From positions 379,694 through 443,693 of the forward strand of contig NZ_LT904908.1 of NCBI RefSeq assembly GCF_900199705.1: a stretch of 64,000 bases of DNA, given 5' to 3'. The DNA comes from Collinsella provencensis (GTDB lineage Bacteria > Actinomycetota > Coriobacteriia > Coriobacteriales > Coriobacteriaceae). The number at the start of each line of letters is the position of its first letter. Positions within the stretch are counted from its first letter, which is position 1. The notes under the pieces were generated by a model. That model saw nothing but the letters and a program-made list of their open reading frames with translations, was not told the DNA's origin and did not search any database. Positions 1-64,000 of this stretch are shown one piece after another. Both the position numbers and the translations under genes were made by a program.

Positions 1-1
1 A

Positions 2-556
2 GCCGAGCACATGCACGCGTGTATCCTCGAAGCGAAGAACAACCTCGATAGCGTGGGCGGCGTCGTCGAATGTGCGGCATACGGCGTTCCCGCGGGTCTA
101 GGCGACCCCATGTTCGACGGTATCGAAAACCGTATCGCGCGCATCGCGTTCGGCATCCCCGCCGTTAAGGGTATCGATTTTGGAGCCGGATTTAGCGCCG
201 CCTACCTGCGCGGTTCTCAAAACAACGATGCTTATCGGATGGTCGAGGACCGGGTTGCGCCGCAGACCAACAACGCCGGTGGCATTCTAGGCGGCATCAC
301 GACCGGCATGCCCATCGTCTGGCAGATGGCGGTCAAACCCACACCCTCCATCGGCATGCCCCAGCATAGTGTCGATTTAGCCGCAGGTGAGGATGCTGAT
401 TTAGTAGTCCATGGCCGCCATGACCCTTGCATCGTCCCACGCGCAGTGCCGGTTGCCGAAGCGGCATGCGCCCTCGCCCTGCTGGACGCGATGCTCGAGA
501 ATCCTGTGCTCGACCTTGCAAACCCAAACGTTTGCAAGGCAAACACTGTCCGGTAA
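2..556 (+). CDS. aroC: Chorismate synthase, C-terminal part (5' end outside window)
   Basis: Makes chorismate from 5-enolpyruvylshikimate 3-phosphate, the last step of the shikimate pathway, using reduced FMN. The window starts inside the gene; the open frame runs from base 2 without a start codon that I would trust. The visible part carries the family's GVPAGLGDPMFDG region, the NNAGGILGGI(T/S)TG segment and the C-terminal GRHDPCIVPRAVPV block, so the C-terminal half is intact. It heads a plus-strand cluster with pheA, aroE-aroK and aroQ. A perfect 10-bp inverted repeat lies inside the last codons (514-523 with 530-539) but has no T-run after it. Identity is secure; only the start is missing. 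Confidence 0.95.
   Translation, partial: AEHMHACILEAKNNLDSVGGVVECAAYGVPAGLGDPMFDGIENRIARIAFGIPAVKGIDFGAGFSAAYLRGSQNNDAYRMVEDRVAPQTNNAGGILGGITTGMPIVWQMAVKPTPSIGMPQHSVDLAAGEDADLVVHGRHDPCIVPRAVPVAEAACALALLDAMLENPVLDLANPNVCKANTVR
514..539 (+). repeat. Hairpin in the last codons of aroC
   Basis: Arms CCTTGCAAAC and GTTTGCAAGG are perfectly complementary around a 6-nt loop. There is no T-tract downstream, so it is not a typical intrinsic terminator. It may slow 3' decay or do nothing. Confidence 0.4.
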
Positions 557-684
557 ACATTCAGAGGTCTGTATGTCTGCCACTTCCTTACAAGTGTTAA
601 CCAGCCAAACGCTGCAGGTTAAACATACTGGACCCCTCTTATCGTGCCCAGCAAACACCATCCATCACCCACTCTTCATCCATC

Positions 685-763
685 CTTCGAATTCCGTTGG
701 ATTTTCCGCATTTTCCCTCGAAATAAACGTCCAAAATTCAGTAAAACCAACGGAATTCGGAAG
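685..763. repeat. Inverted-repeat element A1 (short form) in the pheA leader
   Basis: Left arm CGAATTCCGTTGG (688-700) is matched perfectly by CCAACGGAATTCG at 747-759, and the pairing continues outward through CTT with a one-base bulge. The interior of about 46 nt is AT-rich and codes for nothing convincing. The arm resembles that of element A2 (3737-3877): CGAATTC and GTT are shared, while three other positions differ and pairing is kept in both. A1 lies between aroC and pheA and ends 26 nt before the pheA start, so it would be part of the pheA leader if the cluster is co-transcribed. Confidence 0.6.
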
Positions 764-789
764 AGGGCCAACCATAAGAAAGGAACCAC

Positions 790-1935
790 ATGGAGCTGAG
801 CGACGTTCGCGCACAGATTGATGAGATTGACGGCCAACTGCTCGACCTTTTCGTGCAGCGTATGAACCTTGCACGCGATGTTGCCGCAAGCAAAGTCGAT
901 ACGGGCAAAGCGGTGTTCGACCCGGTACGCGAGCGCTCAAAGCTTGCCGCAATCGCCGCCCAGTCTCCCGACGGACTCCAAAACCAAAGCATTGCATTGT
1001 TCTCCCTGCTTATGAGCATGAACAAGGCTGAGCAGCTCCGCATCATCAATGGGGCGAAGGAGCAGGCGCAGTCGAAGAAGATGCGCGCCTCGTATCGTGC
1101 ACTTGAAGACGCATTCCCCACCATCGCCACTGTCTGCTGCCAAGGCGTCGAAGGCGCGTATAGTCAGCAGGCCGCATGCAAGCTCTTCGATGTTCCCGAC
1201 ATCACCTTCTCCCCTACGTTTGAGGGCGTGTTCGAGGCAGTTGAGGCAGGTACCTGCCAGTTCGGCGTGCTCCCCATCGAAAACTCAACGGCGGGTTCGG
1301 TCAACGCCGTGTATGACCTGCTCAGCAGGCATCATTTTTCCATCGTTCGTTCTGTGCGCCTCAAAATCGATCATAACCTTCTCGCCAAACCGGGTGCCCG
1401 CCTGGAGAACATCCGTGAAGTCGTCTCGCACAGCCAGGCACTCAACCAAAGCCGCGCGTTCCTGAACAACCTTGGAGTGAAGACGACCGTATGCGAGAAT
1501 ACAGCGCGCGCTGCCGAGCTTGTCGCCTCGTCCGAACGCACCGATCTTGCCGCGCTTTCGTCTTTCTCCTGCGCGTCGCTTTACGGCTTGATTCCGCTTG
1601 CGCGCAATGTACAAGATTCCGACAACAACTACACGCGCTTCGTGGTTATCGCCCGTGATCCCGCCATCTATCCCGGCGCCAACCGCTCCTCGATTCAACT
1701 CACGCTCACCAGTGAGCCAGGCGCACTGTATCGCGTGCTTGAGCGCATTTACGCGCTCAACATCGACCTTGTCAAACTTGAGAGCCGTCCCGTTCCGGGC
1801 AGCGACTTCGAGTTCATGTTCTACTTCGACCTGTCGTGCGCGGCCACGAGCCCGGCGTTCGCCACGCTGCTCGACAGCCTCGACGACCTATGTGACAGCT
1901 TTACGTACTTCGGCAGCTACACGGAGGTGCTGTAA
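790..1935 (+). CDS. pheA: Bifunctional chorismate mutase / prephenate dehydratase (P-protein)
   Basis: Converts chorismate to prephenate and then phenylpyruvate, the committed route to phenylalanine. Three domains are visible in 381 residues: an AroQ-class chorismate mutase helix bundle at about 1-90, a prephenate dehydratase domain at about 110-285 with the catalytic IENSTAGSV motif (Thr167), and a C-terminal ACT domain from about 295 with the ESRP motif used for phenylalanine feedback inhibition. The ATG has a good AAGGAA ribosome-binding site. The gene overlaps the next one at a TAATG junction, implying translational coupling. Inverted-repeat element A1 sits directly upstream. Confidence 0.95.
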   Translation: MELSDVRAQIDEIDGQLLDLFVQRMNLARDVAASKVDTGKAVFDPVRERSKLAAIAAQSPDGLQNQSIALFSLLMSMNKAEQLRIINGAKEQAQSKKMRASYRALEDAFPTIATVCCQGVEGAYSQQAACKLFDVPDITFSPTFEGVFEAVEAGTCQFGVLPIENSTAGSVNAVYDLLSRHHFSIVRSVRLKIDHNLLAKPGARLENIREVVSHSQALNQSRAFLNNLGVKTTVCENTARAAELVASSERTDLAALSSFSCASLYGLIPLARNVQDSDNNYTRFVVIARDPAIYPGANRSSIQLTLTSEPGALYRVLERIYALNIDLVKLESRPVPGSDFEFMFYFDLSCAATSPAFATLLDSLDDLCDSFTYFGSYTEVL

Positions 1936-3188
1936 TGGGTGATACGACCGCGCGTCCTTATGGAGTTCTGGGCCGAGTCCTCGGTCACAGCTATACGCCT
2001 GTGATTTATCGCGAGCTTGCGGGAATCGACTATCGTAAGTTTGAAGTTGAACCCGAACACCTTTTGGAGTTCATGCGTTCCGACGTGTGGGAAGGAGTCA
2101 ACGTCACCATTCCCTACAAAAAGGACGTGTATGAAATCGTCGATGATGTCTCCCCGATCGCGCAACGCTTGGGAAACGTCAACACCGTGACACGCCTGGT
2201 CGACGGAAGGCTTCGCGGCGACAACACGGATTACTTCGGCTTCAAAGTGCTGCTTGAGTCACTCGGCCTGTCGCTTGCTGGAAAAAAAGCAGTGGTGTTC
2301 GGTGGAGACGGCGGCGCTGGCACAACTGTCCGAACCGTCCTTGCCGACATGGGAATGGATCCCGTGTCGATTGGACGAGAAGGCGCGGACACCTACGAGA
2401 AGCTTGATCTGCACGCAGACGCTGCACTCGCGGTCAACTGCACGCCCGTTGGCATGTACCCCAACTGCCCCGCCGCCCCTTGCACACTCGATGCGCTTCC
2501 CAACCTTGAGGGTTTCATTGACATCGTCTACAACCCCGCTTGTACGGGCCTCATGATGGAAGCGGAGAAGCGCGGCATTCCCTGCGCAGGCGGATTGCTC
2601 ATGCTGGTTGCCCAAGCCGCTCAAGCCGTTGAACGCTACACCGGGGACATTATTTCGGTCGACCGTATGCTTGATGTTACCAAGCGGCTTTCGGCCACCG
2701 AACAGAACATCGTGCTCATCGGCATGCCTGGCTGCGGGAAGACCCGAGTGGGCGAGCAACTTGAAAAGCTATTGGGACGCGAACGCATCGACATCGACCA
2801 GGCTCTTGCCGAACGCTTGGGTATGAGCTGCGCAGATTTCATCGAACAGCAAGGCGAGGTCGCATTCCGCGAACAAGAAGCCGCTATGGTGGCGGAAGTT
2901 GCCAAGCAATCGCGACTCATCATTTCCTGCGGTGGCGGCGTAGTCACCCGACCTGAGAATTATCCGCTTTTGCATCAAAATAGCCTTATCGTCATGCTCA
3001 ACCGTCCCTTGGAAGAGCTTTCGAAGAAGGGGCGCCCCATTACGGCGCGCGACGGTATCGAAGCGCTCGCCGAACGCCGCATGCCACTGTATCGGTCCTG
3101 GGCGGACATCGTCATTGATTCACTCAATTGCGCCGCCAATACTGCGCAGGCGGTATGCGATGCCCTGCCTCCCATGCTCGAGATGTAA
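1935..3188 (+). CDS. aroE-aroK: Fused shikimate dehydrogenase / shikimate kinase
   Basis: Reduces 3-dehydroshikimate to shikimate and then phosphorylates it, joining two consecutive steps in one polypeptide. Residues 1 to about 250 are AroE: NVTIPYKK with the catalytic Lys62, NTD at 97-99, a nucleotide-binding GGDGGAG loop near 123-129 and NCTPVGMYP at 168-176. Residues about 255-417 are shikimate kinase: Walker A GMPGCGKT (263-270), Asp286/Asp288, the GGG of SCGGGVV at 333-335 and the lid region with GRPIT. No stop or frameshift separates the halves. GGAGGT at 1923-1928 precedes the ATG inside the end of pheA. A second, free-standing shikimate kinase is encoded at 30615-31148. Confidence 0.93.
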   Translation: MGDTTARPYGVLGRVLGHSYTPVIYRELAGIDYRKFEVEPEHLLEFMRSDVWEGVNVTIPYKKDVYEIVDDVSPIAQRLGNVNTVTRLVDGRLRGDNTDYFGFKVLLESLGLSLAGKKAVVFGGDGGAGTTVRTVLADMGMDPVSIGREGADTYEKLDLHADAALAVNCTPVGMYPNCPAAPCTLDALPNLEGFIDIVYNPACTGLMMEAEKRGIPCAGGLLMLVAQAAQAVERYTGDIISVDRMLDVTKRLSATEQNIVLIGMPGCGKTRVGEQLEKLLGRERIDIDQALAERLGMSCADFIEQQGEVAFREQEAAMVAEVAKQSRLIISCGGGVVTRPENYPLLHQNSLIVMLNRPLEELSKKGRPITARDGIEALAERRMPLYRSWADIVIDSLNCAANTAQAVCDALPPMLEM

Positions 3189-3222
3189 CAAGAGCCCTAT
3201 TCCGTGTCTTTAAGGAGTGTCC

Positions 3223-3660
3223 ATGAAAGCCCTGGTTATCAATGGTCCCAATCTCAATATGCTCGGAATTCGCGAGCCGAACATCTACGGTTCCGACAAC
3301 TACGAGGCGCTCGTCGAGATTTGCCAAACTGCCGCTGAAGAGGCAGGATTTACGGGCGTCGAAGTATTTCAATCAAACCATGAAGGAGCTCTTGTCGATC
3401 GCGTTCAAGAGGCGTACGGCACTATCGACGGCATCGTAATCAACCCCGCTGCATATACGCATACCAGCGTCGCGATCCTCGACGCCCTAAAAGCCGTCGC
3501 CATTCCCGCAGTTGAGGTTCACATTTCAGCTGTTGAAGAGCGCGAAGATTTTCGCCAAATCTCCTATGCCGGCATGGCATGTTTTGCCACTATCACCGGC
3601 GAAGGGCTGCAGGGATACGCCCACGCTCTACAGCTTCTTGCGGAAAAGCTTGGACTTTAA
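3223..3660 (+). CDS. aroQ: Type II 3-dehydroquinate dehydratase
   Basis: Dehydrates 3-dehydroquinate to 3-dehydroshikimate, the substrate of the fused enzyme encoded just upstream. The 145-residue length and the motifs NGPNLNMLGIREPNIYG (start), NPAAYTHTS and VEVHIS with the catalytic histidine are typical of the dodecameric type II family. An in-frame GTG at 3217 overlaps the AAGGAG ribosome-binding site (3212-3217), so the ATG at 3223 is preferred. It is the last gene of the plus-strand cluster; beyond it lie only repeats and the convergent pnp terminator. Confidence 0.94.
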   Translation: MKALVINGPNLNMLGIREPNIYGSDNYEALVEICQTAAEEAGFTGVEVFQSNHEGALVDRVQEAYGTIDGIVINPAAYTHTSVAILDALKAVAIPAVEVHISAVEEREDFRQISYAGMACFATITGEGLQGYAHALQLLAEKLGL

Positions 3661-3736
3661 CCTTTTGGCTCCACTGACATTTGCATTAGAACGGCTCAAT
3701 GAAGGGCAAAACTCTCGAAGACGCATGGAAAGTACT

Positions 3737-3877
3737 CGAATTCGGTTCAATTTCTACGACATGCGAAGTATACGACGATTTCGAGTCAAAACGCCTGAAG
3801 AAACCGCAGGTACAGTGCTCGCATTTTTCTCAATATCAAGCTCTGCTCGACATGTCCGGAAAATTGAACCGAATTCG
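3737..3877 (-). repeat. Inverted-repeat element A2
   Basis: Perfect 17-bp arms CGAATTCGGTTCAATTT (3737-3753) and its complement (3861-3877) enclose 107 nt. Read on the minus strand, the interior contains the 15-mer TACCTGCGGTTTCTT (3798-3812), identical to the core of element A3 at 28122-28136. Similar GAGCA, GAGAAAAA-like, ACTC and AGAAATT blocks lie in the same order around it. It is assigned to the minus strand only because that orientation matches A3. No protein is encoded. Confidence 0.75.
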
Positions 3878-3953
3878 CGAGGTGGAGTGCCATCGAATAG
3901 CGTTTGACGTCCATTGAGTAATCAAATCAGCTCTTTGAATACGGCCATAGAGC

Positions 3954-4056
3954 CAGGCCATATATCATCCCATGCTCAAGCAGTCCTGCTCACGACGAAG
4001 GCGCCACCGGCGCCTTCTGTTCGTGCGGAACTGCGCGTGGGACTATATATGGCCTG
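3954..4056. repeat. Structured element B1 (103 nt)
   Basis: Outer stem CAGGCCATATAT (3954-3965) pairs with ATATATGGCCTG (4045-4056). A centred hairpin GAAGGCGCC / ACC / GGCGCCTTC lies at 3997-4017. The boxes CAGTCCTGCTC and TCGTGCGGAACT flank the hairpin and are shared with elements B2 (7934) and B3 (19956), while stem sequences differ in compensatory fashion. It lies between convergent genes and has no T-tract. Confidence 0.8.
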
Positions 4057-4186
4057 ATCCAGCAAACGATTTAACGCTATTTCCCGCTAATAATTTGATG
4101 CAAGGCTAAAACAGCAGGTTCTACCACATGGGAAATCACACGCACCAACGACGCAATCGACTTCTTATTCCAAATCGCTGTACACA

Positions 4187-4220
4187 GAAAAGAGGTCCAC
4201 AGCAAATGCTGTGGACCTCT
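4187..4220 (-). terminator. Rho-independent terminator of pnp
   Basis: On the minus strand the 14-bp stem AGAGGTCCACAGCA / TGCTGTGGACCTCT is followed by a T-rich tract, 24 nt after the pnp stop. The stem is perfect. Confidence 0.9.
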
Positions 4221-4244
4221 TAATAAAAGCTTAGTGCGTTATCG

Positions 4245-6521
4245 CTACTCTGCCTCGTGATGACGACGCGGGGTGCGGCCGCCGCTGTCGCCGGGACGGC
4301 GCGGGCGATCTCCGCGCTCGCGACGCTCACGGTTGGGACGGTCGAAGCCGCGGGCACCGTTGTCGCGGCTGCTGCGGCGCTCACGACGCTCGCCACCCTC
4401 GGAGCGGCCAGAGCCGGAACCCTCAGGAGCCTCGGGCTTATCAAGGCGATCAAGCGAGATCTTGCCCTTGTCATCGATCTCGATGACCTTGACCTTGACC
4501 TCATCGCCCACGTTCAGCACGTCCTCAACGCGCTCAACGCGACCCTGGGCAACGCGGGAGATGTGCAGCAGGCCGTCCTTGCTGCCGAACAGGCGCACGA
4601 AGGCGCCGAAGGACTGGACGGTCACGACGCGACCGTCGTAGACCTCGCCGACCTCGGGCTCCTTCACGATAAGCTGGATGCGCTCGATGGCCTGGCCCAC
4701 CGAGTCGCCCACGCCGCCCACGTAAATGGTGCCGTCTTCCTGAATGTCGATGGAAGCGCCGGTCTCATCCTGGATACCGCGGATGGTCTCGCCGCCCTTG
4801 CCGATGACCTCGCGGATCTTATCGACGGCGATGGAGATCGTCGTGATGCGCGGGGCGGTCTCGCGAGTGTCCTCACGCGGGCCGGGGATAACCTCGAGCA
4901 TCTTGTCGAGAATGTAGGCACGACCCTCTTTTGCCTGCTCAAGAGCAGTGCGCAGGATGTCGAACGTCAGGCCGGTCGCCTTGTTGTCCATCTGGAGCGC
5001 CGTGATGCCGCGCTCGGTGCCGGTGACCTTGAAGTCCATGTCGCCGAGGAAGTCCTCGAGACCCTGGATGTCGGACAGCACGACCGTTTTGCCCTCCTCC
5101 TGGATGAGGCCCATGGCGATGCCGGAAACGGGGCGCTTGATGGGCACGCCGCCGTCCATGAGCGCCAGGCAGCTGCCGCAGGTGGAAGCCATGGACGAAG
5201 AGCCGTTGGACTCCATGACCTCGGAGACGACGCGAATGGCGTACGGGAACTCGTTCTCGTCGGGCAGCACGGGCAGCAAGGCGCGCTCGGCCAGGTTGCC
5301 GTGGCCGATCTCGCGGCGCTTCGGGGTGCCGATGCGCCCGGTCTCGCCGGTGCAGAAGGGCGGGAAGTTGTAGTGATGCATGTAACGCTTGCCCTCGACC
5401 GGCTCGATGGTATCGAGACGCTGGGCCTCGTTGAGCATGCCGAGCGACAGCACGGAAAGCACCTGGGTCTGACCGCGCTGGAACAGGCCGGAGCCATGCA
5501 CGAGCGGCAGGTAGTTGTCCTTGACCATGATGGGACGGATCTCGTTGGCGGCACGGCCGTCAACGCGCTCGCCGGTCTCGACGACCATGCGGCGCATGGC
5601 GGTCTTCTCGAGCTTCTTGAGGTTCACCGGAATCTCGCGCTCCCACTCGAGCTGCTCCTCCTCGGTGAACTCGGCCTTGATGGCCTCCTTGAGCTCTGCG
5701 ACCTTGTCCTGGCGGGCGAGCTTATCGGCGTCGCGCAGGGCGGCGGCCATCTCATCGTAGTGGGCGAAGATGCGGTCGTGGACCTCCTCGACCGGCTCGT
5801 CGAGCGGATACTCGCGCTTGACGATCGGGCCGTTGACCTGCTCCCACTCCTCGACAAAGGCGAGCTGGGCGTCGCAGAAGGCGCCGATGGCCTCCTGACC
5901 GAACTGCATGGCGTCGAGCATGTCCTCCTCGGACACCTCCTCGGCACCGGCCTCCACCATGGAGATGAAGTCGCGCGTGCCCGCGAGCTCGAGATCGAGG
6001 TCGGAGCCCTCGCGCTCCTCATAGGTGGGGTTCACGATGAACTCGCCGGTCTCCTTGTTGCGGGCGATGCGCACGCAAGCAAGCGGTCCCTCGAAGGGCA
6101 CGCCGCCGATGAGCATGGCAAGCGAGGCGCCCATGACGCAGATGACGTCGACGGGGTTCTTCTGGTCGGCAACAAGCGAGGTTGCAACAACCTGCACCTC
6201 GTTGCGGAAGCCGTCTGGGAACGACGGGCGGATGGGACGGTCGATCATGCGGGCGGTAAGCGTGGCCTTCTCGGAGGGACGGCCCTCACGCTTGAGGTAG
6301 CCGCCGGGAATGCGGCCCGCGGCGTACATTTTCTCCTGGAAGTCCACCGTGAGCGGGAAGAAGTCGTAGTTCTTGCGCTCCTTGGACACCACCACGGTGT
6401 TCAGCACGGTAGAATCGCCCTGCTTGACGAGGGCGGCGCCGGTTGCCTGCTTGGCGAGCTCGCCGGCTTCCAGCACGTAGGTCTTGCCGTACAGATCGAA
6501 GGTCTTGCTAACGAGTGTCAT
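4245..6521 (-). CDS. pnp: Polynucleotide phosphorylase
   Basis: Phosphorolytic 3'-5' exoribonuclease of the degradosome-like RNA decay machinery. It can also add 3' tails. The 758-residue product has two RNase PH domains (about 10-230 and 330-560) separated by an all-helical linker, a KH domain with the VIGKGGETIRGI motif (about 580) and an S1 domain with SFGAFVRLFG and GLLHIS (about 640-705). A basic, low-complexity Arg/Gly/Ser tail follows. It lies downstream of rpsO, the arrangement found in many bacteria, with a terminator-like hairpin between the two genes. Confidence 0.97.
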   Translation of the reverse strand: MTLVSKTFDLYGKTYVLEAGELAKQATGAALVKQGDSTVLNTVVVSKERKNYDFFPLTVDFQEKMYAAGRIPGGYLKREGRPSEKATLTARMIDRPIRPSFPDGFRNEVQVVATSLVADQKNPVDVICVMGASLAMLIGGVPFEGPLACVRIARNKETGEFIVNPTYEEREGSDLDLELAGTRDFISMVEAGAEEVSEEDMLDAMQFGQEAIGAFCDAQLAFVEEWEQVNGPIVKREYPLDEPVEEVHDRIFAHYDEMAAALRDADKLARQDKVAELKEAIKAEFTEEEQLEWEREIPVNLKKLEKTAMRRMVVETGERVDGRAANEIRPIMVKDNYLPLVHGSGLFQRGQTQVLSVLSLGMLNEAQRLDTIEPVEGKRYMHHYNFPPFCTGETGRIGTPKRREIGHGNLAERALLPVLPDENEFPYAIRVVSEVMESNGSSSMASTCGSCLALMDGGVPIKRPVSGIAMGLIQEEGKTVVLSDIQGLEDFLGDMDFKVTGTERGITALQMDNKATGLTFDILRTALEQAKEGRAYILDKMLEVIPGPREDTRETAPRITTISIAVDKIREVIGKGGETIRGIQDETGASIDIQEDGTIYVGGVGDSVGQAIERIQLIVKEPEVGEVYDGRVVTVQSFGAFVRLFGSKDGLLHISRVAQGRVERVEDVLNVGDEVKVKVIEIDDKGKISLDRLDKPEAPEGSGSGRSEGGERRERRSSRDNGARGFDRPNRERRERGDRPRRPGDSGGRTPRRHHEAE

Positions 6522-6633
6522 GTATTACTCCAATCCCCGTATGCCCCTTGCACACGGGCTTCTAAAGGTCGACGGGACCCTCCCGCCGATCGGTGTGAAG
6601 ACGCGCCGTTGCGGCCTGTGCGTCTCCCACATG

Positions 6634-6657
6634 AAAAGGGGCACCTTGCGGCGCCCC
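6634..6657 (-). terminator. Hairpin with short T-run between rpsO and pnp
   Basis: Stem GGGGCGCC / GGTGCCCC with a 4-nt loop, followed by TTTT on the minus strand. It can end rpsO transcripts or let part of them read into pnp. Confidence 0.7.
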
Positions 6658-6677
6658 CACATGCACGAACTTGGCGA

Positions 6678-6956
6678 CTACTGGATGTTGTCGCGAATGC
6701 CGAGTTGAGCGATGAGCTCACGGTACTCGTTGATGTCGTTCTTCTTGATGTAGGAGAGGAGACGACGACGCTTACCGACGAGCATGAGCAGGCCGCGGCG
6801 GGTGTGGAAGTCCTTCTTGTGGGACTTCATGTGCTCGGTGAGCTCCTTGATGCGCTCAGTGAGGATGGCAACCTGAACCTTGGAGTTGCCGGTGTCCTGG
6901 GCGTTCTTGCCGAACTGGGCGGTGAGCTCCGCCTTGCGCTCCTTGGAAATCGTCAT
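6678..6956 (-). CDS. rpsO: 30S ribosomal protein S15
   Basis: Binds the central domain of 16S rRNA early in 30S assembly. The 92-residue product begins MTISKERK and has the S15 signature region around [17 protein letters not shown], followed by [19 protein letters not shown]. Length and sequence match the family throughout. An AAAGGTGA ribosome-binding site precedes the ATG. Confidence 0.97.
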
Positions 6957-7158
6957 GATTTCACCTTTCTGCTAACGGTCGCGGGAATGCGCTTCCCCAT
7001 GACCTCGATTCGCCCTCATCTGGGAACGCCGCCGGTGTGAGCGAACGTCCAAGGTGGGGGTACCAACAGGTCGATATGTTACCACAGAAGCGCTGGCAGA
7101 CGACATAAAAGCACAACTAGACCGTTGTGCACGGGATTTGCATAAACCGAGCCGCTAT

Positions 7159-7905
7159 CTAGCATCCCAGCATGAACTCGAGCGCGCGGAGACGACAATC
7201 GAGATGCGTGGCAGCCCACAGGTGCGCCAGCGCCAGCAGATGCGATGCAGTGAAAGAGTCGATCTGCGCCGCCGCCAGCTCCGAAAACCGCAGCGCGATA
7301 AGAGCGGACAGCCATGAGAGCGTCACTGGATCGAGTTCCTCCGCACCCGCGATATTCGAAGCGCAACTCGCGCACAACACGCCACCGGCCTGCGCTGAGA
7401 AATACGTTGGTGCCTCATCACCACATGCGACGCAACCCGTGTAGTCAGGCCGATACCCCACATGCGAGAGCAGTTTAAAGATGTACGCTGCAACTAGAAG
7501 ATCGAGATGAGCGGAATCCACAGAGGCGATCCATTCGAGAACCGCACTGGTGATGGGGAAAACAAACGGATCGTCGGCGTCCTCGAACGTGCAACGGCTC
7601 GCAACCTCGGCCACAGCCGAACCCGCAGTGAGCAGCTCGTAGCTCGGGCTCGCACCCAGAGGAGCTGCGATCAGATCGGCTTGTGAAACGACATCAAGAT
7701 TGCGGCCATGAGCCAACAACAAATCGACCTCGCAACACAGCTCGCACCGCGCCGCCAAACGGCCCCCCGGTTTGCGCGCGCCCTTCGCAACCGCGCGAAT
7801 CTGCCGTCCGCTCTCGGCAACCAACGTGAGGATGAGGTCGGTTTCCTTGAGCTTCGTCTTATCGAGGACGATCGCCTTCGTGCGATATGTGCGACTACCA
7901 GCCAT
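7159..7905 (-). CDS. recO: DNA repair protein RecO
   Basis: Recombination mediator that helps load RecA on gapped DNA with RecF/RecR. It has an N-terminal OB-fold (start TYRTKAIVLDKTKLKETD), a helical C-terminal domain and a complete C4 zinc finger at Cys158, Cys161, Cys178 and Cys181. The chosen ATG (MAGSR) has GGAG upstream. In-frame codons further up would place repeat element B2 inside the protein and give an N-terminus unlike the family. It follows era on the same strand, separated only by B2, as in the common era-recO order. Confidence 0.92.
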   Translation of the reverse strand: MAGSRTYRTKAIVLDKTKLKETDLILTLVAESGRQIRAVAKGARKPGGRLAARCELCCEVDLLLAHGRNLDVVSQADLIAAPLGASPSYELLTAGSAVAEVASRCTFEDADDPFVFPITSAVLEWIASVDSAHLDLLVAAYIFKLLSHVGYRPDYTGCVACGDEAPTYFSAQAGGVLCASCASNIAGAEELDPVTLSWLSALIALRFSELAAAQIDSFTASHLLALAHLWAATHLDCRLRALEFMLGC

Positions 7906-7933
7906 GGTGCGCTCCGGATGCAAACTGCACAGT

Positions 7934-8038
7934 AGTCCAACATATATCATCGCCTGCTCGGGCAGTCCTGCTCGCACGAAGAGCCCACTGGGCTCTTCGG
8001 CTCGTGCGGAACTCGCATTCGACGATATATGTTGGACT
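7934..8038. repeat. Structured element B2 (105 nt) between era and recO
   Basis: Outer stem AGTCCAACATATATC (7934-7948) pairs perfectly with GATATATGTTGGACT (8024-8038). The central hairpin GAAGAGCCC / ACT / GGGCTCTTC (7978-7998) sits at the midpoint. The conserved boxes CAGTCCTGCTC and TCGTGCGGAACTC are the same as in B1. It fills the gap between two same-strand genes and ends about 30 nt before the recO start. Confidence 0.82.
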
Positions 8039-8053
8039 TAGCTGCATCGTCAT

Positions 8054-9085
8054 TTACTCGTCGTCGGGTGCCGCATAGCCAAAACGACGAATCTCGCGCG
8101 CGTCCTCGCGCCAGCGCGGCTTCACGCGCACATCAAGGCTCAAGAACACGCGGCAACCGAACATCTTCTCAAGGTCACGACGCGCTTCGACACCGATGCG
8201 CTTGATCATCTCGCCGCCCTTACCCACGATGATGCCCTTTTGGCCTTCACGTTCCACATACACAGTTGCATGCAAGCGCAGCAAATCGCGTTTGGGACGC
8301 TCGAACTCATCGCAGATGACACCAACTGCGTGCGGAATCTCCTCGCGCGTGTGCAGCAGCACCTTCTCACGCACGAACTCCGCGACCATGACCTCTTCGG
8401 TCTCATCGGTATCCATACCCTCAGGATACCAACGCGGGCCCTCGGGCAGATACTCCGCAACCACATCGACAAAGGTCTCGACGTTGAAGCCCTCGGTGGC
8501 AGACACCACGAGCTCATCGTCGAAATCGACCAACTCATGCGCAGCGGCGAGCTGGGCCTGCATCTGCTCGGGCGTCGCCTTGTCCGCCTTCGTGAGCACC
8601 AGGATTTTTGGAGCTCGAGCTGCGGCAACACGCTCGGCAACCCACGCGTCGCCACGGCCGATCGGCGCGCTCGCATCAATTACGAACGCAATCACGTCAA
8701 CATCGGAGAGCTCACCCAACGCACTCTTATTCAACTCTGAGCCCAAACCGTCCTTGGGCTTATGGATACCCGGCGTATCCACGATCACAAGTTGGCAGTT
8801 TTCACGGTTCACCACAGCACGCAAACGGCGACGCGTAGTCTGCGCCACGGGCGAGGTAATGGCGATCTTCTGGCCAAAACAGGCATTGAGCAGCGTCGAT
8901 TTACCGGCGTTGGGACGCCCGACAAGTGCGACGAAACCCGAACGAAAGCCCTCGGGAACATCCGTACCAAACGAGAGGCCAGCGGAAAGACTCTCGTCTT
9001 CACCCAGCTCACCCGACTCGATCATGGCATCGAGCTCCTCGTCGGAAAGGTCGGCGAACGGATCGAAATCTACCATGTCGGACAT
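8054..9085 (-). CDS. era: GTPase Era
   Basis: Ribosome-assembly GTPase that binds the 3' end of 16S rRNA. The G domain shows G1 GRPNAGKS (56-63), DTPG and TKAD, and a C-terminal KH domain contains GIIVGKGGEMIKRIG. Compared with typical Era proteins of about 300 residues this one has roughly 48 extra N-terminal residues, highly acidic (DFDPFADLSDEELDAMIE). Two in-frame methionines (residues 1 and 4) are possible starts; the first is used here. ybeY, dgkA, era and recO follow each other as in many bacteria. Confidence 0.95.
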   Translation of the reverse strand: MSDMVDFDPFADLSDEELDAMIESGELGEDESLSAGLSFGTDVPEGFRSGFVALVGRPNAGKSTLLNACFGQKIAITSPVAQTTRRRLRAVVNRENCQLVIVDTPGIHKPKDGLGSELNKSALGELSDVDVIAFVIDASAPIGRGDAWVAERVAAARAPKILVLTKADKATPEQMQAQLAAAHELVDFDDELVVSATEGFNVETFVDVVAEYLPEGPRWYPEGMDTDETEEVMVAEFVREKVLLHTREEIPHAVGVICDEFERPKRDLLRLHATVYVEREGQKGIIVGKGGEMIKRIGVEARRDLEKMFGCRVFLSLDVRVKPRWREDAREIRRFGYAAPDDE

Positions 9086-9200
9086 CTGAATCTCCTCGAA
9101 TCAAACACGTGAAACCTAAAACGGAAAATGGACAAGACAGGCAAACAGCGCAGAAGGACAGCGCAGGTAAAACCCCGCACCCGCCAGCAATCCTCACTGC

Positions 9201-9602
9201 CTAAACCGTGCGAATACCCAGCATATACAGCAGATTAAGCGCATGGGCAAACACAATGACGCCCACAATCGCCGCAGCAACAGAAAGAACAAACACGCTC
9301 GCCGCCGCGATATCTTTGGCGCGCTTGGCGAGCGGATGCAGCTCGGGAGAAGCAAGGTCCACAACCGCCTCGAGCGACGTGTTAACCAACTCGGCGGAAA
9401 TCACCATGCCGATGCAAATGGTCACGATGCTCCACTCGAGCCAGTTGAGTCCCACAACCGTACCCGCGACATACGTCGCCAAACCGGCAAGCAGCTGGAC
9501 CTTGATGTTGCGCTCAGTCCATACCGCCGTGAAAAACCCTTGGATTGCATAGCCGAATGAGCGGACGAACGAAGGGTGCTCTTTGTTGGAACCGGGAATC
9601 AT
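9201..9602 (-). CDS. dgkA: Diacylglycerol/undecaprenol kinase family protein
   Basis: Small integral-membrane lipid kinase. In Gram-positives the family mostly recycles undecaprenol or diacylglycerol. The 133-residue product has three predicted membrane segments (about 36-52, 57-75 and 100-122). It carries the family motif SAELVNTSLEAVVDL (normally E-x-x-N-T-A-x-E), with the catalytic-region Glu and Asn kept. It lies between ybeY and era. Substrate preference cannot be read from the sequence. Confidence 0.88.
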   Translation of the reverse strand: MIPGSNKEHPSFVRSFGYAIQGFFTAVWTERNIKVQLLAGLATYVAGTVVGLNWLEWSIVTICIGMVISAELVNTSLEAVVDLASPELHPLAKRAKDIAAASVFVLSVAAAIVGVIVFAHALNLLYMLGIRTV

Positions 9603-9648
9603 GACGTTCTCCAGATAGTCGTGGTTGGTCGTAGGTAGTGGCTAGTCG

Positions 9649-10158
9649 TTAGTCATTCTCGTGATGCGTCAGCGGACCATGAACGATGGCATCCGGGTCA
9701 TCGCCGCGGCAAGCCGCCAGCTCACGCAAAAGCTCATCCTCGCGGGCTTCCATGACCTCGGCTTCATCGTCCTCGATATGATCGTAACCCAGCAGATGCA
9801 ACAACCCATGCACCAGCATTAATCGGCATTCATCAGCAGGCGTGTTACCAAAGTCCGGGGCCTGTGCCGCGATAACCTGGGGAGCCAAAATCACATCTCC
9901 CAGCTCAAGTACCCCATCCGCGGGGATATCCTCGTCAAAGGCACTGTCGCACTCAAAGGAAAGAACGTCGGTCGTGCGGTCGATGCCGCGCCACTCGGCA
10001 TTCAGAGCGTGCATCTCCTCCTCATCGACGAAGGAGACGGAAATCTCAACTTCTCGCTCCACGCCCTCGGCTGCCAAGACGTGCGCCGCGATAGAGCAAA
10101 CCTCATCTTCGGAAATCAGCGTCGATAGCTCGGCATCGTTACTTATGAGCACGGCCAT
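9649..10158 (-). CDS. ybeY: Endoribonuclease YbeY (rRNA maturation factor)
   Basis: Zinc endoribonuclease for 16S rRNA 3'-end maturation and 70S quality control. The zinc motif H-G-L-L-H-L-L-G-Y-D-H is present, preceded by the LGDVILAP segment. The ATG at 10158 is chosen because AGAGGGGAG precedes it; upstream in-frame codons lie inside phoH. It overlaps the 3' end of phoH by 20 nt, so the two are probably translationally coupled. The product has 169 residues with a short His/Asp-containing C-terminal extension. Confidence 0.93.
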   Translation of the reverse strand: MAVLISNDAELSTLISEDEVCSIAAHVLAAEGVEREVEISVSFVDEEEMHALNAEWRGIDRTTDVLSFECDSAFDEDIPADGVLELGDVILAPQVIAAQAPDFGNTPADECRLMLVHGLLHLLGYDHIEDDEAEVMEAREDELLRELAACRGDDPDAIVHGPLTHHEND

Positions 10159-11128
10159 GGCCGCTCCCCTCTTTACGTGCATCAAACGCGTCGTACGCCT
10201 CAACGATTTTGCCCACCAAGCGGTGGCGCACCACATCGGTACGTGTCAGGCGAACGAACACGATATCATCTACGTCACCCAAAATCTCCTCGGCTTCCGC
10301 CAAACCGTTGCGTTTACCGGGAAGATCGCGCTGACTCGCATCACCGGTGATGACAAACGTCGAGTTGAAGCCCAAGCGCGTGAGGAACATCTTCATCTGC
10401 TCGGGCGTGGTGTTTTGTGCCTCATCCAAAATCACAAAAGCGTCGTTAAGCGTGCGGCCGCGCATATACGCCAACGGGGCGATTTCCACCACACCGCGCT
10501 CGACGAGCTCATGGGCGCGCTCGGTATCCATCATGTCAAAAAGTGCATCGTACAGCGGACGCACGTACGGGTCGACCTTCTCTTCGAGCGTACCGGGCAA
10601 AAAGCCGAGGTTCTCCCCCGCCTCAACCACGGGACGCGTGAGAACCAAGCGACCCACCTCATGGCGCTTGAGTGCGGCGACGGCCATCGCCATAGCGAGA
10701 TACGTTTTGCCCGTACCAGCGGGACCCAGGCAAAACGTCACCGTGTTATTGCGAATCGCGTCGATATAACGCTTTTGACCCGGCGTTTTAGGGCGAATGG
10801 CCTTACCGCGATACGTGAGCAAAATGTCATCGCGAAAACCCGAGGCGTCCGCCTCTTCCGCACGCATGGCATCAATGGCGCGTTCGACATCATCGGTTGT
10901 GGAAACCTCATTTCCCGCGGCAATCTTGATGAGATGCGTGAATAAGCGTACGAGAACCTCGACCTCGGAAGGCTCACCCGCAATCGAAATATCCGTGCCG
11001 CGCACGACGATCTCGCCCTCGCAACGGCGCTCGATGGTGCGTAGCAGTACGTCCCCGGCGCCCGTGATGCAGGCAGGGTCGATACCCTCGGGAATAGATA
11101 GGCGAACCTTTGCGACGTCGGTGCTCAA
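10139..11128 (-). CDS. phoH: PhoH-like ATPase (PhoL/YbeZ type)
   Basis: P-loop ATPase associated with RNA metabolism and, through its neighbour YbeY, with ribosome maturation. Walker A GPAGTGKT and Walker B VILDEAQN are intact, followed by GDASQRDLP. The family's N-terminal region with IRPKTPGQKRY precedes the P-loop. The start is uncertain: a TTG at 11128 has GAGGAG eight bases upstream and is preferred over a TTG at 11170 that lies inside mtaB. The gene order mtaB-phoH-ybeY-dgkA-era is conserved in Gram-positives. Confidence 0.92.
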   Translation of the reverse strand: MSTDVAKVRLSIPEGIDPACITGAGDVLLRTIERRCEGEIVVRGTDISIAGEPSEVEVLVRLFTHLIKIAAGNEVSTTDDVERAIDAMRAEEADASGFRDDILLTYRGKAIRPKTPGQKRYIDAIRNNTVTFCLGPAGTGKTYLAMAMAVAALKRHEVGRLVLTRPVVEAGENLGFLPGTLEEKVDPYVRPLYDALFDMMDTERAHELVERGVVEIAPLAYMRGRTLNDAFVILDEAQNTTPEQMKMFLTRLGFNSTFVITGDASQRDLPGKRNGLAEAEEILGDVDDIVFVRLTRTDVVRHRLVGKIVEAYDAFDARKEGSGHGRAHK

Positions 11129-11157
11129 TACACGCTCCTCATCAGGTGATCGGCCCC

Positions 11158-12483
11158 TTAGGGGCGACAAGACTTGTACTCGGCGCGCTCACGCAAAACC
11201 GCGTGAAGCGTTCCGTGATCATCCATACCCATGATAGCAACAGTTACCAGCGCTCCGGTAGCCTCGGCATCTGCATCGTCCACCACCACGCGGTGGAAAC
11301 TGCCGAGCGTGCCGCGGTTACCGTACTCGAGCACCGCACGCTCGCAGGTGCCGATGCGGGCACGTGCATCGGCTTTGGAACAGTCAAGCGCCGTCGCGCG
11401 CAGTGCAGCCGCACGTGCCGCCATGACCTCGGGGTCGACCTGATCAGGGGCAGTAGCGGCGGGAGTCCCAGGACGTGCGCTATAGCGGAACACGTGCATA
11501 TGCGCAAAACCGATTCGCTTGCAGAAATCCAGGCTCTCCTGGAATTCACGCTCGTCTTCACCGGGGAATCCCGCAATGATGTCGCACGATATAGCCGCAG
11601 CAGGCAGCTTTGCGCGAATCATATCGACCATCGCGGCATATTCGTCCGCAGTATATGGGCGGTTCATGCGGACGAGCGTGTCGGTGCAGCCAGATTGCAA
11701 GGGCAGATGCAAAAACGGTGCCACGCGATCGCCGCCCGCCACCATAGCGTCTATCAGACGCTCGTTGACATCCATGGGCTCGAGCGAAGACAAGCGGACC
11801 TGCGGGATGGAAGTCTCACGCAGGATAATTGAAAGCAGCTCATCGATTTCGATGTGCGCGTCATCCTGGTTCGCATAATCGTAAGCACCGAGGTTAACGC
11901 CCGTGAGCACGACCTCGGGAATACCGGCGGCTTCCGCCGTACGCACCTGCTCGAGCACCGACTCGACTGGCACCGAACGTTCGGGCCCGCGAGCTTTCCA
12001 CACGATGCAATACGTGCAGCGGTTGTTGCACCCATCCTGCACCTTGATACCCAGACGGGAACGGCCAAGCAAGCCGGCGAGATCATGTACAGAATCAGTT
12101 GCGTCCGCTGCCATACCGTGCGAACCGCTCATCACGTGTGGCATACCGGCGAGTTCCGCCACACGGGCAGCGACGTCGATTTTAGACGCTTCGGCAACAA
12201 CGCGATCAGATAGCTCGGTGAGCTCCTCTGGATGCAAGTTCACCACGCATCCCGTCACTACGACCATCGGTTCCTGCGGCAGGTTCAGCGCATGACGAAC
12301 CGCCTTGCGCGTCTTTGCTTCTGCCTCGCCGGTCACCGCGCAGGTGTTGATGACGATGATCTCCGCTTCGTCCTGATCGACGAGCGCGAAGCCCGCCGCG
12401 GCAAGATCGGCGGTGATGCGGTCGGATTCCACACGGTTGACGCGACAGCCCAGGTTAACTACGCACACGAACGGACGGCTCAT
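11158..12483 (-). CDS. mtaB: tRNA t6A37 methylthiotransferase MtaB
   Basis: Radical-SAM enzyme that turns t6A37 into ms2t6A37 in tRNAs reading ANN codons. Cys13, Cys48 and Cys79 form the auxiliary-cluster site of the MiaB family, and Cys152, Cys156 and Cys159 (C-NNR-C-TY-C) the SAM cluster. A C-terminal TRAM-like region follows. The 441-residue length is normal. It lies about 10 nt downstream of dnaJ, which matches the dnaJ-...-mtaB neighbourhood of many Gram-positives. Confidence 0.93.
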   Translation of the reverse strand: MSRPFVCVVNLGCRVNRVESDRITADLAAAGFALVDQDEAEIIVINTCAVTGEAEAKTRKAVRHALNLPQEPMVVVTGCVVNLHPEELTELSDRVVAEASKIDVAARVAELAGMPHVMSGSHGMAADATDSVHDLAGLLGRSRLGIKVQDGCNNRCTYCIVWKARGPERSVPVESVLEQVRTAEAAGIPEVVLTGVNLGAYDYANQDDAHIEIDELLSIILRETSIPQVRLSSLEPMDVNERLIDAMVAGGDRVAPFLHLPLQSGCTDTLVRMNRPYTADEYAAMVDMIRAKLPAAAISCDIIAGFPGEDEREFQESLDFCKRIGFAHMHVFRYSARPGTPAATAPDQVDPEVMAARAAALRATALDCSKADARARIGTCERAVLEYGNRGTLGSFHRVVVDDADAEATGALVTVAIMGMDDHGTLHAVLRERAEYKSCRP

Positions 12484-12492
12484 GACAAACCC

Positions 12493-13653
12493 TTAATCGA
12501 GGATATCGTCGATGGCATCGCGGATGCGATCGCCCACCGAGCGTTTCTTGGGCTCACCTTCAGTCTGTTCGTCCGAAAGCTCAACGTATTGCTCGAGCAG
12601 CGCACGTTGCTCATCGGAAAGGCTTGTGGGAACGACGACCACGATATGCCCGATAAAGCGTCCACGCGAACCGCCGCCGCCGATGCGGGGCATGCCGTGC
12701 TCGGGAACCGCGACCGTGTCACCGTACTGAACACCAGCGGGAATCTCGAGATCAAACACCTCGTCAGGCAGAATGCCCTCGACCTTGACCGTGCAACCGA
12801 GGGCCGCCTGCGCAATGCCGATACGGACTTCGGACAACAGGTCGTCGCCACGGCGCCTAAAGCGCTCGTGCTCCTCGACCTGAATGGTGACGAGCAAATC
12901 GCCCGCCTGGGCACCGCGATAGCCCGCCTCACCGTAATCGCGCACACGCAGCTGGCGCCCCGTGGAAACGCCAGCGGGAATCTCGACGTCGATCTTCTCG
13001 TGTTTGTGAGCACGACCCTGGCCGTGGCAATGGGGGCACGGCTTATCGATGATCGTTCCCTCGCCATCGCAATCCGGACACGGAGCGGTGGACTGCATCT
13101 GGCCAAAAATCGAACGCTGAACGGTGGTCACATATCCCGTTCCGCCGCAACGCGGGCACGGCTTTTCCGAGCCGCCCTCTTCCATGCCGGAACCGTTGCA
13201 GTCCTCGCACGAGGCAAGCCTGTCATAGGAGATGGTCTTTTTGCAGCCCGTTGCGGCTTCTTCGAGGGAAATCGACAGGGAAATCGCCATGTCGCGACCG
13301 ACACGACGCTGGGCACGGCTGCGTGAACTCGAACCTGCGCCGCCGGCGGCACCGCCGAAGAACGAAGAGAAGATATCGTCGACGCCCATGCCGCCGAAGA
13401 TGTCAGAGAAATCTACGTAGCCGGAACCCACGCCATCGACGGTTCCATAGCGATCGTACATGGAGCGCTTCTGCTCGTCCGAGAGGACCGAATATGCCTC
13501 GTTGAGCTCGGCGAACTGCTCGTTGGCATCGGGAGCGTCGTTGCGGTCGGGATGTAGCTTGATCGCCTTCTTGCGAAACGCGCGCTTGATCTGCTCGGGT
13601 GTTGCATCACGCTCGACACCCAATACCTCGTAGTAATCCCTTTTTTCCGCCAC
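12493..13653 (-). CDS. dnaJ: Chaperone protein DnaJ
   Basis: Hsp40 co-chaperone that delivers clients to DnaK and stimulates its ATPase. The J domain begins KRDYYEVLGV and has the HPD triad. A Gly/Phe/Ser region follows, then four zinc-binding repeats (CEDCNGSG, CPRCGGTG, CPDCDGEG, CPHCHGQG) and a full C-terminal substrate/dimer region. A GTG at 13653 is used because GGGGGAGG lies eight bases upstream. No CIRCE or HAIR heat-shock operator was seen nearby. It is a complete, canonical DnaJ, in contrast to the next gene upstream. Confidence 0.94.
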   Translation of the reverse strand: MAEKRDYYEVLGVERDATPEQIKRAFRKKAIKLHPDRNDAPDANEQFAELNEAYSVLSDEQKRSMYDRYGTVDGVGSGYVDFSDIFGGMGVDDIFSSFFGGAAGGAGSSSRSRAQRRVGRDMAISLSISLEEAATGCKKTISYDRLASCEDCNGSGMEEGGSEKPCPRCGGTGYVTTVQRSIFGQMQSTAPCPDCDGEGTIIDKPCPHCHGQGRAHKHEKIDVEIPAGVSTGRQLRVRDYGEAGYRGAQAGDLLVTIQVEEHERFRRRGDDLLSEVRIGIAQAALGCTVKVEGILPDEVFDLEIPAGVQYGDTVAVPEHGMPRIGGGGSRGRFIGHIVVVVPTSLSDEQRALLEQYVELSDEQTEGEPKKRSVGDRIRDAIDDILD

Positions 13654-13756
13654 GACGTGGCCCTCCCCCAAATAATCCTTACCTTATCGTTTGCAGCATC
13701 GTCGTTTGTACCCCGTCAATCAGCTCGTAAGCACGTAAAGCTGCACCTCAAGGCAC

Positions 13757-14878
13757 CTACATAAACCGATACGGCATCAAGAACAGCGATTGCGTGCAAC
13801 TCGTAAGCCATACCGAGATGAGTGCGAAAAACAGCCCATTCGAAACGCCGCTCACCATGATCTGCAAGCCGCGCTTCCACCATAGGACACTGCGATGCAA
13901 CACGTCATCCGACGCGATCATAAAAATGCCCAGCAAAAGCGGAACGGCACAGATGGTCATGAACACCGAAAGCGTGCCGGAGAACGCAGAGAAGACGAGG
14001 AACGGCAACACCAAACCGACCATGTAGAAGCCGGAGCGGGCACGACCCTCCATGCGCTCCGCGGCGACATATGCGCGACCGACCAAATCGCCCGCTTCGC
14101 CACCGTTCGTACCGGCATTACCGCGCGCCTTCATGCGAACCTGGTCGCCATCATGTGTGGCAGGCGGAAACTCAACGACCGCCTCAGCCTGCACACGCGT
14201 GCGGCCCTCTCCCCCGCAAACGGGACAGGGGTCGGCGACGACCTGACCCGAGCCTCCGCATTCGGGACAGACCATGCGTGCCTGACCCATGCCGAACATA
14301 CCCAGATCGACGGCGATGGAACCGGTTCCACCGCAGGTAGGACACGTTTTATGATGCTCAGACGCAACCGAACCCGAGCCATGGCAGTTGTCGCATGCCT
14401 CATAGCGCGGATATTTCACCGCAACGCGTGCACCATCGCGCGCCTGCTCGCGGCTGAGCTTGACCTCAACCACCACATCGGCACCCATTGCAGGGTTATA
14501 CGCCGACGCCGAGCGACGACGGCGCTGGCTGGAGAATCCACCCATGCCACCGAAGGGGAAGCCAAAGCCTCCAAAACCGCCGAAGTCGGTATAGCCGCCG
14601 GAATAACCTCCGCCGTAGCCAGCCGGAGCGCCCGGAGTGCCGCCTGCGAACGGATTGCCCGAACGCATCGCATCGTAGCGAGCGCGCTTTTGCTCGTCCG
14701 ACAAAACGGCATACGCTTCGGAGACCTCTTTAAAACGCTCCTCTGCATCAGGTTCCTTATTGACATCAGGATGCAGCTTGCGCGCCTTTTGCTGAAACGC
14801 CTTTTGGATTTCCTTCGCAGTGGCGTCCTTCTCAACACCCAAAATGGCGTAATAATCTTTTTCGTTCATGCCTGCCAT
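13757..14878 (-). CDS. Membrane-anchored DnaJ-like protein
   Basis: Has the front end of a type I DnaJ: J domain with HPD (36-38), Gly/Phe-rich linker (about 75-118), four zinc repeats ([32 protein letters not shown]; 162-225) and a short piece of the first C-terminal domain. From about residue 284 the usual second substrate-binding/dimerisation domain is replaced by three hydrophobic segments (about 284-302, 303-323 and 338-360). The inferred product is a membrane-bound co-chaperone that presents DnaK to membrane or secretory clients. ATGs at 14887, 14878 and 14869 are in frame; 14878 fits the GGGAG site best. A promoter and an upstream terminator suggest its own transcript. Confidence 0.85.
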
Positions 14879-14919
14879 GTGGCACATAACTCCCTACGTG
14901 CTGATTGCATAGTTGGATA

Positions 14920-14950
14920 ATTATATCCCGAGGACAGAAGCCTCATTCAA
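14920..14950 (-). promoter_or_regulatory. Likely sigma-A promoter of the membrane DnaJ gene
   Basis: Consensus -10 TATAAT at 14920-14925 with TTGAAT at 14945-14950, spacer 19. The -10 is perfect but the spacer is long. It lies just after the terminator of the upstream deaminase gene. Confidence 0.5.
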
Positions 14951-14957
14951 TGTGAGC

Positions 14958-14998
14958 AAAAAGCACGCAAACATGTGGGACGCTTCAGTTTGTGCGTG
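14958..14998 (-). terminator. Rho-independent terminator of the dCMP deaminase gene
   Basis: On the minus strand CACGCACAAAC pairs with GTTTGCGTGC (small bulge), followed by TTTTT. It separates this transcript from the membrane DnaJ gene. Confidence 0.75.
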
Positions 14999-15070
14999 GG
15001 CGAGGCAAGGCGTGTGGGAACGCAGCAGCAACCAACGGCCACGACCTACCGAACAACGGCTACCGCCGAC

Positions 15071-15547
15071 CTACCCTTCGTGGGACAGCTCGATTTGACG
15101 ATATGCAACGCCGCACAGGTCCAAGATGCTCTTGGAAATCAAGTTGTCCTCGGTTCCGTTGTACTTGTCGTCCAAGTACACGACCTCACCGATGCCCGCT
15201 TGCACGAGGGTTTTCGCGCACTCGTGACACGGGAACAAGGTGACGTACACCGTGGCGCCCGCCATATCCTTGAGTGAACCGCGATAATTGAGAATGGCAT
15301 TCGCCTCGGCGTGAATGACATAGTTGTGCTTGTCGTGCAGCGGGTCGTCCGCCGTGCCCCAGGGAAAATCGTCGTCGTTGAGACTCGAGGGCGTGCCGTT
15401 GTACCCCACCGAGAGAATACGGTTGTTGGTATCGGCAATGCAGGCACCCACCTGGGTATTCGGATCCTTGCTGCGCATGCTCGCCGCAACGGCCGCACGC
15501 ATGAAGAACTCGTCCCAACTGATCACATCTTCGCGTTTGCCCGGCAT
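15071..15547 (-). CDS. comEB: dCMP deaminase (ComEB family)
   Basis: Deaminates dCMP to dUMP for thymidylate synthesis. The zinc-binding motifs HAEANAI and P-C-x-E-C are present in VIHAEANAIL and FPCHECA, as is the family's SKDPNTQVGACI stretch. The ATG at 15547 has GGGAGG four bases upstream. In Firmicutes the homologue comEB sits between comEA and comEC; here those two lie 40 kb away, but hemW, lepA, rpsT and holA from that cluster are also in the window. No role in competence is implied. Confidence 0.88.
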   Translation of the reverse strand: MPGKREDVISWDEFFMRAAVAASMRSKDPNTQVGACIADTNNRILSVGYNGTPSSLNDDDFPWGTADDPLHDKHNYVIHAEANAILNYRGSLKDMAGATVYVTLFPCHECAKTLVQAGIGEVVYLDDKYNGTEDNLISKSILDLCGVAYRQIELSHEG

Positions 15548-15631
15548 ACATCCTCCCATCAACGCGTTTTGCACAGCATGCCGCAATATGGCTCCCAGTT
15601 CAAGCGTCAATTGTCCGAGGGTGGTCTTTCT

Positions 15632-16807
15632 CTACTCAGCCAAATCCCAAAAGAGGCCGTAGAGCTCGTTGCCACACAGCCATCCTTGTTGCGTAGGGCA
15701 CAGTAACTCGTTGCGCCATGTTGCCAACTCCAAGGCAACGGCGCGTGCGCATGCAGCTTTGAGCTCTGCGGATGGGATATATGCCTCGGCACGCTCAAGC
15801 AGATTGCGCGGGATGCCGTCGGTCATGCGACAGGCGAGCATGAGGTCCTCCGCATATGCCTCACGCGGCATCAGAATCTCGCGGTCAAAACGTGTACCGG
15901 CATCATCAAGCTGCGTAAAGCGCTCACGCACAAACGGCCGATGCGCGCCATCTTCAGACACATCATTGGTGCGCTCGGACGCAACGTGACGCATACTCGA
16001 GGCGGACCGCCCCAAACCAAGATAGGGCTTTCCCGTCCAGTACGCGATATTGTGTTGACAGCGATGCCCCGGCTTCGCATAGCTGGCAACTTCGTAGCGG
16101 GCATACCCCGCAGCGCGCAGTTGCTTTGCCGCCTCTTCCATACACAGCGCCTGAAAGTCCTCATCGGGGATATCGATCTTGCCCGCCTCTTCAAGCCGAG
16201 CCAGCGGTGTCCCGCCTTCGACCTGCAGCGGATACACCGAAACGTGATCTGGAGCTGCAGCGATAATGCGCGCAAGCGTTGTACGCCAGCTCTCGTACGT
16301 TTGACCTGGCAAAGCGCACATGAGGTCACACGACGTCGAAAAACCGTTGCGTTTGGCAAGCTCAAGCGCCTCAAGCGCCTCCTCCGCGCTGTGAATGCGA
16401 CCGAGGATTTTGAGCTCAACCGCATTGAGCGACTGAATGCCCAGGGAGATGCGCGTCACCCCCGCATCGCGAAGTTCCCGTGCCTGCCGTGGCGTAAACG
16501 ACTCGGGATTAGCCTCGCAGGTAAACTCCACAGGGTTGCAATAGGCACACACGCGGCGAACGAGGCGCGGCAAACGCTCTCCCATAATAGAAGGCGTTCC
16601 GCCGCCGATGTAGACGGTTGCCACCTGATCGAGCTCCCCTGCTTTACCATGCTTGTCCAGCAGCCCCTCAAGCTGCACGCAATAGGCATCGAGAGCCGCA
16701 TCCAACTCGCAAGGCGCAAACGCACGTGAATCGAAGTCGCAGTACGCGCATTTTGAACGGCAAAACGGGATGTGAAGGTAGAGCGCCTGATACGATGTCT
16801 CGTTCAC
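15632..16807 (-). CDS. hemW: Radical-SAM heme chaperone HemW-like protein
   Basis: HemN-family radical SAM protein. Members of this subfamily bind heme and deliver it to targets; few are true coproporphyrinogen oxidases. The N-terminus has C-RSK-C-AY-C-DF, the cluster motif of HemW (CxxxCxxC), followed by TVYIGGGTPS. The 391-residue length fits. It follows dus at 88 nt, with a tandem 13-bp repeat in the gap. The lepA-hemW neighbourhood is typical of Gram-positives. Confidence 0.88.
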   Translation of the reverse strand: MNETSYQALYLHIPFCRSKCAYCDFDSRAFAPCELDAALDAYCVQLEGLLDKHGKAGELDQVATVYIGGGTPSIMGERLPRLVRRVCAYCNPVEFTCEANPESFTPRQARELRDAGVTRISLGIQSLNAVELKILGRIHSAEEALEALELAKRNGFSTSCDLMCALPGQTYESWRTTLARIIAAAPDHVSVYPLQVEGGTPLARLEEAGKIDIPDEDFQALCMEEAAKQLRAAGYARYEVASYAKPGHRCQHNIAYWTGKPYLGLGRSASSMRHVASERTNDVSEDGAHRPFVRERFTQLDDAGTRFDREILMPREAYAEDLMLACRMTDGIPRNLLERAEAYIPSAELKAACARAVALELATWRNELLCPTQQGWLCGNELYGLFWDLAE

Positions 16808-16832
16808 GTTTGCACCTCACATCTCAGATATC

Positions 16833-16871
16833 GACCGTCGAGTAAGACCGTCGAGTAAGACCGTCGAATTT
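16833..16871. repeat. Tandem 13-bp repeat upstream of hemW
   Basis: GACCGTCGAGTAA occurs twice head to tail (16833-16845, 16846-16858), followed by a third copy that diverges after GACCGTCGAA. It begins 25 nt before the hemW start codon and could be a binding site array or a slippage product. Confidence 0.7.
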
Positions 16872-16895
16872 GGGAAGATTTTACGTATTTGAGCC

Positions 16896-17912
16896 TCATT
16901 CTGAAGCGGAAAGTGTGTCAAAACTTCCCTGATTCGCCACGTCGGTCTCAATCTCGTCAAGCAGCGCCATGAACTCCTCGTAGGTCGTACAACGTACCAC
17001 GCGCCCCCGCCATGTAGCGGCATGGGGCATGCCTTTGAGATACCACGTCGCAAACGTGCGGGCACGCGCCATGAACGGCTGCGTGCTGTGCAGTAGCCCC
17101 AAATGCTCGCGAAGGGCCTCAAGACGCTCGAGTGGTGCATGCTCGGGCACCGGCACGCCATCAAGCGCACAGGCTCGTGCGTCACCGAACACCCAGGGAT
17201 TCCCATACGTTCCACGCGCGATGAACACGGCATCCGCAGATGTGGTCTGCAACATACGCACGGCATCATCGGCCGAAAACACGTCGCCCGACCCGATAAC
17301 CGGCACCGAAATGCGGGATGCCACCTCGTCGATAACCGACCAATCGGCAGATCCAGCATACAACTGGCTCGCCGTACGGCCATGTACTGCAACCGCACTT
17401 GCCCCCGCTTGTTCCATGCGTGCAGCGAACTCAGCAGCCGTGTTATCGCACGCCGCGTACCCCTTACGGATCTTCACGGTTACGGGCACCTGCGCTTCGT
17501 GCACTGCCGCGCACACGATGTCCTCCGCAAGTTCGGGCGTCTTCATGAGCGCGGACCCCTCGCCTTTGGTAACGACCTTGCGCGCGGGACACGCCATATT
17601 TATGTCGATAAGGAAAAGCTTGTCCCCCACCCGCTCTTGCACAGCATTAACCGCTCCGGCGAACTGCTCGGGTTTGGAGCCGAACAGCTGCACGCAAATC
17701 TGCGGCTCCTCGGGCTCGGGTTCAACAAGGACCCACGTTTTGGCACTCTTATAGGCAAGCCCAGCCACACTCACCATCTCGGTATAGGCAAGCTCCGCGC
17801 CGCGACGACGGCACATGATGCGATACGCCGCGTCGGTAACCCCCGCCATGGGCGCCATCAGAAACGGCTGGCGGGCGAATTGTTCTCGTAATGCTTCTGA
17901 GCGATTGTGCAT
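16896..17912 (-). CDS. dus: tRNA-dihydrouridine synthase (DusB family)
   Basis: FMN enzyme that reduces uridines in the tRNA D-loop. The TIM-barrel start FLMAPMAGVTDAAYR, the DINMACPARKV segment with the catalytic cysteine, KIRKGY and VHGRTASQLY are all diagnostic. The ATG at 17912 lies eight bases after AAAGGA; a GTG two codons upstream is too close. The C-terminal helical RNA-binding domain is present. Complex repeat element D fills the gap to lepA. Confidence 0.93.
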   Translation of the reverse strand: MHNRSEALREQFARQPFLMAPMAGVTDAAYRIMCRRRGAELAYTEMVSVAGLAYKSAKTWVLVEPEPEEPQICVQLFGSKPEQFAGAVNAVQERVGDKLFLIDINMACPARKVVTKGEGSALMKTPELAEDIVCAAVHEAQVPVTVKIRKGYAACDNTAAEFAARMEQAGASAVAVHGRTASQLYAGSADWSVIDEVASRISVPVIGSGDVFSADDAVRMLQTTSADAVFIARGTYGNPWVFGDARACALDGVPVPEHAPLERLEALREHLGLLHSTQPFMARARTFATWYLKGMPHAATWRGRVVRCTTYEEFMALLDEIETDVANQGSFDTLSASE

Positions 17913-17943
17913 GCTCACAGTCCTTTAATTGATCACATACCTG

Positions 17944-18083
17944 AGTTTCTCAAGCGCCGCAGATTGGCTCCCATTTGAAAACAACTTCGGCTTTTCCAGG
18001 TACCGCAGATTGGCGTGAAAGAGGAGCGACGCGTACTAAGATACGCGAGCGACGGTTTGAACGCCAAGATGCCGTACTTGAGG
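17944..18083. repeat. Nested hairpin element D between lepA and dus
   Basis: GTACCGCAGATTGGCGT (18000-18016) is an imperfect inverted repeat of 18061-18077 (three mismatches). Exactly at the midpoint is a perfect hairpin CGCGTA / TACGCG (18030-18047). A second copy of CCGCAGATTGGC lies at 17957-17968, flanked by CTCAAG, and could also pair with the right arm, which is followed by CTTGAG. The two pairings exclude each other. Confidence 0.65.
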
Positions 18084-18091
18084 AAACCAGA

Positions 18092-19909
18092 TCAGTCCTC
18101 GACTTTGAGGATGGCGAGGAACGCCTCCTGCGGCACCTCGACAGAGCCGATGGCCTTCATGCGCTTCTTGCCCTCTTTTTGCTTCTCAAGTAGCTTGCGT
18201 TTACGCGAAATGTCGCCGCCGTAGCACTTGGCTAGCACGTCCTTGCGATGCGCCTTCACCGTGGAACGCGCGATGATCTTGTTGCCGATGGCACCCTGAA
18301 TGGGAACCTCGAATTGCTGACGAGGGATGATCTCCTTGAGCTTGTCACACAGACTGCGCGCAAGCGCATATGCCTTGTCCTTGTGCACGATGAACGAAAG
18401 CGCATCCACCTCATCGCCCGAAAGCAGGATGTCGAGTTTGACAAGTTCGCTCACGCGATAGTCCGAGAATTCATAATCGAGTGACGCGTACCCCTTGGTA
18501 CGGCTCTTGAGCTGGTCGAAGAAATCAAGAATGAGCTCGGCGAGCGGCACGTCGAAATGCATTTCGACGGACTTCTGCGAAAGGTGAATCATGTCAGTCG
18601 TGATGCCGCGATGCTCGATGGCAAGCTGCATGACAGCGCCGGTATACTCGGGCGGAGCGATGACCTTTGCCTTGAGATACGGCTCCTCGATGTGCTCGAT
18701 ACGCGTGACATCGGGCAGGTCCTGCGGACTGCGGACGTCGATCATCTCGCCGTCCGTTTTGTACACGTGATAGTCAACGCTGGGACTCGTGGCAATGAGG
18801 TCGAGGTCAAACTCGCGCTCAAGGCGCTCCTTCACGACCTCCATGTGCAGCAAACCGAGGAAGCCAACACGGAAACCAAAGCCAAGTGCCACCGACGTCT
18901 CGGGCGTCCAGATAAGCGACGGGTCGTTGACGCGCAGTTTTTCAAGCGCGTCGCGCAGGTTCTCGTAATCCTTGTTATCGATCGGGAATAGGCCGGTATA
19001 CACCATCGGCTTGGCCTCACGGTAACCGGACAGCGGAGCATCGCAAGGATTGTCGCGGAACGTGAGCGTGTCACCCACATGCACCGCCTCAGGGTCCTTG
19101 AGACCCGTGACAACGTAGCCGACCTCTCCCACCGCAAGCACATCCACGGCAACCTCGGCGGGACGACGCACGCCGACGCCATCGACAAGGAAGTCCTCGC
19201 CGCCCTGCATCATGCGCAGCTGGTCGCCCTTCTTCACCGAGCCGTCGAACACGCGAACCGTAGCGACGACGCCGCGATACTCGTCAAAATAGGAATCGAG
19301 AATCAACGCCTTAAGCGGCTTGCTCGCATCGCCCTTCGGCGGAGAGATGAGGAACACAATCGACTCGAGCAGGTCATGGATGCCCTCACCCGTCTTGCCG
19401 GACACGCACACGGCGTCGTCGGCCGGGATGGCGAGCTCGTCCTCAATCTCGACTTTGACCTCTTCGGGATGGGCGGAAGGCAGGTCGATTTTGTTGATCG
19501 CGGGTACGATATCAAGATTAGCGTTCATGGCGAGATTCGCGTTGGAGACCGTCTGCGCCTCAACGCCCTGGGTAGCGTCAACCACGAGCACGGCGCCCTC
19601 GCATGCCGCCAGACTGCGGCTGACCTCGTAGGTAAAGTCGACATGGCCCGGCGTGTCAATGAGGTTGAACTGATAGGTCTCGCCATCGTCGGCGTCGTAC
19701 ATCACGCGCACAGCGTTGCTTTTGATGGTGATGCCGCGCTCGCGCTCGATATCCATGGTGTCGAGCAACTGCGACTCCATGTCGCGCTCCTCCACTGTTC
19801 TCGTGAGCTCGAGAATGCGGTCGGAGATGGTCGACTTGCCATGGTCGATATGAGCGACGATGGAGAAGTTCCTGATATGTGAAGTGTCAATCGTATCCAT
19901 GCGGGTCAT
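18092..19909 (-). CDS. lepA: Elongation factor 4 (LepA)
   Basis: Ribosome-bound GTPase that acts in back-translocation and 30S biogenesis. The G domain carries [17 protein letters not shown] and NKIDL, followed by EF-G-like domains and the LepA-specific C-terminal domain ([20 protein letters not shown]). The start is placed at ATG 19909 ([18 protein letters not shown]), with a weak TAGGT site; MDTIDTS nine bases later is an alternative. Repeat element B3 separates it from recN upstream. Confidence 0.95.
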
Positions 19910-19955
19910 TGTACCTAAATTCTCGAAATAGGGTGCTCGCAAAGGTCTCTCTCGT

Positions 19956-20059
19956 CAGATGCCAACAAGACTCCGCGCTCGGTCAGTCCTGCGCAAGACG
20001 GAGCGTCCACTGGACGCTCCTTTGCGTGCGAAATCTACGCTGAGCCTTGTTGGTATCTG
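19956..20059. repeat. Structured element B3 (104 nt) between recN and lepA
   Basis: Outer stem CAGATGCCAACAAG (19956-19969) pairs with CTTGTTGGTATCTG (20046-20059), with one G-T pair. The central hairpin GGAGCGTCC / ACT / GGACGCTCC (20000-20020) lies at the midpoint, with a CGCAA / TTGCG inner stem around it. It shares the CAGTCCTGC box and loop context CCACTGG with B1 and B2, while all stems differ in sequence. Confidence 0.8.
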
Positions 20060-20096
20060 CCAAAACACCGTTAAGCACATTTCTCAACCAAAAGAC

Positions 20097-21728
20097 TTAT
20101 AACCGTCCGGCTTCTAACAACATCTGCCTTGCATGCGCCAGGCTCTCCTCGCTCGCATCACCGGAAAGCAAGCGGGCAATCTCGTTGACGCGATCTTCGC
20201 CCTCGACGAGCAGCAAGCTGGTCTCGGGCACATCGTCATCGGAACGGCGAACCACGTAGTGCGTCTCGCCCTGAACGGCAACCTGCGCCAAATGGGTCAC
20301 CACGATGACCTGGTGCGTACGCGCCAAGTCGGCGAGCACCGCAGCGAGCGAACGCGCCGTGGTTCCGCCCACACCGGCATCGACCTCGTCAAACACCAGC
20401 GTATCGGTTTGGTCGGACTCTCCCAGCGTCACCTTGCAGGCAAGCATGACACGTGAGAGCTCACCGCCGCTGGCGATGCGTTTGAGTGGACGCGGAGTAA
20501 GGCCCGAGCCGCTGCGATACAGCAGCTCGCAGGCACACGGCCCCTGCATCGTCCAGCGATCGCGCGGAAGGTCGCGGCTTTCCCACACAAGCTCGGCACG
20601 ACCCATCTCAAGACGGGCCATCTGCTTGCCGACCTCGCGGCAAAAACGCGGGGCAACGGCGTTGCGACGACGCATGAGCGTACGGGCGGCATCAGCGAGC
20701 ACAGCCTCGGCTTCATCGTGAGCGGCACGCGCCTTGGCAACATGTGCCTCGGCATCATTCACCAAACTCAACAGATCTTGGGCCTCCGCGCGACGTGCGA
20801 ACACGTCTTCCATGTGCGGACCCCACTGACGCAACAGTCCCTTGAACGCACTGAAGCGCTCTTGGGCAGCCGCGAGCTCGGCGGGGTCGAAATCAACCTC
20901 ATCGCGATAGCGAACCAAGTCGGCAGCAGTATCTTCGATGGAAATCGCGGCACCCGTCAGAACATCGGCAAACTCGGCGAGCTTGGCGTCTACACGTCCC
21001 ATGCGCGCGAGCTCGGCAATGGCGCTGTTAAGGGCGTCGAGCGTCCCATTCTCGCCCGAGAGCGATTCGGCGGCGTCGTTCGCGCAGGTTGCCAGCGACT
21101 CGGCATGCTCGGCTCGTGGCAGGCGCTCCGCAAGCTCCTCGTACTCGCCCGGTTGGGGGTCGACCTCATCGATGCGCTCGAGCGCAAAACGGGCTTCCTC
21201 AAGGCGGCTCCCCTGCGTGCGGCTCGCCTCCTCAACACGCGCGAGCTCGGCTTCCGCCTCGCGCGCATGGACGAGCGCCTCGCGATAGGCAGCCAACGCG
21301 TCGGCCACGTTCACTCCCGCCCATGCATCGACCATATCGATGTGCGAAGACGCATCCAGCAGGCGCTGATGCTCGTGCTGTCCGCACAAATCGATGAGCG
21401 GGCTCACGCGCTCGGAAAGCTCGCGCACGCTGGCGATGCCACCGTCAATCTTGATGCGCGAGCGCCCATCCGCGCCCAAACGACGGGTCACGACGAACCC
21501 ATCCTCATCATGCGCGCCCGCGAACAAACGACCGGAAACCAGCGCGCCGTCGCTCCCCTCGCGCACCGTGGAGGAATCCGCACGGGAGCCCATGAGCAGT
21601 TTAAGCGCGGAAAGCAACGCGGTTTTGCCCGCACCCGTCTCGCCCGTGAGCACCGTCAGACCCGCACAGGGGACCAAATCGGCCTCGCGGATGAGCGCGA
21701 TGTTCTCGACATGCAGTTCATCGATCAT
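20097..21728 (-). CDS. recN: DNA repair protein RecN
   Basis: SMC-like ATPase that holds broken DNA ends together during double-strand-break repair. Walker A GETGAGKT lies at about 29-36. The coiled-coil arms follow, then the C-terminal ASGGELSR signature and VFDEVDAG Walker B. Its 543 residues are full length. The first 11 nt overlap the 3' end of nadK, and it ends a compact run nusB-xseB-tlyA-nadK-recN, an order common in Gram-positive bacteria. Confidence 0.95.
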   Translation of the reverse strand: MIDELHVENIALIREADLVPCAGLTVLTGETGAGKTALLSALKLLMGSRADSSTVREGSDGALVSGRLFAGAHDEDGFVVTRRLGADGRSRIKIDGGIASVRELSERVSPLIDLCGQHEHQRLLDASSHIDMVDAWAGVNVADALAAYREALVHAREAEAELARVEEASRTQGSRLEEARFALERIDEVDPQPGEYEELAERLPRAEHAESLATCANDAAESLSGENGTLDALNSAIAELARMGRVDAKLAEFADVLTGAAISIEDTAADLVRYRDEVDFDPAELAAAQERFSAFKGLLRQWGPHMEDVFARRAEAQDLLSLVNDAEAHVAKARAAHDEAEAVLADAARTLMRRRNAVAPRFCREVGKQMARLEMGRAELVWESRDLPRDRWTMQGPCACELLYRSGSGLTPRPLKRIASGGELSRVMLACKVTLGESDQTDTLVFDEVDAGVGGTTARSLAAVLADLARTHQVIVVTHLAQVAVQGETHYVVRRSDDDVPETSLLLVEGEDRVNEIARLLSGDASEESLAHARQMLLEAGRL

Positions 21729-22578
21729 TGCGCACTCCGTAGAACACGCGGCTCACCGAGTTGTAAAAGCTCTCCGGGCCGTAATCGAGCAAGAGAATAT
21801 CCGCCTCGCCACGACGCGCGATGACGCGATCGATCTCGCCCTCACACGAGATGAACTGACCATCGAGCGCGATAGCCGGAACCGAGGGACGATCTTTGGA
21901 CATCTTGATTTCCACCACATCGGAAGGCGAAGTGAGGAAAGCACGCGCCTGGATAGTGTGCGGCGCCACCGGCACACACACCAGACCCGTGTAATCGGGG
22001 CTCACGATGGGTCCACCAGCAGAAAGCGCGTAACCCGTGGAACCCGTTGCCGTGGAGACCACCACACCGTCGCCACGCAGACGGTCGATATGGTGACCGG
22101 ATACGGTGATGTCAAACTCGACCATATCGGAAAGCGGACCACGCGTGACAGCGACATCGTTCAGCGCAAAGCCGTGGAGCGATTGCTCTTCTCCCGCACC
22201 GTCGAGGAAGATGACCTCGCAATCGAGCGTGGCACGGCGACTCACATGAAGCTCACCCGCCAGGGCATCGCTCACCACCGCGAGGATGTCCTTTTCCTGC
22301 GGGCTCGCCGCCGTCAAAAAGCCAAGATGACCATAGGAAAGACCCAGGATCGGAATCTCTCGATACCCCACGATGCGCGCCGCGCGCAGCAGGGTTCCGT
22401 CGCCCCCCAGCGAGATGACCAGACCGCAATCGCTCAAATCGGGTTCACTCACGATGCCCGAGCGCTGATCGGCTGCCCAAATGACCTCAAAGCCCTGACG
22501 CGTAAGCCACAGCTCAAGCGTTAAGCCACTCTGAACCGCCTCGTTCTTGTAGTAATTGGGGACGAGAAACACCTTCAT
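21718..22578 (-). CDS. nadK: NAD kinase
   Basis: Phosphorylates NAD to NADP with ATP. The GGDGT motif (SLGGDGTLLRAARI), the downstream NDVAVTRG and the TATGSTGYALSAGGP block of the family are intact in 286 residues. It overlaps tlyA by 4 nt at its start and recN by 11 nt at its end, so the three are likely translationally coupled. Confidence 0.95.
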   Translation of the reverse strand: MKVFLVPNYYKNEAVQSGLTLELWLTRQGFEVIWAADQRSGIVSEPDLSDCGLVISLGGDGTLLRAARIVGYREIPILGLSYGHLGFLTAASPQEKDILAVVSDALAGELHVSRRATLDCEVIFLDGAGEEQSLHGFALNDVAVTRGPLSDMVEFDITVSGHHIDRLRGDGVVVSTATGSTGYALSAGGPIVSPDYTGLVCVPVAPHTIQARAFLTSPSDVVEIKMSKDRPSVPAIALDGQFISCEGEIDRVIARRGEADILLLDYGPESFYNSVSRVFYGVRNDR

Positions 22579-23411
22579 AGCCGTGTCGCTTTCTCTGAAA
22601 TCTGAGTCGCATATTCAGCGAGTTTCAGCACCTGCTCCTCAAGGGCAGATGGTGAATCGAGCAGATGCGCTTCGTCACGTTGCCCGCGGACACCAAGTAA
22701 GAAGAACTCTCGATTGCCCTTCGCACCCGTAATGGGCGAAACGCACAGGTCAAGTGGAGCAAGACCGCTCGAGGCAAACAGCGTTACCGTATCGCGCAGC
22801 ACACGCGCATGAATTGCGGGGTCGCGCACGATGCCGCCCTCGCCCACTTCATGGGATTCGGCCTCAAACTGGGGCTTCACCAGCGTGAGAAACATGCCGT
22901 CCGGTCCTAGGATCTCCAGAACCGCAGGCAGGATGGTTCGGATGCTCGTGAAGGAAACATCGCAAACGGCCAAATCGCACGCGGCGGCAAACCCCTGCAC
23001 GGGCACATCGACGATGTTCGTACGTTCAAGCAACGTCACGCGTTCGTCGTTGCGAAGCGACCAGTCGAACTGCGCGCGCCCTACATCAACGGAAAGGACC
23101 GTCGCCGCACCGCGTTTGAGCAAGCAATCGGTAAAACCACCCGTAGAGCAGCCTACGTCAAGGCAATGCATACCCGACGGATTGACGCCAAACGCATCGA
23201 GTGCGCCCGCAAGCTTGAGCCCGCCGCGTCCCACATAGGGAATATGGCCTTTGACGTGCAATTCTATTCCTGGCTTTACTTTCATACCGGGAGACGTCAG
23301 GCGCTGACCGCCCGAAGAGACGAGACCTGCCATCAAGGTGCGCAGGGCATCCGCGCGGTCTGCGCAGATGCCCTGGGAAATCAGTTCATCATCAAGACGG
23401 ACGCGCGCCAT
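22575..23411 (-). CDS. tlyA: TlyA-family rRNA 2'-O-methyltransferase
   Basis: An N-terminal S4 RNA-binding domain (about 1-60) is followed by an FtsJ/RrmJ-type SAM-binding fold with CLDVGCSTGGFTDCLL and DVSFTSIRTILP. TlyA proteins methylate 16S and/or 23S rRNA cytidines and set capreomycin sensitivity in mycobacteria. Old annotations call them hemolysins; nothing here supports that. It sits between xseB and nadK in the conserved repair/translation run. Confidence 0.9.
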   Translation of the reverse strand: MARVRLDDELISQGICADRADALRTLMAGLVSSGGQRLTSPGMKVKPGIELHVKGHIPYVGRGGLKLAGALDAFGVNPSGMHCLDVGCSTGGFTDCLLKRGAATVLSVDVGRAQFDWSLRNDERVTLLERTNIVDVPVQGFAAACDLAVCDVSFTSIRTILPAVLEILGPDGMFLTLVKPQFEAESHEVGEGGIVRDPAIHARVLRDTVTLFASSGLAPLDLCVSPITGAKGNREFFLLGVRGQRDEAHLLDSPSALEEQVLKLAEYATQISEKATRL

Positions 23412-23420
23412 TGCGCGCCC

Positions 23421-23738
23421 CTATGCCTGTTGTTCGGCAGCCGAATCCTCGGCGCCCTGGCCGGCCTGAGCGACTGCATCCGCTTCATCCGACGAAACGT
23501 CGCCCTCCGATGCACCCTCGTCCGCAGCGTCCTGCGCGTCAACCTCACGCTCATCAAGCATTTCAGCCTCACGCGGCGAGAGCTCGAACGAATCGACCAT
23601 ATCGACCGCGCGCGAACCGAGCTCGATTGCCTCATCGAACAGATCGAGGCTGCGCTCGAGCGACGTGTCCTTAGAACGGACGGTCGTGATGATTTCGTCC
23701 AAACGAGCGGTGATGTCGTCGAACGTCCCCTCAGCCAC
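23421..23738 (-). CDS. xseB: Exodeoxyribonuclease VII small subunit with acidic tail
   Basis: Small subunit of ExoVII, which degrades single-stranded DNA. The first ~65 residues show the XseB helical hairpin (FDDITARLDEIITTVRS, SLERSLDLFDEAIELG). The rest, about 40 residues, is a low-complexity Ala/Asp/Glu tail longer than in typical 70-80 residue XseB proteins. The large subunit xseA is not adjacent and not in the window. Confidence 0.82.
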   Translation of the reverse strand: MAEGTFDDITARLDEIITTVRSKDTSLERSLDLFDEAIELGSRAVDMVDSFELSPREAEMLDEREVDAQDAADEGASEGDVSSDEADAVAQAGQGAEDSAAEQQA

Positions 23739-23740
23739 AG

Positions 23741-24361
23741 CTACTCCCCGTCCTCAACGTCGTACGGGTCAACGAAGATGCCCTCGAGGGAGCGCTCGTC
23801 ATCCAAGTAGGAACGGTAGTCGCTCTGCTCTTCTTCCTGGCGAGCGCGCAGCGGGTCGATCTCGAACCACAGAGCCGAAATGCACGCGGCTTCGCAGTCG
23901 TCTGCAGTTACAGTGCAGGCAACATGCTGGAGGCTCGGCAGATGGCGATCGCGCACGATGCGTCCGAGCACGCCATTCACAAAACCGGCGGAATCATCGG
24001 TGCCATACGCCTTGGCGATCTCGACCGCCTCGTTAATGACAACGGCGGCGTCAAGCGTGTCGGCAACCTGAAAATACAGCTCGTACACAGAGGCGCGCAG
24101 TAAGTTGCGGTCGGCCCCGGGCATGCGCTCCAGCGTCCAGTTGGTCGAAACAGCGCGCAGCGCAGAGTCGATGCGCTCGCGATTGGCCGCAACGCCGCGG
24201 GCGATTTCCACGGCATAGTCGGCAAGCGGACCCTTCGACAGAACGAAGTCGCCCGCCAGCACATCATCCACGGCCTCGCCGCGCATCTCCGCCTGGAACA
24301 GAATTTGCAAAGCTTGACTACGGGCAAGCGTGCGCCCGCGGTTAACCTTCAGTGACGCCAC
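23741..24361 (-). CDS. nusB: Transcription antitermination factor NusB
   Basis: Binds boxA RNA with S10 to promote rRNA antitermination. The helical NusB fold is seen in ARSQALQILFQAEM, NLLRASVYELYF and AVVINEAVEIAKAYG...GFVNGVLGRI. After the usual end near residue 145, a C-terminal extension of about 60 residues contains two nearby cysteines and an acidic end. Such an extension is unusual, but it is in frame and followed at once by xseB, so it is real sequence. It lies 3 nt after the Asp23 gene. Confidence 0.9.
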   Translation of the reverse strand: MASLKVNRGRTLARSQALQILFQAEMRGEAVDDVLAGDFVLSKGPLADYAVEIARGVAANRERIDSALRAVSTNWTLERMPGADRNLLRASVYELYFQVADTLDAAVVINEAVEIAKAYGTDDSAGFVNGVLGRIVRDRHLPSLQHVACTVTADDCEAACISALWFEIDPLRARQEEEQSDYRSYLDDERSLEGIFVDPYDVEDGE

Positions 24362-24364
24362 CGG

Positions 24365-24724
24365 CTACTCCTTGGGGAACACGAGGCTGTCAATACAAAC
24401 GTTCACGCACTCCACGTCAACGCCCACCTGTGCGTCGATGGCGTTCACCACGGACTCGCGCACGGACTCGGCGAGCTTCTTGAACGGATAGCCGAAGAAC
24501 ACCGTGAGGTGCACCGTCAGGCGAAGCTTGTCGTCAACGACCTCGGCCTCGACATCCTCGTAAACCGAGGTGGTCTTAGTGGAGAACATGGAGACGAGGT
24601 TGGTGGCAAGGTCCTTTACGCCCACCGATGCAACGCCCTCGACGCCCTCGACGGAACGCGCGACGATAGCGGCCAGCACCTCGGGTGCAATGCCGATGCC
24701 GGCAATAGTGATCTCTTGCGACAT
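24365..24724 (-). CDS. Asp23/Gls24 family envelope-stress protein
   Basis: Small DUF322 protein like B. subtilis YqhY, also encoded next to nusB and efp. The family has been linked to cell-envelope homeostasis and lipid metabolism; the exact role here is unknown. The 119-residue product has the typical alternating pattern ending in VRESVVNAIDAQVGVDVECVNV. The ATG at 24724 has AGGAG five bases upstream. Confidence 0.87.
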   Translation of the reverse strand: MSQEITIAGIGIAPEVLAAIVARSVEGVEGVASVGVKDLATNLVSMFSTKTTSVYEDVEAEVVDDKLRLTVHLTVFFGYPFKKLAESVRESVVNAIDAQVGVDVECVNVCIDSLVFPKE

Positions 24725-24786
24725 GCTCACTCCTAACAACGGTGAACGGATGAAGAAGGGTACGTGGAGTATTGTGTGCCCGGGGA

Positions 24787-25350
24787 TTAGAGGCGCTGAA
24801 CGAACTCGCCGGTGCGGGTGTCGACCTTGATGCGCTCGCCCTCGTTGAGGTACATGGGAACCATGACCTGAGCACCCGTGTCGATGGTGGCAGGCTTGGT
24901 GGCACCCTGAACGGTGTTGCCCTTGGCGCCGGGAACGGTCTCGATGACCTCAGCCTCAATGAACATGGGCGGGTTCACGCCGAGCAGCTCGGTGTCGGCG
25001 TAAAGAAGCTGGCAGGTGTCGTTCTCGCGCAGCCACTTGGCGTTGTCGCCAATGAACTCCTGGGACACGGGAATCTGCTCGTAGGTCTCCATGTCCATGA
25101 AGTAGTAGTTGTCACCGTCGTTGTAGAGGTACTGCATCTCGTTGGTGAGGAGCTGCACGCTCTCGAACTTGGAACCGGCGTTGCAGGTGTTCTCGACTAC
25201 GCGGCCCGTCTTGAGGTCGCGGGTCTTGTAGCGCACGAACGCGCCGCCCTTGCCCGGCTTGACATGCTGGAACTCGACGATGGAGTAGTACTTGTCCTTG
25301 ATCTTGAGACCCATGCCGTTCTTGAAATCAGCGGTAGTGATGGAAGCCAT
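24787..25350 (-). CDS. efp: Elongation factor P
   Basis: Relieves ribosome stalling at polyproline stretches. The three beta-barrel domains are complete in 187 residues. The tip loop reads VKPGKGGAF with Lys34 at the position that is modified in many bacteria; no modification genes are nearby. A likely -10 TATACT lies upstream of the gene, but no good -35 was found. Confidence 0.96.
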   Translation of the reverse strand: MASITTADFKNGMGLKIKDKYYSIVEFQHVKPGKGGAFVRYKTRDLKTGRVVENTCNAGSKFESVQLLTNEMQYLYNDGDNYYFMDMETYEQIPVSQEFIGDNAKWLRENDTCQLLYADTELLGVNPPMFIEAEVIETVPGAKGNTVQGATKPATIDTGAQVMVPMYLNEGERIKVDTRTGEFVQRL

Positions 25351-25460
25351 GGCTTACCTTTCCTCGTTGTTGTTGCGTAACTGTAGAAGTATAACCCACA
25401 AGCGCATGACATGCACTCTACCCAGCTGGATTCCACAGTGTGGAGGTTCCCACAGTTTAG

Positions 25461-27053
25461 TCATACCACATGAACTGCGGGAACATCAGACTGAATAAGA
25501 GTGCGCAACTCGAATGCACTGTGAACGCGAAGCAGTCGATACGCCTCGCGCCGTGCGACATTAACCGATCCGAGCGAATATGAAAGCTCTTGAGCAATCT
25601 CAGGGCCCGTCTTCCCTTCAAAGATGCCCCAAGCTACCTGAGATTGCAGCTCGGAAAGCCCGCGACCCACAAGATATGAAAGAACCGCATTGCGAGCATC
25701 CGTACAAAACTGAACTGAATCAACGGGTTTCATTGCCATCAAGCCATATGCGAGCAGTGAGACTGCCGTGAGCCCAAAACCGCTAAAGACAAACACGCGA
25801 GATGCCAAAAGCAATTCCCGGTCAACGACAACAATACCTGGAACAAAATGCATAACTACAAATATGTCAAACAAAGCAAGGTGCAATCCGAGCAGAAACC
25901 CTGCAGCAACTCCCCGACACAGGCAAAGAACAACACGAGGACACGCGATACGCTTGTTAAAATGAGCCGCGATCAACACGGCACTTGTACATGCGGTTAT
26001 CAGCACGCTCACCGATACAGATGTCACCAATAACAACGCAGCACACAAGACAGATAGCAAAGCAAATACGGGAACGTTGGACAGCAAGCCATCACTTATA
26101 ACTTGTCTTCTAACAAGGTAAGCACAAGCGACAATCAACGGAGTGGCAAGGGGGATTTCGAAAACCGCAGAAGGATAGAACGTCCCGGGAGTCATAGCTT
26201 CAACAAAAAACATTCCCAAAAGAACACCAAGCCCGCAAAAACGAACAAAGACAAACAGTGATTGCATTGAAGAAGCACCATGATTGTTGTGAGACTCTTC
26301 CTCTCTTGGATGACGAAGAATAAGTGTGGGCTCCAGCTCATCTCGAAGTAGTTTGCGCGCCTCAGACAGAGAAGAAACGCCCAGTTTCTTATAAGCTCGC
26401 TGCAAATAGGTCCGAATAGTCGGCGGTTGGACTTCCATGTACTCCCCCACCTGCGCCGATGTCAATCCATTCAGCGTGTATGCAAGTGCGGCAGATTCCC
26501 TCTGAGATAAACCTCGTTGTTCCAAGACCTCAATAAGCGGGGCAATCACTCGGGCTTCTTCCGAATCGGCGTCATTGGAGTCCTGGAACTTGGTTACTCC
26601 TTCTGTTTGCCCGGTACGATTGACAGAATCGAAATAAAATCGAACAACCAGGTAAATAGCCCAACCCTCAAGCGTACTCGCCATAGTACATAAACTCTGT
26701 ATTGCAAGAAGCATAGAGACATCAACGGGTTGAATGCGAAACGCGCATATCCCGCAGAGCACCAAAGCACACACACCAAAACCAATTAACGTGACGCGCT
26801 CTATTATTTTGATGATTGTCGCGTCCCTCAATACAGATGCTTTGCGCACAGGAAGCAATAGTGCACTGGTCAACAAGCCAACCAAACAAGGAGAGAGACT
26901 TAAATAAAGAGCGATAGAAATGCCGTAAAGGGGCGAGAAGAATATGAACAATTCGAAGACGCATATAAGCGTCAGCAGCACATTCAGATAGCCGAGCACC
27001 GAAACCGCCCGTGCTCCTTTGTTATGCAGGCGCTTTTCAAACATACCTATCAC
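25461..27053 (-). CDS. Membrane LuxR-type regulator with duplicated TM-HTH architecture
   Basis: The 530-residue protein has no close named relative that I recognise. The order is: four hydrophobic segments (about 17-40, 44-68, 86-106 and 112-140); a LuxR-type helix-turn-helix (178-240, with LSQRESAALAYTLNGLTSAQVG and PTIRTYLQRAYKKLGV); about six further membrane segments (264-440); and a second LuxR-like helix-turn-helix at the C-terminus (462-522, GLSELQSQVAWGIFEGKTGPEIA). Multi-pass membrane LuxR regulators are frequent in Coriobacteriia but normally end in a single HTH. The start is a GTG at 27053 or ATG at 27044. It follows a membrane-anchored protein gene at 9 nt and likely shares its transcript. 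Base composition is lower in GC than its neighbours. Confidence 0.8.
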   Translation of the reverse strand: MIGMFEKRLHNKGARAVSVLGYLNVLLTLICVFELFIFFSPLYGISIALYLSLSPCLVGLLTSALLLPVRKASVLRDATIIKIIERVTLIGFGVCALVLCGICAFRIQPVDVSMLLAIQSLCTMASTLEGWAIYLVVRFYFDSVNRTGQTEGVTKFQDSNDADSEEARVIAPLIEVLEQRGLSQRESAALAYTLNGLTSAQVGEYMEVQPPTIRTYLQRAYKKLGVSSLSEARKLLRDELEPTLILRHPREEESHNNHGASSMQSLFVFVRFCGLGVLLGMFFVEAMTPGTFYPSAVFEIPLATPLIVACAYLVRRQVISDGLLSNVPVFALLSVLCAALLLVTSVSVSVLITACTSAVLIAAHFNKRIACPRVVLCLCRGVAAGFLLGLHLALFDIFVVMHFVPGIVVVDRELLLASRVFVFSGFGLTAVSLLAYGLMAMKPVDSVQFCTDARNAVLSYLVGRGLSELQSQVAWGIFEGKTGPEIAQELSYSLGSVNVARREAYRLLRVHSAFELRTLIQSDVPAVHVV

Positions 27054-27062
27054 GTATCCGCA

Positions 27063-27578
27063 CTACCAGGAGAAATCAGCGTAGATTGCCGGCTGAGAAC
27101 TGATTTTTGGCAGGCTATAGGTTTCTCCGCCGTAGGTGATGTAGATGCGTCCTGTTGTACCCTCTTGGGTCGCATAGGCCAGATGGGCAGATCCCACCTC
27201 TTGCCCCTCTTCATCAAGCAGGGTGTAAACGTTGGGATCGATCGTTGCTTGATACGTACCTTCGCTCACCCACTGGCGCTGAGCTTCAGCATCGTAAAAC
27301 ACAAGCTGCCATTCTCCTTCATCGGTGGCAACTCCATCGTTCATGAAGGCGGCGCTGAAACACGACCCATCTGGCACTTTCGGATTCTGGTATGTTCCGC
27401 GCAGCGAATAGCCAGCCGTGGCTCCGTCAAGGATACGAGTTCGCTCCCCATACCAATGGGCAGCCAAAAGCGCAGACAGAAGGATCAGAGCGTAAAGAAC
27501 CACAACACCGATGCGCCATGAAAAAGGTACGTGACGCTTCTGCACAGAACTACTCGCCGAATCATTGATAGCGCTCAT
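27063..27578 (-). CDS. Membrane-anchored extracytoplasmic protein, unknown function
   Basis: Not recognised as a known family. It has a short basic cytoplasmic start, one hydrophobic anchor (about 22-42, IGVVVLYALILLSALLAAHWY) and an extracellular domain of about 120 residues rich in Tyr, Gly and Thr with beta-like alternation (SLRGTYQNP, WQLVFYD, EGTYQATIDPNVYTLLDE, GRIYITYGGETYSL). The pattern recalls lipocalin-like or YdhG-type small beta domains, but I cannot assign one. Located directly before the membrane LuxR gene, it may be the sensor partner or a target. Two ATGs (27590, 27578) are possible; neither spacing is ideal. Confidence 0.7.
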   Translation of the reverse strand: MSAINDSASSSVQKRHVPFSWRIGVVVLYALILLSALLAAHWYGERTRILDGATAGYSLRGTYQNPKVPDGSCFSAAFMNDGVATDEGEWQLVFYDAEAQRQWVSEGTYQATIDPNVYTLLDEEGQEVGSAHLAYATQEGTTGRIYITYGGETYSLPKISSQPAIYADFSW

Positions 27579-27617
27579 TGCCTCCCCCATCCACTTGGGA
27601 ACAACACTAACCCTATC

Positions 27618-27623
27618 AGTATA
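27618..27623 (-). promoter_or_regulatory. Candidate -10 box for the LuxR operon
   Basis: TATACT on the minus strand, 40 nt before the first gene; the hexamer 17 bp upstream (TCTGAT) is a poor -35. The region between the divergent genes is AT-rich. Confidence 0.35.
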
Positions 27624-27748
27624 CCCATCGAAAAGATGCCATCAGAGGTTATAAACCCACGATGACAAGCCATTCGTTCAACCTATTATATTCCTGCATT
27701 CATATTGTGTAATAATTGATAAATACTTTCCGACTAGTGAAGGAAGAC

Positions 27749-27997
27749 ATGGACGAGAAAATCAGCCCTAAGGCAATGTATATCGAGTTGGTCATTGGAG
27801 CAGCGCTATCGGCGCTCATATTCTTTGGCGCATGCAGCTTTACATCAGTGAGCCCATTGTTGCATATCTCGTTTGACCTGTGTCTGCTCTGGTATCTCGT
27901 GCAAACCGTACGACGCAGGCGCTTCGTGACCGCAGCGTTGCTTGGAACGCTCATAGTAGTCGACATCTTCTGTTATCTATCCGGCATCGCGGCGTAA
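27749..27997 (+). CDS. Small multi-pass membrane protein, unknown
   Basis: 82 residues beginning MDEKISPKAMY, with AAGGA four bases before the ATG. Three hydrophobic stretches (about 12-30, 36-54 and 62-80) are separated by short loops, one of them VRRRRF, so most of the protein is in the membrane. No family recognised. It is transcribed away from the LuxR operon, and its downstream region holds repeat element A3 on the same strand, perhaps as its 3' UTR. Confidence 0.65.
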   Translation: MDEKISPKAMYIELVIGAALSALIFFGACSFTSVSPLLHISFDLCLLWYLVQTVRRRRFVTAALLGTLIVVDIFCYLSGIAA

Positions 27998-28039
27998 ACA
28001 CTGGCTTTTGCATGCTTGGCGCCCATTCGAAAAGCATTG

Positions 28040-28203
28040 AATGCACAATGGGGTAGGGTTTTCGCACAGTTTTGGCTAACCGCCGAGTAGATCGCCGTTT
28101 TAAGAAAAAGAGCATCACTTCTACCTGCGGTTTCTTTTCGCTGATTTACTCTCTACTTGGAGAAATTCCAAAGTTGTGCGAAAACCCTATCCCGTTGTGC
28201 ATT
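28040..28203 (+). repeat. Inverted-repeat element A3 with 36-bp stem
   Basis: Arms 28040-28075 and 28168-28203 pair over 36 bp. The four non-identical positions (10, 14, 30 and 31 of the arm) are all transitions that give G-U pairs in plus-strand RNA and A-C mismatches in the other strand. The 92-nt interior holds TACCTGCGGTTTCTT (28122-28136), identical to the minus-strand core of A2. It is downstream of the small plus-strand membrane gene and ends at the T-tract of the pepP terminator. No protein is encoded in 27998-28202. Confidence 0.82.
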
Positions 28204-28251
28204 AAAAGCCCCATCTCTTGGATTTGCGACTTTGCATCCAAGAGATGGGGG
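28203..28251 (-). terminator. Rho-independent terminator of the M24 peptidase gene
   Basis: Minus strand: CCCCATCTCTTGGAT pairs perfectly with ATCCAAGAGATGGGG, followed by CTTTTAAT. Its T-tail touches the outer edge of element A3. About 80 nt separate it from the stop codon. Confidence 0.9.
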
Positions 28252-28331
28252 CGTGTTTTCCTGAGTTCCCCAGGCACCTTTGGTTTGTTCGCGCCAACCG
28301 CGATCAAATCGCAGCTCCCGCACCACTCAAA

Positions 28332-29462
28332 CTAGCAGTCGATGACCACCAGGTCGTGGGTCGAGGTGGTGAAGGGCTCGAAGCCGTCCTCGGTCACCAC
28401 GCCGTAGTCCTCAAGGCGCACGCCGCCCACACCGGGCAGATACACACCGGGCTCGACCGTCACAACGGCACCAGCCTCAACGACATTGCTCTTGCGACCG
28501 AAGTTCGGCAGCTCATGGATGTCGATGCCCACGCCGTGGCCAAGGCCGTGGCCATAGTAGTCACCATAGCCTGCATCGCCGATGATCTTCTGGCTCAGAA
28601 GGTGGATATCGTGGCCGTCAACGCCCGCGTGAACCGCCTTGACACACTCCTCGTGCGTACGGCGCACCAAGTCGTAAAGCTCGCGCTGCTTCTCGCTCGG
28701 CTCGCCCAAAACGACCGTACGGGTCATGTCGGAGCGATAGTCGCGATAGCCCGCGCCGTAGTCCATGAGCACGAAGTCGCCCTTCTCGACCACGCGATCG
28801 GAGGGAATGGCATGTGGGTTGGCGGTGTTGGGGCCGCTCGCCACGATGGAGCCAAACGCCAGGGAATCGGCACCGTTGTTGAACATAAAGTTCTCGAGCT
28901 CGGAGCGAATCTCCTTCTCGGTGAGACCCGGACGGATGAACTCGCACATGTGCGCAAACGCCGCATCCGTGATGGACTGCGCATGGCGCATGAGCTCGAG
29001 CTCCTCCTCGTCCTTGATGGCACGCATGAGCTGGATATCACCATGCATGAGCGGCAAGTTGGCGCAGATGGAGCAATCCTCCAGGCCGCGCTCGATACCA
29101 CGGTAGAAGCCGATCTGCATGTCGTCCTCAACGGCGATCACGCGGCTCTTGGTGTCGCGTGCGCGCTCGGCAACCCACAGCGGCATGTCGATGACCAACA
29201 TATCGAGCTTCCAAGGATGTCCCTCGGGCAGGTTCTCCTCAAAAGTGTTGAAGTAGCGGGAGTCGGTGTGCAGATAGCACTCATCGGCAGTGATGAACGC
29301 GACATGCGGGTACTCGCCCGTGTAGTCGAACACGCCCATGGCGCCCGTCAACCAGCGAAGATTCGCCTCGTCGCGCACAACGACCGCGTCATAGCCGCGC
29401 TCGTCCATGAAGGTGCGCAGGCGGGCAATGCGACCTGCAGGTCCGGAAAGAACTTCACTCAT
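28332..29462 (-). CDS. pepP: M24 family aminopeptidase / Xaa-Pro dipeptidase
   Basis: Cytoplasmic metallopeptidase that cleaves X-Pro bonds. The N-terminal creatinase-like domain (1 to about 130) is followed by the pita-bread catalytic fold with ligands in MDYGAG...[19 protein letters not shown] and [17 protein letters not shown]. The 376-residue length is usual. It lies at the end of the operon that includes the AroB-like protein and shikimate kinase; in many Gram-positives such a peptidase precedes efp. Exact substrate not determined. Confidence 0.9.
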
Positions 29463-29508
29463 AGCAATACTGCCTTTCTATACGACGTTCGTCCTGTTAC
29501 TCAGCCTA

Positions 29509-30618
29509 TCACGCACACGAGCGCGATGAGAGGAAGGCGCGCGCATGGCGCTCAAGTATCTCATCATCAACACTTGTGAGACGAATGATGCCCGGATTTT
29601 TGGGAAGAGCGAGCTGGAAGCGATTGGCCTCGCGAAAACGTTCGCGCTTGAGCGCTTCGATAAACACCTCGGGTTCGAGCTCGAACGTCAGCTCTTCAAC
29701 ACCGAGGTCCTCGAGGTAGTCGTCCTGCAAGAACATGGAATCGACGGAGAAGCCGAACGCATCGACCGCGATGCGGGCCTCAAAGCGCAGACCCTCGGCA
29801 AGCAGCTGATACTCGGGGAACTGTGAACCCAGACACGCGCGCAGAGCATGGGCCGTGGTTTCGCCGTACATGAACGCCTTGCGCGAAGCTGGGCTCACGG
29901 ACTTCACGGTATTCAGGCGCGCGGTAAGAGCCGCGCCAACGCCCTCGATATAGGCGATCTCCCCGCCGCTGAGCAAACCCTCGATGCGCTTTTCAAAGCC
30001 TTCCCATGCGCGGCGGCTGTCCGTAAGCGCGGCAGCGACCATGCGTACAAAGCCCAAAGCGTTGCGCTCAAACGAAGCGGTGCGCACCAAATCAAGGTCG
30101 CACACGACCAGCGTCGCCTCGGGCATGAGGCTCACGAGGCCCTGCTGACCAGCAGCAGCGCCCTCTTCATCCAAAGAAAACGGTCCAGCGGCAGTGGGAC
30201 ACGTAATCATGGCGTCAAGCGTGGTTGGAATAAGCGCGCACGACAGACGCCCCGCCCACATGCGCGAGGAGAAGCTCGCCAAAGAGCACACACTCGCATC
30301 GCCGAAGCCCACGAGCAGGTCCTCACCGGTAATTCCCGACGTGGCAAGCGCATGCAACACGCGCTCGACGGTCGAGAATGCTGTTGCCCGAGTCTCTTCG
30401 ACAGTCAGTTCGGATACGCTGAAACCACCGTCAATAAGGGCGCGACGCACGCACTCTACCTGCGATTCATCTTCAGAAGCACCGTAAAGCAAAAACGCAC
30501 GGCATGCCTTTCCCACCGATCCGCCCAACAGGCGCGGCAGCTCGTCAAGCGCACCACATCCCATGCGGTAATCCGTGGTATATCCACCAAAGTTGAGCAG
30601 CTGGCGACGGATCGTCAT
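29509..30618 (-). CDS. AroB-like (3-dehydroquinate synthase fold) protein lacking catalytic residues
   Basis: The 369-residue product aligns with AroB over most of its length, including the IPTTLDAM stretch (130-137), which matches the VPTTLLA region. Key AroB features are altered: the NAD-binding GGGVxGDL motif reads GFGDASVCSL; the SSVGGKT lysine motif reads CPTAAGP; the E-x-x-K metal/substrate motif reads FVRMVAAA; the first His of G-H-x-x-G-H is Glu in YGETTAHA; and the later L-H-G-E histidine is Leu in QLLAEG. It is therefore unlikely to make dehydroquinate and may be a pseudoenzyme or have a new reaction. No frameshift is seen. It overlaps the shikimate kinase gene by 4 nt. Confidence 0.75.
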   Translation of the reverse strand: MTIRRQLLNFGGYTTDYRMGCGALDELPRLLGGSVGKACRAFLLYGASEDESQVECVRRALIDGGFSVSELTVEETRATAFSTVERVLHALATSGITGEDLLVGFGDASVCSLASFSSRMWAGRLSCALIPTTLDAMITCPTAAGPFSLDEEGAAAGQQGLVSLMPEATLVVCDLDLVRTASFERNALGFVRMVAAALTDSRRAWEGFEKRIEGLLSGGEIAYIEGVGAALTARLNTVKSVSPASRKAFMYGETTAHALRACLGSQFPEYQLLAEGLRFEARIAVDAFGFSVDSMFLQDDYLEDLGVEELTFELEPEVFIEALKRERFREANRFQLALPKNPGIIRLTSVDDEILERHARAFLSSRSCA

Positions 30619-31148
30619 AGCAAACCACGCTCCAAAAGCAATTCAGCAACGGTATACGACACATCGGTGAACGATGCGCCGCGAATGTCAACGGTAAGAT
30701 CGGCAGCCTGTTCATACAGGGGCTTGCGATGCTCCAAAAGCCCCGCGGCATGTTCCACGCTTTTGAAATCCGGACGCGTGTCGGAACGACGAATCTGCCG
30801 CAGAGAATCGTCCAGGTCACCGTCGAGATAGACACAGTAACCCATCTGGTGCATGAGCTCGATGTTACGGGGCGTCTCGACAATGCCGCCTCCGCACGAG
30901 ACCAGCAAGCTCCTCTCGGAACTCAAATCCTCAAGCACGGCAGTCTCGAGCCTGCGAAAATGCTCCTCACCATGGGCTCCGAACAGCTCGGTAACACTTT
31001 GCCCGGCACGGCGTTCGACCAGTCGGTCGGTATCGACGTAGCGACGGCGGAACATGCGACCGAGGTTGCGTGCAAGCGTCGACTTACCCGCACCGAGAAA
31101 ACCCACGAAGAACACGTGGTCGCAGCCGCGTTTTTCCAGCTCAGCCAT
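30615..31148 (-). CDS. aroK: Shikimate kinase (second copy)
   Basis: Phosphorylates shikimate at O3. All motifs of the family are present: Walker A GFLGAGKST, the D-T-D motif (YVDTDRLVE), the FRRLE arginine, SCGGGIV and a C-terminal R-KPLY. The lid segment (RRSDTRPDFK) is atypical. The organism therefore has two kinases, this one and the domain fused to AroE at 1935-3188. The stop/start overlap with the AroB-like gene (ATGA type) suggests that the pair works together. Confidence 0.88.
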   Translation of the reverse strand: MAELEKRGCDHVFFVGFLGAGKSTLARNLGRMFRRRYVDTDRLVERRAGQSVTELFGAHGEEHFRRLETAVLEDLSSERSLLVSCGGGIVETPRNIELMHQMGYCVYLDGDLDDSLRQIRRSDTRPDFKSVEHAAGLLEHRKPLYEQAADLTVDIRGASFTDVSYTVAELLLERGLL

Positions 31149-31154
31149 AGCGAC

Positions 31155-31652
31155 CTACTCCTCGCATTCCAGGTGCGCCAACGCGCGGCGCTCGAAGATG
31201 CGGAAGATGTGCGTGTACCACATATCAACGTGCGTTTGCGGTTTGACCAGAATGGTCTCCACGCCGGCGAAGTTGCCCGCCCACACATCGGTATACAGCT
31301 GATCGCCAATCATGACCGACTCATCCGCCTTGGCGCCAAGGCGTTCAAGGCCATAGTTGATGGCAAACGGCAACGGTTTGCAAGCAAAGAAGATGTAATC
31401 CATACCCAACTCGCGAGCAGAGCGGGCGACATGGTTCTTGTGCCAGTTATTCGAAACCATGATGAGCTTGAACCCCAGCTCGCGCGCGTGATCCATCCAT
31501 GCGCATACCGCATCGGGGGCAGTCGTGCGATCGCGCGGCACCAACGTGTTGTCGCGGTCAAAAAGCAGCGCGCGCTTGCCTTGCGCCCATAAGGCGTCAA
31601 GGTCGATATGTTCAACACATGAAATGTAACGAGTGGGACTGAATTTGCTCAT
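31155..31652 (-). CDS. yqeG: YqeG family HAD phosphatase
   Basis: HAD-superfamily (subfamily IIIA) phosphatase of unknown physiological substrate. Motif I FDRDNTL, motif II MVSNN and motif IV IGDQLYTD are intact. The 165-residue size and the late KPQTHVDMWYTHIFRIFE region match YqeG of Firmicutes, which is often found next to aroE or ribosome genes. It lies 3 nt after mltG. Confidence 0.88.
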   Translation of the reverse strand: MSKFSPTRYISCVEHIDLDALWAQGKRALLFDRDNTLVPRDRTTAPDAVCAWMDHARELGFKLIMVSNNWHKNHVARSARELGMDYIFFACKPLPFAINYGLERLGAKADESVMIGDQLYTDVWAGNFAGVETILVKPQTHVDMWYTHIFRIFERRALAHLECEE

Positions 31653-31655
31653 AGG

Positions 31656-33059
31656 TTAATTCCAGGATTGCATATGTTCGTCGTAGGTTTCGGAGAAGTA
31701 CTCCTCCTCCTGCGTAATGAAGAAGTACAGGTCGTTGGAGTCCGCGGGGTTCAGCGTTGCGTTGATGGCCTCAAGCGATGGGGAGCAGATGGGCGTGGGA
31801 GGCAAACCCGGATTCTTGTACGAATTGTATGGGCTCTCAATGGTCTGGATATCGTTTGCCGTCACAGCACCGCCCGTCTCGTACATGAGCGTGGCATCGC
31901 TTTGCAGGTAGGGCCTACCGGCAAAGTCTCCCCTGCCGGCAAGGCGATTGAGGAACACCGAGGCCACGTGTGCGCGCTGCTCGGCATACAGTCCCTCGCG
32001 CTCGACAATGGAAGCCAAGTTGACGAGCTCATACACACTCAAATCAAGGCCATAGCGTTCGTTGAGCGCAGCTCGGGCAGAATCAAAATCCACCACATTC
32101 AACACCTCAATCTGGAACTGATCGAGCATGGCTCGGATGATTTGATCGGACGTGGGGTCCCCGTTGAACATATAGGTCTTGGGGAACAGGAAGCCCTCGA
32201 GCGAATCGTCGTTCACGCCCTCAAGGAACGGATAATCTTCAACGTAATTCGAGGCCTTCGCCTGTGCCAAGAAGTCATCTGCGGAAATCCCATACGTCTC
32301 TTCCACCAAAGCAGCCGTTTGCTTTACGGTTTTGCCCTCGGGAACGACAAGTTTGAGCGTATCCCCGTTGGGACCTGCCACAAGCTGCTTGACGACTTCG
32401 ATGGGGTCTTGTCCTGTGTAGAACACATATGCACCGGGCTTGAGCGACATCTCCGCATCGAGCCTTTTCACCGCGGCATAGTAATCCTTGGGATTCTCGA
32501 TAACGTGATTCTCGGAAAGAATGGACGCGATCTCATCACCGCTCGCACCATCGGGAATGGTGAGCGTGACCTCCTGACCGGGTTCGACGGTGTTGGGAGC
32601 CTCACCTGGAACGCCGAACAGCGCAGGGAACACGAATAGCGCGATTGCGGCCACAACCGCAACGGCGATAACGACGCCGAAAATGACGGGAAGAGGCGAC
32701 GACTTCTTTTGCGGCTGACGACGGGCATACGGAGATGCGGCGTTATGCGAGGAAGCTGCGGAACGACCGTGGGACGGCACGGTGCCGCGAGATGCAGATG
32801 CGGCACGAGAAGGCGCCATGTCCTGTGCGGGACGCGTTTGCGCAGGTTGATTGGCAAAACGGGTGCCGGCGGGACGCCCGGTGGAAGAAGCGGGAGCGGC
32901 ACCATGTCCCTGAGTCGAACGAACGTTGCTCGCTCTTGCGGAGGCATGTTGTCCTCCCTGAGTTTGAGCACCTGCATCCGAATCGGTACGGAACCGAGTA
33001 CCGGCGGGACGTTGACTTGGATTAGGTGTGGGGCGCTGCCCGTTGGGGACGTTAGCCAC
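31656..33059 (-). CDS. mltG: Endolytic murein transglycosylase MltG
   Basis: Cleaves nascent glycan strands and sets peptidoglycan chain length. A disordered cytoplasmic region of about 125 residues rich in Gly/Arg/Ala/Gln precedes one membrane segment (PVIFGVVIAVAVVAAIALFV). Then come a LysM-like/YceG module and the catalytic domain with ASIVEREG (catalytic Glu) and NPGLPPTPICSPSLEAI. The long N-terminal tail is not part of the core enzyme. The GTG at 33059 lies just after AAAGGAAG inside the end of ruvX; the frames overlap by 8 nt. Confidence 0.93.
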   Translation of the reverse strand: MANVPNGQRPTPNPSQRPAGTRFRTDSDAGAQTQGGQHASARASNVRSTQGHGAAPASSTGRPAGTRFANQPAQTRPAQDMAPSRAASASRGTVPSHGRSAASSHNAASPYARRQPQKKSSPLPVIFGVVIAVAVVAAIALFVFPALFGVPGEAPNTVEPGQEVTLTIPDGASGDEIASILSENHVIENPKDYYAAVKRLDAEMSLKPGAYVFYTGQDPIEVVKQLVAGPNGDTLKLVVPEGKTVKQTAALVEETYGISADDFLAQAKASNYVEDYPFLEGVNDDSLEGFLFPKTYMFNGDPTSDQIIRAMLDQFQIEVLNVVDFDSARAALNERYGLDLSVYELVNLASIVEREGLYAEQRAHVASVFLNRLAGRGDFAGRPYLQSDATLMYETGGAVTANDIQTIESPYNSYKNPGLPPTPICSPSLEAINATLNPADSNDLYFFITQEEEYFSETYDEHMQSWN

Positions 33060-33480
33060 GCTCTTCCTTTCGACGTTGGGAATCAAGCCATGCCTGCAAG
33101 AACAACGAGGCGGAGATCATATCGACCTTGCCGCGCATCTGTTTTTCGTTCAATCCCTGCGCACGCAGAATCCGTTTTGCCTCGGTTGAGGAAAGCCTCT
33201 CATCGATAAATGCGAGCGGAAGCCCCGCAGCGTCTGCAATGCGTTGCGCCACGGAGCGGATGTGCTCGGCTTGGGGACCTTCCTCCCCCGCCATGGTCTG
33301 CGGCAAGCCGCACACCAAAATCTCGGGTTCGTAATCCTCGAGAATCATGCGAAACGACCGCGCCATGCCCTCGACCTCGGCTGCGGGCAACACCTTGACG
33401 GGACTCGCCACGCTCCCGGTGCGATCGGAGACCGCGATACCGGTACGAGCACCACCGATGTCAAGGGCAAGGGCGATCAC
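33052..33480 (-). CDS. ruvX: RuvX/YqgF Holliday-junction resolvase-like nuclease
   Basis: RNase H-fold nuclease implicated in 16S rRNA processing and junction resolution. ALDIGGARTGIAVSD carries the first catalytic Asp, followed by VCGLPQTMAGEEG, DERLSSTEA and the C-terminal Asp region. A GTG at 33480 is chosen because AAGGA lies seven bases upstream, right after the alaS stop; longer versions would add a basic, unconserved leader. The alaS-ruvX-mltG order is conserved in Gram-positives. Confidence 0.93.
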   Translation of the reverse strand: MIALALDIGGARTGIAVSDRTGSVASPVKVLPAAEVEGMARSFRMILEDYEPEILVCGLPQTMAGEEGPQAEHIRSVAQRIADAAGLPLAFIDERLSSTEAKRILRAQGLNEKQMRGKVDMISASLFLQAWLDSQRRKEERG

Positions 33481-33490
33481 AAGGTGTTCC

Positions 33491-36151
33491 TTACTCGGAA
33501 AGCGCAGCCTTGGCCGCCTCGAGCGCCGCGGCGATACCAGCGGCGTTCTTGCCACCCGCCTGTGCCATGTTCGGACGACCGCCTCCGCGTCCGTCTACCG
33601 CGGGGACAATCTGCTTGATGATATTGCCCGCATGGAAACCAGCGGCAACAGCCTCGTCAGTTGCGGCGGCGAGCAGTGCAGGGGTGCCCTGCTCAGTCAC
33701 AGTGCCCAACACAACGGCAACGGGACCGGCGATCTTCTCACGCACGGTATCCCATACGTTACGCAGGTCAGCGGCCTCAAGGCCGGCGAGCTCAGCGGTC
33801 ACGAGCTTGTAGGAACCCATGTCGGCCGCAGCCTCGATGGCGCTGGAAATCGCGTCGGAAGAACCGCCGGTGAGCGTCTTCTTGAGCTTCTGATTCGCCT
33901 CACGGAGCTCCGCCTGGAGCGCAGTGATACGAGCAGGGACCTCGTTGGCACGGCACTTGAGACCTGCCGCGGCCTGGTCGACCAAAGCAGCGCGGTTCTC
34001 AAGGTACTCGATGGCGCCCTTCGAGGTCACAGCCTCGATACGGCGGATGTTCGAGCCGGTGGAGGACTCGGAAACGATCTTGAACAGACCGATCTCGGCC
34101 GTATTGCGCACGTGGGTGCCGCCGCACAGCTCACGCGAGAAGGGCTCGTCGCCCTCACCAGCGGAAACGACGCGCACGACATCGCCGTACTTCTCGCCGA
34201 AGAGCGCCACGGCACCGGAGGCCTTTGCCTCTTCGATGTCCATGACCTTGGTGATAACCGGCTCGGCAGCGAAAATCTCATCGTTGACAATATGCTCGAT
34301 CTGAACAAGCTGCTCAGTGGTGAGTGCCTCGAAGTGCGTGAAGTCAAAACGCAAACGATCCGGGGAAACGAGCGAGCCAGCCTGATTCACATGGTCGCCC
34401 AAAACCATCTTGAGCGCGGCGTCGAGCAGGTGCGTAGCGGTATGGTTGCGACGCAGCAGCGCGCGACGCTCGAAATCGATGGAGGCGCACACGGAATCAC
34501 CCACGGTCAAAGTGCCCTCAAGCACCTTGGCAACGTGGCCGTATAGGCCACCATGCGCGTGCGTGTCGGACACGATCACCTCGGCGCCCGCATCAGTTGC
34601 AAGCGCACCGGCGTCTCCCTGCTGACCACCCATCTCGGCGTAGAACGGGGTGCGATCAAGCACGATCTCAACCTCGTCGCCCGCGTTCGCAAACGAGACG
34701 CGCTCCCCTTCCTTGACGATTGCAAGCACCTGGGCGTCATCGAGCTCTTCCTCGTCATAGCCCACAAACTCGGTCGCACGGATCTCGTCGGAAAGCTCGG
34801 TCCACACGTCGTTGAACGAACCCCAAGCGTCGCCCTTGGCAGCGGCGCGAGCGCGCGCCTTCTGCTCGGCCATGTTGGCGTTAAAGCCCTCGATGTCGAC
34901 GGCATGGCCCATCCCCTCTGCGATCTCGATGGTGAGATCGATGGGGAAACCAAAGGAGTCGTGCAGCATAAAGGCGGCCTCACCGGGGAGAACCTCGCCC
35001 TCGGCAAGCTTTGCGAGCTGCGCATCAAGGTACACACGGCCGTTGTTGAGGGTGGTGGAGAAGCGATCCTCTTCAGCGCTCACGATACCCTTGACCAGGG
35101 CGGCGTTCTCGATAAGACCGGGATAGGCGTCGCCCATCACCTCGTTGACGGCGTCGATGAACTGGCTGAGGAACGGCTTTTCGATGCCGAGCAAACGGCC
35201 ATGGAACACTGCGCGACGTAGGAGACGGCGCAACACGTAGCCGCGGCCCTCGTTGCCCGGAAGCACGCCGTCAGAAATCAGGAAGTCAACCGAGCGCGCG
35301 TGATCGGCGATGATGCGCAGGGAACGGGAAGCGCCCACGTAATCGTCCTCGACATAGCTCTTGCCCGAGATGCTCTCACCCAGGGCGATGAGGCTCTGCA
35401 TGACGTCACCGTCATAGAAGGAGCTCTTGTGCTGCATGATGGCGGCCATGCGCTCGAGGCCCATGCCCGTGTCGAGGTTGCGGTGCGGAAGCTCCGGCAT
35501 GGAGCCGTCCTCCTGGCGATCGAACTGCGTAAAGACCAGGTTCCAGAACTCGAGGAAGCGGTCGCAATCGCAGCCGGGAGCGCAGTCGGGCTTGCCGCAA
35601 CCGACTTCCTCTCCCTGATCGAAGTAAATCTCGGAGCACGGACCACAGGGGCCAGTGGGGCCGGCGGCCCAGAAGTTGTCATCCTCGCCCAAGCGGGAGA
35701 TATGGTCGGCGGGCACGCCCAGGCTGCGCCAAATCTCAAAGGTCTCGTCATCGTCGGTAAACACGGTGAAGTACAGGCGCTCCGCCGGCAGCTTGAAAAC
35801 CTCGGTGATGAGCTCGTAGGCCCATGCGCAAGCCTGATCCTTGGGCACGCCGCCAAAAGCGAAGTTGCCGAGCATCTCGAAGAACGAGGCGTGACGGCCA
35901 TCGGCGCCGATGATGTCGATGTCGTTGGTGCGCACGCACTTCTGGCACGAGCATGCACCGACCTCCTTCATCGTCTTTTTTCCCTGGTAGAACTCCTTGA
36001 ACTGGTTCATGCCGGCGTTTGCGAGCAACAGCGAGGGGTCATCGGGAACGAGTGAGGAACTCGGGTAGAGCTTGCAGCCCTTCTCCACGAAAAAGTTGAG
36101 GTATGCCGAACGAATTTCGGCAGTCGTCATGGTTGGATAGTCAGCGGCCAT
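33491..36151 (-). CDS. alaS: Alanyl-tRNA synthetase
   Basis: Class II synthetase charging tRNA-Ala. Motif 1 lies near the start (FFVEKGCKLYPSSSLVPDDPSLL). The editing domain has HTATHLLDAAL and CGGTHVRNT, with zinc-type His/Cys residues, and a DHHA1/C-Ala domain closes the 886-residue chain. The ATG follows GGGAG at seven bases. A good -10 TATAAT lies just upstream of the gene (36210-36215 region) but no matching -35 was found. No T-box precedes it. Confidence 0.97.
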   Translation of the reverse strand: MAADYPTMTTAEIRSAYLNFFVEKGCKLYPSSSLVPDDPSLLLANAGMNQFKEFYQGKKTMKEVGACSCQKCVRTNDIDIIGADGRHASFFEMLGNFAFGGVPKDQACAWAYELITEVFKLPAERLYFTVFTDDDETFEIWRSLGVPADHISRLGEDDNFWAAGPTGPCGPCSEIYFDQGEEVGCGKPDCAPGCDCDRFLEFWNLVFTQFDRQEDGSMPELPHRNLDTGMGLERMAAIMQHKSSFYDGDVMQSLIALGESISGKSYVEDDYVGASRSLRIIADHARSVDFLISDGVLPGNEGRGYVLRRLLRRAVFHGRLLGIEKPFLSQFIDAVNEVMGDAYPGLIENAALVKGIVSAEEDRFSTTLNNGRVYLDAQLAKLAEGEVLPGEAAFMLHDSFGFPIDLTIEIAEGMGHAVDIEGFNANMAEQKARARAAAKGDAWGSFNDVWTELSDEIRATEFVGYDEEELDDAQVLAIVKEGERVSFANAGDEVEIVLDRTPFYAEMGGQQGDAGALATDAGAEVIVSDTHAHGGLYGHVAKVLEGTLTVGDSVCASIDFERRALLRRNHTATHLLDAALKMVLGDHVNQAGSLVSPDRLRFDFTHFEALTTEQLVQIEHIVNDEIFAAEPVITKVMDIEEAKASGAVALFGEKYGDVVRVVSAGEGDEPFSRELCGGTHVRNTAEIGLFKIVSESSTGSNIRRIEAVTSKGAIEYLENRAALVDQAAAGLKCRANEVPARITALQAELREANQKLKKTLTGGSSDAISSAIEAAADMGSYKLVTAELAGLEAADLRNVWDTVREKIAGPVAVVLGTVTEQGTPALLAAATDEAVAAGFHAGNIIKQIVPAVDGRGGGRPNMAQAGGKNAAGIAAALEAAKAALSE

Positions 36152-36217
36152 GAAGGTACTCCCTGATTGTCGAGTTGCAGCCCACTACGGGCGATTCTTA
36201 AACTCAACGATTATACG

Positions 36218-37630
36218 TTAACGACCGCTCCGTGTTGTGTCGGTTTCCTCGGGTTTCTCTGCCTTCTCGGAGTCTTCAGACTCAGAATCGTGTTCATGTG
36301 AGGCAAAGGGGTTCTCAAAAGAGCCAAACGGATTATCGAGCACCATGAGTTTTGCCCACGGATTATCCAAATCGGCCTGCGGTTTGGGCTCCATTTCCGC
36401 ATCGGGCATCGAATCGTTATCGAGGATCTGCGAGTGCGCCACGAACGCGTCATCCCCTAGTGCGTCATAGGCGGGCACGGGCCTGCCGTCCGCATCGTGG
36501 AAGGGTGTGCCACGGAACAGTGCACCTTTATACGACACGATCTGCTCCCCCGTACGACTCTCGAAGTAGAAGATGAACAGCGACTTGATGACAGCGACCA
36601 ACGGCAGAGCAACGACCATACCGATCGCCCCGCCAAACGTCGAGCCAATAACGAGCGCGGTAAGCGAGAGCACCGGATGCACCGACATCGTGGACTGATT
36701 GATCTTGGGCGCAATCACGTTGTCCGTGACGTTTTGGGAAAGCACGGCCACAACCAGCGTCCAGAATGCCATGATGGGGCTGTAAAACAGCGCGATTATC
36801 ACTGCGATCGCAGCTGAGATGGAGGGACCGACCACGGGGATGATGTTCAAAAGACCCGAAAGCAAGCCCATAGTCGCAGCATACGGATGGCCCACGACCA
36901 AAAATCCCAAAAATGCCAGCAGTCCCTGAATCGTCGAGTTGATGAGCGTAGAACGCAGGTAACCGCCCACTGAACGGCTCACGACGGCGATCATCAAGCG
37001 GTAGTCATCGGCGACGTTGTCGGGAAGGACGCGGCAGATCTCCTCGTTGATGATCGGATAGTCATTAGCCAGCCAATACGCCAGCACAAAACCCAAAAAC
37101 ACCGTGAAGAGCACGGAGGCGACATTGTTCACCATGGGAACAAGCCCGTCGCGGATCGCCGCGAGCAGTCCCGTGAACACCTGATTGAGCATGTCCTGAA
37201 GCATCGCGAACAGGTCCTCGAACTTGACCATGTCATTCAGGTGTTCGACGATCGCATATTGTTTTTCGAGTCCGGCAATCCACGTGCCGATACCAGCGAT
37301 CTTTCCGGGGGCATCCTTCACCAAATCGACGAGCTGACCCGTCACCAGAGGAATGACCAGCACGAACAACAAAACGAGCGCCACCAGCACGACCACCAAG
37401 CCGATAAGCGCGCCAACGCCGCGCGGAAAGCCACGGCGTTCAAGCCTGTTGACGATAGGTGAAGCGACAAACGCCGACATAGCTCCCACACAGAGGAACA
37501 ACAACACGTCCGACAGCGTCCCAATCACGCGGAGCGCAAAACCTCCAATGATGAAAAAGCCGATGACGATCCAAATGTTCAGAAATGTGATCTTTGCCAT
37601 GCGCTCTGAGCGCGACGTATCTTGTTGCAT
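36218..37630 (-). CDS. AI-2E family transporter
   Basis: PerM/TqsA-type integral membrane protein. The family contains exporters proposed for autoinducer-2 and also Na+/H+ antiporters, so the substrate is open. About eight hydrophobic segments are visible between residues 15 and 380, including the family's conserved LLSGLLNIIPVVGPSISA region. A hydrophilic acidic C-terminal tail of about 100 residues follows. ATG 37630 with GAGG upstream is preferred; a second ATG at 37600 is possible. It lies between the sigma factor and alaS. Confidence 0.88.
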   Translation of the reverse strand: MQQDTSRSERMAKITFLNIWIVIGFFIIGGFALRVIGTLSDVLLFLCVGAMSAFVASPIVNRLERRGFPRGVGALIGLVVVLVALVLLFVLVIPLVTGQLVDLVKDAPGKIAGIGTWIAGLEKQYAIVEHLNDMVKFEDLFAMLQDMLNQVFTGLLAAIRDGLVPMVNNVASVLFTVFLGFVLAYWLANDYPIINEEICRVLPDNVADDYRLMIAVVSRSVGGYLRSTLINSTIQGLLAFLGFLVVGHPYAATMGLLSGLLNIIPVVGPSISAAIAVIIALFYSPIMAFWTLVVAVLSQNVTDNVIAPKINQSTMSVHPVLSLTALVIGSTFGGAIGMVVALPLVAVIKSLFIFYFESRTGEQIVSYKGALFRGTPFHDADGRPVPAYDALGDDAFVAHSQILDNDSMPDAEMEPKPQADLDNPWAKLMVLDNPFGSFENPFASHEHDSESEDSEKAEKPEETDTTRSGR

Positions 37631-37665
37631 GCTGCCTCGTAATCTACCGGGTGGCACTGGACCCT

Positions 37666-38451
37666 CTAGCCGGTCATGACCCCGTCGGGGTCGATCTTTT
37701 CCTGAATTTTCTTGAGCGTTCGACGCAGCAGACGGCTAACCTGCACTTGAGAGATTCCCAGTTTTTCAGCTATCTCGATTTGCGTCATGCCCTGAAGGAA
37801 GCGCAGCTCGATGACCTCGCGCTCACGCGGCGAGAAACTCGCGAGAGCCTCCTCGATCACGATGCGATCGTCCGTGAAGGCAAGCTCCTGATCTTCGGTG
37901 GCATAGCGATCGATGACCGACGGTGTGTCATCGTCCTCCATGCCCGAGGGCGCCTCGAGCGAAACGGAGCTGTAAGCGGAAGAGGACTCCATCGCCTCGA
38001 GCACCTCATCGACCGTTGCATCGAGATAATCGGCGATTTCTTCAATTGTAGGCGAGCGCTGCAACTGCACGGTCAGCGCGTCCGTAGCCTGATTCACCTT
38101 GGCAGAAAGCTCCTGCAAACGGCGGGGCACGCGAACGCTCCAGCCCTTGTCACGGAAGTGGCGCTTGATCTCACCCATGATGGTGGGGGTGGCAAAGGTC
38201 GTGAACTCAAGACCGCGGCTCGGATCAAAGCGATCGATGGCCTTGAGCAAACCGAGGTACCCGACTTGAATCAAGTCGTCGATGGGCTCACCGCGATTTT
38301 TGAACTTATTGGCGATAAACCGCACCAGATTGAGGTGAGACATCACGAGCTTTTCGCGGGCGTCGGTATCGCCCTCTTCCTTATAGCGTCTGAAAAGTTC
38401 GCGCGTCTTCTCCTTATCCCAAGCGGTTTTTCCCGAGGTCTTAGAGGGCAT
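37666..38451 (-). CDS. SigB/SigF-type alternative sigma factor
   Basis: Sigma-70 group 3 factor. Region 2 is seen in LVRFIANKFKNRGEPIDDLIQVGYLGLLKAIDRFD, region 3 in RDKGWSVRVPRRLQEL and region 4 with the HTH SQVQVSRLLRRTLKKIQ. The combination is that of the SigB/F/G subfamily for stress or development. It overlaps the RsbW-like gene immediately upstream, an arrangement typical of sigma factor/anti-sigma pairs. The ATG at 38451 is preferred over one at 38457. Target promoters in the window could not be recognised. Confidence 0.9.
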   Translation of the reverse strand: MPSKTSGKTAWDKEKTRELFRRYKEEGDTDAREKLVMSHLNLVRFIANKFKNRGEPIDDLIQVGYLGLLKAIDRFDPSRGLEFTTFATPTIMGEIKRHFRDKGWSVRVPRRLQELSAKVNQATDALTVQLQRSPTIEEIADYLDATVDEVLEAMESSSAYSSVSLEAPSGMEDDDTPSVIDRYATEDQELAFTDDRIVIEEALASFSPREREVIELRFLQGMTQIEIAEKLGISQVQVSRLLRRTLKKIQEKIDPDGVMTG

Positions 38452-38827
38452 TAACATCCGCCTTTACGTCAAGCAGCAAACGAGCGGGTTGCTCATGCTT
38501 TTCATACACGTCGCAAACGCTGCCGAGAATGAGGTCGACATACGCTGCCGTGGGGTCATCATCGGAAGGCTCGGCAAACGCGGGAACATCGAGCGCAAAC
38601 GTCATGGCAAGATGCGTCTCGTCGGTATCGAAATCGATAACGAGGTCACTGCCCGCCGCGGTTCCGCAGGCATAGATAAACGCCTCTTCGGCCGCCATGC
38701 GAATATCCTCAACGCGCTCGACCGACATGGAAGAAAGCGTGGCGACATTCGCCGCGGTCATACGCACAATTCTGGCAAGATGCGGATCACAGGCAACCGT
38801 AAGGGACACGTGCGTAGCTTTACTCAT
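38441..38827 (-). CDS. RsbW-like anti-sigma factor, ATPase site degenerate
   Basis: 128 residues resembling the GHKL fold of RsbW/SpoIIAB. It begins MSKATHVSLTVACDP and carries a helix RVEDIRMAAEEAFIYACG where serine kinases have E-A-x-x-N. The Asn is replaced by Tyr52, and no D-x-G-x-G box follows. It may therefore bind the sigma factor without phosphorylating an anti-anti-sigma protein. None (RsbV) is encoded nearby. The ATG follows GAGGAG inside the end of the DUF948 gene; both ends overlap neighbours. Confidence 0.75.
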   Translation of the reverse strand: MSKATHVSLTVACDPHLARIVRMTAANVATLSSMSVERVEDIRMAAEEAFIYACGTAAGSDLVIDFDTDETHLAMTFALDVPAFAEPSDDDPTAAYVDLILGSVCDVYEKHEQPARLLLDVKADVNAL

Positions 38828-39386
38828 GAGACGACTCCTCGGTTTGCCCGTAGGTGTAATACTGCTGAGGCTGCTGGGGCTCACTCGCAGTCTCATCGTG
38901 CACAGGAGGTTCATCCAAGTCGAGCTCGTCGGGCGTCGACGAACCGGAAGCCTCTTCGAGCGTACGCGAGCCATCCACGGGCGCAGACTTGGTGCCCTTG
39001 CCGAAGAACTTCTGCACCTTTTCGCTTGCCGCATCGGCAAGACCGGTCACCGCATTCGAGGTGTTTGCCGCAGCACCGCTCACCGTCGATACATCGCGCA
39101 GTACGCCGTTCACCTCAATCAGGTCGGCCGAAAGCGCCTCGACGGCAACGTTCGTCTGCTTAAGCAAAGGTTCGATCTGCGCCATGGCGGGCTGCAACTC
39201 GTCGATGGCGGCATCGAGCTTGGCGACCATGGGACGCGCCTCTTCGAGCGTACCGTTGAGTTGGCTAACCGTTTTATCGAGTGAGTCAACGACACCGCGG
39301 GTGCGGCGCAGGGTGAGCGCGAGCTCGACAACGGCCCAAGCGCCGGCGAGTACCAGGACGATAAGTGCGATTTGTATAGGCTCCAT
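38820..39386 (-). CDS. DUF948 membrane protein
   Basis: One N-terminal membrane helix (about 5-25) is followed by a long alpha-helical, coiled-coil-like region of methyl-accepting-protein flavour (about 30-125) and an acidic, Gln/Tyr-rich tail. This matches the DUF948 family, often found beside stress sigma modules and general stress proteins. Function unknown. It starts the DUF948/anti-sigma/sigma overlap chain. Confidence 0.8.
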   Translation of the reverse strand: MEPIQIALIVLVLAGAWAVVELALTLRRTRGVVDSLDKTVSQLNGTLEEARPMVAKLDAAIDELQPAMAQIEPLLKQTNVAVEALSADLIEVNGVLRDVSTVSGAAANTSNAVTGLADAASEKVQKFFGKGTKSAPVDGSRTLEEASGSSTPDELDLDEPPVHDETASEPQQPQQYYTYGQTEESSHE

Positions 39387-39480
39387 ATGTGCCTCCGGTC
39401 ACGTTGAATACACAGCTCTTCTGATGATACCCGTTTGGCGCAAGAAACAATCCGCAACGCACGCCGAAACGAAACGAGCG

Positions 39481-40827
39481 TTACCGCGGCTTGTTCTCCG
39501 CACGCCACTGTTCCCAACCGCGGCCACTCGGTTTCCAGAACGCTCCGCGCTCCAACCCTTCGGGCAGATAGCGTTGCTCAACCCACCCTTCAGGATAGTC
39601 GTGTGGATACTTGTACTCCCCGTATTCATCGGAACCGGGACGGTGACGATCGCGCAGATAGCTGGGAACCTCGCGCTGCCCGCTCGTGTGGATATCCTCC
39701 ATCGCAGCGTCGACGGCGGCTTCTGCTGCGTTCGACTTGGGCGCTAACGCGTTGTAAATCGCCGCTTGAGCCAAATTGATGCGGCATTCGGGATACCCGA
39801 TGACCTCGGCAGACTTAAACGCAGCCTCAGCAATCAAAAACGCCATGGGATCAGCGTTGCCGATGTCCTCACTCGCTTGGATCATGATACGGCGCGCGAT
39901 GAACTTAGGGTCCTCCCCCGCATCGATCATGCGGGCGAGCCAATACACCGCCGCATCGGGGTCGCTACCGCGCATGGACTTGATAAACGCCGAGATGACG
40001 TCGTAGTGCATGTCGCCCGATTTGTCGTACGATAACCCACGACGCGGATTCGCCTGACGGACATCCTCGAGTGTGATGGCGAGAGGCACTTCCTCGCCAC
40101 GCGGCTCAGTGTTCTCGTCTGGCGCTTCACCCGTGGAATCAACCGGACGCGTAAGGGCAATCTCGCTCGCAAGCTCGAGCGTCGTGAGTGCGGCACGGGC
40201 ATCCCCCGCAGCAAGGGTGCAAATGGCAGCGATCACCTCATCGGAGGCCTCATACTTATTCGCCAATCCCTCGGGTGCGGATAGGGCGCGACGCACCAGT
40301 TTCTCAACATCGCTATCACTCAGGTGCGTGAGCTCGACCACACGGCTGCGCGAAAGCAACGCCGAGTTGACCTCGAAGTAGGGGTTCTCAGTGGTGGCGC
40401 CAATCATCACCACAGTGCGGTTTTCCACCGCATGAAGCAGGGCATCCTGCTGCGAACGCGAGAATCGGTGAATCTCATCAATAAACAGAATCGTCCTACG
40501 GTCGAACATCATAAGGCGATGCTTGGCTTCTTCAATCTCGCGGCGCAGGTCTTTGACAGTTCCCGTAATGGCGGAGACCTCGACGAACTCGCTTTTTGTG
40601 GACGAAGCGATGATATGGGCAAGCGTGGTTTTCCCCGTGCCGGCCGGACCATACAGAATCACACTTGAAAGCACATCGTGCTCGATGGCGTTACGAAGCC
40701 ACGAACCGGGCCCGACGGCCTTTTCTTGACCCACATAGTCCTCAAGCGAAGAGGGGCGCATGCGCACGGCAAGCGGTGCGTTCTTAAGCTGCCTCACGCG
40801 TTCATTGTTCGAAAAAAGGGTGTCCAT
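39481..40827 (-). CDS. rarA: Replication-associated recombination protein A (RarA/MgsA)
   Basis: AAA+ ATPase acting at stalled replication forks. It has MRPSSLEDYVGQE at the start, Walker A GPAGTGKTT, Walker B LFIDEIHRF and sensor ATTENPYFEVN. The C-terminal tetramerisation region contains KSMRGSDPDAAVYWLARM and ends with DYPEGWVEQRYLPEGL. Its 448 residues are full length. It follows dgt with a 36-nt gap. Confidence 0.94.
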   Translation of the reverse strand: MDTLFSNNERVRQLKNAPLAVRMRPSSLEDYVGQEKAVGPGSWLRNAIEHDVLSSVILYGPAGTGKTTLAHIIASSTKSEFVEVSAITGTVKDLRREIEEAKHRLMMFDRRTILFIDEIHRFSRSQQDALLHAVENRTVVMIGATTENPYFEVNSALLSRSRVVELTHLSDSDVEKLVRRALSAPEGLANKYEASDEVIAAICTLAAGDARAALTTLELASEIALTRPVDSTGEAPDENTEPRGEEVPLAITLEDVRQANPRRGLSYDKSGDMHYDVISAFIKSMRGSDPDAAVYWLARMIDAGEDPKFIARRIMIQASEDIGNADPMAFLIAEAAFKSAEVIGYPECRINLAQAAIYNALAPKSNAAEAAVDAAMEDIHTSGQREVPSYLRDRHRPGSDEYGEYKYPHDYPEGWVEQRYLPEGLERGAFWKPSGRGWEQWRAENKPR

Positions 40828-40863
40828 ATCCTACTCTATCTGCAAAAATGCCCAGCGTTGCGG

Positions 40864-42117
40864 TTAGACTCCTACGTGATTCGCCTTGATGTACGTGCGC
40901 TGCAAAAACTCCAAGTCATCGAAAAGCGTCGTCGCAAGCTCAGTGAAATACCCATCGGTCATACTGGCGATGTAATCGACGACCGTCTGGTCGAGGTCGC
41001 TTTGCCAGTCATACGTGCGGTCGTAATAACTCAGCGCCTTTTCGATGCGCGCGATGTGATGGCGGAAGATGAAGCTCGACTCATCCCCGTGCTCAAGATC
41101 GTGATAGAAATGCTCGTACATGCGACGGAACGCCTGGGCCATCATGTCGCCGTGCTCTTCTTCCACGCCACCTGAGCTGTAAATCTTTGTGTAGTTCTCG
41201 CGTTTGGCACGGGCGATCTCGTCAAAGAGCTCCTCGCTCATTTCAATGCGATTTTTACCGTAGCTGTGTTCAACGATGTCGATTGACGCGTGGGTGAGAA
41301 TCCACGTGTTATAGCCGCCGCCCAACCCGTCATCGAAGGCGTCCTCGGAAAGCAACCCCGCCTCGATGGCATCTTGGCGATCGCGACCCACGTAAGCGAT
41401 GATGTCCGAGATACGGACCACACAACCCTCAAGCGTCATGGGACGCAACGTTTTCACGTAATCGAAATCGTTGCGATAACAGTTTTCAACCACCTCGTCG
41501 AACGACTCAAATGAATCGAGCCCCGAAAGCTCGAAGATGCGCTGCTCGTACTCACCGTTATGGCAGAGCACGCCGTCGAGCGTCTGCAAACTCAAATTGC
41601 GCCCATAGAGCTTGTCAAGCACGCGCACGGAGTGCACGTTGTGGAAAAACGAGCGCCCCGTCCGCTCGAACAGGATTTCGTTGAGGTGCTTTTCACCCGC
41701 ATGTCCAAACGGCGTGTGCCCCAAATCGTGCCCTAGGCCAATCGCCTCGATGAGATCGCAATTGAGACCCAAGGCGCTACCGATATCGCGCGCAATGCGG
41801 GCAACGAGCTGCACGTGAAGGCCACGACGCGACAAATCGTCGTTGCTGCGAAAGCTGAACACCTGCGTCTTCCCGTTGTAACGGTTATACGCGGGAAGAT
41901 GGAGGATCTTCTCAACATCGCGCACGTACGCGGGGCGCAGGATATTCCCCTCGTCTCCCGGACGATCGTCACGGCGAATCGCCGTGTCGTCACTTGCCCG
42001 ATAGGGATTGACCCATCCACGGGCACGATTCTCCTTCATGCGCTCAAGCAGCTCGGCAGAAGGCTCATCGGGCATCGAAAGCAACCGCTCCCGCAGCTCG
42101 CTGTTCACGTCAGTCAT
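40864..42117 (-). CDS. dgt: dGTPase-like HD-domain phosphohydrolase
   Basis: HD-superfamily deoxynucleoside triphosphate triphosphohydrolase. Metal ligands appear in RRGLHVQLVARIAR...IEAIGLGHDLGHTPFGHAGE. The later helices (VVRISDIIAYVGRDRQDA) supply the distal Asp. The 417-residue length corresponds to the Gram-positive Dgt subfamily; the actual dNTP preference cannot be inferred. It precedes rarA and may belong to the same transcript. Confidence 0.87.
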   Translation of the reverse strand: MTDVNSELRERLLSMPDEPSAELLERMKENRARGWVNPYRASDDTAIRRDDRPGDEGNILRPAYVRDVEKILHLPAYNRYNGKTQVFSFRSNDDLSRRGLHVQLVARIARDIGSALGLNCDLIEAIGLGHDLGHTPFGHAGEKHLNEILFERTGRSFFHNVHSVRVLDKLYGRNLSLQTLDGVLCHNGEYEQRIFELSGLDSFESFDEVVENCYRNDFDYVKTLRPMTLEGCVVRISDIIAYVGRDRQDAIEAGLLSEDAFDDGLGGGYNTWILTHASIDIVEHSYGKNRIEMSEELFDEIARAKRENYTKIYSSGGVEEEHGDMMAQAFRRMYEHFYHDLEHGDESSFIFRHHIARIEKALSYYDRTYDWQSDLDQTVVDYIASMTDGYFTELATTLFDDLEFLQRTYIKANHVGV

Positions 42118-42184
42118 ACGCCTGTCCCCTCACGATATTTTTTCAACGCTATCTTCGCACACCGCTCGGACAAAACACGCGAGG

Positions 42185-42646
42185 CTACGCAACGTTTGAC
42201 ACAAAGAAAAGAACGGCCATGGAGCTCGCAACAAAGGGCAACAACGGAAGCGAGTGCTTTTTCCAAAGAACACCGACTAACGCCAGCGCCATAAGCCCGA
42301 ACGAGAAGGAAAGCAGGGCACCTAAGGGACTTATCAACATAGATGCGGCAAGAAACTTGATGTCCCCCATTCCGAGACCGGTGTCCCCATCATGGGTGCG
42401 CCGCCACAAGAGCTCACAACCGACGAGTGCGGCGCAGCATATGACAGCCTGAACACCGCAAACCAGCAGATGCTCGACACCACCGAGCGATATGCTGAAC
42501 AGGGCGCAGCACAGGGCAAACGAGCAGGCAAGCGCATTGGGAAAGCGACGAGAACGAGCATCGATAACCGCGGCGGCAAGAACGTGCGCCAGCACGAGAA
42601 CGCCGAGCACCGGCTGCAGCAACTCGACGATATGCGACCACGCCAT
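42185..42646 (-). CDS. Prepilin peptidase (A24), peptidase domain only
   Basis: Aspartic membrane peptidase that removes prepilin leaders. Both catalytic motifs are present: AAVIDARSRRFPN (first Asp) and GLGMGDIKF (G-x-G-D). The 153-residue protein has about six hydrophobic segments but lacks the N-terminal cysteine/methyltransferase domain of PilD/ComC, as in the TadV/FlaK type. No pilin or pilus-assembly genes are nearby. comEA and comEC 13-16 kb away are potential functional partners. Confidence 0.85.
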   Translation of the reverse strand: MAWSHIVELLQPVLGVLVLAHVLAAAVIDARSRRFPNALACSFALCCALFSISLGGVEHLLVCGVQAVICCAALVGCELLWRRTHDGDTGLGMGDIKFLAASMLISPLGALLSFSFGLMALALVGVLWKKHSLPLLPFVASSMAVLFFVSNVA

Positions 42647-42759
42647 GCTCTCCCCCGCCCTTCCATTGCGTTTCGATATGCTGGGGATGATACCCCCGAA
42701 CGCCCGAACCTAAGCAGACGGGTATAATGGTCCAAGTTCTCAAGACGATAGGAGACGCC

Positions 42760-43146
42760 ATGGAAGCGCCTGATTTCAACTATAACAACCCCACGTCCAA
42801 TCCCCAGCAGCCGAGCAACGGTACAACGGACCTCTCACCCGTCGCCACGCCCGCTGTCATCGAAAGCGCGAGCGCATCGACCGCCTGTCAGACTTCGTCG
42901 TCCAAATTTGCCTATATCCTTACGGGCTCGGTGCTGGGCATCCTCACGTTGCTCGCCCTCGGCCTCACGTTCCTGGTGTTTTCAGTCTTCCAGGCAACTG
43001 CCGATATGGCGTACTACTACGACGACTATGACGATGATGCATATTACGACGATTACGATTACGATGACTACTACGAAGATGAGCTCGACGAGTTCGAGCA
43101 GAAGCTCATCGACTCCCTCACGGGCGAATCGCACATACGCGTGTAG
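42760..43146 (+). CDS. Single-pass membrane protein with Tyr/Asp-rich tail
   Basis: 128 residues, ATG with AGGAG five bases upstream. A Ser/Thr/Asn/Gln-rich N-terminal part (about 50 residues) leads to one hydrophobic segment (about 51-76). After it comes a striking run of almost only Tyr and Asp (MAYYYDDYDDDAYYDDYDYDDYYEDE region), ending with DEFEQKLIDSL. Family unknown. It is one of only two plus-strand genes in the long minus-strand block and has its own terminator. Confidence 0.72.
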   Translation: MEAPDFNYNNPTSNPQQPSNGTTDLSPVATPAVIESASASTACQTSSSKFAYILTGSVLGILTLLALGLTFLVFSVFQATADMAYYYDDYDDDAYYDDYDYDDYYEDELDEFEQKLIDSLTGESHIRV

Positions 43147-43199
43147 CAGCGATAACCTGTAAAACACAGACTGCAGCGTCCATACGTTGCAAACGACTA

Positions 43200-43231
43200 A
43201 ACCCCGCGCCGTTCAAACGCGGGGTTATGTT
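43200..43231 (+). terminator. Terminator after the Tyr/Asp-rich protein gene
   Basis: Stem AACCCCGCG / CGCGGGGTT with a 9-nt loop, followed by ATGTTTT. It may also act for the opposite strand, although the T-run there is poor. Confidence 0.75.
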
Positions 43232-43290
43232 TTGGCAACCGACAGGTTTTATTTCAGCAGCCAGCTCGTTTAATCGCGCTTTACGCCCAG

Positions 43291-44565
43291 TTATTGAGCA
43301 CCGTTCAACACGTCATCGAGCGTAACGGACACATCATGCGGCGTGGGCACCCAGTCGACCTTGAGGAAGAGCGCAGCAACCGTCAGCGGCATATACGTGA
43401 ACATGAAGATGGGGAACGTGAACAGATTGGTGAAGATGCGCCATTTCTTGGGACAGTGAATGTGCTTCCACTCGGTAATCGTCGTGGTTAGCCCCATCAC
43501 GAAGAAGGTTCCATACATATACAGGAACAGCCCAATGACCGAAGCCGCCGTCTGTTCGAGCTCTGCATCCGTAGCCAGGAAACCGTGGCTGAAGCCGCCG
43601 ACGATCAGGAACGTGGCATTCACCATCAAGCACATGAGCGTCAGCAGCATGGCGGGACCCACAACCATGAGCATGTCATAGGCGGCAAAGCGCCTGAATT
43701 TGCCGATACTCGTGAGCATGTGTTTACCGTAGCTGAAAAGCACCTGGTAAAAACCCTTGGTCCAGCGCATGCGCTGCTTGATGGACGCTTTGAGCGTCAA
43801 CGGCTGCTCGTCGAAGAACTCCGCAGGGGCATAACCGATACGCACGCCGTGAATGGCACAGAACGTCGCGAACTGAATATCCTCGGTAAGCGTGTGGAAA
43901 TCCCAGCCGCGCATGCCCTCGATGATCTTTGAGGACACCAAGTATCCCGAACCCGAAACCGCACAGGACGTGCCACAGATCATGCGGGCATTGTTGAGAT
44001 AGCGCGCCTCACGGATAAACCACGTGGCATACGCGGAGCTGATCCAGCTGCTGCCGAAGTTTTTGGAATTGCGGTAGCTCGTCAGGGCTAGATATCCCTG
44101 GTCAAAGGCATCATTCATGATGCTCACGTAGTCGCGCGCGAGCAGGTTGTCCGCGTCGAAGATGAAGAACCCCTCATAGCGGTCCGGATACTCCTCGAGA
44201 ATGCGATCGAAACCGTAATCCATGACCCAGCTTTTGCCCTTGCGCGAAAGGTCGTTGCGCTCATACACGATGGCGCCTGCCTCGCGCGCCTCGGCAGCAG
44301 TGTTGTCGGTGCAGGCATCGGCAACCACGAAGATGTCGATGAGCTCGGAAGGGTAATCCTGATCCTTGATCGAACGCACCAAATTGGCGATGACCGCTTC
44401 CTCGTTATGAGCGGCGATGAAGAACGCATAACGATGCAGCGTCTTGGCCTTGGGGATCTTCACCTGACCGCGAATGAGGCCGATGAAAAAGAAAACGACC
44501 TGATAAAGAAAGCAGACGGTGAAGATCACGCCGACAATGGAATTGAAGATAACGATAGGTGTCAA
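43291..44565 (-). CDS. Membrane glycosyltransferase family 2
   Basis: Processive-type GT2 enzyme with a membrane helix near the N-terminus (about 5-25) and a cytoplasmic catalytic domain. That domain shows FIAAHNEEAVI, DAC/DNT, FIFDADN (D-x-D), TEDIQFA and Q-RMRW (QxxRW). Three to four C-terminal membrane segments follow. Such enzymes polymerise or transfer sugars to envelope polymers; the product is not predictable. A TTG at 44565 with AGGAG six bases upstream is the likely start. Confidence 0.87.
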   Translation of the reverse strand: MTPIVIFNSIVGVIFTVCFLYQVVFFFIGLIRGQVKIPKAKTLHRYAFFIAAHNEEAVIANLVRSIKDQDYPSELIDIFVVADACTDNTAAEAREAGAIVYERNDLSRKGKSWVMDYGFDRILEEYPDRYEGFFIFDADNLLARDYVSIMNDAFDQGYLALTSYRNSKNFGSSWISSAYATWFIREARYLNNARMICGTSCAVSGSGYLVSSKIIEGMRGWDFHTLTEDIQFATFCAIHGVRIGYAPAEFFDEQPLTLKASIKQRMRWTKGFYQVLFSYGKHMLTSIGKFRRFAAYDMLMVVGPAMLLTLMCLMVNATFLIVGGFSHGFLATDAELEQTAASVIGLFLYMYGTFFVMGLTTTITEWKHIHCPKKWRIFTNLFTFPIFMFTYMPLTVAALFLKVDWVPTPHDVSVTLDDVLNGAQ

Positions 44566-44702
44566 AGCACGCTCCTGAACGTGAGATACTGCCGCAGATA
44601 AGTGTACGTCATCTCTTGCACGGGCACGCAATCTCCAAGCAGCTGCTAAGGGAGGCGTGCTCGCACGCGTTCGGATGTGCAGCTTGCCACCCGAATGAAT
44701 GC

Positions 44703-45719
44703 CTAGTCTTCCAAGAGCCCGAGCTGCGGGATGATTTCCTCGCCGGCTTCAGTGCGTCCCAGCGAGCGATCGTGAAGTTCGTCCAACGCCGCGGCCAAAT
44801 CCCATGGCAACTCATCACGACACTCGATATGCTCGCCCGTAACCGGATGCTTGAACTGAACGCGCCATGAATGCAGGAACTGGCGATCGAGGTCGAGGTT
44901 CGCGTGCTCAGACCCCTTACCGTACAACGGGTCACCCACCAACGGATGGTGGATATGGCGCATGTGCACGCGGATCTGATGCGTACGACCCGTATAGAGA
45001 TGGCATTCCACCAGCGTATAACCTTCGTCGCCACGCGCGGGCTCAAAGCGCTCGAGCACGCGGAACGTCGTGATCGCCTGACGCGCAAACGGATCATCCG
45101 ATACGGCCATCTTCACGCGGTCGCGCGTCGAGCGAGCGATACCCGTGCTGATGGTCCCCTCGTCCATGACGATCTCGCCGTGGACCAGCGTGATGTAGCG
45201 ACGATCGAGCGTGCGCGTGCGAATGAGATTTTGCAAGGCGCGCTGTGTATCGTCATCCTTGGCGGCAAGCATCAAACCCGAGGTGTCGCGATCCAAACGA
45301 TGCACGATACCAGGGCGATCTTCTCCCTGGACAGTTCCAAGGTGCTCGATGCCGCAGTGATGCACGAGCGCATTGGCAAGGGTTCCGTCCTCATGCCCAT
45401 GCGCGGGATGGCACACCAAACCGCGCTGCTTTGAAAGCACGATGAGGTAGTCGTCCTCATAGCGAATGTCGAGCGGAATCGCCTGGCCCACAATCGCACC
45501 TGGCTCCCGCACTTCAGGGAGCTCAACGGAGATGCGGTCGCCCTCGACCACCTGCTGCTTTTTTGACAGGCATGTCTCGCCGTTGATGACAACCGCACCC
45601 GCTTCTATCAACTTGGCGCAGGCAGAACGAGACGGACAGGCTTCGAGCGTACCCAAAAAAGCATCGAGACGCTCGCCCGCCCGTTCAGCTGGCACCACGA
45701 TATGCAGCTCGCCCGCCAT
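44703..45719 (-). CDS. rluD: Ribosomal large-subunit pseudouridine synthase (RluD family)
   Basis: Isomerises uridines in 23S rRNA. It has an N-terminal S4 domain (about 12-75), the catalytic H-R-L-D-R-D-T-S-G-L motif with its aspartate, and YTGRTHQIRVH in the C-terminal half. The 338-residue length is typical. The start is in a TAATG overlap with lspA, the same coupling as between ileS and lspA. Confidence 0.93.
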   Translation of the reverse strand: MAGELHIVVPAERAGERLDAFLGTLEACPSRSACAKLIEAGAVVINGETCLSKKQQVVEGDRISVELPEVREPGAIVGQAIPLDIRYEDDYLIVLSKQRGLVCHPAHGHEDGTLANALVHHCGIEHLGTVQGEDRPGIVHRLDRDTSGLMLAAKDDDTQRALQNLIRTRTLDRRYITLVHGEIVMDEGTISTGIARSTRDRVKMAVSDDPFARQAITTFRVLERFEPARGDEGYTLVECHLYTGRTHQIRVHMRHIHHPLVGDPLYGKGSEHANLDLDRQFLHSWRVQFKHPVTGEHIECRDELPWDLAAALDELHDRSLGRTEAGEEIIPQLGLLED

Positions 45720-46345
45720 TATTTTCCGTCCTTGTTCGTACGTTTGCGCACACGCTCGGCACGACGCTCGGCACGGCGAGCAGCGGCACGCTTGTCACGC
45801 GCATCGAGCTCAGCACCCGCATCGACCTTCGCTGCAGGCGAAAGGAACATGAAGCCCACAAAGGCAAGTGCCACACCACAGGTAACGCCGATGTCCGCCA
45901 CATTGAACACCGGGAACGAGATGAAATCGGTCGCGATGAAGTCAACGACGTAGCCGAGCATCACGCGATCAAGTGCGTTTCCCAGCGCTCCACCGGCAAC
46001 CAGCGACAACCCGAAAACTTCGACGCGCGAGAGCTGCTTGCTGCGCAATAGATACACAACGATAGAAGCCACTACAACGAAGGCGAACAGGGCAAAGAGG
46101 ATTCCCATGCCCTCGCCCATGCTGAAAGCGGCACCGATATTGGCGACAAAGCGAAAGCTCAGCACACCGGGGATGAACGGGATGTTCTCCCCCGTCGCTG
46201 CCAACGTGTTGCGCACATAGACCTTAGAAATGTAATCAAGCGCGAACACCGTGACGCTCACGATGAGCGCCACGGGCACACGCCACGCCAAAGGCGGATC
46301 GAAATCCACCTCTGGCTTGTTCTTGTTATTCAACTCGGTAGCCAT
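45719..46345 (-). CDS. lspA: Lipoprotein signal peptidase (signal peptidase II) with charged C-terminal tail
   Basis: Removes signal peptides from prolipoproteins in the membrane. Four membrane segments are visible, and the two catalytic aspartates lie in VVDFIATDF and VFNVADIGVT. Compared with the usual ~160 residues, it carries an N-terminal hydrophilic start of about 20 residues and a C-terminal tail of about 40 that is strongly Arg/Ala/Lys-rich (RDKRAAARRAERRAERVRKR). It overlaps ileS and rluD, in the classic ileS-lspA-rluD order. Confidence 0.93.
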   Translation of the reverse strand: MATELNNKNKPEVDFDPPLAWRVPVALIVSVTVFALDYISKVYVRNTLAATGENIPFIPGVLSFRFVANIGAAFSMGEGMGILFALFAFVVVASIVVYLLRSKQLSRVEVFGLSLVAGGALGNALDRVMLGYVVDFIATDFISFPVFNVADIGVTCGVALAFVGFMFLSPAAKVDAGAELDARDKRAAARRAERRAERVRKRTNKDGK

Positions 46346-49152
46346 TACGCGTCGAGCGCCTGAGCGCAACGGTCGCAAATATGGGCGTGCTCGCCATGAA
46401 CTCCCGTGCTCTCACGGTAGTTCCAGCAACGGTCGCATGCTTCACCATGCGCGGCCTCAACCGTAGCAGCATACGCGTCGCCCTCGGCAAGCGCGACCTC
46501 ACTCACGATGTAGAACTCGGCAAGATCGACGGCGTACTCGCCGGTCAGCAGGGCATAAGCCTCTGCCGGAACAACGGCCTCGACGCGTACCTGCTGGCTC
46601 TTGGTGAAGGTACCGGCAGCACGTGCATCCTCGATCGCCTTGGTCACCACACCGCGTAGCTCAAGCGCAGCCTCGAGCACCGGACGGTACTCGTTGGCCT
46701 GCTCAAGTGTGATGGGGGCCTGGTACCAATCAAGCAGCGCCGCGTATTCCTGATTGTCGCGGCAGCCCGCAGGAGCGTACTCCATAGCCTCGTCCACCGT
46801 GTAGGCAAGGATAGGCTGCAAATCGCGCATGAGCATGGAAAGCAGCTCTGCCACGACGGTCTGGGCGGATCGGCGCTCGAGCGAATCGCTCTTCTCGCAG
46901 TACAGGCGATCTTTAAGCGCATCGAGATACACGTTGGAAAGCTCAGTTACCACAAAGTCGTAGAGCGTGCGGTAGGCGCGGTTGAACTCGAAGGCCGCAT
47001 AAGCATCGTCAACCTCGGCCTGAACCTGCGTGAGGCGCGCAAGCATGAGCTTGTCGAGCGGCATGAGGTCGTCGAAAGCAACGCCGTCGGTGCTGGGCTC
47101 GAACTGACCCTCAAGCACGGAGAGCAGGAAGCGCAGCGTGTTGCGGAAGCGACGATAGGCATCGGCCGTACGGGCGAGGATCTCGTGATCGCAGGCGACG
47201 TCGGTCGACGTGTCAACCGAAGCGACCCAAAGGCGCACGATGTCGGCACCCATCTCGTCGCAGATCTTGTTGGGGTCGATGACGTTACCCAGCGATTTGG
47301 ACATCTTGCGACCCTGTCCATCGAGCGTGAAGCCCTGGGACACAACTGCCTTGTACGGAGCGACACCATTCGCGCCCACGGAAGTAAGCAGCGAGGACTG
47401 GAACCATCCGCGATGCTGGTCGGAACCCTCAAGGTACACGTCCGCCGGATACTCGAGTTCGTCGCGATACTCGCACACGGCCTTCCAGGAAACGCCGGAA
47501 TCCCACCACACGTCGAGGATGTCACGGTCGGCCTTGAGATGGTGGCCACCGCACTTGGGGCACACGCAGGCCTCACCCAGATAGTCCTCGGGGGCATCGG
47601 TGAACCAGGCATCGGAGCCCTTCTCGTGGAACAGGGCGATAACCGCATCGAGGGTCGCGTCGTTCATAACCTTCTCGCCGCAGTCGGCGCAGGTATAGCT
47701 CGGAATCGGCACGCCCCAATTGCGCTGACGCGAAATGCACCAGTCGGGACGCTGCTCCACCATGGCGCCAATGCGATTGGAGGCATGTGCGGGATACCAC
47801 TTCACGTGGTTGCGCACCTGATCGAGCGCCTGCTCGCGCAGACCGGTCTTGTCCATGGAAACAAACCATTGGTCGGTTGCGCGGAAGAGCACCGGGTGCT
47901 TGCAGCGCCAGCAATGCGGATAGCTGTGCGTGATCTTGACTTCGGCAACGAGCATGCCGCGGTCGCGCAGGAACTGAATGATGTGCGGGTTGGCCTCGTC
48001 GGTATCCATACCAGAGAACGGACCGCCCGTACCGAACTCGGTGCCGGTGTAGAAGCGACCGTCATCGTCGACGGGCATGCAAATATCCATGCCCTCCTTA
48101 AGGCAGACATAGTAGTCGTCCACACCGTGACCAGGCGAATTGTGAACGATACCGGTACCGTCTTCGGTGCCGACGTAATCGGCGAGCAGCGCCACACCCT
48201 CGATACCATCGAAAATGGGCTGCTTGTAGTGCAGGTGATCGAAGGTCTCCGCAGGGACCTCGTACGGCTTGCCGCCGACCATGACCGGCGTGCAATCCCA
48301 GCCCGCGATGCCGCAGACCTTCTCCGCCAGGTCCTTGAGCATGATCTCGGCGCGGCCGTCGTGCTCGATAGCGGTGTAGATGGCCTCGGGCTTGAGCGAG
48401 ACCGCCTGGTCGGAGGGGATGGTCCACGGGGTCGTAGTCCAGATCACGAAGTCAACCGGACCGTCGAAGGACTCAAGACCGGCAGGTTTGCTCGTGAGCT
48501 CAAAGCGCACGTAAATCGACGGGCTTGTCTCGTCACCATACTCGATCTCCGCCTCGGCAAGCGCCGTGTGGCAGTGCTTGCACCAGTGCACGGGCTTGTG
48601 GCCGCGATAGACCATGCCCTTGTCGAACATCGCCTTGAAGACCTCGATGTCGGCGGCATCATGCTGGTGATACAGCGTGAGGTACGGGTTGTCCCAATCA
48701 CCCAGCACGCCCAGGCGCTTGAAACCCGCACGCTGCAGGTCGATGTTCTCAACAGCAAACTCGTTACACAGCTCGCGAATTTCAGCCGTGGAGGTCTGGT
48801 TGAACTTCTCGGTGCCGAGCTTCTCCTCAACCTTGTGCTCGATCGGCTGGCCGTGGCAGTCCCAACCGGGAACGTACGGAGTCTCAAAGCCCTGCATGGC
48901 CTTGTAGCGGTTGATCATATCCTTGGCGATCTTGTTCATCGCGTGGCCCAGATGGATGGGGCCGTTGGCATACGGAGGACCATCGTGCAAAACGAATTTG
49001 CCCTTCTTGCCGGCGTTCTTTTTGAGCATGAGCTCATAGACGTGATTTTGCTGCCAGCGCTTGAGGCGTTCCGGCTCACGCTGCGCCAAAGCGGCGCGCA
49101 TGGGGAACTTGGTTTTGGGCAGATTCATCGTCTGCTTGTACTCGTTTGCCAC
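46345..49152 (-). CDS. ileS: Isoleucyl-tRNA synthetase
   Basis: Class I synthetase for tRNA-Ile. HIGH-type motif PPYANGPIHLGHA lies near residue 60 and KMSKS in RKMSKSLGN. A CP1 editing domain lies between them, and a C-terminal zinc finger (C-DR-C...C-DR-C) ends the 935 residues; that ending is the bacterial type I form. A T-box riboswitch leader with an Ile specifier and a terminator lies upstream, so expression is expected to rise when tRNA-Ile is uncharged. Confidence 0.97.
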   Translation of the reverse strand: MANEYKQTMNLPKTKFPMRAALAQREPERLKRWQQNHVYELMLKKNAGKKGKFVLHDGPPYANGPIHLGHAMNKIAKDMINRYKAMQGFETPYVPGWDCHGQPIEHKVEEKLGTEKFNQTSTAEIRELCNEFAVENIDLQRAGFKRLGVLGDWDNPYLTLYHQHDAADIEVFKAMFDKGMVYRGHKPVHWCKHCHTALAEAEIEYGDETSPSIYVRFELTSKPAGLESFDGPVDFVIWTTTPWTIPSDQAVSLKPEAIYTAIEHDGRAEIMLKDLAEKVCGIAGWDCTPVMVGGKPYEVPAETFDHLHYKQPIFDGIEGVALLADYVGTEDGTGIVHNSPGHGVDDYYVCLKEGMDICMPVDDDGRFYTGTEFGTGGPFSGMDTDEANPHIIQFLRDRGMLVAEVKITHSYPHCWRCKHPVLFRATDQWFVSMDKTGLREQALDQVRNHVKWYPAHASNRIGAMVEQRPDWCISRQRNWGVPIPSYTCADCGEKVMNDATLDAVIALFHEKGSDAWFTDAPEDYLGEACVCPKCGGHHLKADRDILDVWWDSGVSWKAVCEYRDELEYPADVYLEGSDQHRGWFQSSLLTSVGANGVAPYKAVVSQGFTLDGQGRKMSKSLGNVIDPNKICDEMGADIVRLWVASVDTSTDVACDHEILARTADAYRRFRNTLRFLLSVLEGQFEPSTDGVAFDDLMPLDKLMLARLTQVQAEVDDAYAAFEFNRAYRTLYDFVVTELSNVYLDALKDRLYCEKSDSLERRSAQTVVAELLSMLMRDLQPILAYTVDEAMEYAPAGCRDNQEYAALLDWYQAPITLEQANEYRPVLEAALELRGVVTKAIEDARAAGTFTKSQQVRVEAVVPAEAYALLTGEYAVDLAEFYIVSEVALAEGDAYAATVEAAHGEACDRCWNYRESTGVHGEHAHICDRCAQALDA

Positions 49153-49225
49153 GAATACCCCCTTCTTGTTGTGGGCACTTCACGTCGAGATGCATGCAGT
49201 ACATCATGACACCCCGTCACGACAT

Positions 49226-49600
49226 GAAAAAAGCGCCCGTCCCTTACAAGCTGGGACGAAGCGCCTTGAGAATTGCGTTTGAGCAGTTGGACGCTGTGAT
49301 TTTCACAGCCTGCTTGCGCGCGAAGCGTTTCGCTATACCACCCAGCTTAGGCTCGTGCGCCTGGCTGCGCACTCCCCCGTTACTCGGCTGGTCCGTAACG
49401 ACGACCATCCCGGCGGCATCTACTGAACCATCTTGATTGCGTGCACGAAACAAGGCGGACGCCTGCTCCTTCACATGCGGCAAGACAATCGTTCGGACCG
49501 CGGCTCCGGGGTGATTTTCAACTCGGCCACACGCGCTCGGTTCTCAGCTTCCCCGAGCTCTCTCATCCGCATGGATACGACCTACTCGTCCCCATCAACG
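49226..49600 (-). promoter_or_regulatory. T-box riboswitch (Ile) controlling ileS
   Basis: Read on the minus strand, the leader has GACGAGTAGG (49581-49590), AGAGAGCTCGGGGA and GCTGAGAACCGAG blocks typical of stem I, and GAAAATCACC with the Ile codon ATC as specifier (49513-49515). It also has a T-box core AAGCTGGGTGG (49338-49348) followed by TATAGCG instead of the usual ACCGCG. The T-box AAGCTGGG can pair over 8 bp with CCCAGCTT (49248-49255) to form the antiterminator. The competing terminator stem GCGCTTCGTCCC / GGGACGGGCGC is followed by TTTTTT (49226-49265). High confidence in class, moderate in exact limits. Confidence 0.88.
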
Positions 49601-49624
49601 CCTGTGGGCAGCATAATAACACGT

Positions 49625-49660
49625 ATCGGGCCGATGCACCCCATAGTGCACCGACCCGAT
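49625..49660 (-). terminator. Long hairpin after the AIM24 gene
   Basis: A 15-bp stem, with two G-U pairs if read as minus-strand RNA (mismatches on the other strand). It lies 48 nt after the stop and just before the T-box leader. No T-run follows, so termination is only inferred. Confidence 0.45.
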
Positions 49661-49707
49661 AAAATCGCTATCCCTTCGGGATCGCCTCTTCGCAGAAATC
49701 TACAAAA

Positions 49708-50385
49708 CTATCCCTTTGCAGGAATGAGCGTTGCGATGTGCTGGGCAAACTCAGCGACGTTCATCGTCTGGACGATAACCTTGCCCGGCCCCGTCAGCTT
49801 TGTCAGGAACAGACCCTCGCCGCCAAGCACGATGTTCCCCAGGCCCTTAACCGTCTCGATCTCATAATTGACGGAGGGAGAGAAGGCAACGACATTGCCC
49901 GTATCAACTTTGAGCACCTCACCAGGGGCGAGCTCCCTCACGACGGCATCGCCGTCGACCTCGAGGAATGCCATGCCCGTGCCACCGAGGCTCTGGAGGA
50001 TAAAGCCCTCGCCGCCGAAGAAACCAGCGCCGGCCTTCTTTGTCAAAATCGTGTTGAGCTCTACGGTCGTCTCGGCGCACAGGAACGCTCCCTTTTGAAT
50101 AACGAGGGGGTCTCTGCTCGCATCAACAGGGACGATAGTGCCGGGAACCGTTGAGGCGAAACCGATTTTCGAACCGTCGCGCATCGAGGTGTAGTTCGCC
50201 ATGAACATGCTCTCACCCGCAAAGGCGCGCCCAAGGCCCTTGAGAAAACCGCCGCGCGTGTTCGTGCCCATCTCGAAACCATCAGTCTGCCACGACATAC
50301 CGCCAGATTGCGTGAAGACGGTTTCACCCGCATCGAGCGTCAATTCAACGGCAGGAACGGTCTGTCCAAAAATCTCGTAGTTCAT
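49708..50385 (-). CDS. AIM24 / TIGR00266 family protein
   Basis: Beta-helical protein of the AIM24 superfamily (YkvJ-like, formerly DUF124), function unknown in bacteria. Typical pieces are AVELTLDAGETVFTQSGGMSW near the start and GLGNIVLGGEGLFLTKLTGPGKVIVQTM near the end, within 225 residues. The ATG at 50385 has GGGAG six bases upstream; longer in-frame starts do not look like the family. No partner is evident. Confidence 0.85.
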   Translation of the reverse strand: MNYEIFGQTVPAVELTLDAGETVFTQSGGMSWQTDGFEMGTNTRGGFLKGLGRAFAGESMFMANYTSMRDGSKIGFASTVPGTIVPVDASRDPLVIQKGAFLCAETTVELNTILTKKAGAGFFGGEGFILQSLGGTGMAFLEVDGDAVVRELAPGEVLKVDTGNVVAFSPSVNYEIETVKGLGNIVLGGEGLFLTKLTGPGKVIVQTMNVAEFAQHIATLIPAKG

Positions 50386-50686
50386 CCGATGCTCCCTTCT
50401 CGAGAACCGCCTTGAAATCAAGTTTATAGAGGCAACCAAAAGGCTGGTGGGTTGTTCGCTAGGCGGTGTCTTTTCGCCTAGGACAGGTATCAGGAGCACA
50501 GATAATCCACGTCTGACCTATCATTTCTAACAGGTATTTCCACGTTTTTCAGGAGATTGAGAAGTTACGAGGCGGCATGTGCACTTCAAAAGAACAAGTA
50601 GCCGCGCAGCTGGGTGGCGCGCTGAAACATGCCCCGATACCAATCGACAGAACAACGTCCAAAGCGTGCCCGTATACCCAAACGTT
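50386..50686. other. Intergenic region between cstA and the AIM24 gene
   Basis: No gene seen. It contains one hairpin, CTAGGCG / CGCCTAG (50459-50481), without a clear T-run, and AT-rich stretches that could hold the AIM24 promoter (TATAAA near 50425 on the minus strand, poor -35). The cstA terminator is not obvious. Confidence 0.5.
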
Positions 50687-52576
50687 TTATGCCTCGGCGC
50701 CTTCTCCCATCGGAAGAACGACAGAAACCGAACGTTCCGAAGCAGTCACATGATCTCGTCCCATCTCGGTCCACTCGGGCTCCTCGTCGGGCAAAGAACC
50801 TGCCTGCTTGGTAAAGAGCTCACGCAGGCAGCGATAGGCCACGATAACGCCCAAAACCATGAGGAGCATGGCAAATACCAGCTGCAAACCCTTGGTAGCT
50901 GCGACCGATATCAAAGCACCAGATGCGTCGGGCATGTAACCAAAGAAGCCATAGGCAGATACCGCAACGTAGCAACCCCAAGCGCTCTGAACCAGCGAGG
51001 TGAACGTGCACACCAGCAGGAATGCCACCGGCACATACAGCATCCAGCCACGACGACCCGTGCACTTGCAAAAGACTGCGAGCGTAATCATGCACATACC
51101 ACCCAGCAGCTGATTGCTCGCGCCAAACAACGGCCAGATGTTGGTGTAGCCGCCAAAGGTGAGAGCCAAACCGGGAACCAATGTCACGGCAGTAGCAATC
51201 CAGGGATTGCCAAACACGCGCATGGCCCCACGTTTTTCGGCCGAAACGGCAAGTGCGTCATTGCTAGAGGCGAAAAACTCAGTAAGTGAGGTGCGTGCGA
51301 TGCGCGCTACGGCATCAAGGGAGGTAAGTGCCAGCGCCGAGACGCACATAGTCATGAAGACCGTCGCAACAGTTGAATCCACGCCAAACGAGGTCATACC
51401 GCGTGCGATACCTGCCGAAAAAATCTGGAACGGTGTTCCCACAGCCGCGCCACCGGCGCCGGTCGTATTCATGGTCGAGAACATGATGCCTGCGATGATT
51501 ACAGCCAGCACACCCACGAAAGATTCGACCACCATGGCACCGTATGCCACGGGCAACGCGTCAGACTCCTTCTCGACCTGCTTGGAAGACGTTCCCGAAG
51601 AGACCAAGCTGTGAAAACCGGAAAGGGCGCCACAGGCAACGGAAACAAACAACACGGGGAACAGATAGTTGCCTCGCTGCGCGAGCTGATCAAGCGTCGC
51701 CGCATCGACCACTGCAGGCGCGGTCATAACTGCCTGTCCATTCACTCCCAAAACCATGATGCCCAACACTGCGCAGACAATCATCAGAATCATCATGATG
51801 CTGGTGAGGTAGTCGCGAGGCTGCTTGAGGACCTGAATGGGCATCGCTGCGGCAAACACCAGGTAGACCATGACGACGGCAATCCACCCGTTCATGTCCA
51901 GATAGATGGGGAACTGCATACCTACCGCAAACATCGCAACCATGAGAACGACGGCAAACGCGAACTGACGCACACCGGCAAGGTTGAACTTGCGACACAC
52001 AAATCCAAAGACGATGGCAACAAAGGTGAACAGCATCGAAATCGTACCCGCGCACCCCGCCGCATACGAAGCATCGAAATTCACAGCATTCGTTGCAGCG
52101 TCAACCGTGGTCTTAAAGGTTCCGGCGACCATCGAGGTGAATGCAGCAATCACGATGATGCAGAAGAGCCACGTAAACAGCAAAAACAGGCGACGTCCCG
52201 TACGGCCGATGTACTTCTCGATGAGCTGGGCGAGTGACTTGCCGTTGTTCTTCATCGAGGCGACCAGCGCACCAAAATCGTGCACAGCACCAAAGAATAT
52301 GCCACCCACCATGACCCACAAAAGCACCGGCAGCCAACCGAACATCATGGCGACAATGGTTCCCGTAACGGGACCCGCTCCGCAGATCGAACTAAATTGA
52401 TGCGAGAACGTGGTGAAACGCGATGCAGGTGAGAAATCCTTCCCGTCCTCCATGCGGCGTGCCGGCGTAAGGGCATCGGTGTCTACACCCCACGTTTTTG
52501 CCAGCCAACGGCCATAGACAAGGTAACCTGCGGCAAGCACCACCGCAGCCACCGCCATTACAACAACTCCGTTCAT
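50687..52576 (-). CDS. cstA: Carbon-starvation / peptide transporter CstA family
   Basis: Large integral membrane protein (629 residues, about 16 hydrophobic segments). Members take up peptides, and CstA/YjiY use pyruvate or peptides in E. coli. Family landmarks include the N-terminal GYLVYGRWLAKTWGVD, GPVTGTIVAMMFGWLPVLLWV, FHSLVSSGTSSKQ and FGASNQLLGG. The ATG at 52576 has AAAGGAAG upstream; a longer reading would cross the 5' leader. A Leu/Ile-rich leader peptide and intrinsic terminator lie in that leader, implying branched-chain amino-acid control. Confidence 0.92.
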   Translation of the reverse strand: MNGVVVMAVAAVVLAAGYLVYGRWLAKTWGVDTDALTPARRMEDGKDFSPASRFTTFSHQFSSICGAGPVTGTIVAMMFGWLPVLLWVMVGGIFFGAVHDFGALVASMKNNGKSLAQLIEKYIGRTGRRLFLLFTWLFCIIVIAAFTSMVAGTFKTTVDAATNAVNFDASYAAGCAGTISMLFTFVAIVFGFVCRKFNLAGVRQFAFAVVLMVAMFAVGMQFPIYLDMNGWIAVVMVYLVFAAAMPIQVLKQPRDYLTSIMMILMIVCAVLGIMVLGVNGQAVMTAPAVVDAATLDQLAQRGNYLFPVLFVSVACGALSGFHSLVSSGTSSKQVEKESDALPVAYGAMVVESFVGVLAVIIAGIMFSTMNTTGAGGAAVGTPFQIFSAGIARGMTSFGVDSTVATVFMTMCVSALALTSLDAVARIARTSLTEFFASSNDALAVSAEKRGAMRVFGNPWIATAVTLVPGLALTFGGYTNIWPLFGASNQLLGGMCMITLAVFCKCTGRRGWMLYVPVAFLLVCTFTSLVQSAWGCYVAVSAYGFFGYMPDASGALISVAATKGLQLVFAMLLMVLGVIVAYRCLRELFTKQAGSLPDEEPEWTEMGRDHVTASERSVSVVLPMGEGAEA

Positions 52577-52710
52577 ATTACTTCCTTTCCAAGAAATGTC
52601 ATCGAAAACATCTGTCGCGTGTCGTCTTAAACGCTTTTTGCAAGCCCATTGCGAACTTGGAAAACACTTTCGAGATGCTGCCACACAACCAATACATGCA
52701 CCCTATAGAT

Positions 52711-52746
52711 ACAAAAAGAGGGCCGTCGCATTTAACGACGGCCCTC
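52711..52746 (-). terminator. Attenuator terminator in the cstA leader
   Basis: Perfect 11-bp stem CGAGGGCCGTCG-type (arms 52718-52728 and 52736-52746), 7-nt loop, then TTTTTGT on the minus strand. It lies 60 nt after the leader-peptide stop and 135 nt before the cstA start, so it would stop transcription before cstA unless prevented. Confidence 0.85.
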
Positions 52747-52806
52747 TACCTCGCATCTGTATGTCGAGCCGCCCGTAATCCCACGGGCGACCAGCAGCCA
52801 CCCGCG

Positions 52807-52854
52807 CTAGATAATCTCAATAATGGTTAGTAGCTCGTGACGGCTCATGCTCAT
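52807..52854 (-). CDS. Leader peptide of the cstA attenuator (Leu-Leu, Ile-Ile, Ile-Ile)
   Basis: Fifteen codons reading M-S-M-S-R-H-E-L-L-T-I-I-E-I-I then TAG, with AAGAAGAAAAGG shortly upstream as ribosome-binding site. Six of the last eight residues are Leu or Ile, and both leucines use CTA, a codon that seems rare in this GC-rich DNA. Followed by hairpins (GCCCGT / ACGGGC near 52770-52790) and the terminator at 52711-52746, it has the form of a classic branched-chain amino-acid attenuator. Control of a transporter rather than an ilv gene is unusual. Confidence 0.75.
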   Translation of the reverse strand: MSMSRHELLTIIEII

Positions 52855-52876
52855 GATCGACAACCTTTTCTTCTTA

Positions 52877-52918
52877 AGACGCACCGCTCAAAGCGGCGCG
52901 TCTGCCAACAGTTGTTGG
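52877..52918 (-). promoter_or_regulatory. Hairpin and palindrome upstream of the leader peptide
   Basis: A 12-bp hairpin (52877-52888 with 52892-52903) is complete only if read as minus-strand RNA, where the single mismatch becomes G-U. Immediately beyond it is the palindrome CCAACAGTTGTTGG (52905-52918). TATCCT with TGGACT 16 bp upstream may be the promoter (near 52920-52950), which would place the palindrome at the transcription start. Confidence 0.45.
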
Positions 52919-53036
52919 TAGGATACACTCTATTTTGCTAAAGTCCATCCTCTTTGCTTCTCGTTACATTCATGTTTCGGATGTTTCATCTTGATAACGA
53001 TGTAATTTGTCGCAAGACAAGGCATACATTCAAAAC

Positions 53037-54092
53037 CTAGCAGATCTTATGCACCCAACCGTGAACATCCTCGACCGTTCCATCCTGGATACCTGTAAGC
53101 GTCTCACGCAGGCGAGTCATAACGGGACCCATGCACTCGTGCCCCTCTTCAAACGTCACGACGTCCTTATCATCGTGAATCTCACCCACCGGGGAAATCA
53201 CCGCAGCGGTACCGCACAGACCGCACTCCACAAACGCACCCGAGGCAACCTCATCCCATGTAACGGGACGCTCCTCGACATCCACATCCAAATCGCGCGC
53301 AACCTGTACAAGCGAACGACGTGTGATGGAGGGCAAGATCGAATCGGTATGAGAAACGGGCACCACCAGCTTGCCGGAGCGATCGACAAACAGCACGTTG
53401 GCGCCACCGGTCTCCTCAACGTAGGTGCGCGACTGCGAATCCAGATAGAGATTCTCGGCAAAACCTGCAGCATGAGCATCCATACCTGATTTCAAGCTCA
53501 TGGCGTAATTAAGACCCGCCTTGATATTGCCCGTTCCATGGGGCGCCGCGCGATCATAACGCGCAACGCACAGACGGATGGGCTTGGCTCCACCCTTGAA
53601 ATAAGGACCCACGGGTGTGACCAGAATGCGGAACTGATACTCATCGGCCGGCTTGACACCGATAACATCGCCTGTAGCGATCATAAGGGGGCGCACGTAC
53701 AACGTTGCACCCGACCCAAACGGCGGAACCCATGCTGCGTTAGCACGTACAACCTGTTCAACCGCATCGACAAAACGATCCTGCGGGTACGGCGGCATCA
53801 CCAAGCGCTCAGCAGAATCGGCCATGCGACGCGCGTTCAAATCAGGACGAAAGCACACGATGTCGCCATCGCGCGTGGTATAAGCCTTGAGACCTTCGAA
53901 AACCTCTTGGCAGTAATGGAAAATGCCAGCGCACTCCGAAAGCGTAATCGTGTGGTCCGCTGTAAGCTCGCCAGCGTCCCATGCACCGTTTTTCCAATTG
54001 GATACGAAGCTGTAATCGGTCTTGCGATAGTTGAAGTCCAAATTCGACCAATCAAGTTGCTTTTTCTTCGCACCCAAGTTCTCTGTAATCAT
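53037..54092 (-). CDS. ilvE: Branched-chain amino-acid aminotransferase
   Basis: PLP enzyme that transaminates Leu, Ile and Val, in both synthesis and breakdown. Fold-type IV sequence with the PLP lysine K191 (NIKAGLNYAMS), YVEETGGANVLFV and SHTDSILPSITR. The 351-residue length is that of the long BCAT group. It lies directly upstream of the leader-controlled cstA gene. A palindrome TGACCTATAGGTCA sits 120 nt before the start. Confidence 0.95.
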   Translation of the reverse strand: MITENLGAKKKQLDWSNLDFNYRKTDYSFVSNWKNGAWDAGELTADHTITLSECAGIFHYCQEVFEGLKAYTTRDGDIVCFRPDLNARRMADSAERLVMPPYPQDRFVDAVEQVVRANAAWVPPFGSGATLYVRPLMIATGDVIGVKPADEYQFRILVTPVGPYFKGGAKPIRLCVARYDRAAPHGTGNIKAGLNYAMSLKSGMDAHAAGFAENLYLDSQSRTYVEETGGANVLFVDRSGKLVVPVSHTDSILPSITRRSLVQVARDLDVDVEERPVTWDEVASGAFVECGLCGTAAVISPVGEIHDDKDVVTFEEGHECMGPVMTRLRETLTGIQDGTVEDVHGWVHKIC

Positions 54093-54211
54093 TGCTCAGC
54101 CTTCCTTTCAAACCGCTAAACGGCAACGCATATCGCTGTTCTTCAAACCGCCCAAAGCGTCAAACAAACGATGCGTGGGATTGTACCTTTGTGCACTCTA
54201 TCGAAATGGAG

Positions 54212-54225
54212 TGACCTATAGGTCA
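54212..54225. promoter_or_regulatory. Perfect 14-bp palindrome upstream of ilvE
   Basis: TGACCTATAGGTCA is its own reverse complement. It lies downstream of a TTGACG box (minus strand, 54252-54257 region) and so could be an operator overlapping the ilvE promoter. No regulator can be named. Confidence 0.5.
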
Positions 54226-54270
54226 TCAAAGTTTAACGGAAGAGGAAATGCGTCAATATAAGCCGTACAA

Positions 54271-54301
54271 CAAAAAACGGGCCCCGCTCCTGCGGGACCC
54301 G
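54271..54301 (-). terminator. Rho-independent terminator of rpsT
   Basis: Minus strand: stem CGGGTCCCGC / GCGGGGCCCG with one G-U pair, 4-nt loop, then TTTTTTG. It is 25 nt after the stop. Confidence 0.9.
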
Positions 54302-54326
54302 TCACACATCAAAGATGTTGGAAAAC

Positions 54327-54587
54327 TTAGAGGCTGTTCACGAGCTTCTGAACGCCGGACTTGCGGTTGGCAGCCTGGTTCTTGTGAATAACACCCTTGG
54401 CGACGGCCTTGTCGAGCTTGCGATAAGCAGTGGTGGCAGCAGCCTGAGCAGCAGCCTTGTCGCCAGCCTCAACGGCGGTCTTAACGTGCTTGATCACGGT
54501 CTTGAGCTCGGAGCGGATCGCCTTGTTGCGAACGCGAGCGATCTCATTGGTGCGGATGCGCTTCTTCTGGGACTTGATGTTTGCCAT
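54327..54587 (-). CDS. rpsT: 30S ribosomal protein S20
   Basis: Early-binding 16S rRNA protein. The 86-residue product starts [21 protein letters not shown] and has the helical S20 pattern with many Lys/Ala residues. It has its own strong promoter (54664-54692) and terminator, so it is expressed as a single gene. Neighbour holA is also its neighbour in many Gram-positives. Confidence 0.97.
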
Positions 54588-54663
54588 CGGGTTCGGTTCC
54601 TTTCGAATACTTCTTACGTTCTATCCGGCCTCTGAGACACGGGTTGAGGTCATACGGTCGAGT

Positions 54664-54692
54664 ATTGTACACACGCCTTCGCCCTCGTGCAA
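54664..54692 (-). promoter_or_regulatory. rpsT promoter
   Basis: -35 TTGCAC (54687-54692), 17-bp spacer, -10 TACAAT (54664-54669) on the minus strand. This is the best sigma-A match in the window apart from that of mihF. Confidence 0.8.
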
Positions 54693-54768
54693 GCACATAT
54701 CGCCCAATTGTGCAGGTTACGCAGCAGAATCCACAAGTTAGTTCATTTCGATGACCTACGGCACAGCG

Positions 54769-55728
54769 CTAGGGACGCATGATTCCCGTCACCCACATGA
54801 GAAAAGCGAGCTCGCTGTCGCGAGACCCCTTCAACGCCAGCTCCGTTTCCGCTGCCGTAGATAGGGCGTCGAGCAATTCTTCCATGCGCCAGCGACGCGC
54901 CCACGTAAGATGATTTTTCACTTGCCAGCCCTGCACACCGAGCGTCGAGGCAAGTTGGCTCCCCTGTCCACGTGCATCCAGCGCCTTTGCGATGATGAGC
55001 TCACGGATACGCGTCACCAAAAGTGACCACAAGCGCACTTCACTTTTTTCAGGCTGCATTTTAAGCAGCTCGAGGGCCTTGTTCGCATCGCGCGCAGAAA
55101 CAGCGTTCAAAAACTCCCACGGCTTGACCTGCACGGTGCGCGCAACGTGGCGTTCTACATCGGCAAGCGAGATTTCCGGACCCTCAATCATGGCTGCGAG
55201 CTTTTTCAGTTCGTTATCGAGCATGCGGGTATTCTCACCTGCACGGGCGACAAGCGCTTCCGCCGCGTTAATCGACATGCGCTTACCATGCGTTTGCGCC
55301 ATCTTGACTACCTGCGGAGGCATCTCCCATGCTTTTTTAAGCCCGCAATCTATCACAGCTTTCGACCCGAGCTTGGCAATCGCCTTATACAGACGCGTGT
55401 TCTTCGCAAGCGATGTCGCAATGACGAGACACACCGTCGTTGAAGACGGATTCGCAAAGTACTCGACCAGAGGCTCGCTCACCGTCTTGGGCAATTTGTC
55501 GCAGTTTTCCAGGATAACAAGACGGAAATCCGCGCCCATGGGAAACGTATTGAGCGAAGCGATGACATCATCGATCTGCGGGTCTTTTGCCATATCGCGC
55601 ACATCGATATTAAAGTCCGCCATACCGGTCTTCTCAAGGCGGGCGCGCATGCGCTCGATTGAACGCACGCGCTTCAGTTCATCCGCCCCAACAACAAGAT
55701 ATCCCGGCAAAAGTTGCTGTTCAGCCAT
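54769..55728 (-). CDS. holA: DNA polymerase III delta subunit
   Basis: Clamp-loader subunit that opens the beta clamp. The AAA+-like N-terminal start (LLPGYLVVGADELKRVRSIERM), the family's NTFPMGADFRLVILENCDKL and the C-terminal SLLVTRIRELIIAKALDARGQ are present. The ATG at 55728 lies seven bases after GGAGG. The gene follows comEC on the same strand, as in Firmicutes (comEC-holA-rpsT). Confidence 0.92.
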   Translation of the reverse strand: MAEQQLLPGYLVVGADELKRVRSIERMRARLEKTGMADFNIDVRDMAKDPQIDDVIASLNTFPMGADFRLVILENCDKLPKTVSEPLVEYFANPSSTTVCLVIATSLAKNTRLYKAIAKLGSKAVIDCGLKKAWEMPPQVVKMAQTHGKRMSINAAEALVARAGENTRMLDNELKKLAAMIEGPEISLADVERHVARTVQVKPWEFLNAVSARDANKALELLKMQPEKSEVRLWSLLVTRIRELIIAKALDARGQGSQLASTLGVQGWQVKNHLTWARRWRMEELLDALSTAAETELALKGSRDSELAFLMWVTGIMRP

Positions 55729-55815
55729 AGCTTCACCTCCGCTCACTCATGTGCAGTATCTACACTCGGCTCATTCTACCCTCTCGCCATTCAACCGTCC
55801 TCCTTTCCCTCTTGG

Positions 55816-58167
55816 CTACTTCAAAATCTCTGAACGCTCCGTCGTGACGCGCGGGCCTGTTTCGCCTGGATAAATGACGATATCCCCAACATCTTTCGTG
55901 CATAAAAACAAAGCGCCTGCATCTTTGGCGAGCTGGACACACGCCCTGTCCGGATGTCCGTATGAGTTGTCTTCGCCGGCACTTGCAACGGCGATTTCAG
56001 GTTCCAGCACGTCCAGCAGCTCTCCGGTCAACGAAACCTTCGAGCCATGATGCCCCACTTTAAGCACATCAATATCGCCGACCTCATCCGCAAATACTGC
56101 CAGCTCTTCGCACTCGGCATCTCCCGTCAAAAGCATGTCGAGCGTCTTGCCTGCTCGTTCATATGAAACACCGAGACAAACTGAATCGCAGTTCTCCTCG
56201 CCATCAACGGGAACATCTGGCCACACCATGGTGCATGCAAAAGCGCCCACATGTACGCAGTCGCCCTCAGCAAGTTCAGCTTTCTCTATCGTCCGCTCTT
56301 CCAGCTCCTCGGGCATAGCGGCAAGCGCCCCTTCTGCCACGATGATGCGATCAACGGGAATCGAATCGAGTATGTCAGGCAAACCTCCCCAGTGATCGCG
56401 ATCCCAATGCGTCACGACCACTGCGTCCAAATGCATCACATAATTGCGTGTAAGCGCAATAGCAGCCTGTTCATCGACACCTGCATCTACAAGCATGGTA
56501 TGAGGCCCGTCTCGCAACAAAATGGCATCCGCTTGCCCAACATCCAAAACAACGACTGAAGGCGGTGCGAATAGCAACCAACGCACCGTGTTCCCAAGCA
56601 ACAACGCCCCAACAAGTGAAAACGCAATCGCCATCGTGGCGCGACTCACATCTTTCCATGCGATATACGCCAGTACGGCAAAACCATACGCGACAATCGG
56701 TAACCACCAACTTGCTTCAATCTTCACCGACGCATATGGAATCCGTGAAAACATGTTTGCGAGAAAGATCGAAACACGTGCCAGAGTGTCGGGGATCACC
56801 AGCATGCAGGCGCCAAACGGCAGCAACGCCGCGGGGGTGACCAGTAGCCCCACAACCAGCAAGGCACTCATGACCGGACCAACCACCACGTTTGCCAAGG
56901 GGGCCACAACCGACATCTCCCCAAAGACCGGAACGGTCAATGGGAGCGTCGCCCATTGCGCAACCAGCGTGAGCGAGAGCGGTTCGGACATCACGCTCGG
57001 AATACCCAGTTGTTCCAAAAGATGTGCAACATATTTGCCAAATACCAGCAGGAATAAAACGCTCAGCGCAGACAGTTGAAAGCCCAGATCGTAGACCGTG
57101 CCTGGATTGCAAACCATCAAGACGCATATCGCCCACGACAATCCTGACAACGGGTGAGCACGGCGTTTGAAAAGGGTCGTGGCCATACTCGCTGCGACCA
57201 TCACCACCGAACGTATCGCAGAGGGGGCGCAACCGGTAAACAACACATACCACACCATCACGCCAAGCACCACAAAGCGCGTTAAGCCACTTCCCCACCG
57301 TGTCTTGCGCAAAGCCGCCTCGAGCAGCATCGAAATGAACGCCAGATGGCTTCCGGATACGGCAACGAGGTGAGAAAGACCGCAGCGCGCAAATGCCTCG
57401 TTCGCCTCAGTTTTGTTCAGCTCTGTCGTCCGTCCGCAAATCGTTCCTGCAAGTAACGCTCGCGCATCAGTCTGTCTGGGATCTATCGCGGTGAGGAGTA
57501 AGGAGCGTAGTCCGTCCACGCCGTGCAAAAAACTGCCGCCATCAGCGTTGATCACCCGCACTACCTGTAGATGGGCCACCTCTCCCTTCATGAATCGGCT
57601 TCGCGCCCATTCATCGTCGCCAAGCGGCTTCAGCCTGCCAACCACTCTGAGCTTAGAACCCGCCTCAAACGCTTCATCCGCCGTAAAACGAACCGATGCT
57701 CGATACCGTCCCGACACTCCGTCCAGCACGTCGGCAGTCGACGAAATCCCAAATTCTCCGATGCTTGGGTCACCTTTCACCACAAGCGTGCACGAGCCAA
57801 TCGAGACGCCCCCAAGCGAGCGAGCGTGTCCCTGCCATCTCAACAACCAAACAGACGCCGTCACACAACCCACGAGCATACCTACGCCCACGCAGCAGAG
57901 AACCTTATAGGCCTCCTTCCAGCGAACTTGATTGCATAATCGCTCTGCAGCTCCCATTCGTTTTCTACACATCACTCCAAGGGCGAGGACAAGAAATCCC
58001 AGCACAACAAGCGCGCCGATCTGACCGACAGGAAGAATGCACGACATGGCGCGCCAACGCCACCCCTCATTCAGCACAAGTGCGGCAGACCCGCATAATC
58101 CCAGGGCACCGAAGGCAGTCGGAGGCACATAGGGCCGCGGAGGTAATTCCAATTTCCCCGTACGCAT
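55816..58167 (-). CDS. comEC: ComEC/Rec2 DNA-uptake channel
   Basis: Channel for transport of single-stranded DNA across the membrane in natural transformation. Hydrophobic segments appear near the N-terminus, followed by a soluble OB-like segment. A competence domain of about eight membrane helices comes next, with the LSHLVAVSGSHLAF motif. A C-terminal metallo-beta-lactamase-like domain carries T-H-W-D-R-D-H and VGHHGS. All 783 residues are in one frame, so the gene appears intact. comEA lies 6 nt upstream. Together with the prepilin peptidase this suggests, but does not prove, competence. Confidence 0.93.
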   Translation of the reverse strand: MRTGKLELPPRPYVPPTAFGALGLCGSAALVLNEGWRWRAMSCILPVGQIGALVVLGFLVLALGVMCRKRMGAAERLCNQVRWKEAYKVLCCVGVGMLVGCVTASVWLLRWQGHARSLGGVSIGSCTLVVKGDPSIGEFGISSTADVLDGVSGRYRASVRFTADEAFEAGSKLRVVGRLKPLGDDEWARSRFMKGEVAHLQVVRVINADGGSFLHGVDGLRSLLLTAIDPRQTDARALLAGTICGRTTELNKTEANEAFARCGLSHLVAVSGSHLAFISMLLEAALRKTRWGSGLTRFVVLGVMVWYVLFTGCAPSAIRSVVMVAASMATTLFKRRAHPLSGLSWAICVLMVCNPGTVYDLGFQLSALSVLFLLVFGKYVAHLLEQLGIPSVMSEPLSLTLVAQWATLPLTVPVFGEMSVVAPLANVVVGPVMSALLVVGLLVTPAALLPFGACMLVIPDTLARVSIFLANMFSRIPYASVKIEASWWLPIVAYGFAVLAYIAWKDVSRATMAIAFSLVGALLLGNTVRWLLFAPPSVVVLDVGQADAILLRDGPHTMLVDAGVDEQAAIALTRNYVMHLDAVVVTHWDRDHWGGLPDILDSIPVDRIIVAEGALAAMPEELEERTIEKAELAEGDCVHVGAFACTMVWPDVPVDGEENCDSVCLGVSYERAGKTLDMLLTGDAECEELAVFADEVGDIDVLKVGHHGSKVSLTGELLDVLEPEIAVASAGEDNSYGHPDRACVQLAKDAGALFLCTKDVGDIVIYPGETGPRVTTERSEILK

Positions 58168-58173
58168 GCGCCA

Positions 58174-58899
58174 TCACACGCAAATCGATGCTTTGAGCTT
58201 CTCAAACTTCTTTTCACCGATGCCGCTCACCCGCATCAAGTCCTCAGGGGATGCAAATGGACCATTCGCTTCGCGATCATCGACAATGGATTGCGCGGTC
58301 GAAGGCCCGATTCCCGGCAGCGTATCGAGCTCCTCCACATTCGCTAGGTTAATATTCACCAGCGATGAACCGGATGTTACGCTTGATGCTCCTCCAGATG
58401 CACTACCCGATGCCCGTGTCGATATGTCCTCACCTTCGTGAGGAACGTACACTTGTTGTCCATCCACAAGCTTTGCCGCACGGTTCACGCTCGACACGTC
58501 CGCATCGCTTGAAAGACCACCGGCAGCATCTATCGCATCTTGAACGCGATCCCCCTCACGCAATTGAACAACCGAAGGACTTTCAACCGCCCCCGCAACA
58601 TCTACAACAATGACATCACCCTGCGGGGACGAGACTTCTTCATCATTCTTATCGTCAGATTCCCCTGCCTCACGCTGTCCCTTAGATGTAGCTTCGGCAT
58701 CATCTGCCGTATCGTCACTTCGCAGGTTCACGCGCTCAATCTCAATACCGCCTGCATCCACTGCCTGCAACACGCCAAACAGAGCCGAACCAGCAAGTAA
58801 CCCCACAACTAGTGTCAACGCCACCAAAAGCATAGGACGTTGCCGTAACGTTGTGATCAGCCGACGCTTTTTCTCTTCCCCTCGTTCCAGCTGTGCCAT
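58174..58899 (-). CDS. comEA: ComEA DNA-receptor protein
   Basis: Membrane-anchored DNA-binding protein that feeds ComEC. A membrane segment (about 23-45) is followed by an acidic Asp/Glu/Ser linker, an SLBB domain (DVAGAVESPSVVQLREGDRVQDAI) and a C-terminal helix-hairpin-helix pair (VNINLANVEELDTLPGIG and FASPEDLMRVSGIGEKKF). The HhH motifs are the DNA-contact part. Its 241 residues are within the family range. Confidence 0.93.
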   Translation of the reverse strand: MAQLERGEEKKRRLITTLRQRPMLLVALTLVVGLLAGSALFGVLQAVDAGGIEIERVNLRSDDTADDAEATSKGQREAGESDDKNDEEVSSPQGDVIVVDVAGAVESPSVVQLREGDRVQDAIDAAGGLSSDADVSSVNRAAKLVDGQQVYVPHEGEDISTRASGSASGGASSVTSGSSLVNINLANVEELDTLPGIGPSTAQSIVDDREANGPFASPEDLMRVSGIGEKKFEKLKASICV

Positions 58900-59028
58900 C
58901 CAACCACCTCCATCTCTATAGTGCCAAGATGGAATGTGCCGGCGGCAAACAAAAACAGAAAGTGGAATGCGACCTTACGAGTTAACCCCTCGTCATCTAA
59001 AATCGCAGGTAAATGTAGGTAAATTAAA

Positions 59029-59078
59029 TAAAAACCCCTTGGCCCATGCAAATCACGAGGAAGGCATGCACCAAGGGG
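59029..59078 (-). terminator. Rho-independent terminator of thiI
   Basis: Minus strand: CCCCTTGG...CCAAGGGG with an inner GCATG pairing and a long loop, followed by TTTTTAT. It closes the mihF-to-thiI operon. Confidence 0.8.
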
Positions 59079-59109
59079 CAATTATCAACGTACAGCTGGA
59101 GTATTCGGA

Positions 59110-60396
59110 TTACTTCTCGAGCAATTCCTCATCGTCAAACGTCTTGTCACTATGATTACGAACACGAGTCTCACGTGGCGCAAGCACTTCGTGACGCGCC
59201 TTCATCGCACGAGGACGATGGTACACCGGGGCATCGAAATCGACGTATTCGACCGAATCGACCAAATGCTCGATCATCGCCTCATGGTCGAACATCTCCC
59301 ACGCCTCATGCACTGCATCGAGCTTGGCATGCGTTTCGGGACGACGCGGCATAAACAGCGTGCAGCAGTCGGGAGCAGTCTGACACGAGATGTCATACGT
59401 GCCGATCTGCTGAGCACGCGCGATAATCTCCTGCTTATCCGAACCGATAAGCGGACGGAAGACGGGAATATCCACGACCTCATTGACTGCCATGATGTTC
59501 TCAAGCGTCTGCGATGCCACCTGGCCAAGCGATTCGCCGGTCACGAGTGCCTTGGCGCCTTCGAGCTTTGCAATACGCTCCGCAACGGAGTACATCACGC
59601 GTCGATACATGATCACCCGCAGGTCAGAGGGGGTTTTGAGCGAAATCTCACGCTGACAGTCACCGAACGGCACCACGTACATGCGGCCAATCTGCACCGC
59701 GGGAGCCAGCTCGCGAATAATATCCTGGCAGAGATACTCGCTCGTATCCGCCGTCTGCGGGCGCCCGGAAAAATGCACGGGAACCGTCACCGCACCGCGG
59801 CGAGCCAACAGCCACGTTGCAACCGGAGAATCGATACCCGAGCTCAACAGCGTCACAACCTTGTCGGCAGACCCCTGCGGCAAGCCTCCCACACCGCGGA
59901 TGCTCTTGGCGTACACGTAGACGCTTCCCTGCACCACGAGCACGTGCACCGTGGCATCGGGATCCTTCATCTTGACTTTTTTATCGGGGAACGCCAAACA
60001 GAGCGCCTCGCCCACCTGCTGGTTCAAATCCATGCTGGTAAGCTCGTAATCTGTATTGGAGCGGCGCGAGGCAGCTTTAAACGTTTCAAACGACCCAAAC
60101 TCACGCAGAGCCTCGATGGCCGCCTTGCAGTACTCAGCCGGTTCACGATTGGTGTGAAATGCCAGAGAGCATCGGGCGACACCCGGAACCTTGGCAATCA
60201 GCGGCATAGCGGCTTCGGCCTCGCCACGCTCGGAAAACGTCACCAAAATATGACCGGAAATGCGCGTGATGGTCGCAACGGAAAAGGCGGCCAAAGCCGC
60301 CTTGATTGAATCCATGAGCACGTGCTCGAACCGGGAGCGGTTCTTGCCCTTGAGCCCTATCTCATGATAATGAACCAGGCAAACACGACTGGCCAC
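59110..60396 (-). CDS. thiI: tRNA 4-thiouridine synthetase ThiI (no rhodanese domain)
   Basis: Activates and sulfurates U8 of tRNA and can supply sulfur for thiamine. An N-terminal ferredoxin-like/THUMP region (about 1-165) is followed by a PP-loop ATPase with LLSSGIDSPVA and the QTAPDCCTLFMPRRP segment. The C-terminal rhodanese domain of E. coli ThiI is absent, as in most Gram-positives. About 40 polar residues follow after the PP-loop domain. It is the last gene in the mihF-gmk-rpoZ-thiI run and starts one base after rpoZ ends. Confidence 0.92.
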   Translation of the reverse strand: MASRVCLVHYHEIGLKGKNRSRFEHVLMDSIKAALAAFSVATITRISGHILVTFSERGEAEAAMPLIAKVPGVARCSLAFHTNREPAEYCKAAIEALREFGSFETFKAASRRSNTDYELTSMDLNQQVGEALCLAFPDKKVKMKDPDATVHVLVVQGSVYVYAKSIRGVGGLPQGSADKVVTLLSSGIDSPVATWLLARRGAVTVPVHFSGRPQTADTSEYLCQDIIRELAPAVQIGRMYVVPFGDCQREISLKTPSDLRVIMYRRVMYSVAERIAKLEGAKALVTGESLGQVASQTLENIMAVNEVVDIPVFRPLIGSDKQEIIARAQQIGTYDISCQTAPDCCTLFMPRRPETHAKLDAVHEAWEMFDHEAMIEHLVDSVEYVDFDAPVYHRPRAMKARHEVLAPRETRVRNHSDKTFDDEELLEK

Positions 60397-60681
60397 TTAT
60401 TCCTCCGTGGGATCGATGTGGCTCAGAGCGTTCGCATAACGCTCGTGATCGTAGGAAATCGTGCCATCCACAATCTCCTCCATCGCCATGGAAATGGTGT
60501 CCTTGCCGGAGAGCATCACGGTGATGTCATCGGTATCCTGGACGGTCAACACACGATTGTGCTGGCCACGCAGCATATTGTTGATATCGCAGGCGCGCTG
60601 GGAGGCAAGCGAAGCGAGAAGGAAGCGATTGTGATCGGTCTTCTCGAGCAAATCGTCGATAGCAGGCTTCACAACAGACAT
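60397..60681 (-). CDS. rpoZ: RNA polymerase omega subunit
   Basis: Small subunit that stabilises beta' in RNA polymerase. The 94-residue product shows KPAIDDLLEKTDHNRFLLASLASQRACDIN in place of the usual omega N-terminal pattern and ends with an acidic tail. Identity is supported by position after gmk. The ATG overlaps the gmk stop as TAATG. A start two codons upstream is less likely. Confidence 0.85.
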   Translation of the reverse strand: MSVVKPAIDDLLEKTDHNRFLLASLASQRACDINNMLRGQHNRVLTVQDTDDITVMLSGKDTISMAMEEIVDGTISYDHERYANALSHIDPTEE

Positions 60682-61256
60682 TAGCAAGCATTCCTTTCAT
60701 GAGCGTTTAAGACGACGAGGAGCTCGTCGGTAGCACGGTCGAGATCGTCGTTGACCACGATGTCGTCGTAACGGTCGCGCAGCTGCATCTCGCTCTCAGC
60801 AGTATGCAGACGCAGCGCCAATGACTCTGGAGTCTCAGAGCCACGGCCGATGAGGCGCTCTCTCAAAACTTCGAGCGAGGGTGGCTCGATAAAAATGAGA
60901 ACAGCCTCCGGGAAGCGCTCCTTAACGGCAAGCGCACCCTGAACGTCAATCTCAAGAATGAGGGATTGGCCCGTGGCCAGATTGCGATCGACCTCGCTGG
61001 CAAGCGTGCCGTAGCGGTGATCATGCACCTGCGCCCATTCAACGAAATCCCCCGCCTCGATGCGGGCGGAGAACTCATCGTCGGTCAAAAAATAATAGTT
61101 CACGCCGTCGATCTCGCCGGCGCGCGGCTCTCGCGTGGTAGCGGAAACCGTCAGACCCAGGTCGGTACGCACCGCGCGCACGCGCGCGACCAGCGTACCC
61201 TTCCCTGCGCCTGACGGCCCGGAAATCACAAAGAGCTTTGGCTCGGTGAGGCTCAC
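60681..61256 (-). CDS. gmk: Guanylate kinase
   Basis: Converts GMP to GDP. P-loop GPSGAGKGT, the GMP-binding stretch with TTREPRAGEIDGVNYYF and FVEWAQVH, and the lid with DIDVQGA-type EIDVQGALAV are all present in 191 residues. The GTG start abuts the mihF stop (TAAGTG) without spacing, so translation is probably coupled. Confidence 0.96.
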   Translation of the reverse strand: MSLTEPKLFVISGPSGAGKGTLVARVRAVRTDLGLTVSATTREPRAGEIDGVNYYFLTDDEFSARIEAGDFVEWAQVHDHRYGTLASEVDRNLATGQSLILEIDVQGALAVKERFPEAVLIFIEPPSLEVLRERLIGRGSETPESLALRLHTAESEMQLRDRYDDIVVNDDLDRATDELLVVLNAHERNAC

Positions 61257-61565
61257 TTACTTGGTAAGCTGCTCGAGGAGCTGCTCGCGCTGACGGACAC
61301 CGAGGCCCTGAACGCGACGGGTGGCGGAGATACCCAGCTCGTCCATAATCTTTGCGGCCTTGGCCTTGCCATAGCCGGGGAGAGACTCGATGAGCGTGGA
61401 GACCTTCATGCGGGAAGCAATCGGATCGTCGGAGTTGAGAACAGACTCGAGGGAAACGGAACCCTTCTTGATCTGCTCGCGGAGCTCGGCACGAGCGTGA
61501 CGGGCGGCAGCGGCCTTCTCAAGTGCAGCCTTGCGCTGCTCATCGGTGAGCTGAGGAAGCGCCAT
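61257..61565 (-). CDS. mihF: Actinobacterial integration host factor (mIHF)
   Basis: Nucleoid-associated DNA-binding protein unrelated to enterobacterial IHF but required for mycobacteriophage integration and chromosome organisation. The 102-residue product has the basic N-terminal helix (LTDEQRKAALEKAAAARHARAELREQIKKG) and the C-terminal H2TH-like part (LIESLPGYGKAKAAKIMDELGI) of mIHF. GGAGG precedes the ATG by five bases. mihF-gmk-rpoZ is a marker order for Actinobacteria. A strong promoter lies upstream. Confidence 0.93.
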   Translation of the reverse strand: MALPQLTDEQRKAALEKAAAARHARAELREQIKKGSVSLESVLNSDDPIASRMKVSTLIESLPGYGKAKAAKIMDELGISATRRVQGLGVRQREQLLEQLTK

Positions 61566-61653
61566 TTGAACCTCCAAATAATAGGCTTCTTCTTACATGT
61601 CATTGGTTCTCTACGTGTTGTTACGTGCAGATTCGAACCTTCAACGGCATCAT

Positions 61654-61682
61654 AGCGTAGTCTAACGTGGGGCAAAGTGCAA
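61654..61682 (-). promoter_or_regulatory. mihF operon promoter
   Basis: -35 TTGCAC (61677-61682), 17-bp spacer, -10 TACGCT (61654-61659) on the minus strand, about 90 nt before the mihF start. Confidence 0.7.
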
Positions 61683-61705
61683 GCATGTCGGGCAAAACCT
61701 GCACT

Positions 61706-61755
61706 AAAACCCCCGTATTCGCGCATTTTTTGCAATATACGCGCAGCTACAGGGG
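61706..61755 (-). terminator. Imperfect terminator after pyrF
   Basis: Minus strand: CCCCTGTA pairs with TACGGGGG-type arm around an inner GCGC / GCGC stem, followed by TTTTAG. It separates the pyr genes from mihF. Confidence 0.65.
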
Positions 61756-61766
61756 TCGCTTCATCG

Positions 61767-62492
61767 TTACTCCACGCCCGCTACAAGCTCAGAGACAATC
61801 GCCTCGTACGCAACGACGGGATCATCGGCACCGGTGATGGGACGCCCCACCACGATGTGGCTTGCTCCGCGCTCGATGGCCTGGGCGGGCGTCGCCACGC
61901 GTGACTGATCGCCAAGTGCGGCGCCTGCGGGGCGCACGCCCGGGGTGACAATCCATGCATCCGGACCCAACAGCGTGCGCATGGACTCGGCCTCCATAGG
62001 AGAGCACACGATGCCGTCGATACCGTTATCCTGCGCCAAGCGTGCCAAACGAGCCGCCTCATCGGCCACCGCGTCAGTCACGCCGATTTCGGCCAAGGCA
62101 TCCTGATTCATGCTCGTAAGCACCGTGATGGCAACGAGGTTGGGGCGATCGCCACGCACCTCGGCTGCCTGTTCGGCGCCCTCGCGACATGCCGCAAGCA
62201 TCGCACCGGAGCCCAAGCCATGGACGGACATCAAGTCAGCCCCGGCAAGCGCCGCGGAACGCGCAGCTCCACGCACCTGATGCGGAATGTCATGGAACTT
62301 CAAATCGAGGAAGACCTTGAATCCGCGCTCCTTAAACGCCTGCACGATCTGCGGACCTTCAGCATAAAAGAGGGTCATACCCACCTTGAGCCACTGCGCA
62401 TGGCCCTCAAGGGCATCGGCGAGCTCCATGGCGCGGTCGCGGTCGCAGTCAATCGCGACGATAATGCGATCGCGTGCATCGGACTCTAGCAT
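61767..62492 (-). CDS. pyrF: Orotidine 5'-phosphate decarboxylase
   Basis: Last step of UMP synthesis. The catalytic D-x-K-x-x-D motif (LDLKFHDIP) is present, as are the N-terminal IVAIDCDR and the C-terminal VTPGVRPAGAALGDQSRVATP phosphate-binding region. Its 241 residues make a full-length TIM-barrel. It overlaps pyrD by 7 nt. Confidence 0.96.
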   Translation of the reverse strand: MLESDARDRIIVAIDCDRDRAMELADALEGHAQWLKVGMTLFYAEGPQIVQAFKERGFKVFLDLKFHDIPHQVRGAARSAALAGADLMSVHGLGSGAMLAACREGAEQAAEVRGDRPNLVAITVLTSMNQDALAEIGVTDAVADEAARLARLAQDNGIDGIVCSPMEAESMRTLLGPDAWIVTPGVRPAGAALGDQSRVATPAQAIERGASHIVVGRPITGADDPVVAYEAIVSELVAGVE

Positions 62493-63409
62493 TCGAATGC
62501 TCCAATCAGCTCGTTGATGTCAGAAACTCCCTGGCTTTCCGCCCACGCCTCAAGCTCGTGCAGGATGCGGACGGATGCATCGGGCTCGATGAAGCTCGCC
62601 ATGCCAACCGACACGCAGCACGCACCCGCGAGGATGAATTCGGCCGCATCCTCGCCGGTCATAACGCCACCGACGCCGCAGATGGGGATATTGACGGCCT
62701 TTGCGGCCTCCCACACCATGCGCACGGCAATCGGATGGCAAGCCGGACCGGAAATGCCACCCGTGGGCTTTGAGAGCTTGGAACGGCGCGTATGCACATC
62801 GATGGACATGCCGGAAATCGAATTGATGATCGTTAGACCATCAGCGCCTTCCGCCTCGAGGGCACGGGCGATCTCGGGCACGCGAACCGGGGCCATTTTC
62901 ACAAACAGCGGCTTGTCCGTCACCTTGCGGCAAGCGCGCATGACGCCCGCAGCCCCTTCGGGCGTGGAGCCGCAAGCGGCACCGCCCGCGGCGATGTTGG
63001 GGCAGCTCACGTTGATCTCAAAGCCAGCAGCCCAGGGACACAGCTCCACGAACATCTCGAGCGCACGGACATACTCCTCGGTAGAGTGACCGGCGACCTG
63101 GCAAATGACCTGCGTCCCCTTATCGGTGAGGTCGGAGAGCCACGGACCGTAATCGCGAGCAAACGCCTCGACGCCCGGATTCTGCAAGCCTACGGAGTTC
63201 ATCATGCCGCCGCGAACCTCGGTCATGCGAGGGGCGGGATTACCGGGCCATGGTTCGGCTGCGCATCCCTTGGTCGTAATGGCGCCGAGCTGACTCACAT
63301 CCATGAGCTCGCTGAACTGCCAACCCTGACCAAACGTTCCCGAAGCGGTGTTGATGGGGTTCTTCATCTGCACGCCGCCGAAGTTGACGGCCATATTCAC
63401 CTTGCTCAC
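62486..63409 (-). CDS. pyrD: Dihydroorotate dehydrogenase B (NAD+), catalytic subunit
   Basis: Oxidises dihydroorotate to orotate as the PyrDB half of a heterotetramer with PyrK. The FMN-binding barrel shows NPINTASGTFG, NSVGLQNPG, EINVSCPNI (catalytic Cys) and GVGGVMTGEDAAEFI. The start is a GTG overlapping the pyrK stop by 4 nt (GTGA), although an ATG five codons later is possible. Pairing with pyrK shows that it is the NAD-dependent class 1B enzyme. Confidence 0.95.
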   Translation of the reverse strand: MSKVNMAVNFGGVQMKNPINTASGTFGQGWQFSELMDVSQLGAITTKGCAAEPWPGNPAPRMTEVRGGMMNSVGLQNPGVEAFARDYGPWLSDLTDKGTQVICQVAGHSTEEYVRALEMFVELCPWAAGFEINVSCPNIAAGGAACGSTPEGAAGVMRACRKVTDKPLFVKMAPVRVPEIARALEAEGADGLTIINSISGMSIDVHTRRSKLSKPTGGISGPACHPIAVRMVWEAAKAVNIPICGVGGVMTGEDAAEFILAGACCVSVGMASFIEPDASVRILHELEAWAESQGVSDINELIGAFEC

Positions 63410-64000
63410 CAAACCACCACCTTGGTCGCATCGAACACCGGTCCGCACATGCAGGCGCCCTGCATGCCGTCCGTGGTCTCCACATTGCAGGTGCTGCAGG
63501 CACCGAAACCGCAGCTCATCATGCGCTCAAGCGAAGCCTCGCACGCCACGCCCGCCGCAGCCGCCGCATCGGCGACCTCGTGCATCATGACGCCCGGACC
63601 GCAGGTGGCAACGTAGTCGTACGCGCCCGTGGCAAGGAGCCGCGAAGCCGAATCGGTGCAAAAACCGTGCTCCCCCGCCGTACCATCGTCGGTGGCGACG
63701 CACACGTTCTCGCAGCCCAGGGCCTTAAAGTCCTCAACGCCCACGAGTTTGTCGGCTGTCGCCGCGCCAATGCAGGCATCGACGGCGATACCACGCTCCA
63801 TCAGGTCACGCGCAAGGCACAGCACGGGCGGAACGCCGATGCCGCCGCCTACCACAAGAGCGCGCTTGGTACCCTCGGGTGCGGTCCAACCGTGACCACC
63901 GGGGCCCAGCAGATCGCTGGTAGCTCCAGGCGTCCAAGCGGACATGCGACGCGTGGCGTTGCCCACCACGGCATACCAGATCTCGACCGTTCCGTGCTCC
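63406..64000 (-). CDS. pyrK: Dihydroorotate dehydrogenase electron-transfer subunit (5' end outside window)
   Basis: Passes electrons from PyrD to NAD+ through FAD and a 2Fe-2S cluster. The visible part includes the NAD-binding VVGGGIGVPPVL stretch and the C-terminal cluster cysteines in CGFGACSTCNV and ACMCGPVF. The N-terminal FAD domain start is cut off by the window end. The frame stays open to base 64000. It precedes pyrD and pyrF in one likely operon. Confidence 0.93.
   Translation of the reverse strand, partial: EHGTVEIWYAVVGNATRRMSAWTPGATSDLLGPGGHGWTAPEGTKRALVVGGGIGVPPVLCLARDLMERGIAVDACIGAATADKLVGVEDFKALGCENVCVATDDGTAGEHGFCTDSASRLLATGAYDYVATCGPGVMMHEVADAAAAAGVACEASLERMMSCGFGACSTCNVETTDGMQGACMCGPVFDATKVVVW

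Follow-up and report, generated by a model that had tools for sequence, protein, structure and literature searches.

Two intergenic palindromes of Collinsella provencensis, A2 and A3, are probably non-autonomous members of a family of mobile DNA. A complete unit of this family would consist of a palindrome, a nuclease gene and a second palindrome, resembling REPIN/RAYT but with an unrelated nuclease. Palindromes and nuclease genes are associated, the arms on the two sides of a gene match, and units of this kind have borders like those of cassettes. From these sequence patterns we infer mobility, and the binding, cutting and copying that would underlie it. Both elements lie in the window, that is, the whole stretch of 64,000 nucleotides analyzed, and belong to a family of dispersed intergenic palindromes of about 125–165 bp each, with some 35–40 copies in the 1.74-Mb genome of this species.

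Two Elements with a Common Core

A2, of arm type V, occupies positions 3737–3877 on the minus strand, with its core inside outer arms at 3737–3753 and 3861–3877. A3, of arm type X, spans 28040–28203 on the plus strand and similarly encloses its core between outer arms at about 28040–28076 and 28168–28203. The first-pass annotation had noticed a 15-mer common to minus-strand A2 and plus-strand A3, and both sites were located: this conserved centre motif, TACCTGCGGTTTCTT, lies at 3798–3812 (minus strand) in A2 and at 28122–28136 (plus strand) in A3, and none of 100 shuffled windows contained two matches to it, even when up to two mismatches were allowed. The whole genome contains exactly three copies of the 15-mer, every one of them within a long inverted repeat, and it is thus not a common k-mer found away from such repeats. 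Matches to a core model extend over 3756–3857 in A2 (E 5.1e-11) and 28077–28168 in A3 (E 6.1e-14). Sequence reading combined with the family alignment places the inner inverted repeat of A3 on the plus strand, with the left half GAGTAGA at 28085–28091 and the right half TCTACTT at 28152–28158.

The arms of the two elements have nothing in common. They had been described as unrelated but perfectly paired, and pairing is indeed perfect in A2 (CGAATTCGGTTCAATTT, 17 of 17 positions), while in A3 it is near-perfect across about 36 nt (28040–28076 with 28168–28203). The smaller motifs listed around the 15-mer are real in part, the portions conserved throughout the family being GAGTAGAC ... ACCTGCGGTTT ... 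GTCTACTC. A2 is among the more diverged family copies, with extra nucleotides flanking the core motif on both sides, and its site is empty in all 29 relatives examined. The window also contains a hairpin at 680–767 whose arms, CGAATTCCGTTGGATTTT, are similar to the type V arms of A2; the covariance model R1 (see below) gives no core match there.

A Dispersed Palindrome Family

Searching genomes with covariance models of the core recovered a dispersed palindrome family across related genomes, and the pattern proposed from A2 and A3, in which variable but matching arms enclose a conserved core, is true for more than 100 copies. R1, built on nine cores, detects 34–38 copies in the C. provencensis genome and also has matches in most other species of this genus; at E<=0.01 the C. 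provencensis genome has 35 core matches. A second model, R2, built from 76 diverse cores, finds copies in 47 of 52 sampled Coriobacteriaceae genomes and, more sparsely, in another Coriobacteriales family (22 genomes), with few elsewhere. Copy number differs widely among related genomes.

Each copy has a centre of ~65 bp, spacers that are usually ~12 nt long, and then the matching outer arms. Core length is notably constant, with 69 of 123 distinct copies measuring 65 nt, and the core has the consensus GAGTAGAC-N-AAAA-N-GCA-N-CTACCTGCGGTTT-N-AAA-N-GTCTACTC. More than 25 unrelated arm types were found, left and right matching in each. Types X and Y (C. provencensis) and R (three other genomes) are essentially confined to inverted pairs with a set spacing, and neither solo arms nor long-spaced arm pairs of these types were seen in the four genomes tested. 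At L079, from the other Coriobacteriales family, the outer arm reads ACTTGTCTGTACTT and the inner repeat AAGTACAGACAAGA; the two are reverse complements, a hint that the same protein may bind outer and inner sites. The window also contains hairpins of another dispersed family built on the same plan (3954–4056 and 7934–8038), with a shared centre GCAGTCCTGCTC..CACGAAG..CTTC..TCGTGCGGAACTC and different matched arms; a copy at the same aroQ-pnp site in a relative (L081) has wholly different arms.

The elements adjoin ordinary housekeeping genes and favour convergent gene ends, and the neighbouring genes share no functional theme. In C. provencensis, 30 of 42 elements fall in the dnaA half of the chromosome (median test, p about 0.004); a fixed position relative to the origin was rejected, this bias being inconsistent in other genomes. 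Most type Y copies in the same genome start exactly where the T-run of an intrinsic terminator ends, and do so in a single orientation (e.g., L031, L040, L042, and L046), an insertion preference that holds for type Y alone and was not retained as a general rule. Tandem pairs of different palindromes, ~10–20 nt apart and with related arm tips TTCCGGAAGT, are found at the unrelated loci L052, L136, L158, L166, and L188.

A Nuclease-Like Partner Protein

Clustering of the proteins encoded near elements revealed one unnamed family of ~350 aa that came up at seven independent loci whose arm types differ. By profile search, 58 of 59 Coriobacteriaceae genomes encode two to eight members. In C. provencensis, two W elements enclose a W gene, two V elements a V gene, and the elements at 1595520 and 1597174 an X' gene. 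We then scored the presence of a 105–170-bp hairpin within about 500 bp of 45 distinct genes (<70% identity) and found one at 38 (84%), against 3 of 29 aroQ genes, 1 of 27 Y1-transposase genes, and 1 of 29 random positions (3–10%). In all 11 cases with palindromes on both sides of the gene, the arms are the same. In 12 of 28 cases the gene-side arms are seen again in solitary elements of that genome, with often only one to four such elements sampled per genome; matched numbers drawn from other genomes gave 2 of 28. There is a weak but significant correlation between the similarity of arms and that of proteins (rho 0.10; 14 of 2000 permutations). Regarding the window, A2 aligns with the V gene-side arms with a score of 19 (maximum of 500 shuffles, 10) and A3 with the X' gene-side arms with a score of 15 (maximum of 500 shuffles, 12), A3 resembling the palindrome arms of the X' gene at 18 of 21 aligned bases. 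Most type Y copies of C. provencensis lack a gene that matches them exactly; the genome does have a related gene of type W.

The C-terminal domain of the partner protein weakly matches Vsr/EDxHD-homing-endonuclease-like nucleases, to which it may belong. Among the 45 members, 26 match REase_MTES_1575 (best 3.6e-6) and 19 match DUF559, single members scoring under the Pfam cut-offs. Among PDB entries, the profile of the 45 proteins matches only 3r3p, "Mobile intron protein" (55 residues, E 0.0013), which we take to be I-Bth0305I. The latter, the type enzyme of the EDxHD homing endonucleases, reportedly dimerises on a target almost 60 bp long (PMC3943268). Invariant residues of the partner family include E207, D252, E267 (ECQG), H274, and R286, and the position of the catalytic lysine is a Q in most members. 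The family has no entry in NCBIfam or PADLOC and no relatives in the phage and viral collections. A 1785-bp circular plasmid record carrying a family gene was considered as an excised circle; it is without a palindrome and thus not an intermediate. L165 was dropped from the collection, since its supposed arms are also present in the plasmid record, beside unrelated sequence, and do not belong to this palindrome family.

Different Units at Shared Loci

The comparison of species provides clues on how the units change. At L316 (G319) and L318 (G227), from two species, both flanks are shared at 93–96% identity, yet the units between them differ, with proteins 49% identical, different arms, and opposite orientation relative to the flanks; at L316 the similarity ends about 30–40 bp outside the two palindromes. 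A similar switch of unit, without inversion, is observed between L311 and L319. Of 89 protein pairs with more than 75% identity, all 89 share a locus, and so the genes look stable in recent times. The overall picture suggests units that are old at their sites, yet have been exchanged for very different ones.

Both arms differ between the orthologous sites L116 and L169 and between L057 and L132 (types R' and R), and in comparisons between species groups the arms are the least conserved part. L166 and L168, at one locus, differ by the precise presence or absence of one of two neighbouring elements; TCCnGAAGT at the junction is common to both and is also arm sequence. No target-site duplication is visible in the element flanks, and no transposition intermediate was seen.

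Proposed Mechanism and Alternative Explanations

We put forward that each nuclease would recognize, as DNA, its own arms plus the common centre, and would cut or nick at the palindrome, whereupon palindromes could be copied or inserted in trans, a mode of action modelled on the role proposed for RAYT transposases at REPINs. The arms would diversify because nuclease and arms change together, and the centre would stay constant because all paralogs need it. The predicted partner of A2 is the V-type gene at C3:1259958–1261085, and that of A3 the gene at C3:1595758–1596813.

The first-pass annotation had read the pattern as either a structured noncoding RNA or an element whose ends are chosen by pairing. 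A structured RNA, with the arms as stem and the core as active loop, we regard as very improbable. In its favour, the stems are long and the inner GAGTA/TACTC stem of 5 bp is intact in 89% of cells, with modest covariation (T-A to C-G in nine sequences). However, 623 left-right arm mismatches comprise 138 of the G-U type and 136 of the A-C type, and thus favour neither strand as a folded RNA, RNAalifold predicts no pairs inside the core, the Rfam scan yields no family match for the element, and many copies directly follow terminators. The lack of a G-U bias, together with the absence of a consensus fold in the centre, argues for a DNA element and not an ncRNA, and it is as dispersed DNA that the element reading is supported. 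(At 49312–49607 of the window, minus strand, there is a T-box-like match of 50.5 bits, under the gathering score of 93 bits.) The proposed choice of ends by pairing gave way, since arm types recur per genome and are identical on both sides of a nuclease gene, which points to recognition by the cognate protein rather than to pairing as such. That the core itself is the mobile part, inserting into existing palindromes, would fit a constant core and varying arms, but X, Y, and R arms are found only at the standard spacing and never alone; this absence of core-free arms largely refutes the idea, to which we give next to no credence.

Two further explanations concern the partner protein. It is improbable that the palindromes are non-autonomous transposons of an ordinary, unseen transposase, with the nuclease gene as passenger or target neighbour. 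Their element-like dispersal would suit such a scenario, as would the type Y copies placed directly after terminator T-runs in one orientation; nevertheless, no longer element with such ends is present in the four genomes tested, C. provencensis has no Y1 transposase, the Y1 loci of relatives are without a core match, and the 84% association of genes with palindromes, with arms matching on both sides, stands against it. The main rival, unlikely in our view but deserving more weight, is that the nuclease-like proteins serve the host, as regulators, as chromosome-site binders, or as a nuclease system that reads palindromes as marks of self, the palindromes being scattered binding sites under selection. 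At orthologous solitary sites the arms are the most conserved part (0.92–1.0 identity vs. 0.65–0.95 in the flanks), suggesting a retained function and not decaying transposon remnants, and room is thereby left for a host role. The housekeeping neighbours and the preference for convergent gene ends, the highly variable proteins at fixed loci, and the Q at the catalytic lysine position of most members point the same way. On the other hand, units with differing arms replace each other, inverted and with breaks just outside the palindromes, copy number varies widely among related genomes, and it is the arm type, not the position, that is fixed within a genome. We favour a mobile palindrome-nuclease system.

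Possibly, though we propose it only tentatively, these units constitute a hitherto unrecognized class of bacterial transposable element driven by a Vsr/EDxHD-type endonuclease. The nuclease and the palindromic ends would change specificity in concert at fixed loci, around a universal centre that is retained, and such elements would be widespread in Coriobacteriaceae, with sparser relatives in another Coriobacteriales family. If so, an unrelated enzyme would join the short list of those tied to small dispersed bacterial palindromes, and more than 25 natural enzyme-arm pairs would be at hand for the study of specificity change in a nuclease of such fold. The family would also account for a large share of the intergenic hairpins in common human gut bacteria, which could otherwise pass as terminators or ncRNAs. 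In the open-access papers searched, we did not find this pairing of palindrome and nuclease gene described.

Comparison with Known Systems

Like bacterial MITEs, the palindromes are short and dispersed with matched ends; they differ in their diverse ends, constant centre, and the absence of a visible target-site duplication. The idea that the arms are ends of an ordinary insertion sequence was rejected: there is no parent transposon with the same ends and no long-spaced arm pair in four genomes, and palindrome-gene-palindrome units are found instead. DUF559 and REase_MTES_1575 proteins, for which we know of no palindrome association, have the same C-terminal region, with a weak sequence match (best 3.6e-6) that falls below curated cut-offs. 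The Vsr-like EDxHD homing endonucleases (I-Bth0305I, PDB 3r3p) provide the sole solved-structure match of the nuclease domain and are themselves selfish mobile DNA, but the present genes lie outside introns and inteins, are palindrome-flanked, have many solitary copies of the palindrome, and encode a different N-terminal region. Rpn (YhgA-like) proteins, with no cognate palindromes to our knowledge, belong to a different Pfam family. They are PD-(D/E)XK "transposases" (PMC5350276) and similarly represent a nuclease fold class tied to DNA mobility.

The closest parallel is REPIN/RAYT, in which REP doublets are associated with a Y1 HUH transposase (PMC3116915). Y1/RAYT (PF01797) was rejected as the partner here, with none in C. 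provencensis and no core match at Y1 loci; the Y1 (RAYT-like) transposase genes at L213 and L216 come with palindromes of another kind, TTTGGGACGGGGC, which bear no relation to the A2/A3 family. In both systems, short palindromes form many intergenic copies with no larger autonomous copy, and one enzyme gene per element type lies near matching elements, the action in trans being presumed in our case. The recurrence of an element type beside its own enzyme gene, a REPIN/RAYT trait, is found here with another enzyme, Vsr/DUF559-like and unrelated to Y1, and with elements of 125–165 bp that have a constant centre and variable arms, the gene often lying between two of them. We thus call the system a REPIN/RAYT variant, alike in organization and different in the enzyme, the defining feature, which was tested.

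Follow-up and report, generated by a model that had tools for sequence, protein, structure and literature searches.

Three hairpins in the window

The window (the whole 64,000-nucleotide stretch of Collinsella provencensis DNA analysed here) contains three look-alike copies of a hairpin, B1, B2, and B3, at the sites named in a preliminary description. B1 (3954–4056, + strand) lies between an aroQ-like gene (3217–3660, +) and a pnp-like gene (4245–6521, −). B2 (7934–8041, +) lies between a recO-like gene (− strand, start near 7904) and an era-like gene (8054–9085, −). B3 (19955–20063, +), the most diverged of the window's copies, lies between a lepA-like gene (18092–19942, −) and a recN-like gene (20097–21728, −). 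The neighbours of B1 were identified from conserved protein starts and from the way this region is annotated in C. aerofaciens; that annotation also gives the gene order around B2.

B1 is composed of a left arm (3954–3978, +), which is an inverted repeat 84% complementary to 4032–4056, a core CAGTCCTGC...GTGCGGAACT (3981–4032, +; sequence and alignment) and a right arm (4033–4056, +; inverted-repeat search). A central 9-bp hairpin with loop ACC (3997–4017, +) is seen in the sequence and in RNA folding. The cores of B2 (CAGTCCTGC...GTGCGGAACT, 7963–8013, +) and B3 (CAGTCCTGC...GTGCGAAATCT, 19984–20036, +) were located by sequence, and their central 9-bp hairpins, both with loop ACT (7978–7998, + and 20000–20020, +), by sequence and RNA folding. 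The left box CAGTCCTGC starts at 3981, 7963, and 19984, and the right box is GTGCGGAACT at 4023–4032 in B1 and 8004–8013 in B2, and GTGCGAAATCT at 20026–20036 in B3, so the boxes, the 9-bp inner hairpins and their loops are as first described. The outer stems exist as well, but they are usually longer than the 12–15 bp first given, with a median of ~23 Watson-Crick pairs per arm among 102 non-redundant copies. The stem sequence differs between copies as described, but not wholly in every copy, because B1 and B2 have the inner-arm part CATATATCATC in common. RNA folding of B1, B2, and B3 gives z scores of −7.6, −6.6, and −7.7, respectively, and 0 of 200 shuffles are equally stable.

Other inverted repeats are present in the window. 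A perfect 15-bp inverted repeat just 3' of the stop codon of the pnp-like gene (4190–4221) is probably an ordinary terminator of that gene. Further long imperfect inverted repeats (28034–28209 and 680–767) are unrelated to the hairpin family and presumably belong to another family in the preliminary description.

Anatomy of the hairpin

Each copy is a single long hairpin, ~105–150 nt in length, in which an asymmetric conserved core lies inside perfect or near-perfect private arms of ~20–40 bp. The core is composed of CAGTCCTGC, the 9-bp hairpin, and GTGCGGAACT. Inward from the outside, the arms are followed by a small internal loop, CGC/GCG, and the two boxes, (C)AGTCCTGC and GTGCGGAACT, which are paired with one another. 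Next come a mid stem, which occurs in three covarying versions (GCTCGCACG/GGCTCGTGC, GCGCAAGACG/TTTGCGTGC, and GCTCACGACG/TGTTCGTGC), and the 9-bp hairpin, whose loop is ACT or a similar sequence. Of 193 stretches matched by pattern, all but two have a core of 51–54 nt; one of the exceptions is from Streptomyces and probably matches by chance. Over the family, the conserved core is put at ~55–75 nt, and the folded strand or cruciform is one 35–45-bp hairpin. The arms are ~75% G+C and have a three-base A/T notch 16–18 nt from the core.

The core hardly differs between Collinsella and the genera Gordonibacter and Adlercreutzia; its loop follows lineage, being ATTAA in the C. aerofaciens group and ACT elsewhere. 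A T.G pair in the core is conserved in 54 of 54 sequences, and this pair fits RNA as well as DNA.

Size and distribution of the family

A search of Coriobacteriia found many further copies in related genomes, in agreement with the proposal of a real family with more copies. The genome of the window (G000, 1.74 Mb) has 21 matches to B1 by blast and 23 sense-strand copies by a covariance model built from 21 of its own copies, additional rows being the same palindromes read on the opposite strand. C. aerofaciens-like genomes have 29–33 matches each at E<=1e-7, and most sampled Collinsella genomes have copies. A broader model was used for a census of the class: 142 of the 298 genomes have matches, as do 50 of the 125 genera sampled, and the strong matches are concentrated in one order, Coriobacteriales. 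At most 12 candidates per genome were scored in this census, so the per-genome counts are lower bounds. Named hosts among the matches listed are Collinsella, Enorma, Slackia, Adlercreutzia, Gordonibacter, Ellagibacter, and Paraeggerthella; box conservation at these loci is partly by choice, because the boxes served as the scan pattern. Most sites are common to three complete genomes.

Three draft contigs (G044:C37, G053:C34, and G042:C25) end at or inside the element. Assemblies thus break at it, and therefore the copies counted in draft genomes are probably too few. A typical copy (L199) is found in a metagenome-assembled genome labelled Corynebacterium sp.; its contig probably comes from Coriobacteriales and was mislabelled or misbinned.

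The copies are unevenly placed in the genome of the window: a 755-kb arc (G000:C3:666387–1421772) has only 1 of the 23 copies (p about 0.0016 against uniform placement). The sampled GC skew flips sign at about 1310 and 320 kb, and the copy-poor arc may therefore surround the origin. Read by eye along the G040 genome, with no statistic, the strands of the copies look mixed with respect to replication.

IMG/VR viral contigs gave no match to the box pattern, and the phage records searched have no copy. In the plasmid search, the only record with copies was NZ_OY725717.1 (G007:C6; 899693 bases), named plasmid 6 of C. aerofaciens. This record carries rpsO, era, recO, pnp, and murB, and is probably a piece of chromosome closed as a circle. 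A viral, phage, or plasmid origin of the family was rejected, since no copies were found beyond this chromosome-like record.

Placement relative to genes

Placement was analysed for the 102 non-redundant copies, with gene calls from a simple codon model that was checked in part against the annotation of a C. aerofaciens record. In 44 cases an ORF boundary lies <=30 nt from the CAGTCC-side arm, and in 6 from the other arm (p=3e-8). The boundary is mostly a stop codon: where the upstream gene is in sense, 34 of 56 copies start <=30 nt from its stop, and the annotated stop codons of C. aerofaciens likewise lie near sense copies. Sometimes an antisense gene starts there instead, for example a cysS- or thrS-like gene, and some copies lie directly 5' of a Shine-Dalgarno sequence. 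Divergent gaps are avoided (p=0.006) and convergent gaps are enriched. In gaps between co-directional genes, the two orientations are roughly equally frequent, with 30 sense and 35 antisense copies. The flanking genes are ordinary housekeeping genes. A gene-specific regulator, for which neighbours should be conserved between families, was rejected, as only a handful of neighbour matches were found.

Placement after genes and enrichment between convergent genes are also expected of ordinary intrinsic terminators with shared sequence by chance, and where a relative lacks the copy, the same gap holds an ordinary terminator. However, >=4 T in the 7 nt past the hairpin occur in just 5 of the 56 copies, the murB site has a separate terminator beside the copy, and some copies directly precede a Shine-Dalgarno sequence. 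This explanation is most improbable.

Sense copies close to stop codons would also suit a role as RNA. The hairpin would then be a structured RNA in untranslated regions, made as part of the upstream gene's transcript and folding just past the stop codon to stabilise or attenuate the mRNA, with antisense copies in 5' leaders. The proximity to both predicted and annotated stop codons and the strong folding energy agree with this reading, as does the report that REPs <=15 nt from a stop codon stall ribosomes (PMC12306157). The near equality of sense and antisense copies between co-directional genes argues against it, as do the arm changes described below.

Private arms and their alleles

We distinguished 126 arm alleles across 81 site groups, with almost no sharing between sites. 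Transposition of whole units, by which arms would be shared between sites, was therefore rejected. Several matched arm alleles occur at a single site, the murB site. Arms of differing alleles at one site differ by 0.4–0.55 in many pairs; for the same allele pairs, the 4-fold sites of the flanking genes differ by 0.05–0.25 and the core often by 0–0.02. Within one allele, the arms differ by 0–0.06, except in the L084–L089 group, where they differ by up to 0.12.

At one site in one genome, G040, the core is inverted relative to the flanks, and the arms nearly equal those of relatives with the other orientation. A phase-variable inverton is expected to invert frequently, whereas the core is flipped only here among the genomes compared, against 601 same-orientation site pairs. 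Recombinants with mismatched arms, resembling crossovers within the core, occur and persist in the family (L173, L205, L154, L230, L360, and the first copy of L347).

The L345 and L351 sites are gapped. Nearly all of their relatives are filled, and the gaps are therefore read as later deletions, probably via CCCGCCGG and CGG repeats. Among the sites compared, we found only such probable deletions and no ancestral empty site; no target-site duplication was seen among them. Two unrelated sites in C. aerofaciens-like genomes (L346 and L351) have a second, terminator-like repeat, roughly CCAAAWARGGACAGNTTTATTTTGGTCGGTTTTATCTGG, 3' of the copy or gapped site.

Privacy of the arms would be explained if they were inverted duplications of the insertion site, the core hairpin priming snap-back copying of its flanks so that each new copy builds arms of its own. 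The gapped L351 site (in G049) has one outer arm as a single copy where the filled relatives have both, as this explanation predicts. However, both gapped sites are better read as later deletions via short direct repeats, and a clearly ancestral empty site was not found. We consider insertion-site duplication very unlikely.

Covariation, probably at the DNA level

The covariation is overwhelming: 21 of the 23 copies in the genome of the window give a score of 0.50, compared with 0.175 for shuffled and 0.03–0.12 for slid alignments. In these copies, 93.8% of the cells pair (75.9% in shuffles), 158 cells are changed on both sides (55 in shuffles), and 26 of the 40 pairs have double changes. Conserved pairing with covariation, as in a structured RNA family, is thus present.

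The tolerance of G.U above A.C that marks RNA is absent from the arms on either strand. Among the 102 non-redundant copies, arm mismatches are G.T in 63 cases and A.C in 82, and among one-sided arm changes between similar alleles at the same site, 37 give G.T and 34 give A.C. Between the same kind of alleles, two-sided changes from one Watson-Crick pair to another number 60, compared with 0–2 in six shifted registers, and 24 of the 60 (40%) are transversions. Transversion double changes pass through no G.U intermediate, and the structured RNA that had been suggested is therefore unsupported. Given the absence of a G.U preference on both strands, the 40% of transversions, and the persistence of recombinants with mismatched arms, an RNA of untranslated regions is rather unlikely.

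The view that selection acts on structure is upheld in part only: the covariation is real, but it is no proof of structural selection, because copying between arms in DNA yields the same signal. Of the proposed cruciform target of a mobilising protein, the DNA-level hairpin is the better half; the mobilising protein finds no support, as the genome of the window is without a Y1 (REP-type) transposase.

Comparison with known elements

ERIC/RUP/NEMIS-type MITEs are palindromic, intergenic, multicopy elements of ~100–130 nt. The Collinsella hairpins are alike in size, palindromic form, and intergenic, multicopy habit, but their ends carry no conserved repeats, and a TA duplication was not seen. 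Integron attC sites also differ, in that their conserved boxes sit at the hairpin's foot once the strand is folded, whereas the foot of the Collinsella hairpins is not conserved. The T-rich tract of intrinsic terminators is likewise rare here.

Neither the window nor 18 copy-bearing loci match Rfam at gathering or permissive thresholds. The Collinsella-1 motif (RF01700), which the preliminary description could not tell from these hairpins, was also described from human-gut Actinobacteria (PMC2864571). It is a different, 196-position family, and its covariance model has no match in the whole genome of the window or in the 18 loci.

REPs and BIMEs associated with RAYT are likewise dispersed extragenic palindromes 3' of genes (PMC3733652, PMC2817692, PMC12306157). 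Like the hairpins, they lie between unidirectional and convergent ORFs, avoid divergent gaps, and often form opposite-orientation pairs. However, REPs are 20–40 nt long, are conserved at the foot rather than the centre, and number hundreds per genome, compared with ~20–30 Collinsella hairpins. The GTAG/CGTC foot tag of REPs is absent from the hairpins, whose outer ends differ per site and whose private arms are a feature of their own. An excess of G.T is reported for many REPs (PMC3733652), whereas the hairpin arms have none. The Y1 (RAYT/TnpA_REP) transposase profile PF01797 has no match in three copy-bearing genomes (G000, G005, and G036), and the REP/RAYT transposase was rejected as the mover on account of its absence from the genome of the window. 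The best reading files the hairpins among extragenic palindromic repeats, with REPs nearest in habit, although foot tag, size, and Y1 transposase all differ.

A non-autonomous selfish element of MITE or REP type, its transposase lost or elusive, would need its structure for transposition only, and the copies would be relics. In line with this, the copies are dispersed and numerous, cores are alike within a lineage (loop ATTAA or ACT), neighbour genes are not conserved between families, and some copies are paired in inverted orientation or truncated to halves. However, besides the differences from MITEs and REPs given above, the arms do not move with the core, the sites are mostly common to several species, the searched viral contigs and phages have no copies, and the core is conserved across families, which is not expected of a relic. 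A selfish element is therefore unlikely.

Proposed template switching and origin of the arms

Polymerase template switching between inverted repeats leads to arm homogenisation and spacer inversion (PMC8604942). Template-switched quasipalindromes (PMC8604942, PMC7202029) resemble the hairpins in their homogenised arms, inverted spacer, and multi-base compensated changes, but they arise by a mutation process at incidental repeats, whereas the hairpins are a dispersed family with a conserved core.

We propose, at a probability of roughly 0.55, that the hairpins are dispersed extragenic DNA palindromes of Coriobacteriales, REP-like in habit, made of a core and locus-private inverted-repeat arms and acting as DNA. 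The family apparently has not been described before; in the literature searched, we found no paper on intergenic inverted repeats of Coriobacteriia. Template switching is proposed because homogenised arms and an inverted core are its outcomes (PMC8604942). Switching between the arms during replication would mainly keep them complementary and would also flip the core, while a conserved host factor recognising the folded DNA may hold the core sequence. Template switching alone leaves the sudden switch of arm alleles unexplained; the simplest addition would be that the very different alleles are old and have been exchanged by recombination. The family would have spread in the past by some route and would now be mostly inherited in place. 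At gene ends the hairpin may serve as a boundary, by protecting mRNA 3' ends, pausing ribosomes or polymerase, or relieving supercoiling between convergent genes, roles also proposed for REPs.

Covariation is usually taken as proof of structured RNA; here it most likely reflects arm-to-arm copying of DNA, and dispersed palindromes are thus a concrete warning for covariation-based RNA discovery. For gut Collinsella and Eggerthellaceae, the hairpins provide a marker family with tens of natural replicates per genome, and a test bed for what REP-like elements do at stop codons, as well as for template switching and recombination of hairpins.

A self-templating element, whose core spread through the order and which builds and renews its private arms at each site by inverted copying of neighbouring DNA, appears decidedly unlikely. 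If true, it would be a kind of dispersed DNA that makes its ends at the target instead of bringing them with it.

In the genome of the window, lone left halves (GCTCNNNCAGTCC with an arm) adjoin full copies at three places (G000:C3:6169, 106380, and 1614451), which suggests truncated or nested copies.

Follow-up and report, generated by a model that had tools for sequence, protein, structure and literature searches.

Membrane-bound LuxR regulators of Coriobacteriia have been described as proteins with a single helix-turn-helix (HTH) domain, namely, DadR, CadR, and HcdR, in the sections of Dong et al. (2022; PMC9734109) drawn on here, and a sequence-only reading of the present locus had likewise held that such proteins usually carry one C-terminal HTH. 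According to the same sections (PMC9734109), the HTH follows one N-terminal domain of 10 to 12 transmembrane (TM) segments, and the mechanism by which a membrane-bound LuxR reaches and reads DNA is called unclear. The protein analyzed here resembles this family in having membrane helices and a LuxR HTH on one chain, and in coming from the same bacterial class, but it differs from the form given in those sections in carrying two HTHs and in having three of its hydropathy segments ahead of the first HTH and seven behind it, instead of all in one N-terminal 10-12-TM block. More generally, the first HTH of the doubled proteins follows a different membrane domain or lies directly adjacent to the second, unlike in the 10-12-TM LuxRs as those sections portray them.

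Both HTHs (hereafter, heads) match the NarL/FixJ/LuxR family (GerE, PF00196) by sequence and fold, but the protein stands apart from that family in that no receiver or autoinducer domain was matched in it and in that its single chain joins heads from two different lineages. One-component membrane regulators of the ToxR/CadC type combine a cytoplasmic DNA-binding part, a TM segment, and an outside domain, and they have one winged HTH. They are most like those doubled proteins in which adjacent N- and C-type heads are followed by a TM segment and PASTA domains, the difference being the LuxR HTH pair of the latter.

Here, we examine this protein within a window (the whole stretch of DNA analyzed, 64,000 nucleotides of Collinsella provencensis). 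Our main reading, to which we assign a probability of roughly 0.55, is that the gene encodes a one-component membrane regulator with two different LuxR heads per chain, a compact member of an old Coriobacteriia class with the order N-type then C-type, in which a membrane-sensed signal would position the heads and thereby switch neighboring genes.

Results

One open frame carries two LuxR heads, each preceded by membrane segments

The sequence-only reading had placed at 25461-27053 a 530-residue protein with two LuxR-like HTHs, each behind its own membrane region. These coordinates and this length are correct, and the coding strand is the minus strand (Table 1); on the plus strand, stops occur throughout the interval. 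Pfam GerE matched the protein in two stretches with 58.1 bits overall, the better stretch being residues 182-232. When the 1.74-Mb genome was scanned with GerE, the first HTH scored 43.3 bits and the second 23.3 bits alone or 23.6 bits with its neighbors in the frame, the curated cut-off being 23.5 bits; among the 12 matches at E < 0.001, only these two share one gene. HMMs built from the organism's own LuxR HTHs gave 68 bits (residues 181-234) and 49 bits (residues 465-518). Elsewhere in the window, a further GerE match (31.3 bits; 37702-37839, minus strand) lies in an ORF of 263 aa for which hydropathy predicts no TM segments.

An AlphaFold model, based on an alignment of 7 sequences only, reached a pLDDT of about 84-94 across both HTHs and mostly stayed below 50 in the membrane parts, which are unreliable. 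Hydropathy analysis placed three segments ahead of the first HTH and seven between the two HTHs; the corresponding numbers of long helices in the low-confidence parts of the model were four and five. Both HTHs thus score by HMM and fold in the model, and the hydropathy profile bears out a membrane region ahead of each. With the whole low-confidence model as query, the top Foldseek matches in the PDB were FixJ, StyR, DegU, TraR, DosR, and NarL, all short of E < 0.001, and phmmer against the PDB returned nothing at E 0.01. The Pfam search of the protein found HTH-type families only and neither a receiver nor an autoinducer domain, which speaks against a NarL-type two-component response regulator. 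A sigma-70 factor was also considered and rejected: Sigma70_r4_2 scored above its cut-off (36.9 bits) but overlaps a higher-scoring GerE match, and region 2 is absent.

Table 1. Positions of the doubled regulator, its domains, and its neighbors in the window
Feature	Positions	Strand	Remarks
Doubled membrane LuxR regulator, 530 aa, GTG start	25461..27053	-	Order TM - N-type HTH - TM - C-type HTH
First (N-type) GerE/LuxR HTH, residues 182-232	26358..26510	-	43.3 bits; best Pfam stretch; N-type signature in alignment; pLDDT about 84-93
Second (C-type) GerE/LuxR HTH, residues 466-516	25506..25658	-	23.3 bits; local HMM 49 bits; C-type signature in alignment; pLDDT about 89-94
First membrane region, residues about 13-153	26595..27017	-	3 hydropathy segments; 4 helices in low-confidence model
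Second membrane region, residues about 260-440	25734..26276	-	7 hydropathy segments; 5 helices in low-confidence model
175-aa protein, one hydrophobic segment + downstream domain	27063..27590	-	End 9 bp before regulator start
Promoter-like match upstream of the two-gene unit	27685..27713	-	10/12; 3 in region versus 2.9 expected by chance, weak
Presumed efp	24787..25350	-	Downstream flank of insertion site, conserved
Xaa-Pro peptidase-like gene, presumed pepQ	28332..29462	-	Upstream flank of insertion site

Doubled LuxR proteins across Coriobacteriia

Matches were obtained in 37 of the 65 family genomes searched. HMM typing revealed doubled ORFs in at least 26 of the 65, in all six genera (counting an incomplete ORF that runs into a contig end in G027), which is a lower bound because typing covered only the hit regions and most long-frame matches. 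A short tandem form is found in two further family genomes (L033 and L040). A scan of public genomes located the doubled form also in an Atopobiaceae MAG, in Adlercreutzia murintestinalis, and in another Coriobacteriia MAG, and the TM-HTH-TM-HTH plan is present in Atopobiaceae and Eggerthellaceae as well. Class-wide, 156 of 296 genomes matched the profile at E 1e-10, many of the weaker matches being of one head only, like ordinary single LuxRs; follow-up of 40 regions, chosen from the strongest and the C-type matches, found doubled ORFs in 36. A search with the C-type profile across the phylum (396 genomes) placed all matches of at least 64 bits in Coriobacteriia, the lower ones merging with ordinary LuxRs. 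Judged from this distribution of sequences, the doubled LuxR is a widespread class in Coriobacteriia and not a one-off fusion. A literature search, by title or start of abstract, returned no paper on membrane proteins that combine two LuxR HTHs, doubled or paired, and the two-headed class is apparently undescribed.

N-type and C-type heads form separate lineages

In a tree of 170 HTH sequences (78 N, 78 C, and 14 single; bootstrap not fully settled), 70 of the 78 C heads form one clade (100/98), and the N heads, the singles, and the other eight C heads lie on the opposite side; an earlier tree of 94 HTHs had grouped 32 of 38 C heads (90/94). The proteins with a C-HTH outside the main clade (L033, L037/L086, L040, L061, L072, L073, L074, and L080) were left out of the pairing and spacing counts, and these eight may be separate doublings. 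The window protein (copy L010) has both heads, and its C-HTH is not among the eight, making it a member of the N/C class. Each type has its own signature, namely, ...STVRTYL.RAY.KLGV for N heads, GLSDLQ...YS.GTVN.ARR..YR.LGVHS for C heads, and ...GTVKTHV..IY.KLGV for single LuxRs; most C-type HTHs have VN.AR instead of the canonical LuxR recognition-helix K..H, and the recognition-helix positions are conserved among the C-type HTHs of the class.

N and C heads are 24.7% identical within the same protein and 25.7% identical when an N head is compared with the C heads of other proteins; since own and foreign pairs are equally similar, the pairing is old. N and C distances correlate across the main-clade proteins (Mantel r 0.40, p 0.0005, 57 non-redundant proteins). 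By the tree, the N-type and C-type HTHs represent two old lineages distinct from each other.

When 107 non-redundant LuxR ORFs were typed, 67 were NC and a few were mixed. The C profile was best for the last HTH in 74 non-redundant ORFs, in 72 of which another HTH precedes it (lone in 2/74), a proportion that is partly by construction, as the typing profiles derive from the 38 proteins in the earlier tree, odd ones excluded; its independent part is the 40 class-wide regions. Lone C-type pieces occur at L162 and L168, and lone N-type proteins exist too (e.g., L034, L036, and L165). L077 has an N-type HTH in mid-protein and, in another frame near its end, a weak C-like match (34 bits). As a separate observation, the proteins encoded at L034, L036, L038, and L049 are small (144-193 aa) and combine one N-type-like HTH with one TM; the 11 kb surrounding L034 (L201) yielded no C-type partner.

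Across 12 related pairs, both heads usually had a lower dN/dS than the remaining parts of the chain (e.g., 0.16/0.05 versus 0.34 and 0.12/0.14 versus 0.48). The exceptions were several pairs without changes or with undefined or few-change head values, as well as one saturated pair; in the tandem-head pair L158/L160, dN/dS was 0.41-0.51 throughout (heads, 0.41-0.46). These ratios show both heads to be under purifying selection in most relatives tested.

An operon and a candidate operator beside relatives

Permease and ATPase genes follow 23 of 76 doubled ORFs under a strict rule. The conserved operon, present at L056, L060, L066, and other loci, has the order regulator, secreted protein, anchored protein, two permeases, ABC ATPase, and anchored protein. 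The secreted protein matches DUF2712 weakly, the first and last anchored proteins match DUF5027 and DUF5028 weakly, and the ATPase is lantibiotic-protection-like (155 bits, below the cut-off of 309.75). The operon is possibly a secreted peptide system. On another point, small secreted proteins adjoining doubled regulators share a domain (1.7e-8; L050:4963-5544, L050:9657-10262, and L140:3571-4278), which also matches faintly (8e-4) the outside part of the tandem-head protein L149; by these sequence matches, the two may constitute a Rosetta-stone link.

Between regulator and operon, we observed a dyad, TGTAxyz...x'y'z'TACA, that spans 41-43 bp, shows compensating changes, and is in our view a candidate operator. 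The word TACA[GT]AC is present on the sense strand of this interval in 19 of 27 operon-type loci (a hand list, wider than the 23 of the strict rule), or 13 of 20 without near-copies, versus a single one of the 49 remaining doubled loci and 1.1% of random windows (20,000 drawn). The relaxed element was present in 17 non-redundant loci, namely, 15 operon-type loci together with L065 and L164; in 14 of them, the best upstream arm was found at a span of 41-43 bp among spans of 36-48 tested. Agreement of xyz across the arms was 33/51, whereas 5000 permutations averaged 24.2 and never exceeded 32, and a full-arm test gave p 0.007. As four turns of DNA are about 42 bp, both arms would face one side. 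The first signal, TACA-N9-CCTG, overlaps the last codons of the regulator gene; we kept this element only because it is out of frame in L131, follows the stop codon in L069/L070, and has its second arm in non-coding DNA. The dyad could also be an RNA hairpin; an Rfam scan of the dyad region returned no family in six loci.

Across 16 loci, covariation with the middle base of the dyad is strongest at column 40 of the N head (MI 1.25, p 0.0005) and at columns 36 and 37 of the C head; p-values per column are uncorrected for multiple testing, and phylogeny is partly controlled. With overall identity regressed out, C33, N40, and C36 occupy ranks 1-3 of 118 columns. The best columns lie in or beside the N and C recognition helices, and we take columns 36, 37, and 40 to be NarL K188, V189, and K192. 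Operator bases predicted from head residues and judged by eye at kept-out loci fit L132_11723, contradict L132_4841, and are mixed for L131, making the prediction only suggestive.

The sequences upstream of the regulators yielded no conserved word, the best dyad count there being 6, equal to shuffles. A dyad search across the window gave a best score of 15 versus shuffle maxima of 15-16, and the exact pattern predicted from the window protein's residues has zero matches in the window genome. A profile search for the operon's anchored-protein family likewise found none in the window genome, with matches in G041 and G235, and genes of the ABC/secreted-protein operon are absent next to the window regulator. 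The operator evidence therefore comes from relatives only.

A more specific proposal, which we hold tentatively and at less than even odds, is that this undescribed Coriobacteriia class reads a long asymmetric site jointly with its N-then-C heads. In the operon subgroup, two chains would span the approximately four-turn dyad beside the stop codon of their own gene and so tether DNA to the membrane; N-head column 40 and C-head columns 33/36 would set the specificity, and the same head pair would be used on polytopic sensors or on single-TM sensors with PASTA domains. A competing explanation, rather unlikely in our estimate, is that only one head binds DNA, namely, the N-type head, which in the window protein is nearer to the canonical profile, and that the C-type head pairs with another HTH or protein. 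The window C-HTH does sit at the GerE cut-off, and the absence of K..H from most C-type recognition helices would be in keeping with that explanation; however, the C-type recognition-helix positions are conserved and are among the columns that covary best with operator bases, and dN/dS of the C-HTH is low in most pairs.

The regulator at the pepQ-efp site

The window regulator is paired with the 175-aa anchored protein between genes that we take to be pepQ and efp. Among the loci compared, a homologue of the 175-aa protein was found in G032 only, where it adjoins the syntenic regulator (L057; 66.9 bits, 9e-19). Separately, a 93-aa ORF (window 27716-27997, plus strand) diverges from the 175-aa gene and has a weak homologue in the same place in G030 (28%, 5e-8). 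At 24 of the 30 Collinsella efp loci examined (of 43), pepQ is within 925 bp of efp and an HTH is absent; five (the window, G041, G032, G018, and G030) have a C-type HTH directly upstream of efp, and one has neither a nearby pepQ nor an HTH. In G030 (L199), the interval holds a decayed remnant of the syntenic doubled regulator, with a 43-residue C-head match in a broken frame, indicating that the regulator is dispensable in that genome.

Such decay raises the question of whether the window copy is itself a shrinking relic of a full-length regulator, having lost membrane helices and its target operon and being on its way out. Regulators at this site measure 862 aa (L055) and 907 aa (L050) versus 530 aa in the window and 468 aa in G032, and this explanation would also account for the missing operon family and for the piece left in G030. 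We nevertheless consider it improbable, given the 530-codon open frame in which both HTHs score and fold, and given compact forms of 438-511 aa that are conserved at a fixed chromosomal site, beside a gene that is presumably rplT, in a separate group of genomes (Atopobiaceae, as inferred for the family name).

Chain architectures and the origin of the membrane halves

In 62 of the 70 main-clade proteins, the heads are 151-485 residues apart, the interval consisting mostly of membrane segments; in the other eight (L140, L144, L149, L151, L152, L153, L158, and L160), they are 11-19 residues apart, with one TM and then an outside part behind them. PASTA matched three times in L158 (8.4e-23), and several of the adjacent-head proteins resemble it by eye, L140 and L149 excepted. 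Such a chain would make a cell-wall-sensing transcription factor, a design that did not turn up in the papers searched.

The sequence-only reading had suggested a fusion or tandem duplication that yields a built-in dimer, and a simple tandem duplication of one TM-HTH gene would indeed give a symmetric covalent dimer. The domain order repeats twice, and the N and C HTHs are homologous (98.7% local). The membrane halves tell otherwise: compared in 26 long relatives and 13 single LuxRs, a set that excludes the window protein, local homology between the two halves is not detectable (8%; a forced global comparison gives 29%). The second half resembles the membrane part of the 12-TM-type single LuxRs (86.7% global, 58.1% local; two paralogous permeases used as a yardstick give 90%), as against 3.3% global and 1.4% local for the first half, whose relatives went undetected among the profile sets tested. 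The 6-TM single LuxRs encoded in these genomes gained no support as a source of the first half (0.04-0.05%). Together with heads that are separate old lineages and within one protein are no more alike than unrelated pairings, these values make a simple tandem duplication very improbable and leave a recent fusion unsupported. The protein may still be a built-in dimer, but its heads would then form an asymmetric pair and not two copies of one head. Finally, an artefactual joining of two genes by a sequencing or assembly error, which the sequence-only reading had named as a possible undoing, is excluded by recurrence of the same order in many genomes, from genera of three families.

Discussion

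We return to the one-component regulator with two different heads. The membrane domains would act as a sensor, and what they sense may be presented to them by the small anchored protein encoded in the regulator's own two-gene unit. Sensing would position the N and C heads, such that one chain, or a dimer of chains, could grip an extended site close to the regulator's gene, and binding of the heads would switch transcription of neighboring genes. In the window, the nearest candidate target would be the regulator's own two-gene unit, comprising the 175-aa protein and the regulator.

Taken alone, the regulator in the window is a modest member of the class, compact and perhaps dispensable. The doubled class is a new variant among membrane LuxR regulators, which in gut Coriobacteriia govern how drugs and diet compounds are metabolized, and it is linked to an uncharacterized secreted-protein/ABC operon. 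With two heads kept in cis and a candidate operator that covaries with head residues, it makes the question of how a membrane-bound LuxR reads DNA testable.
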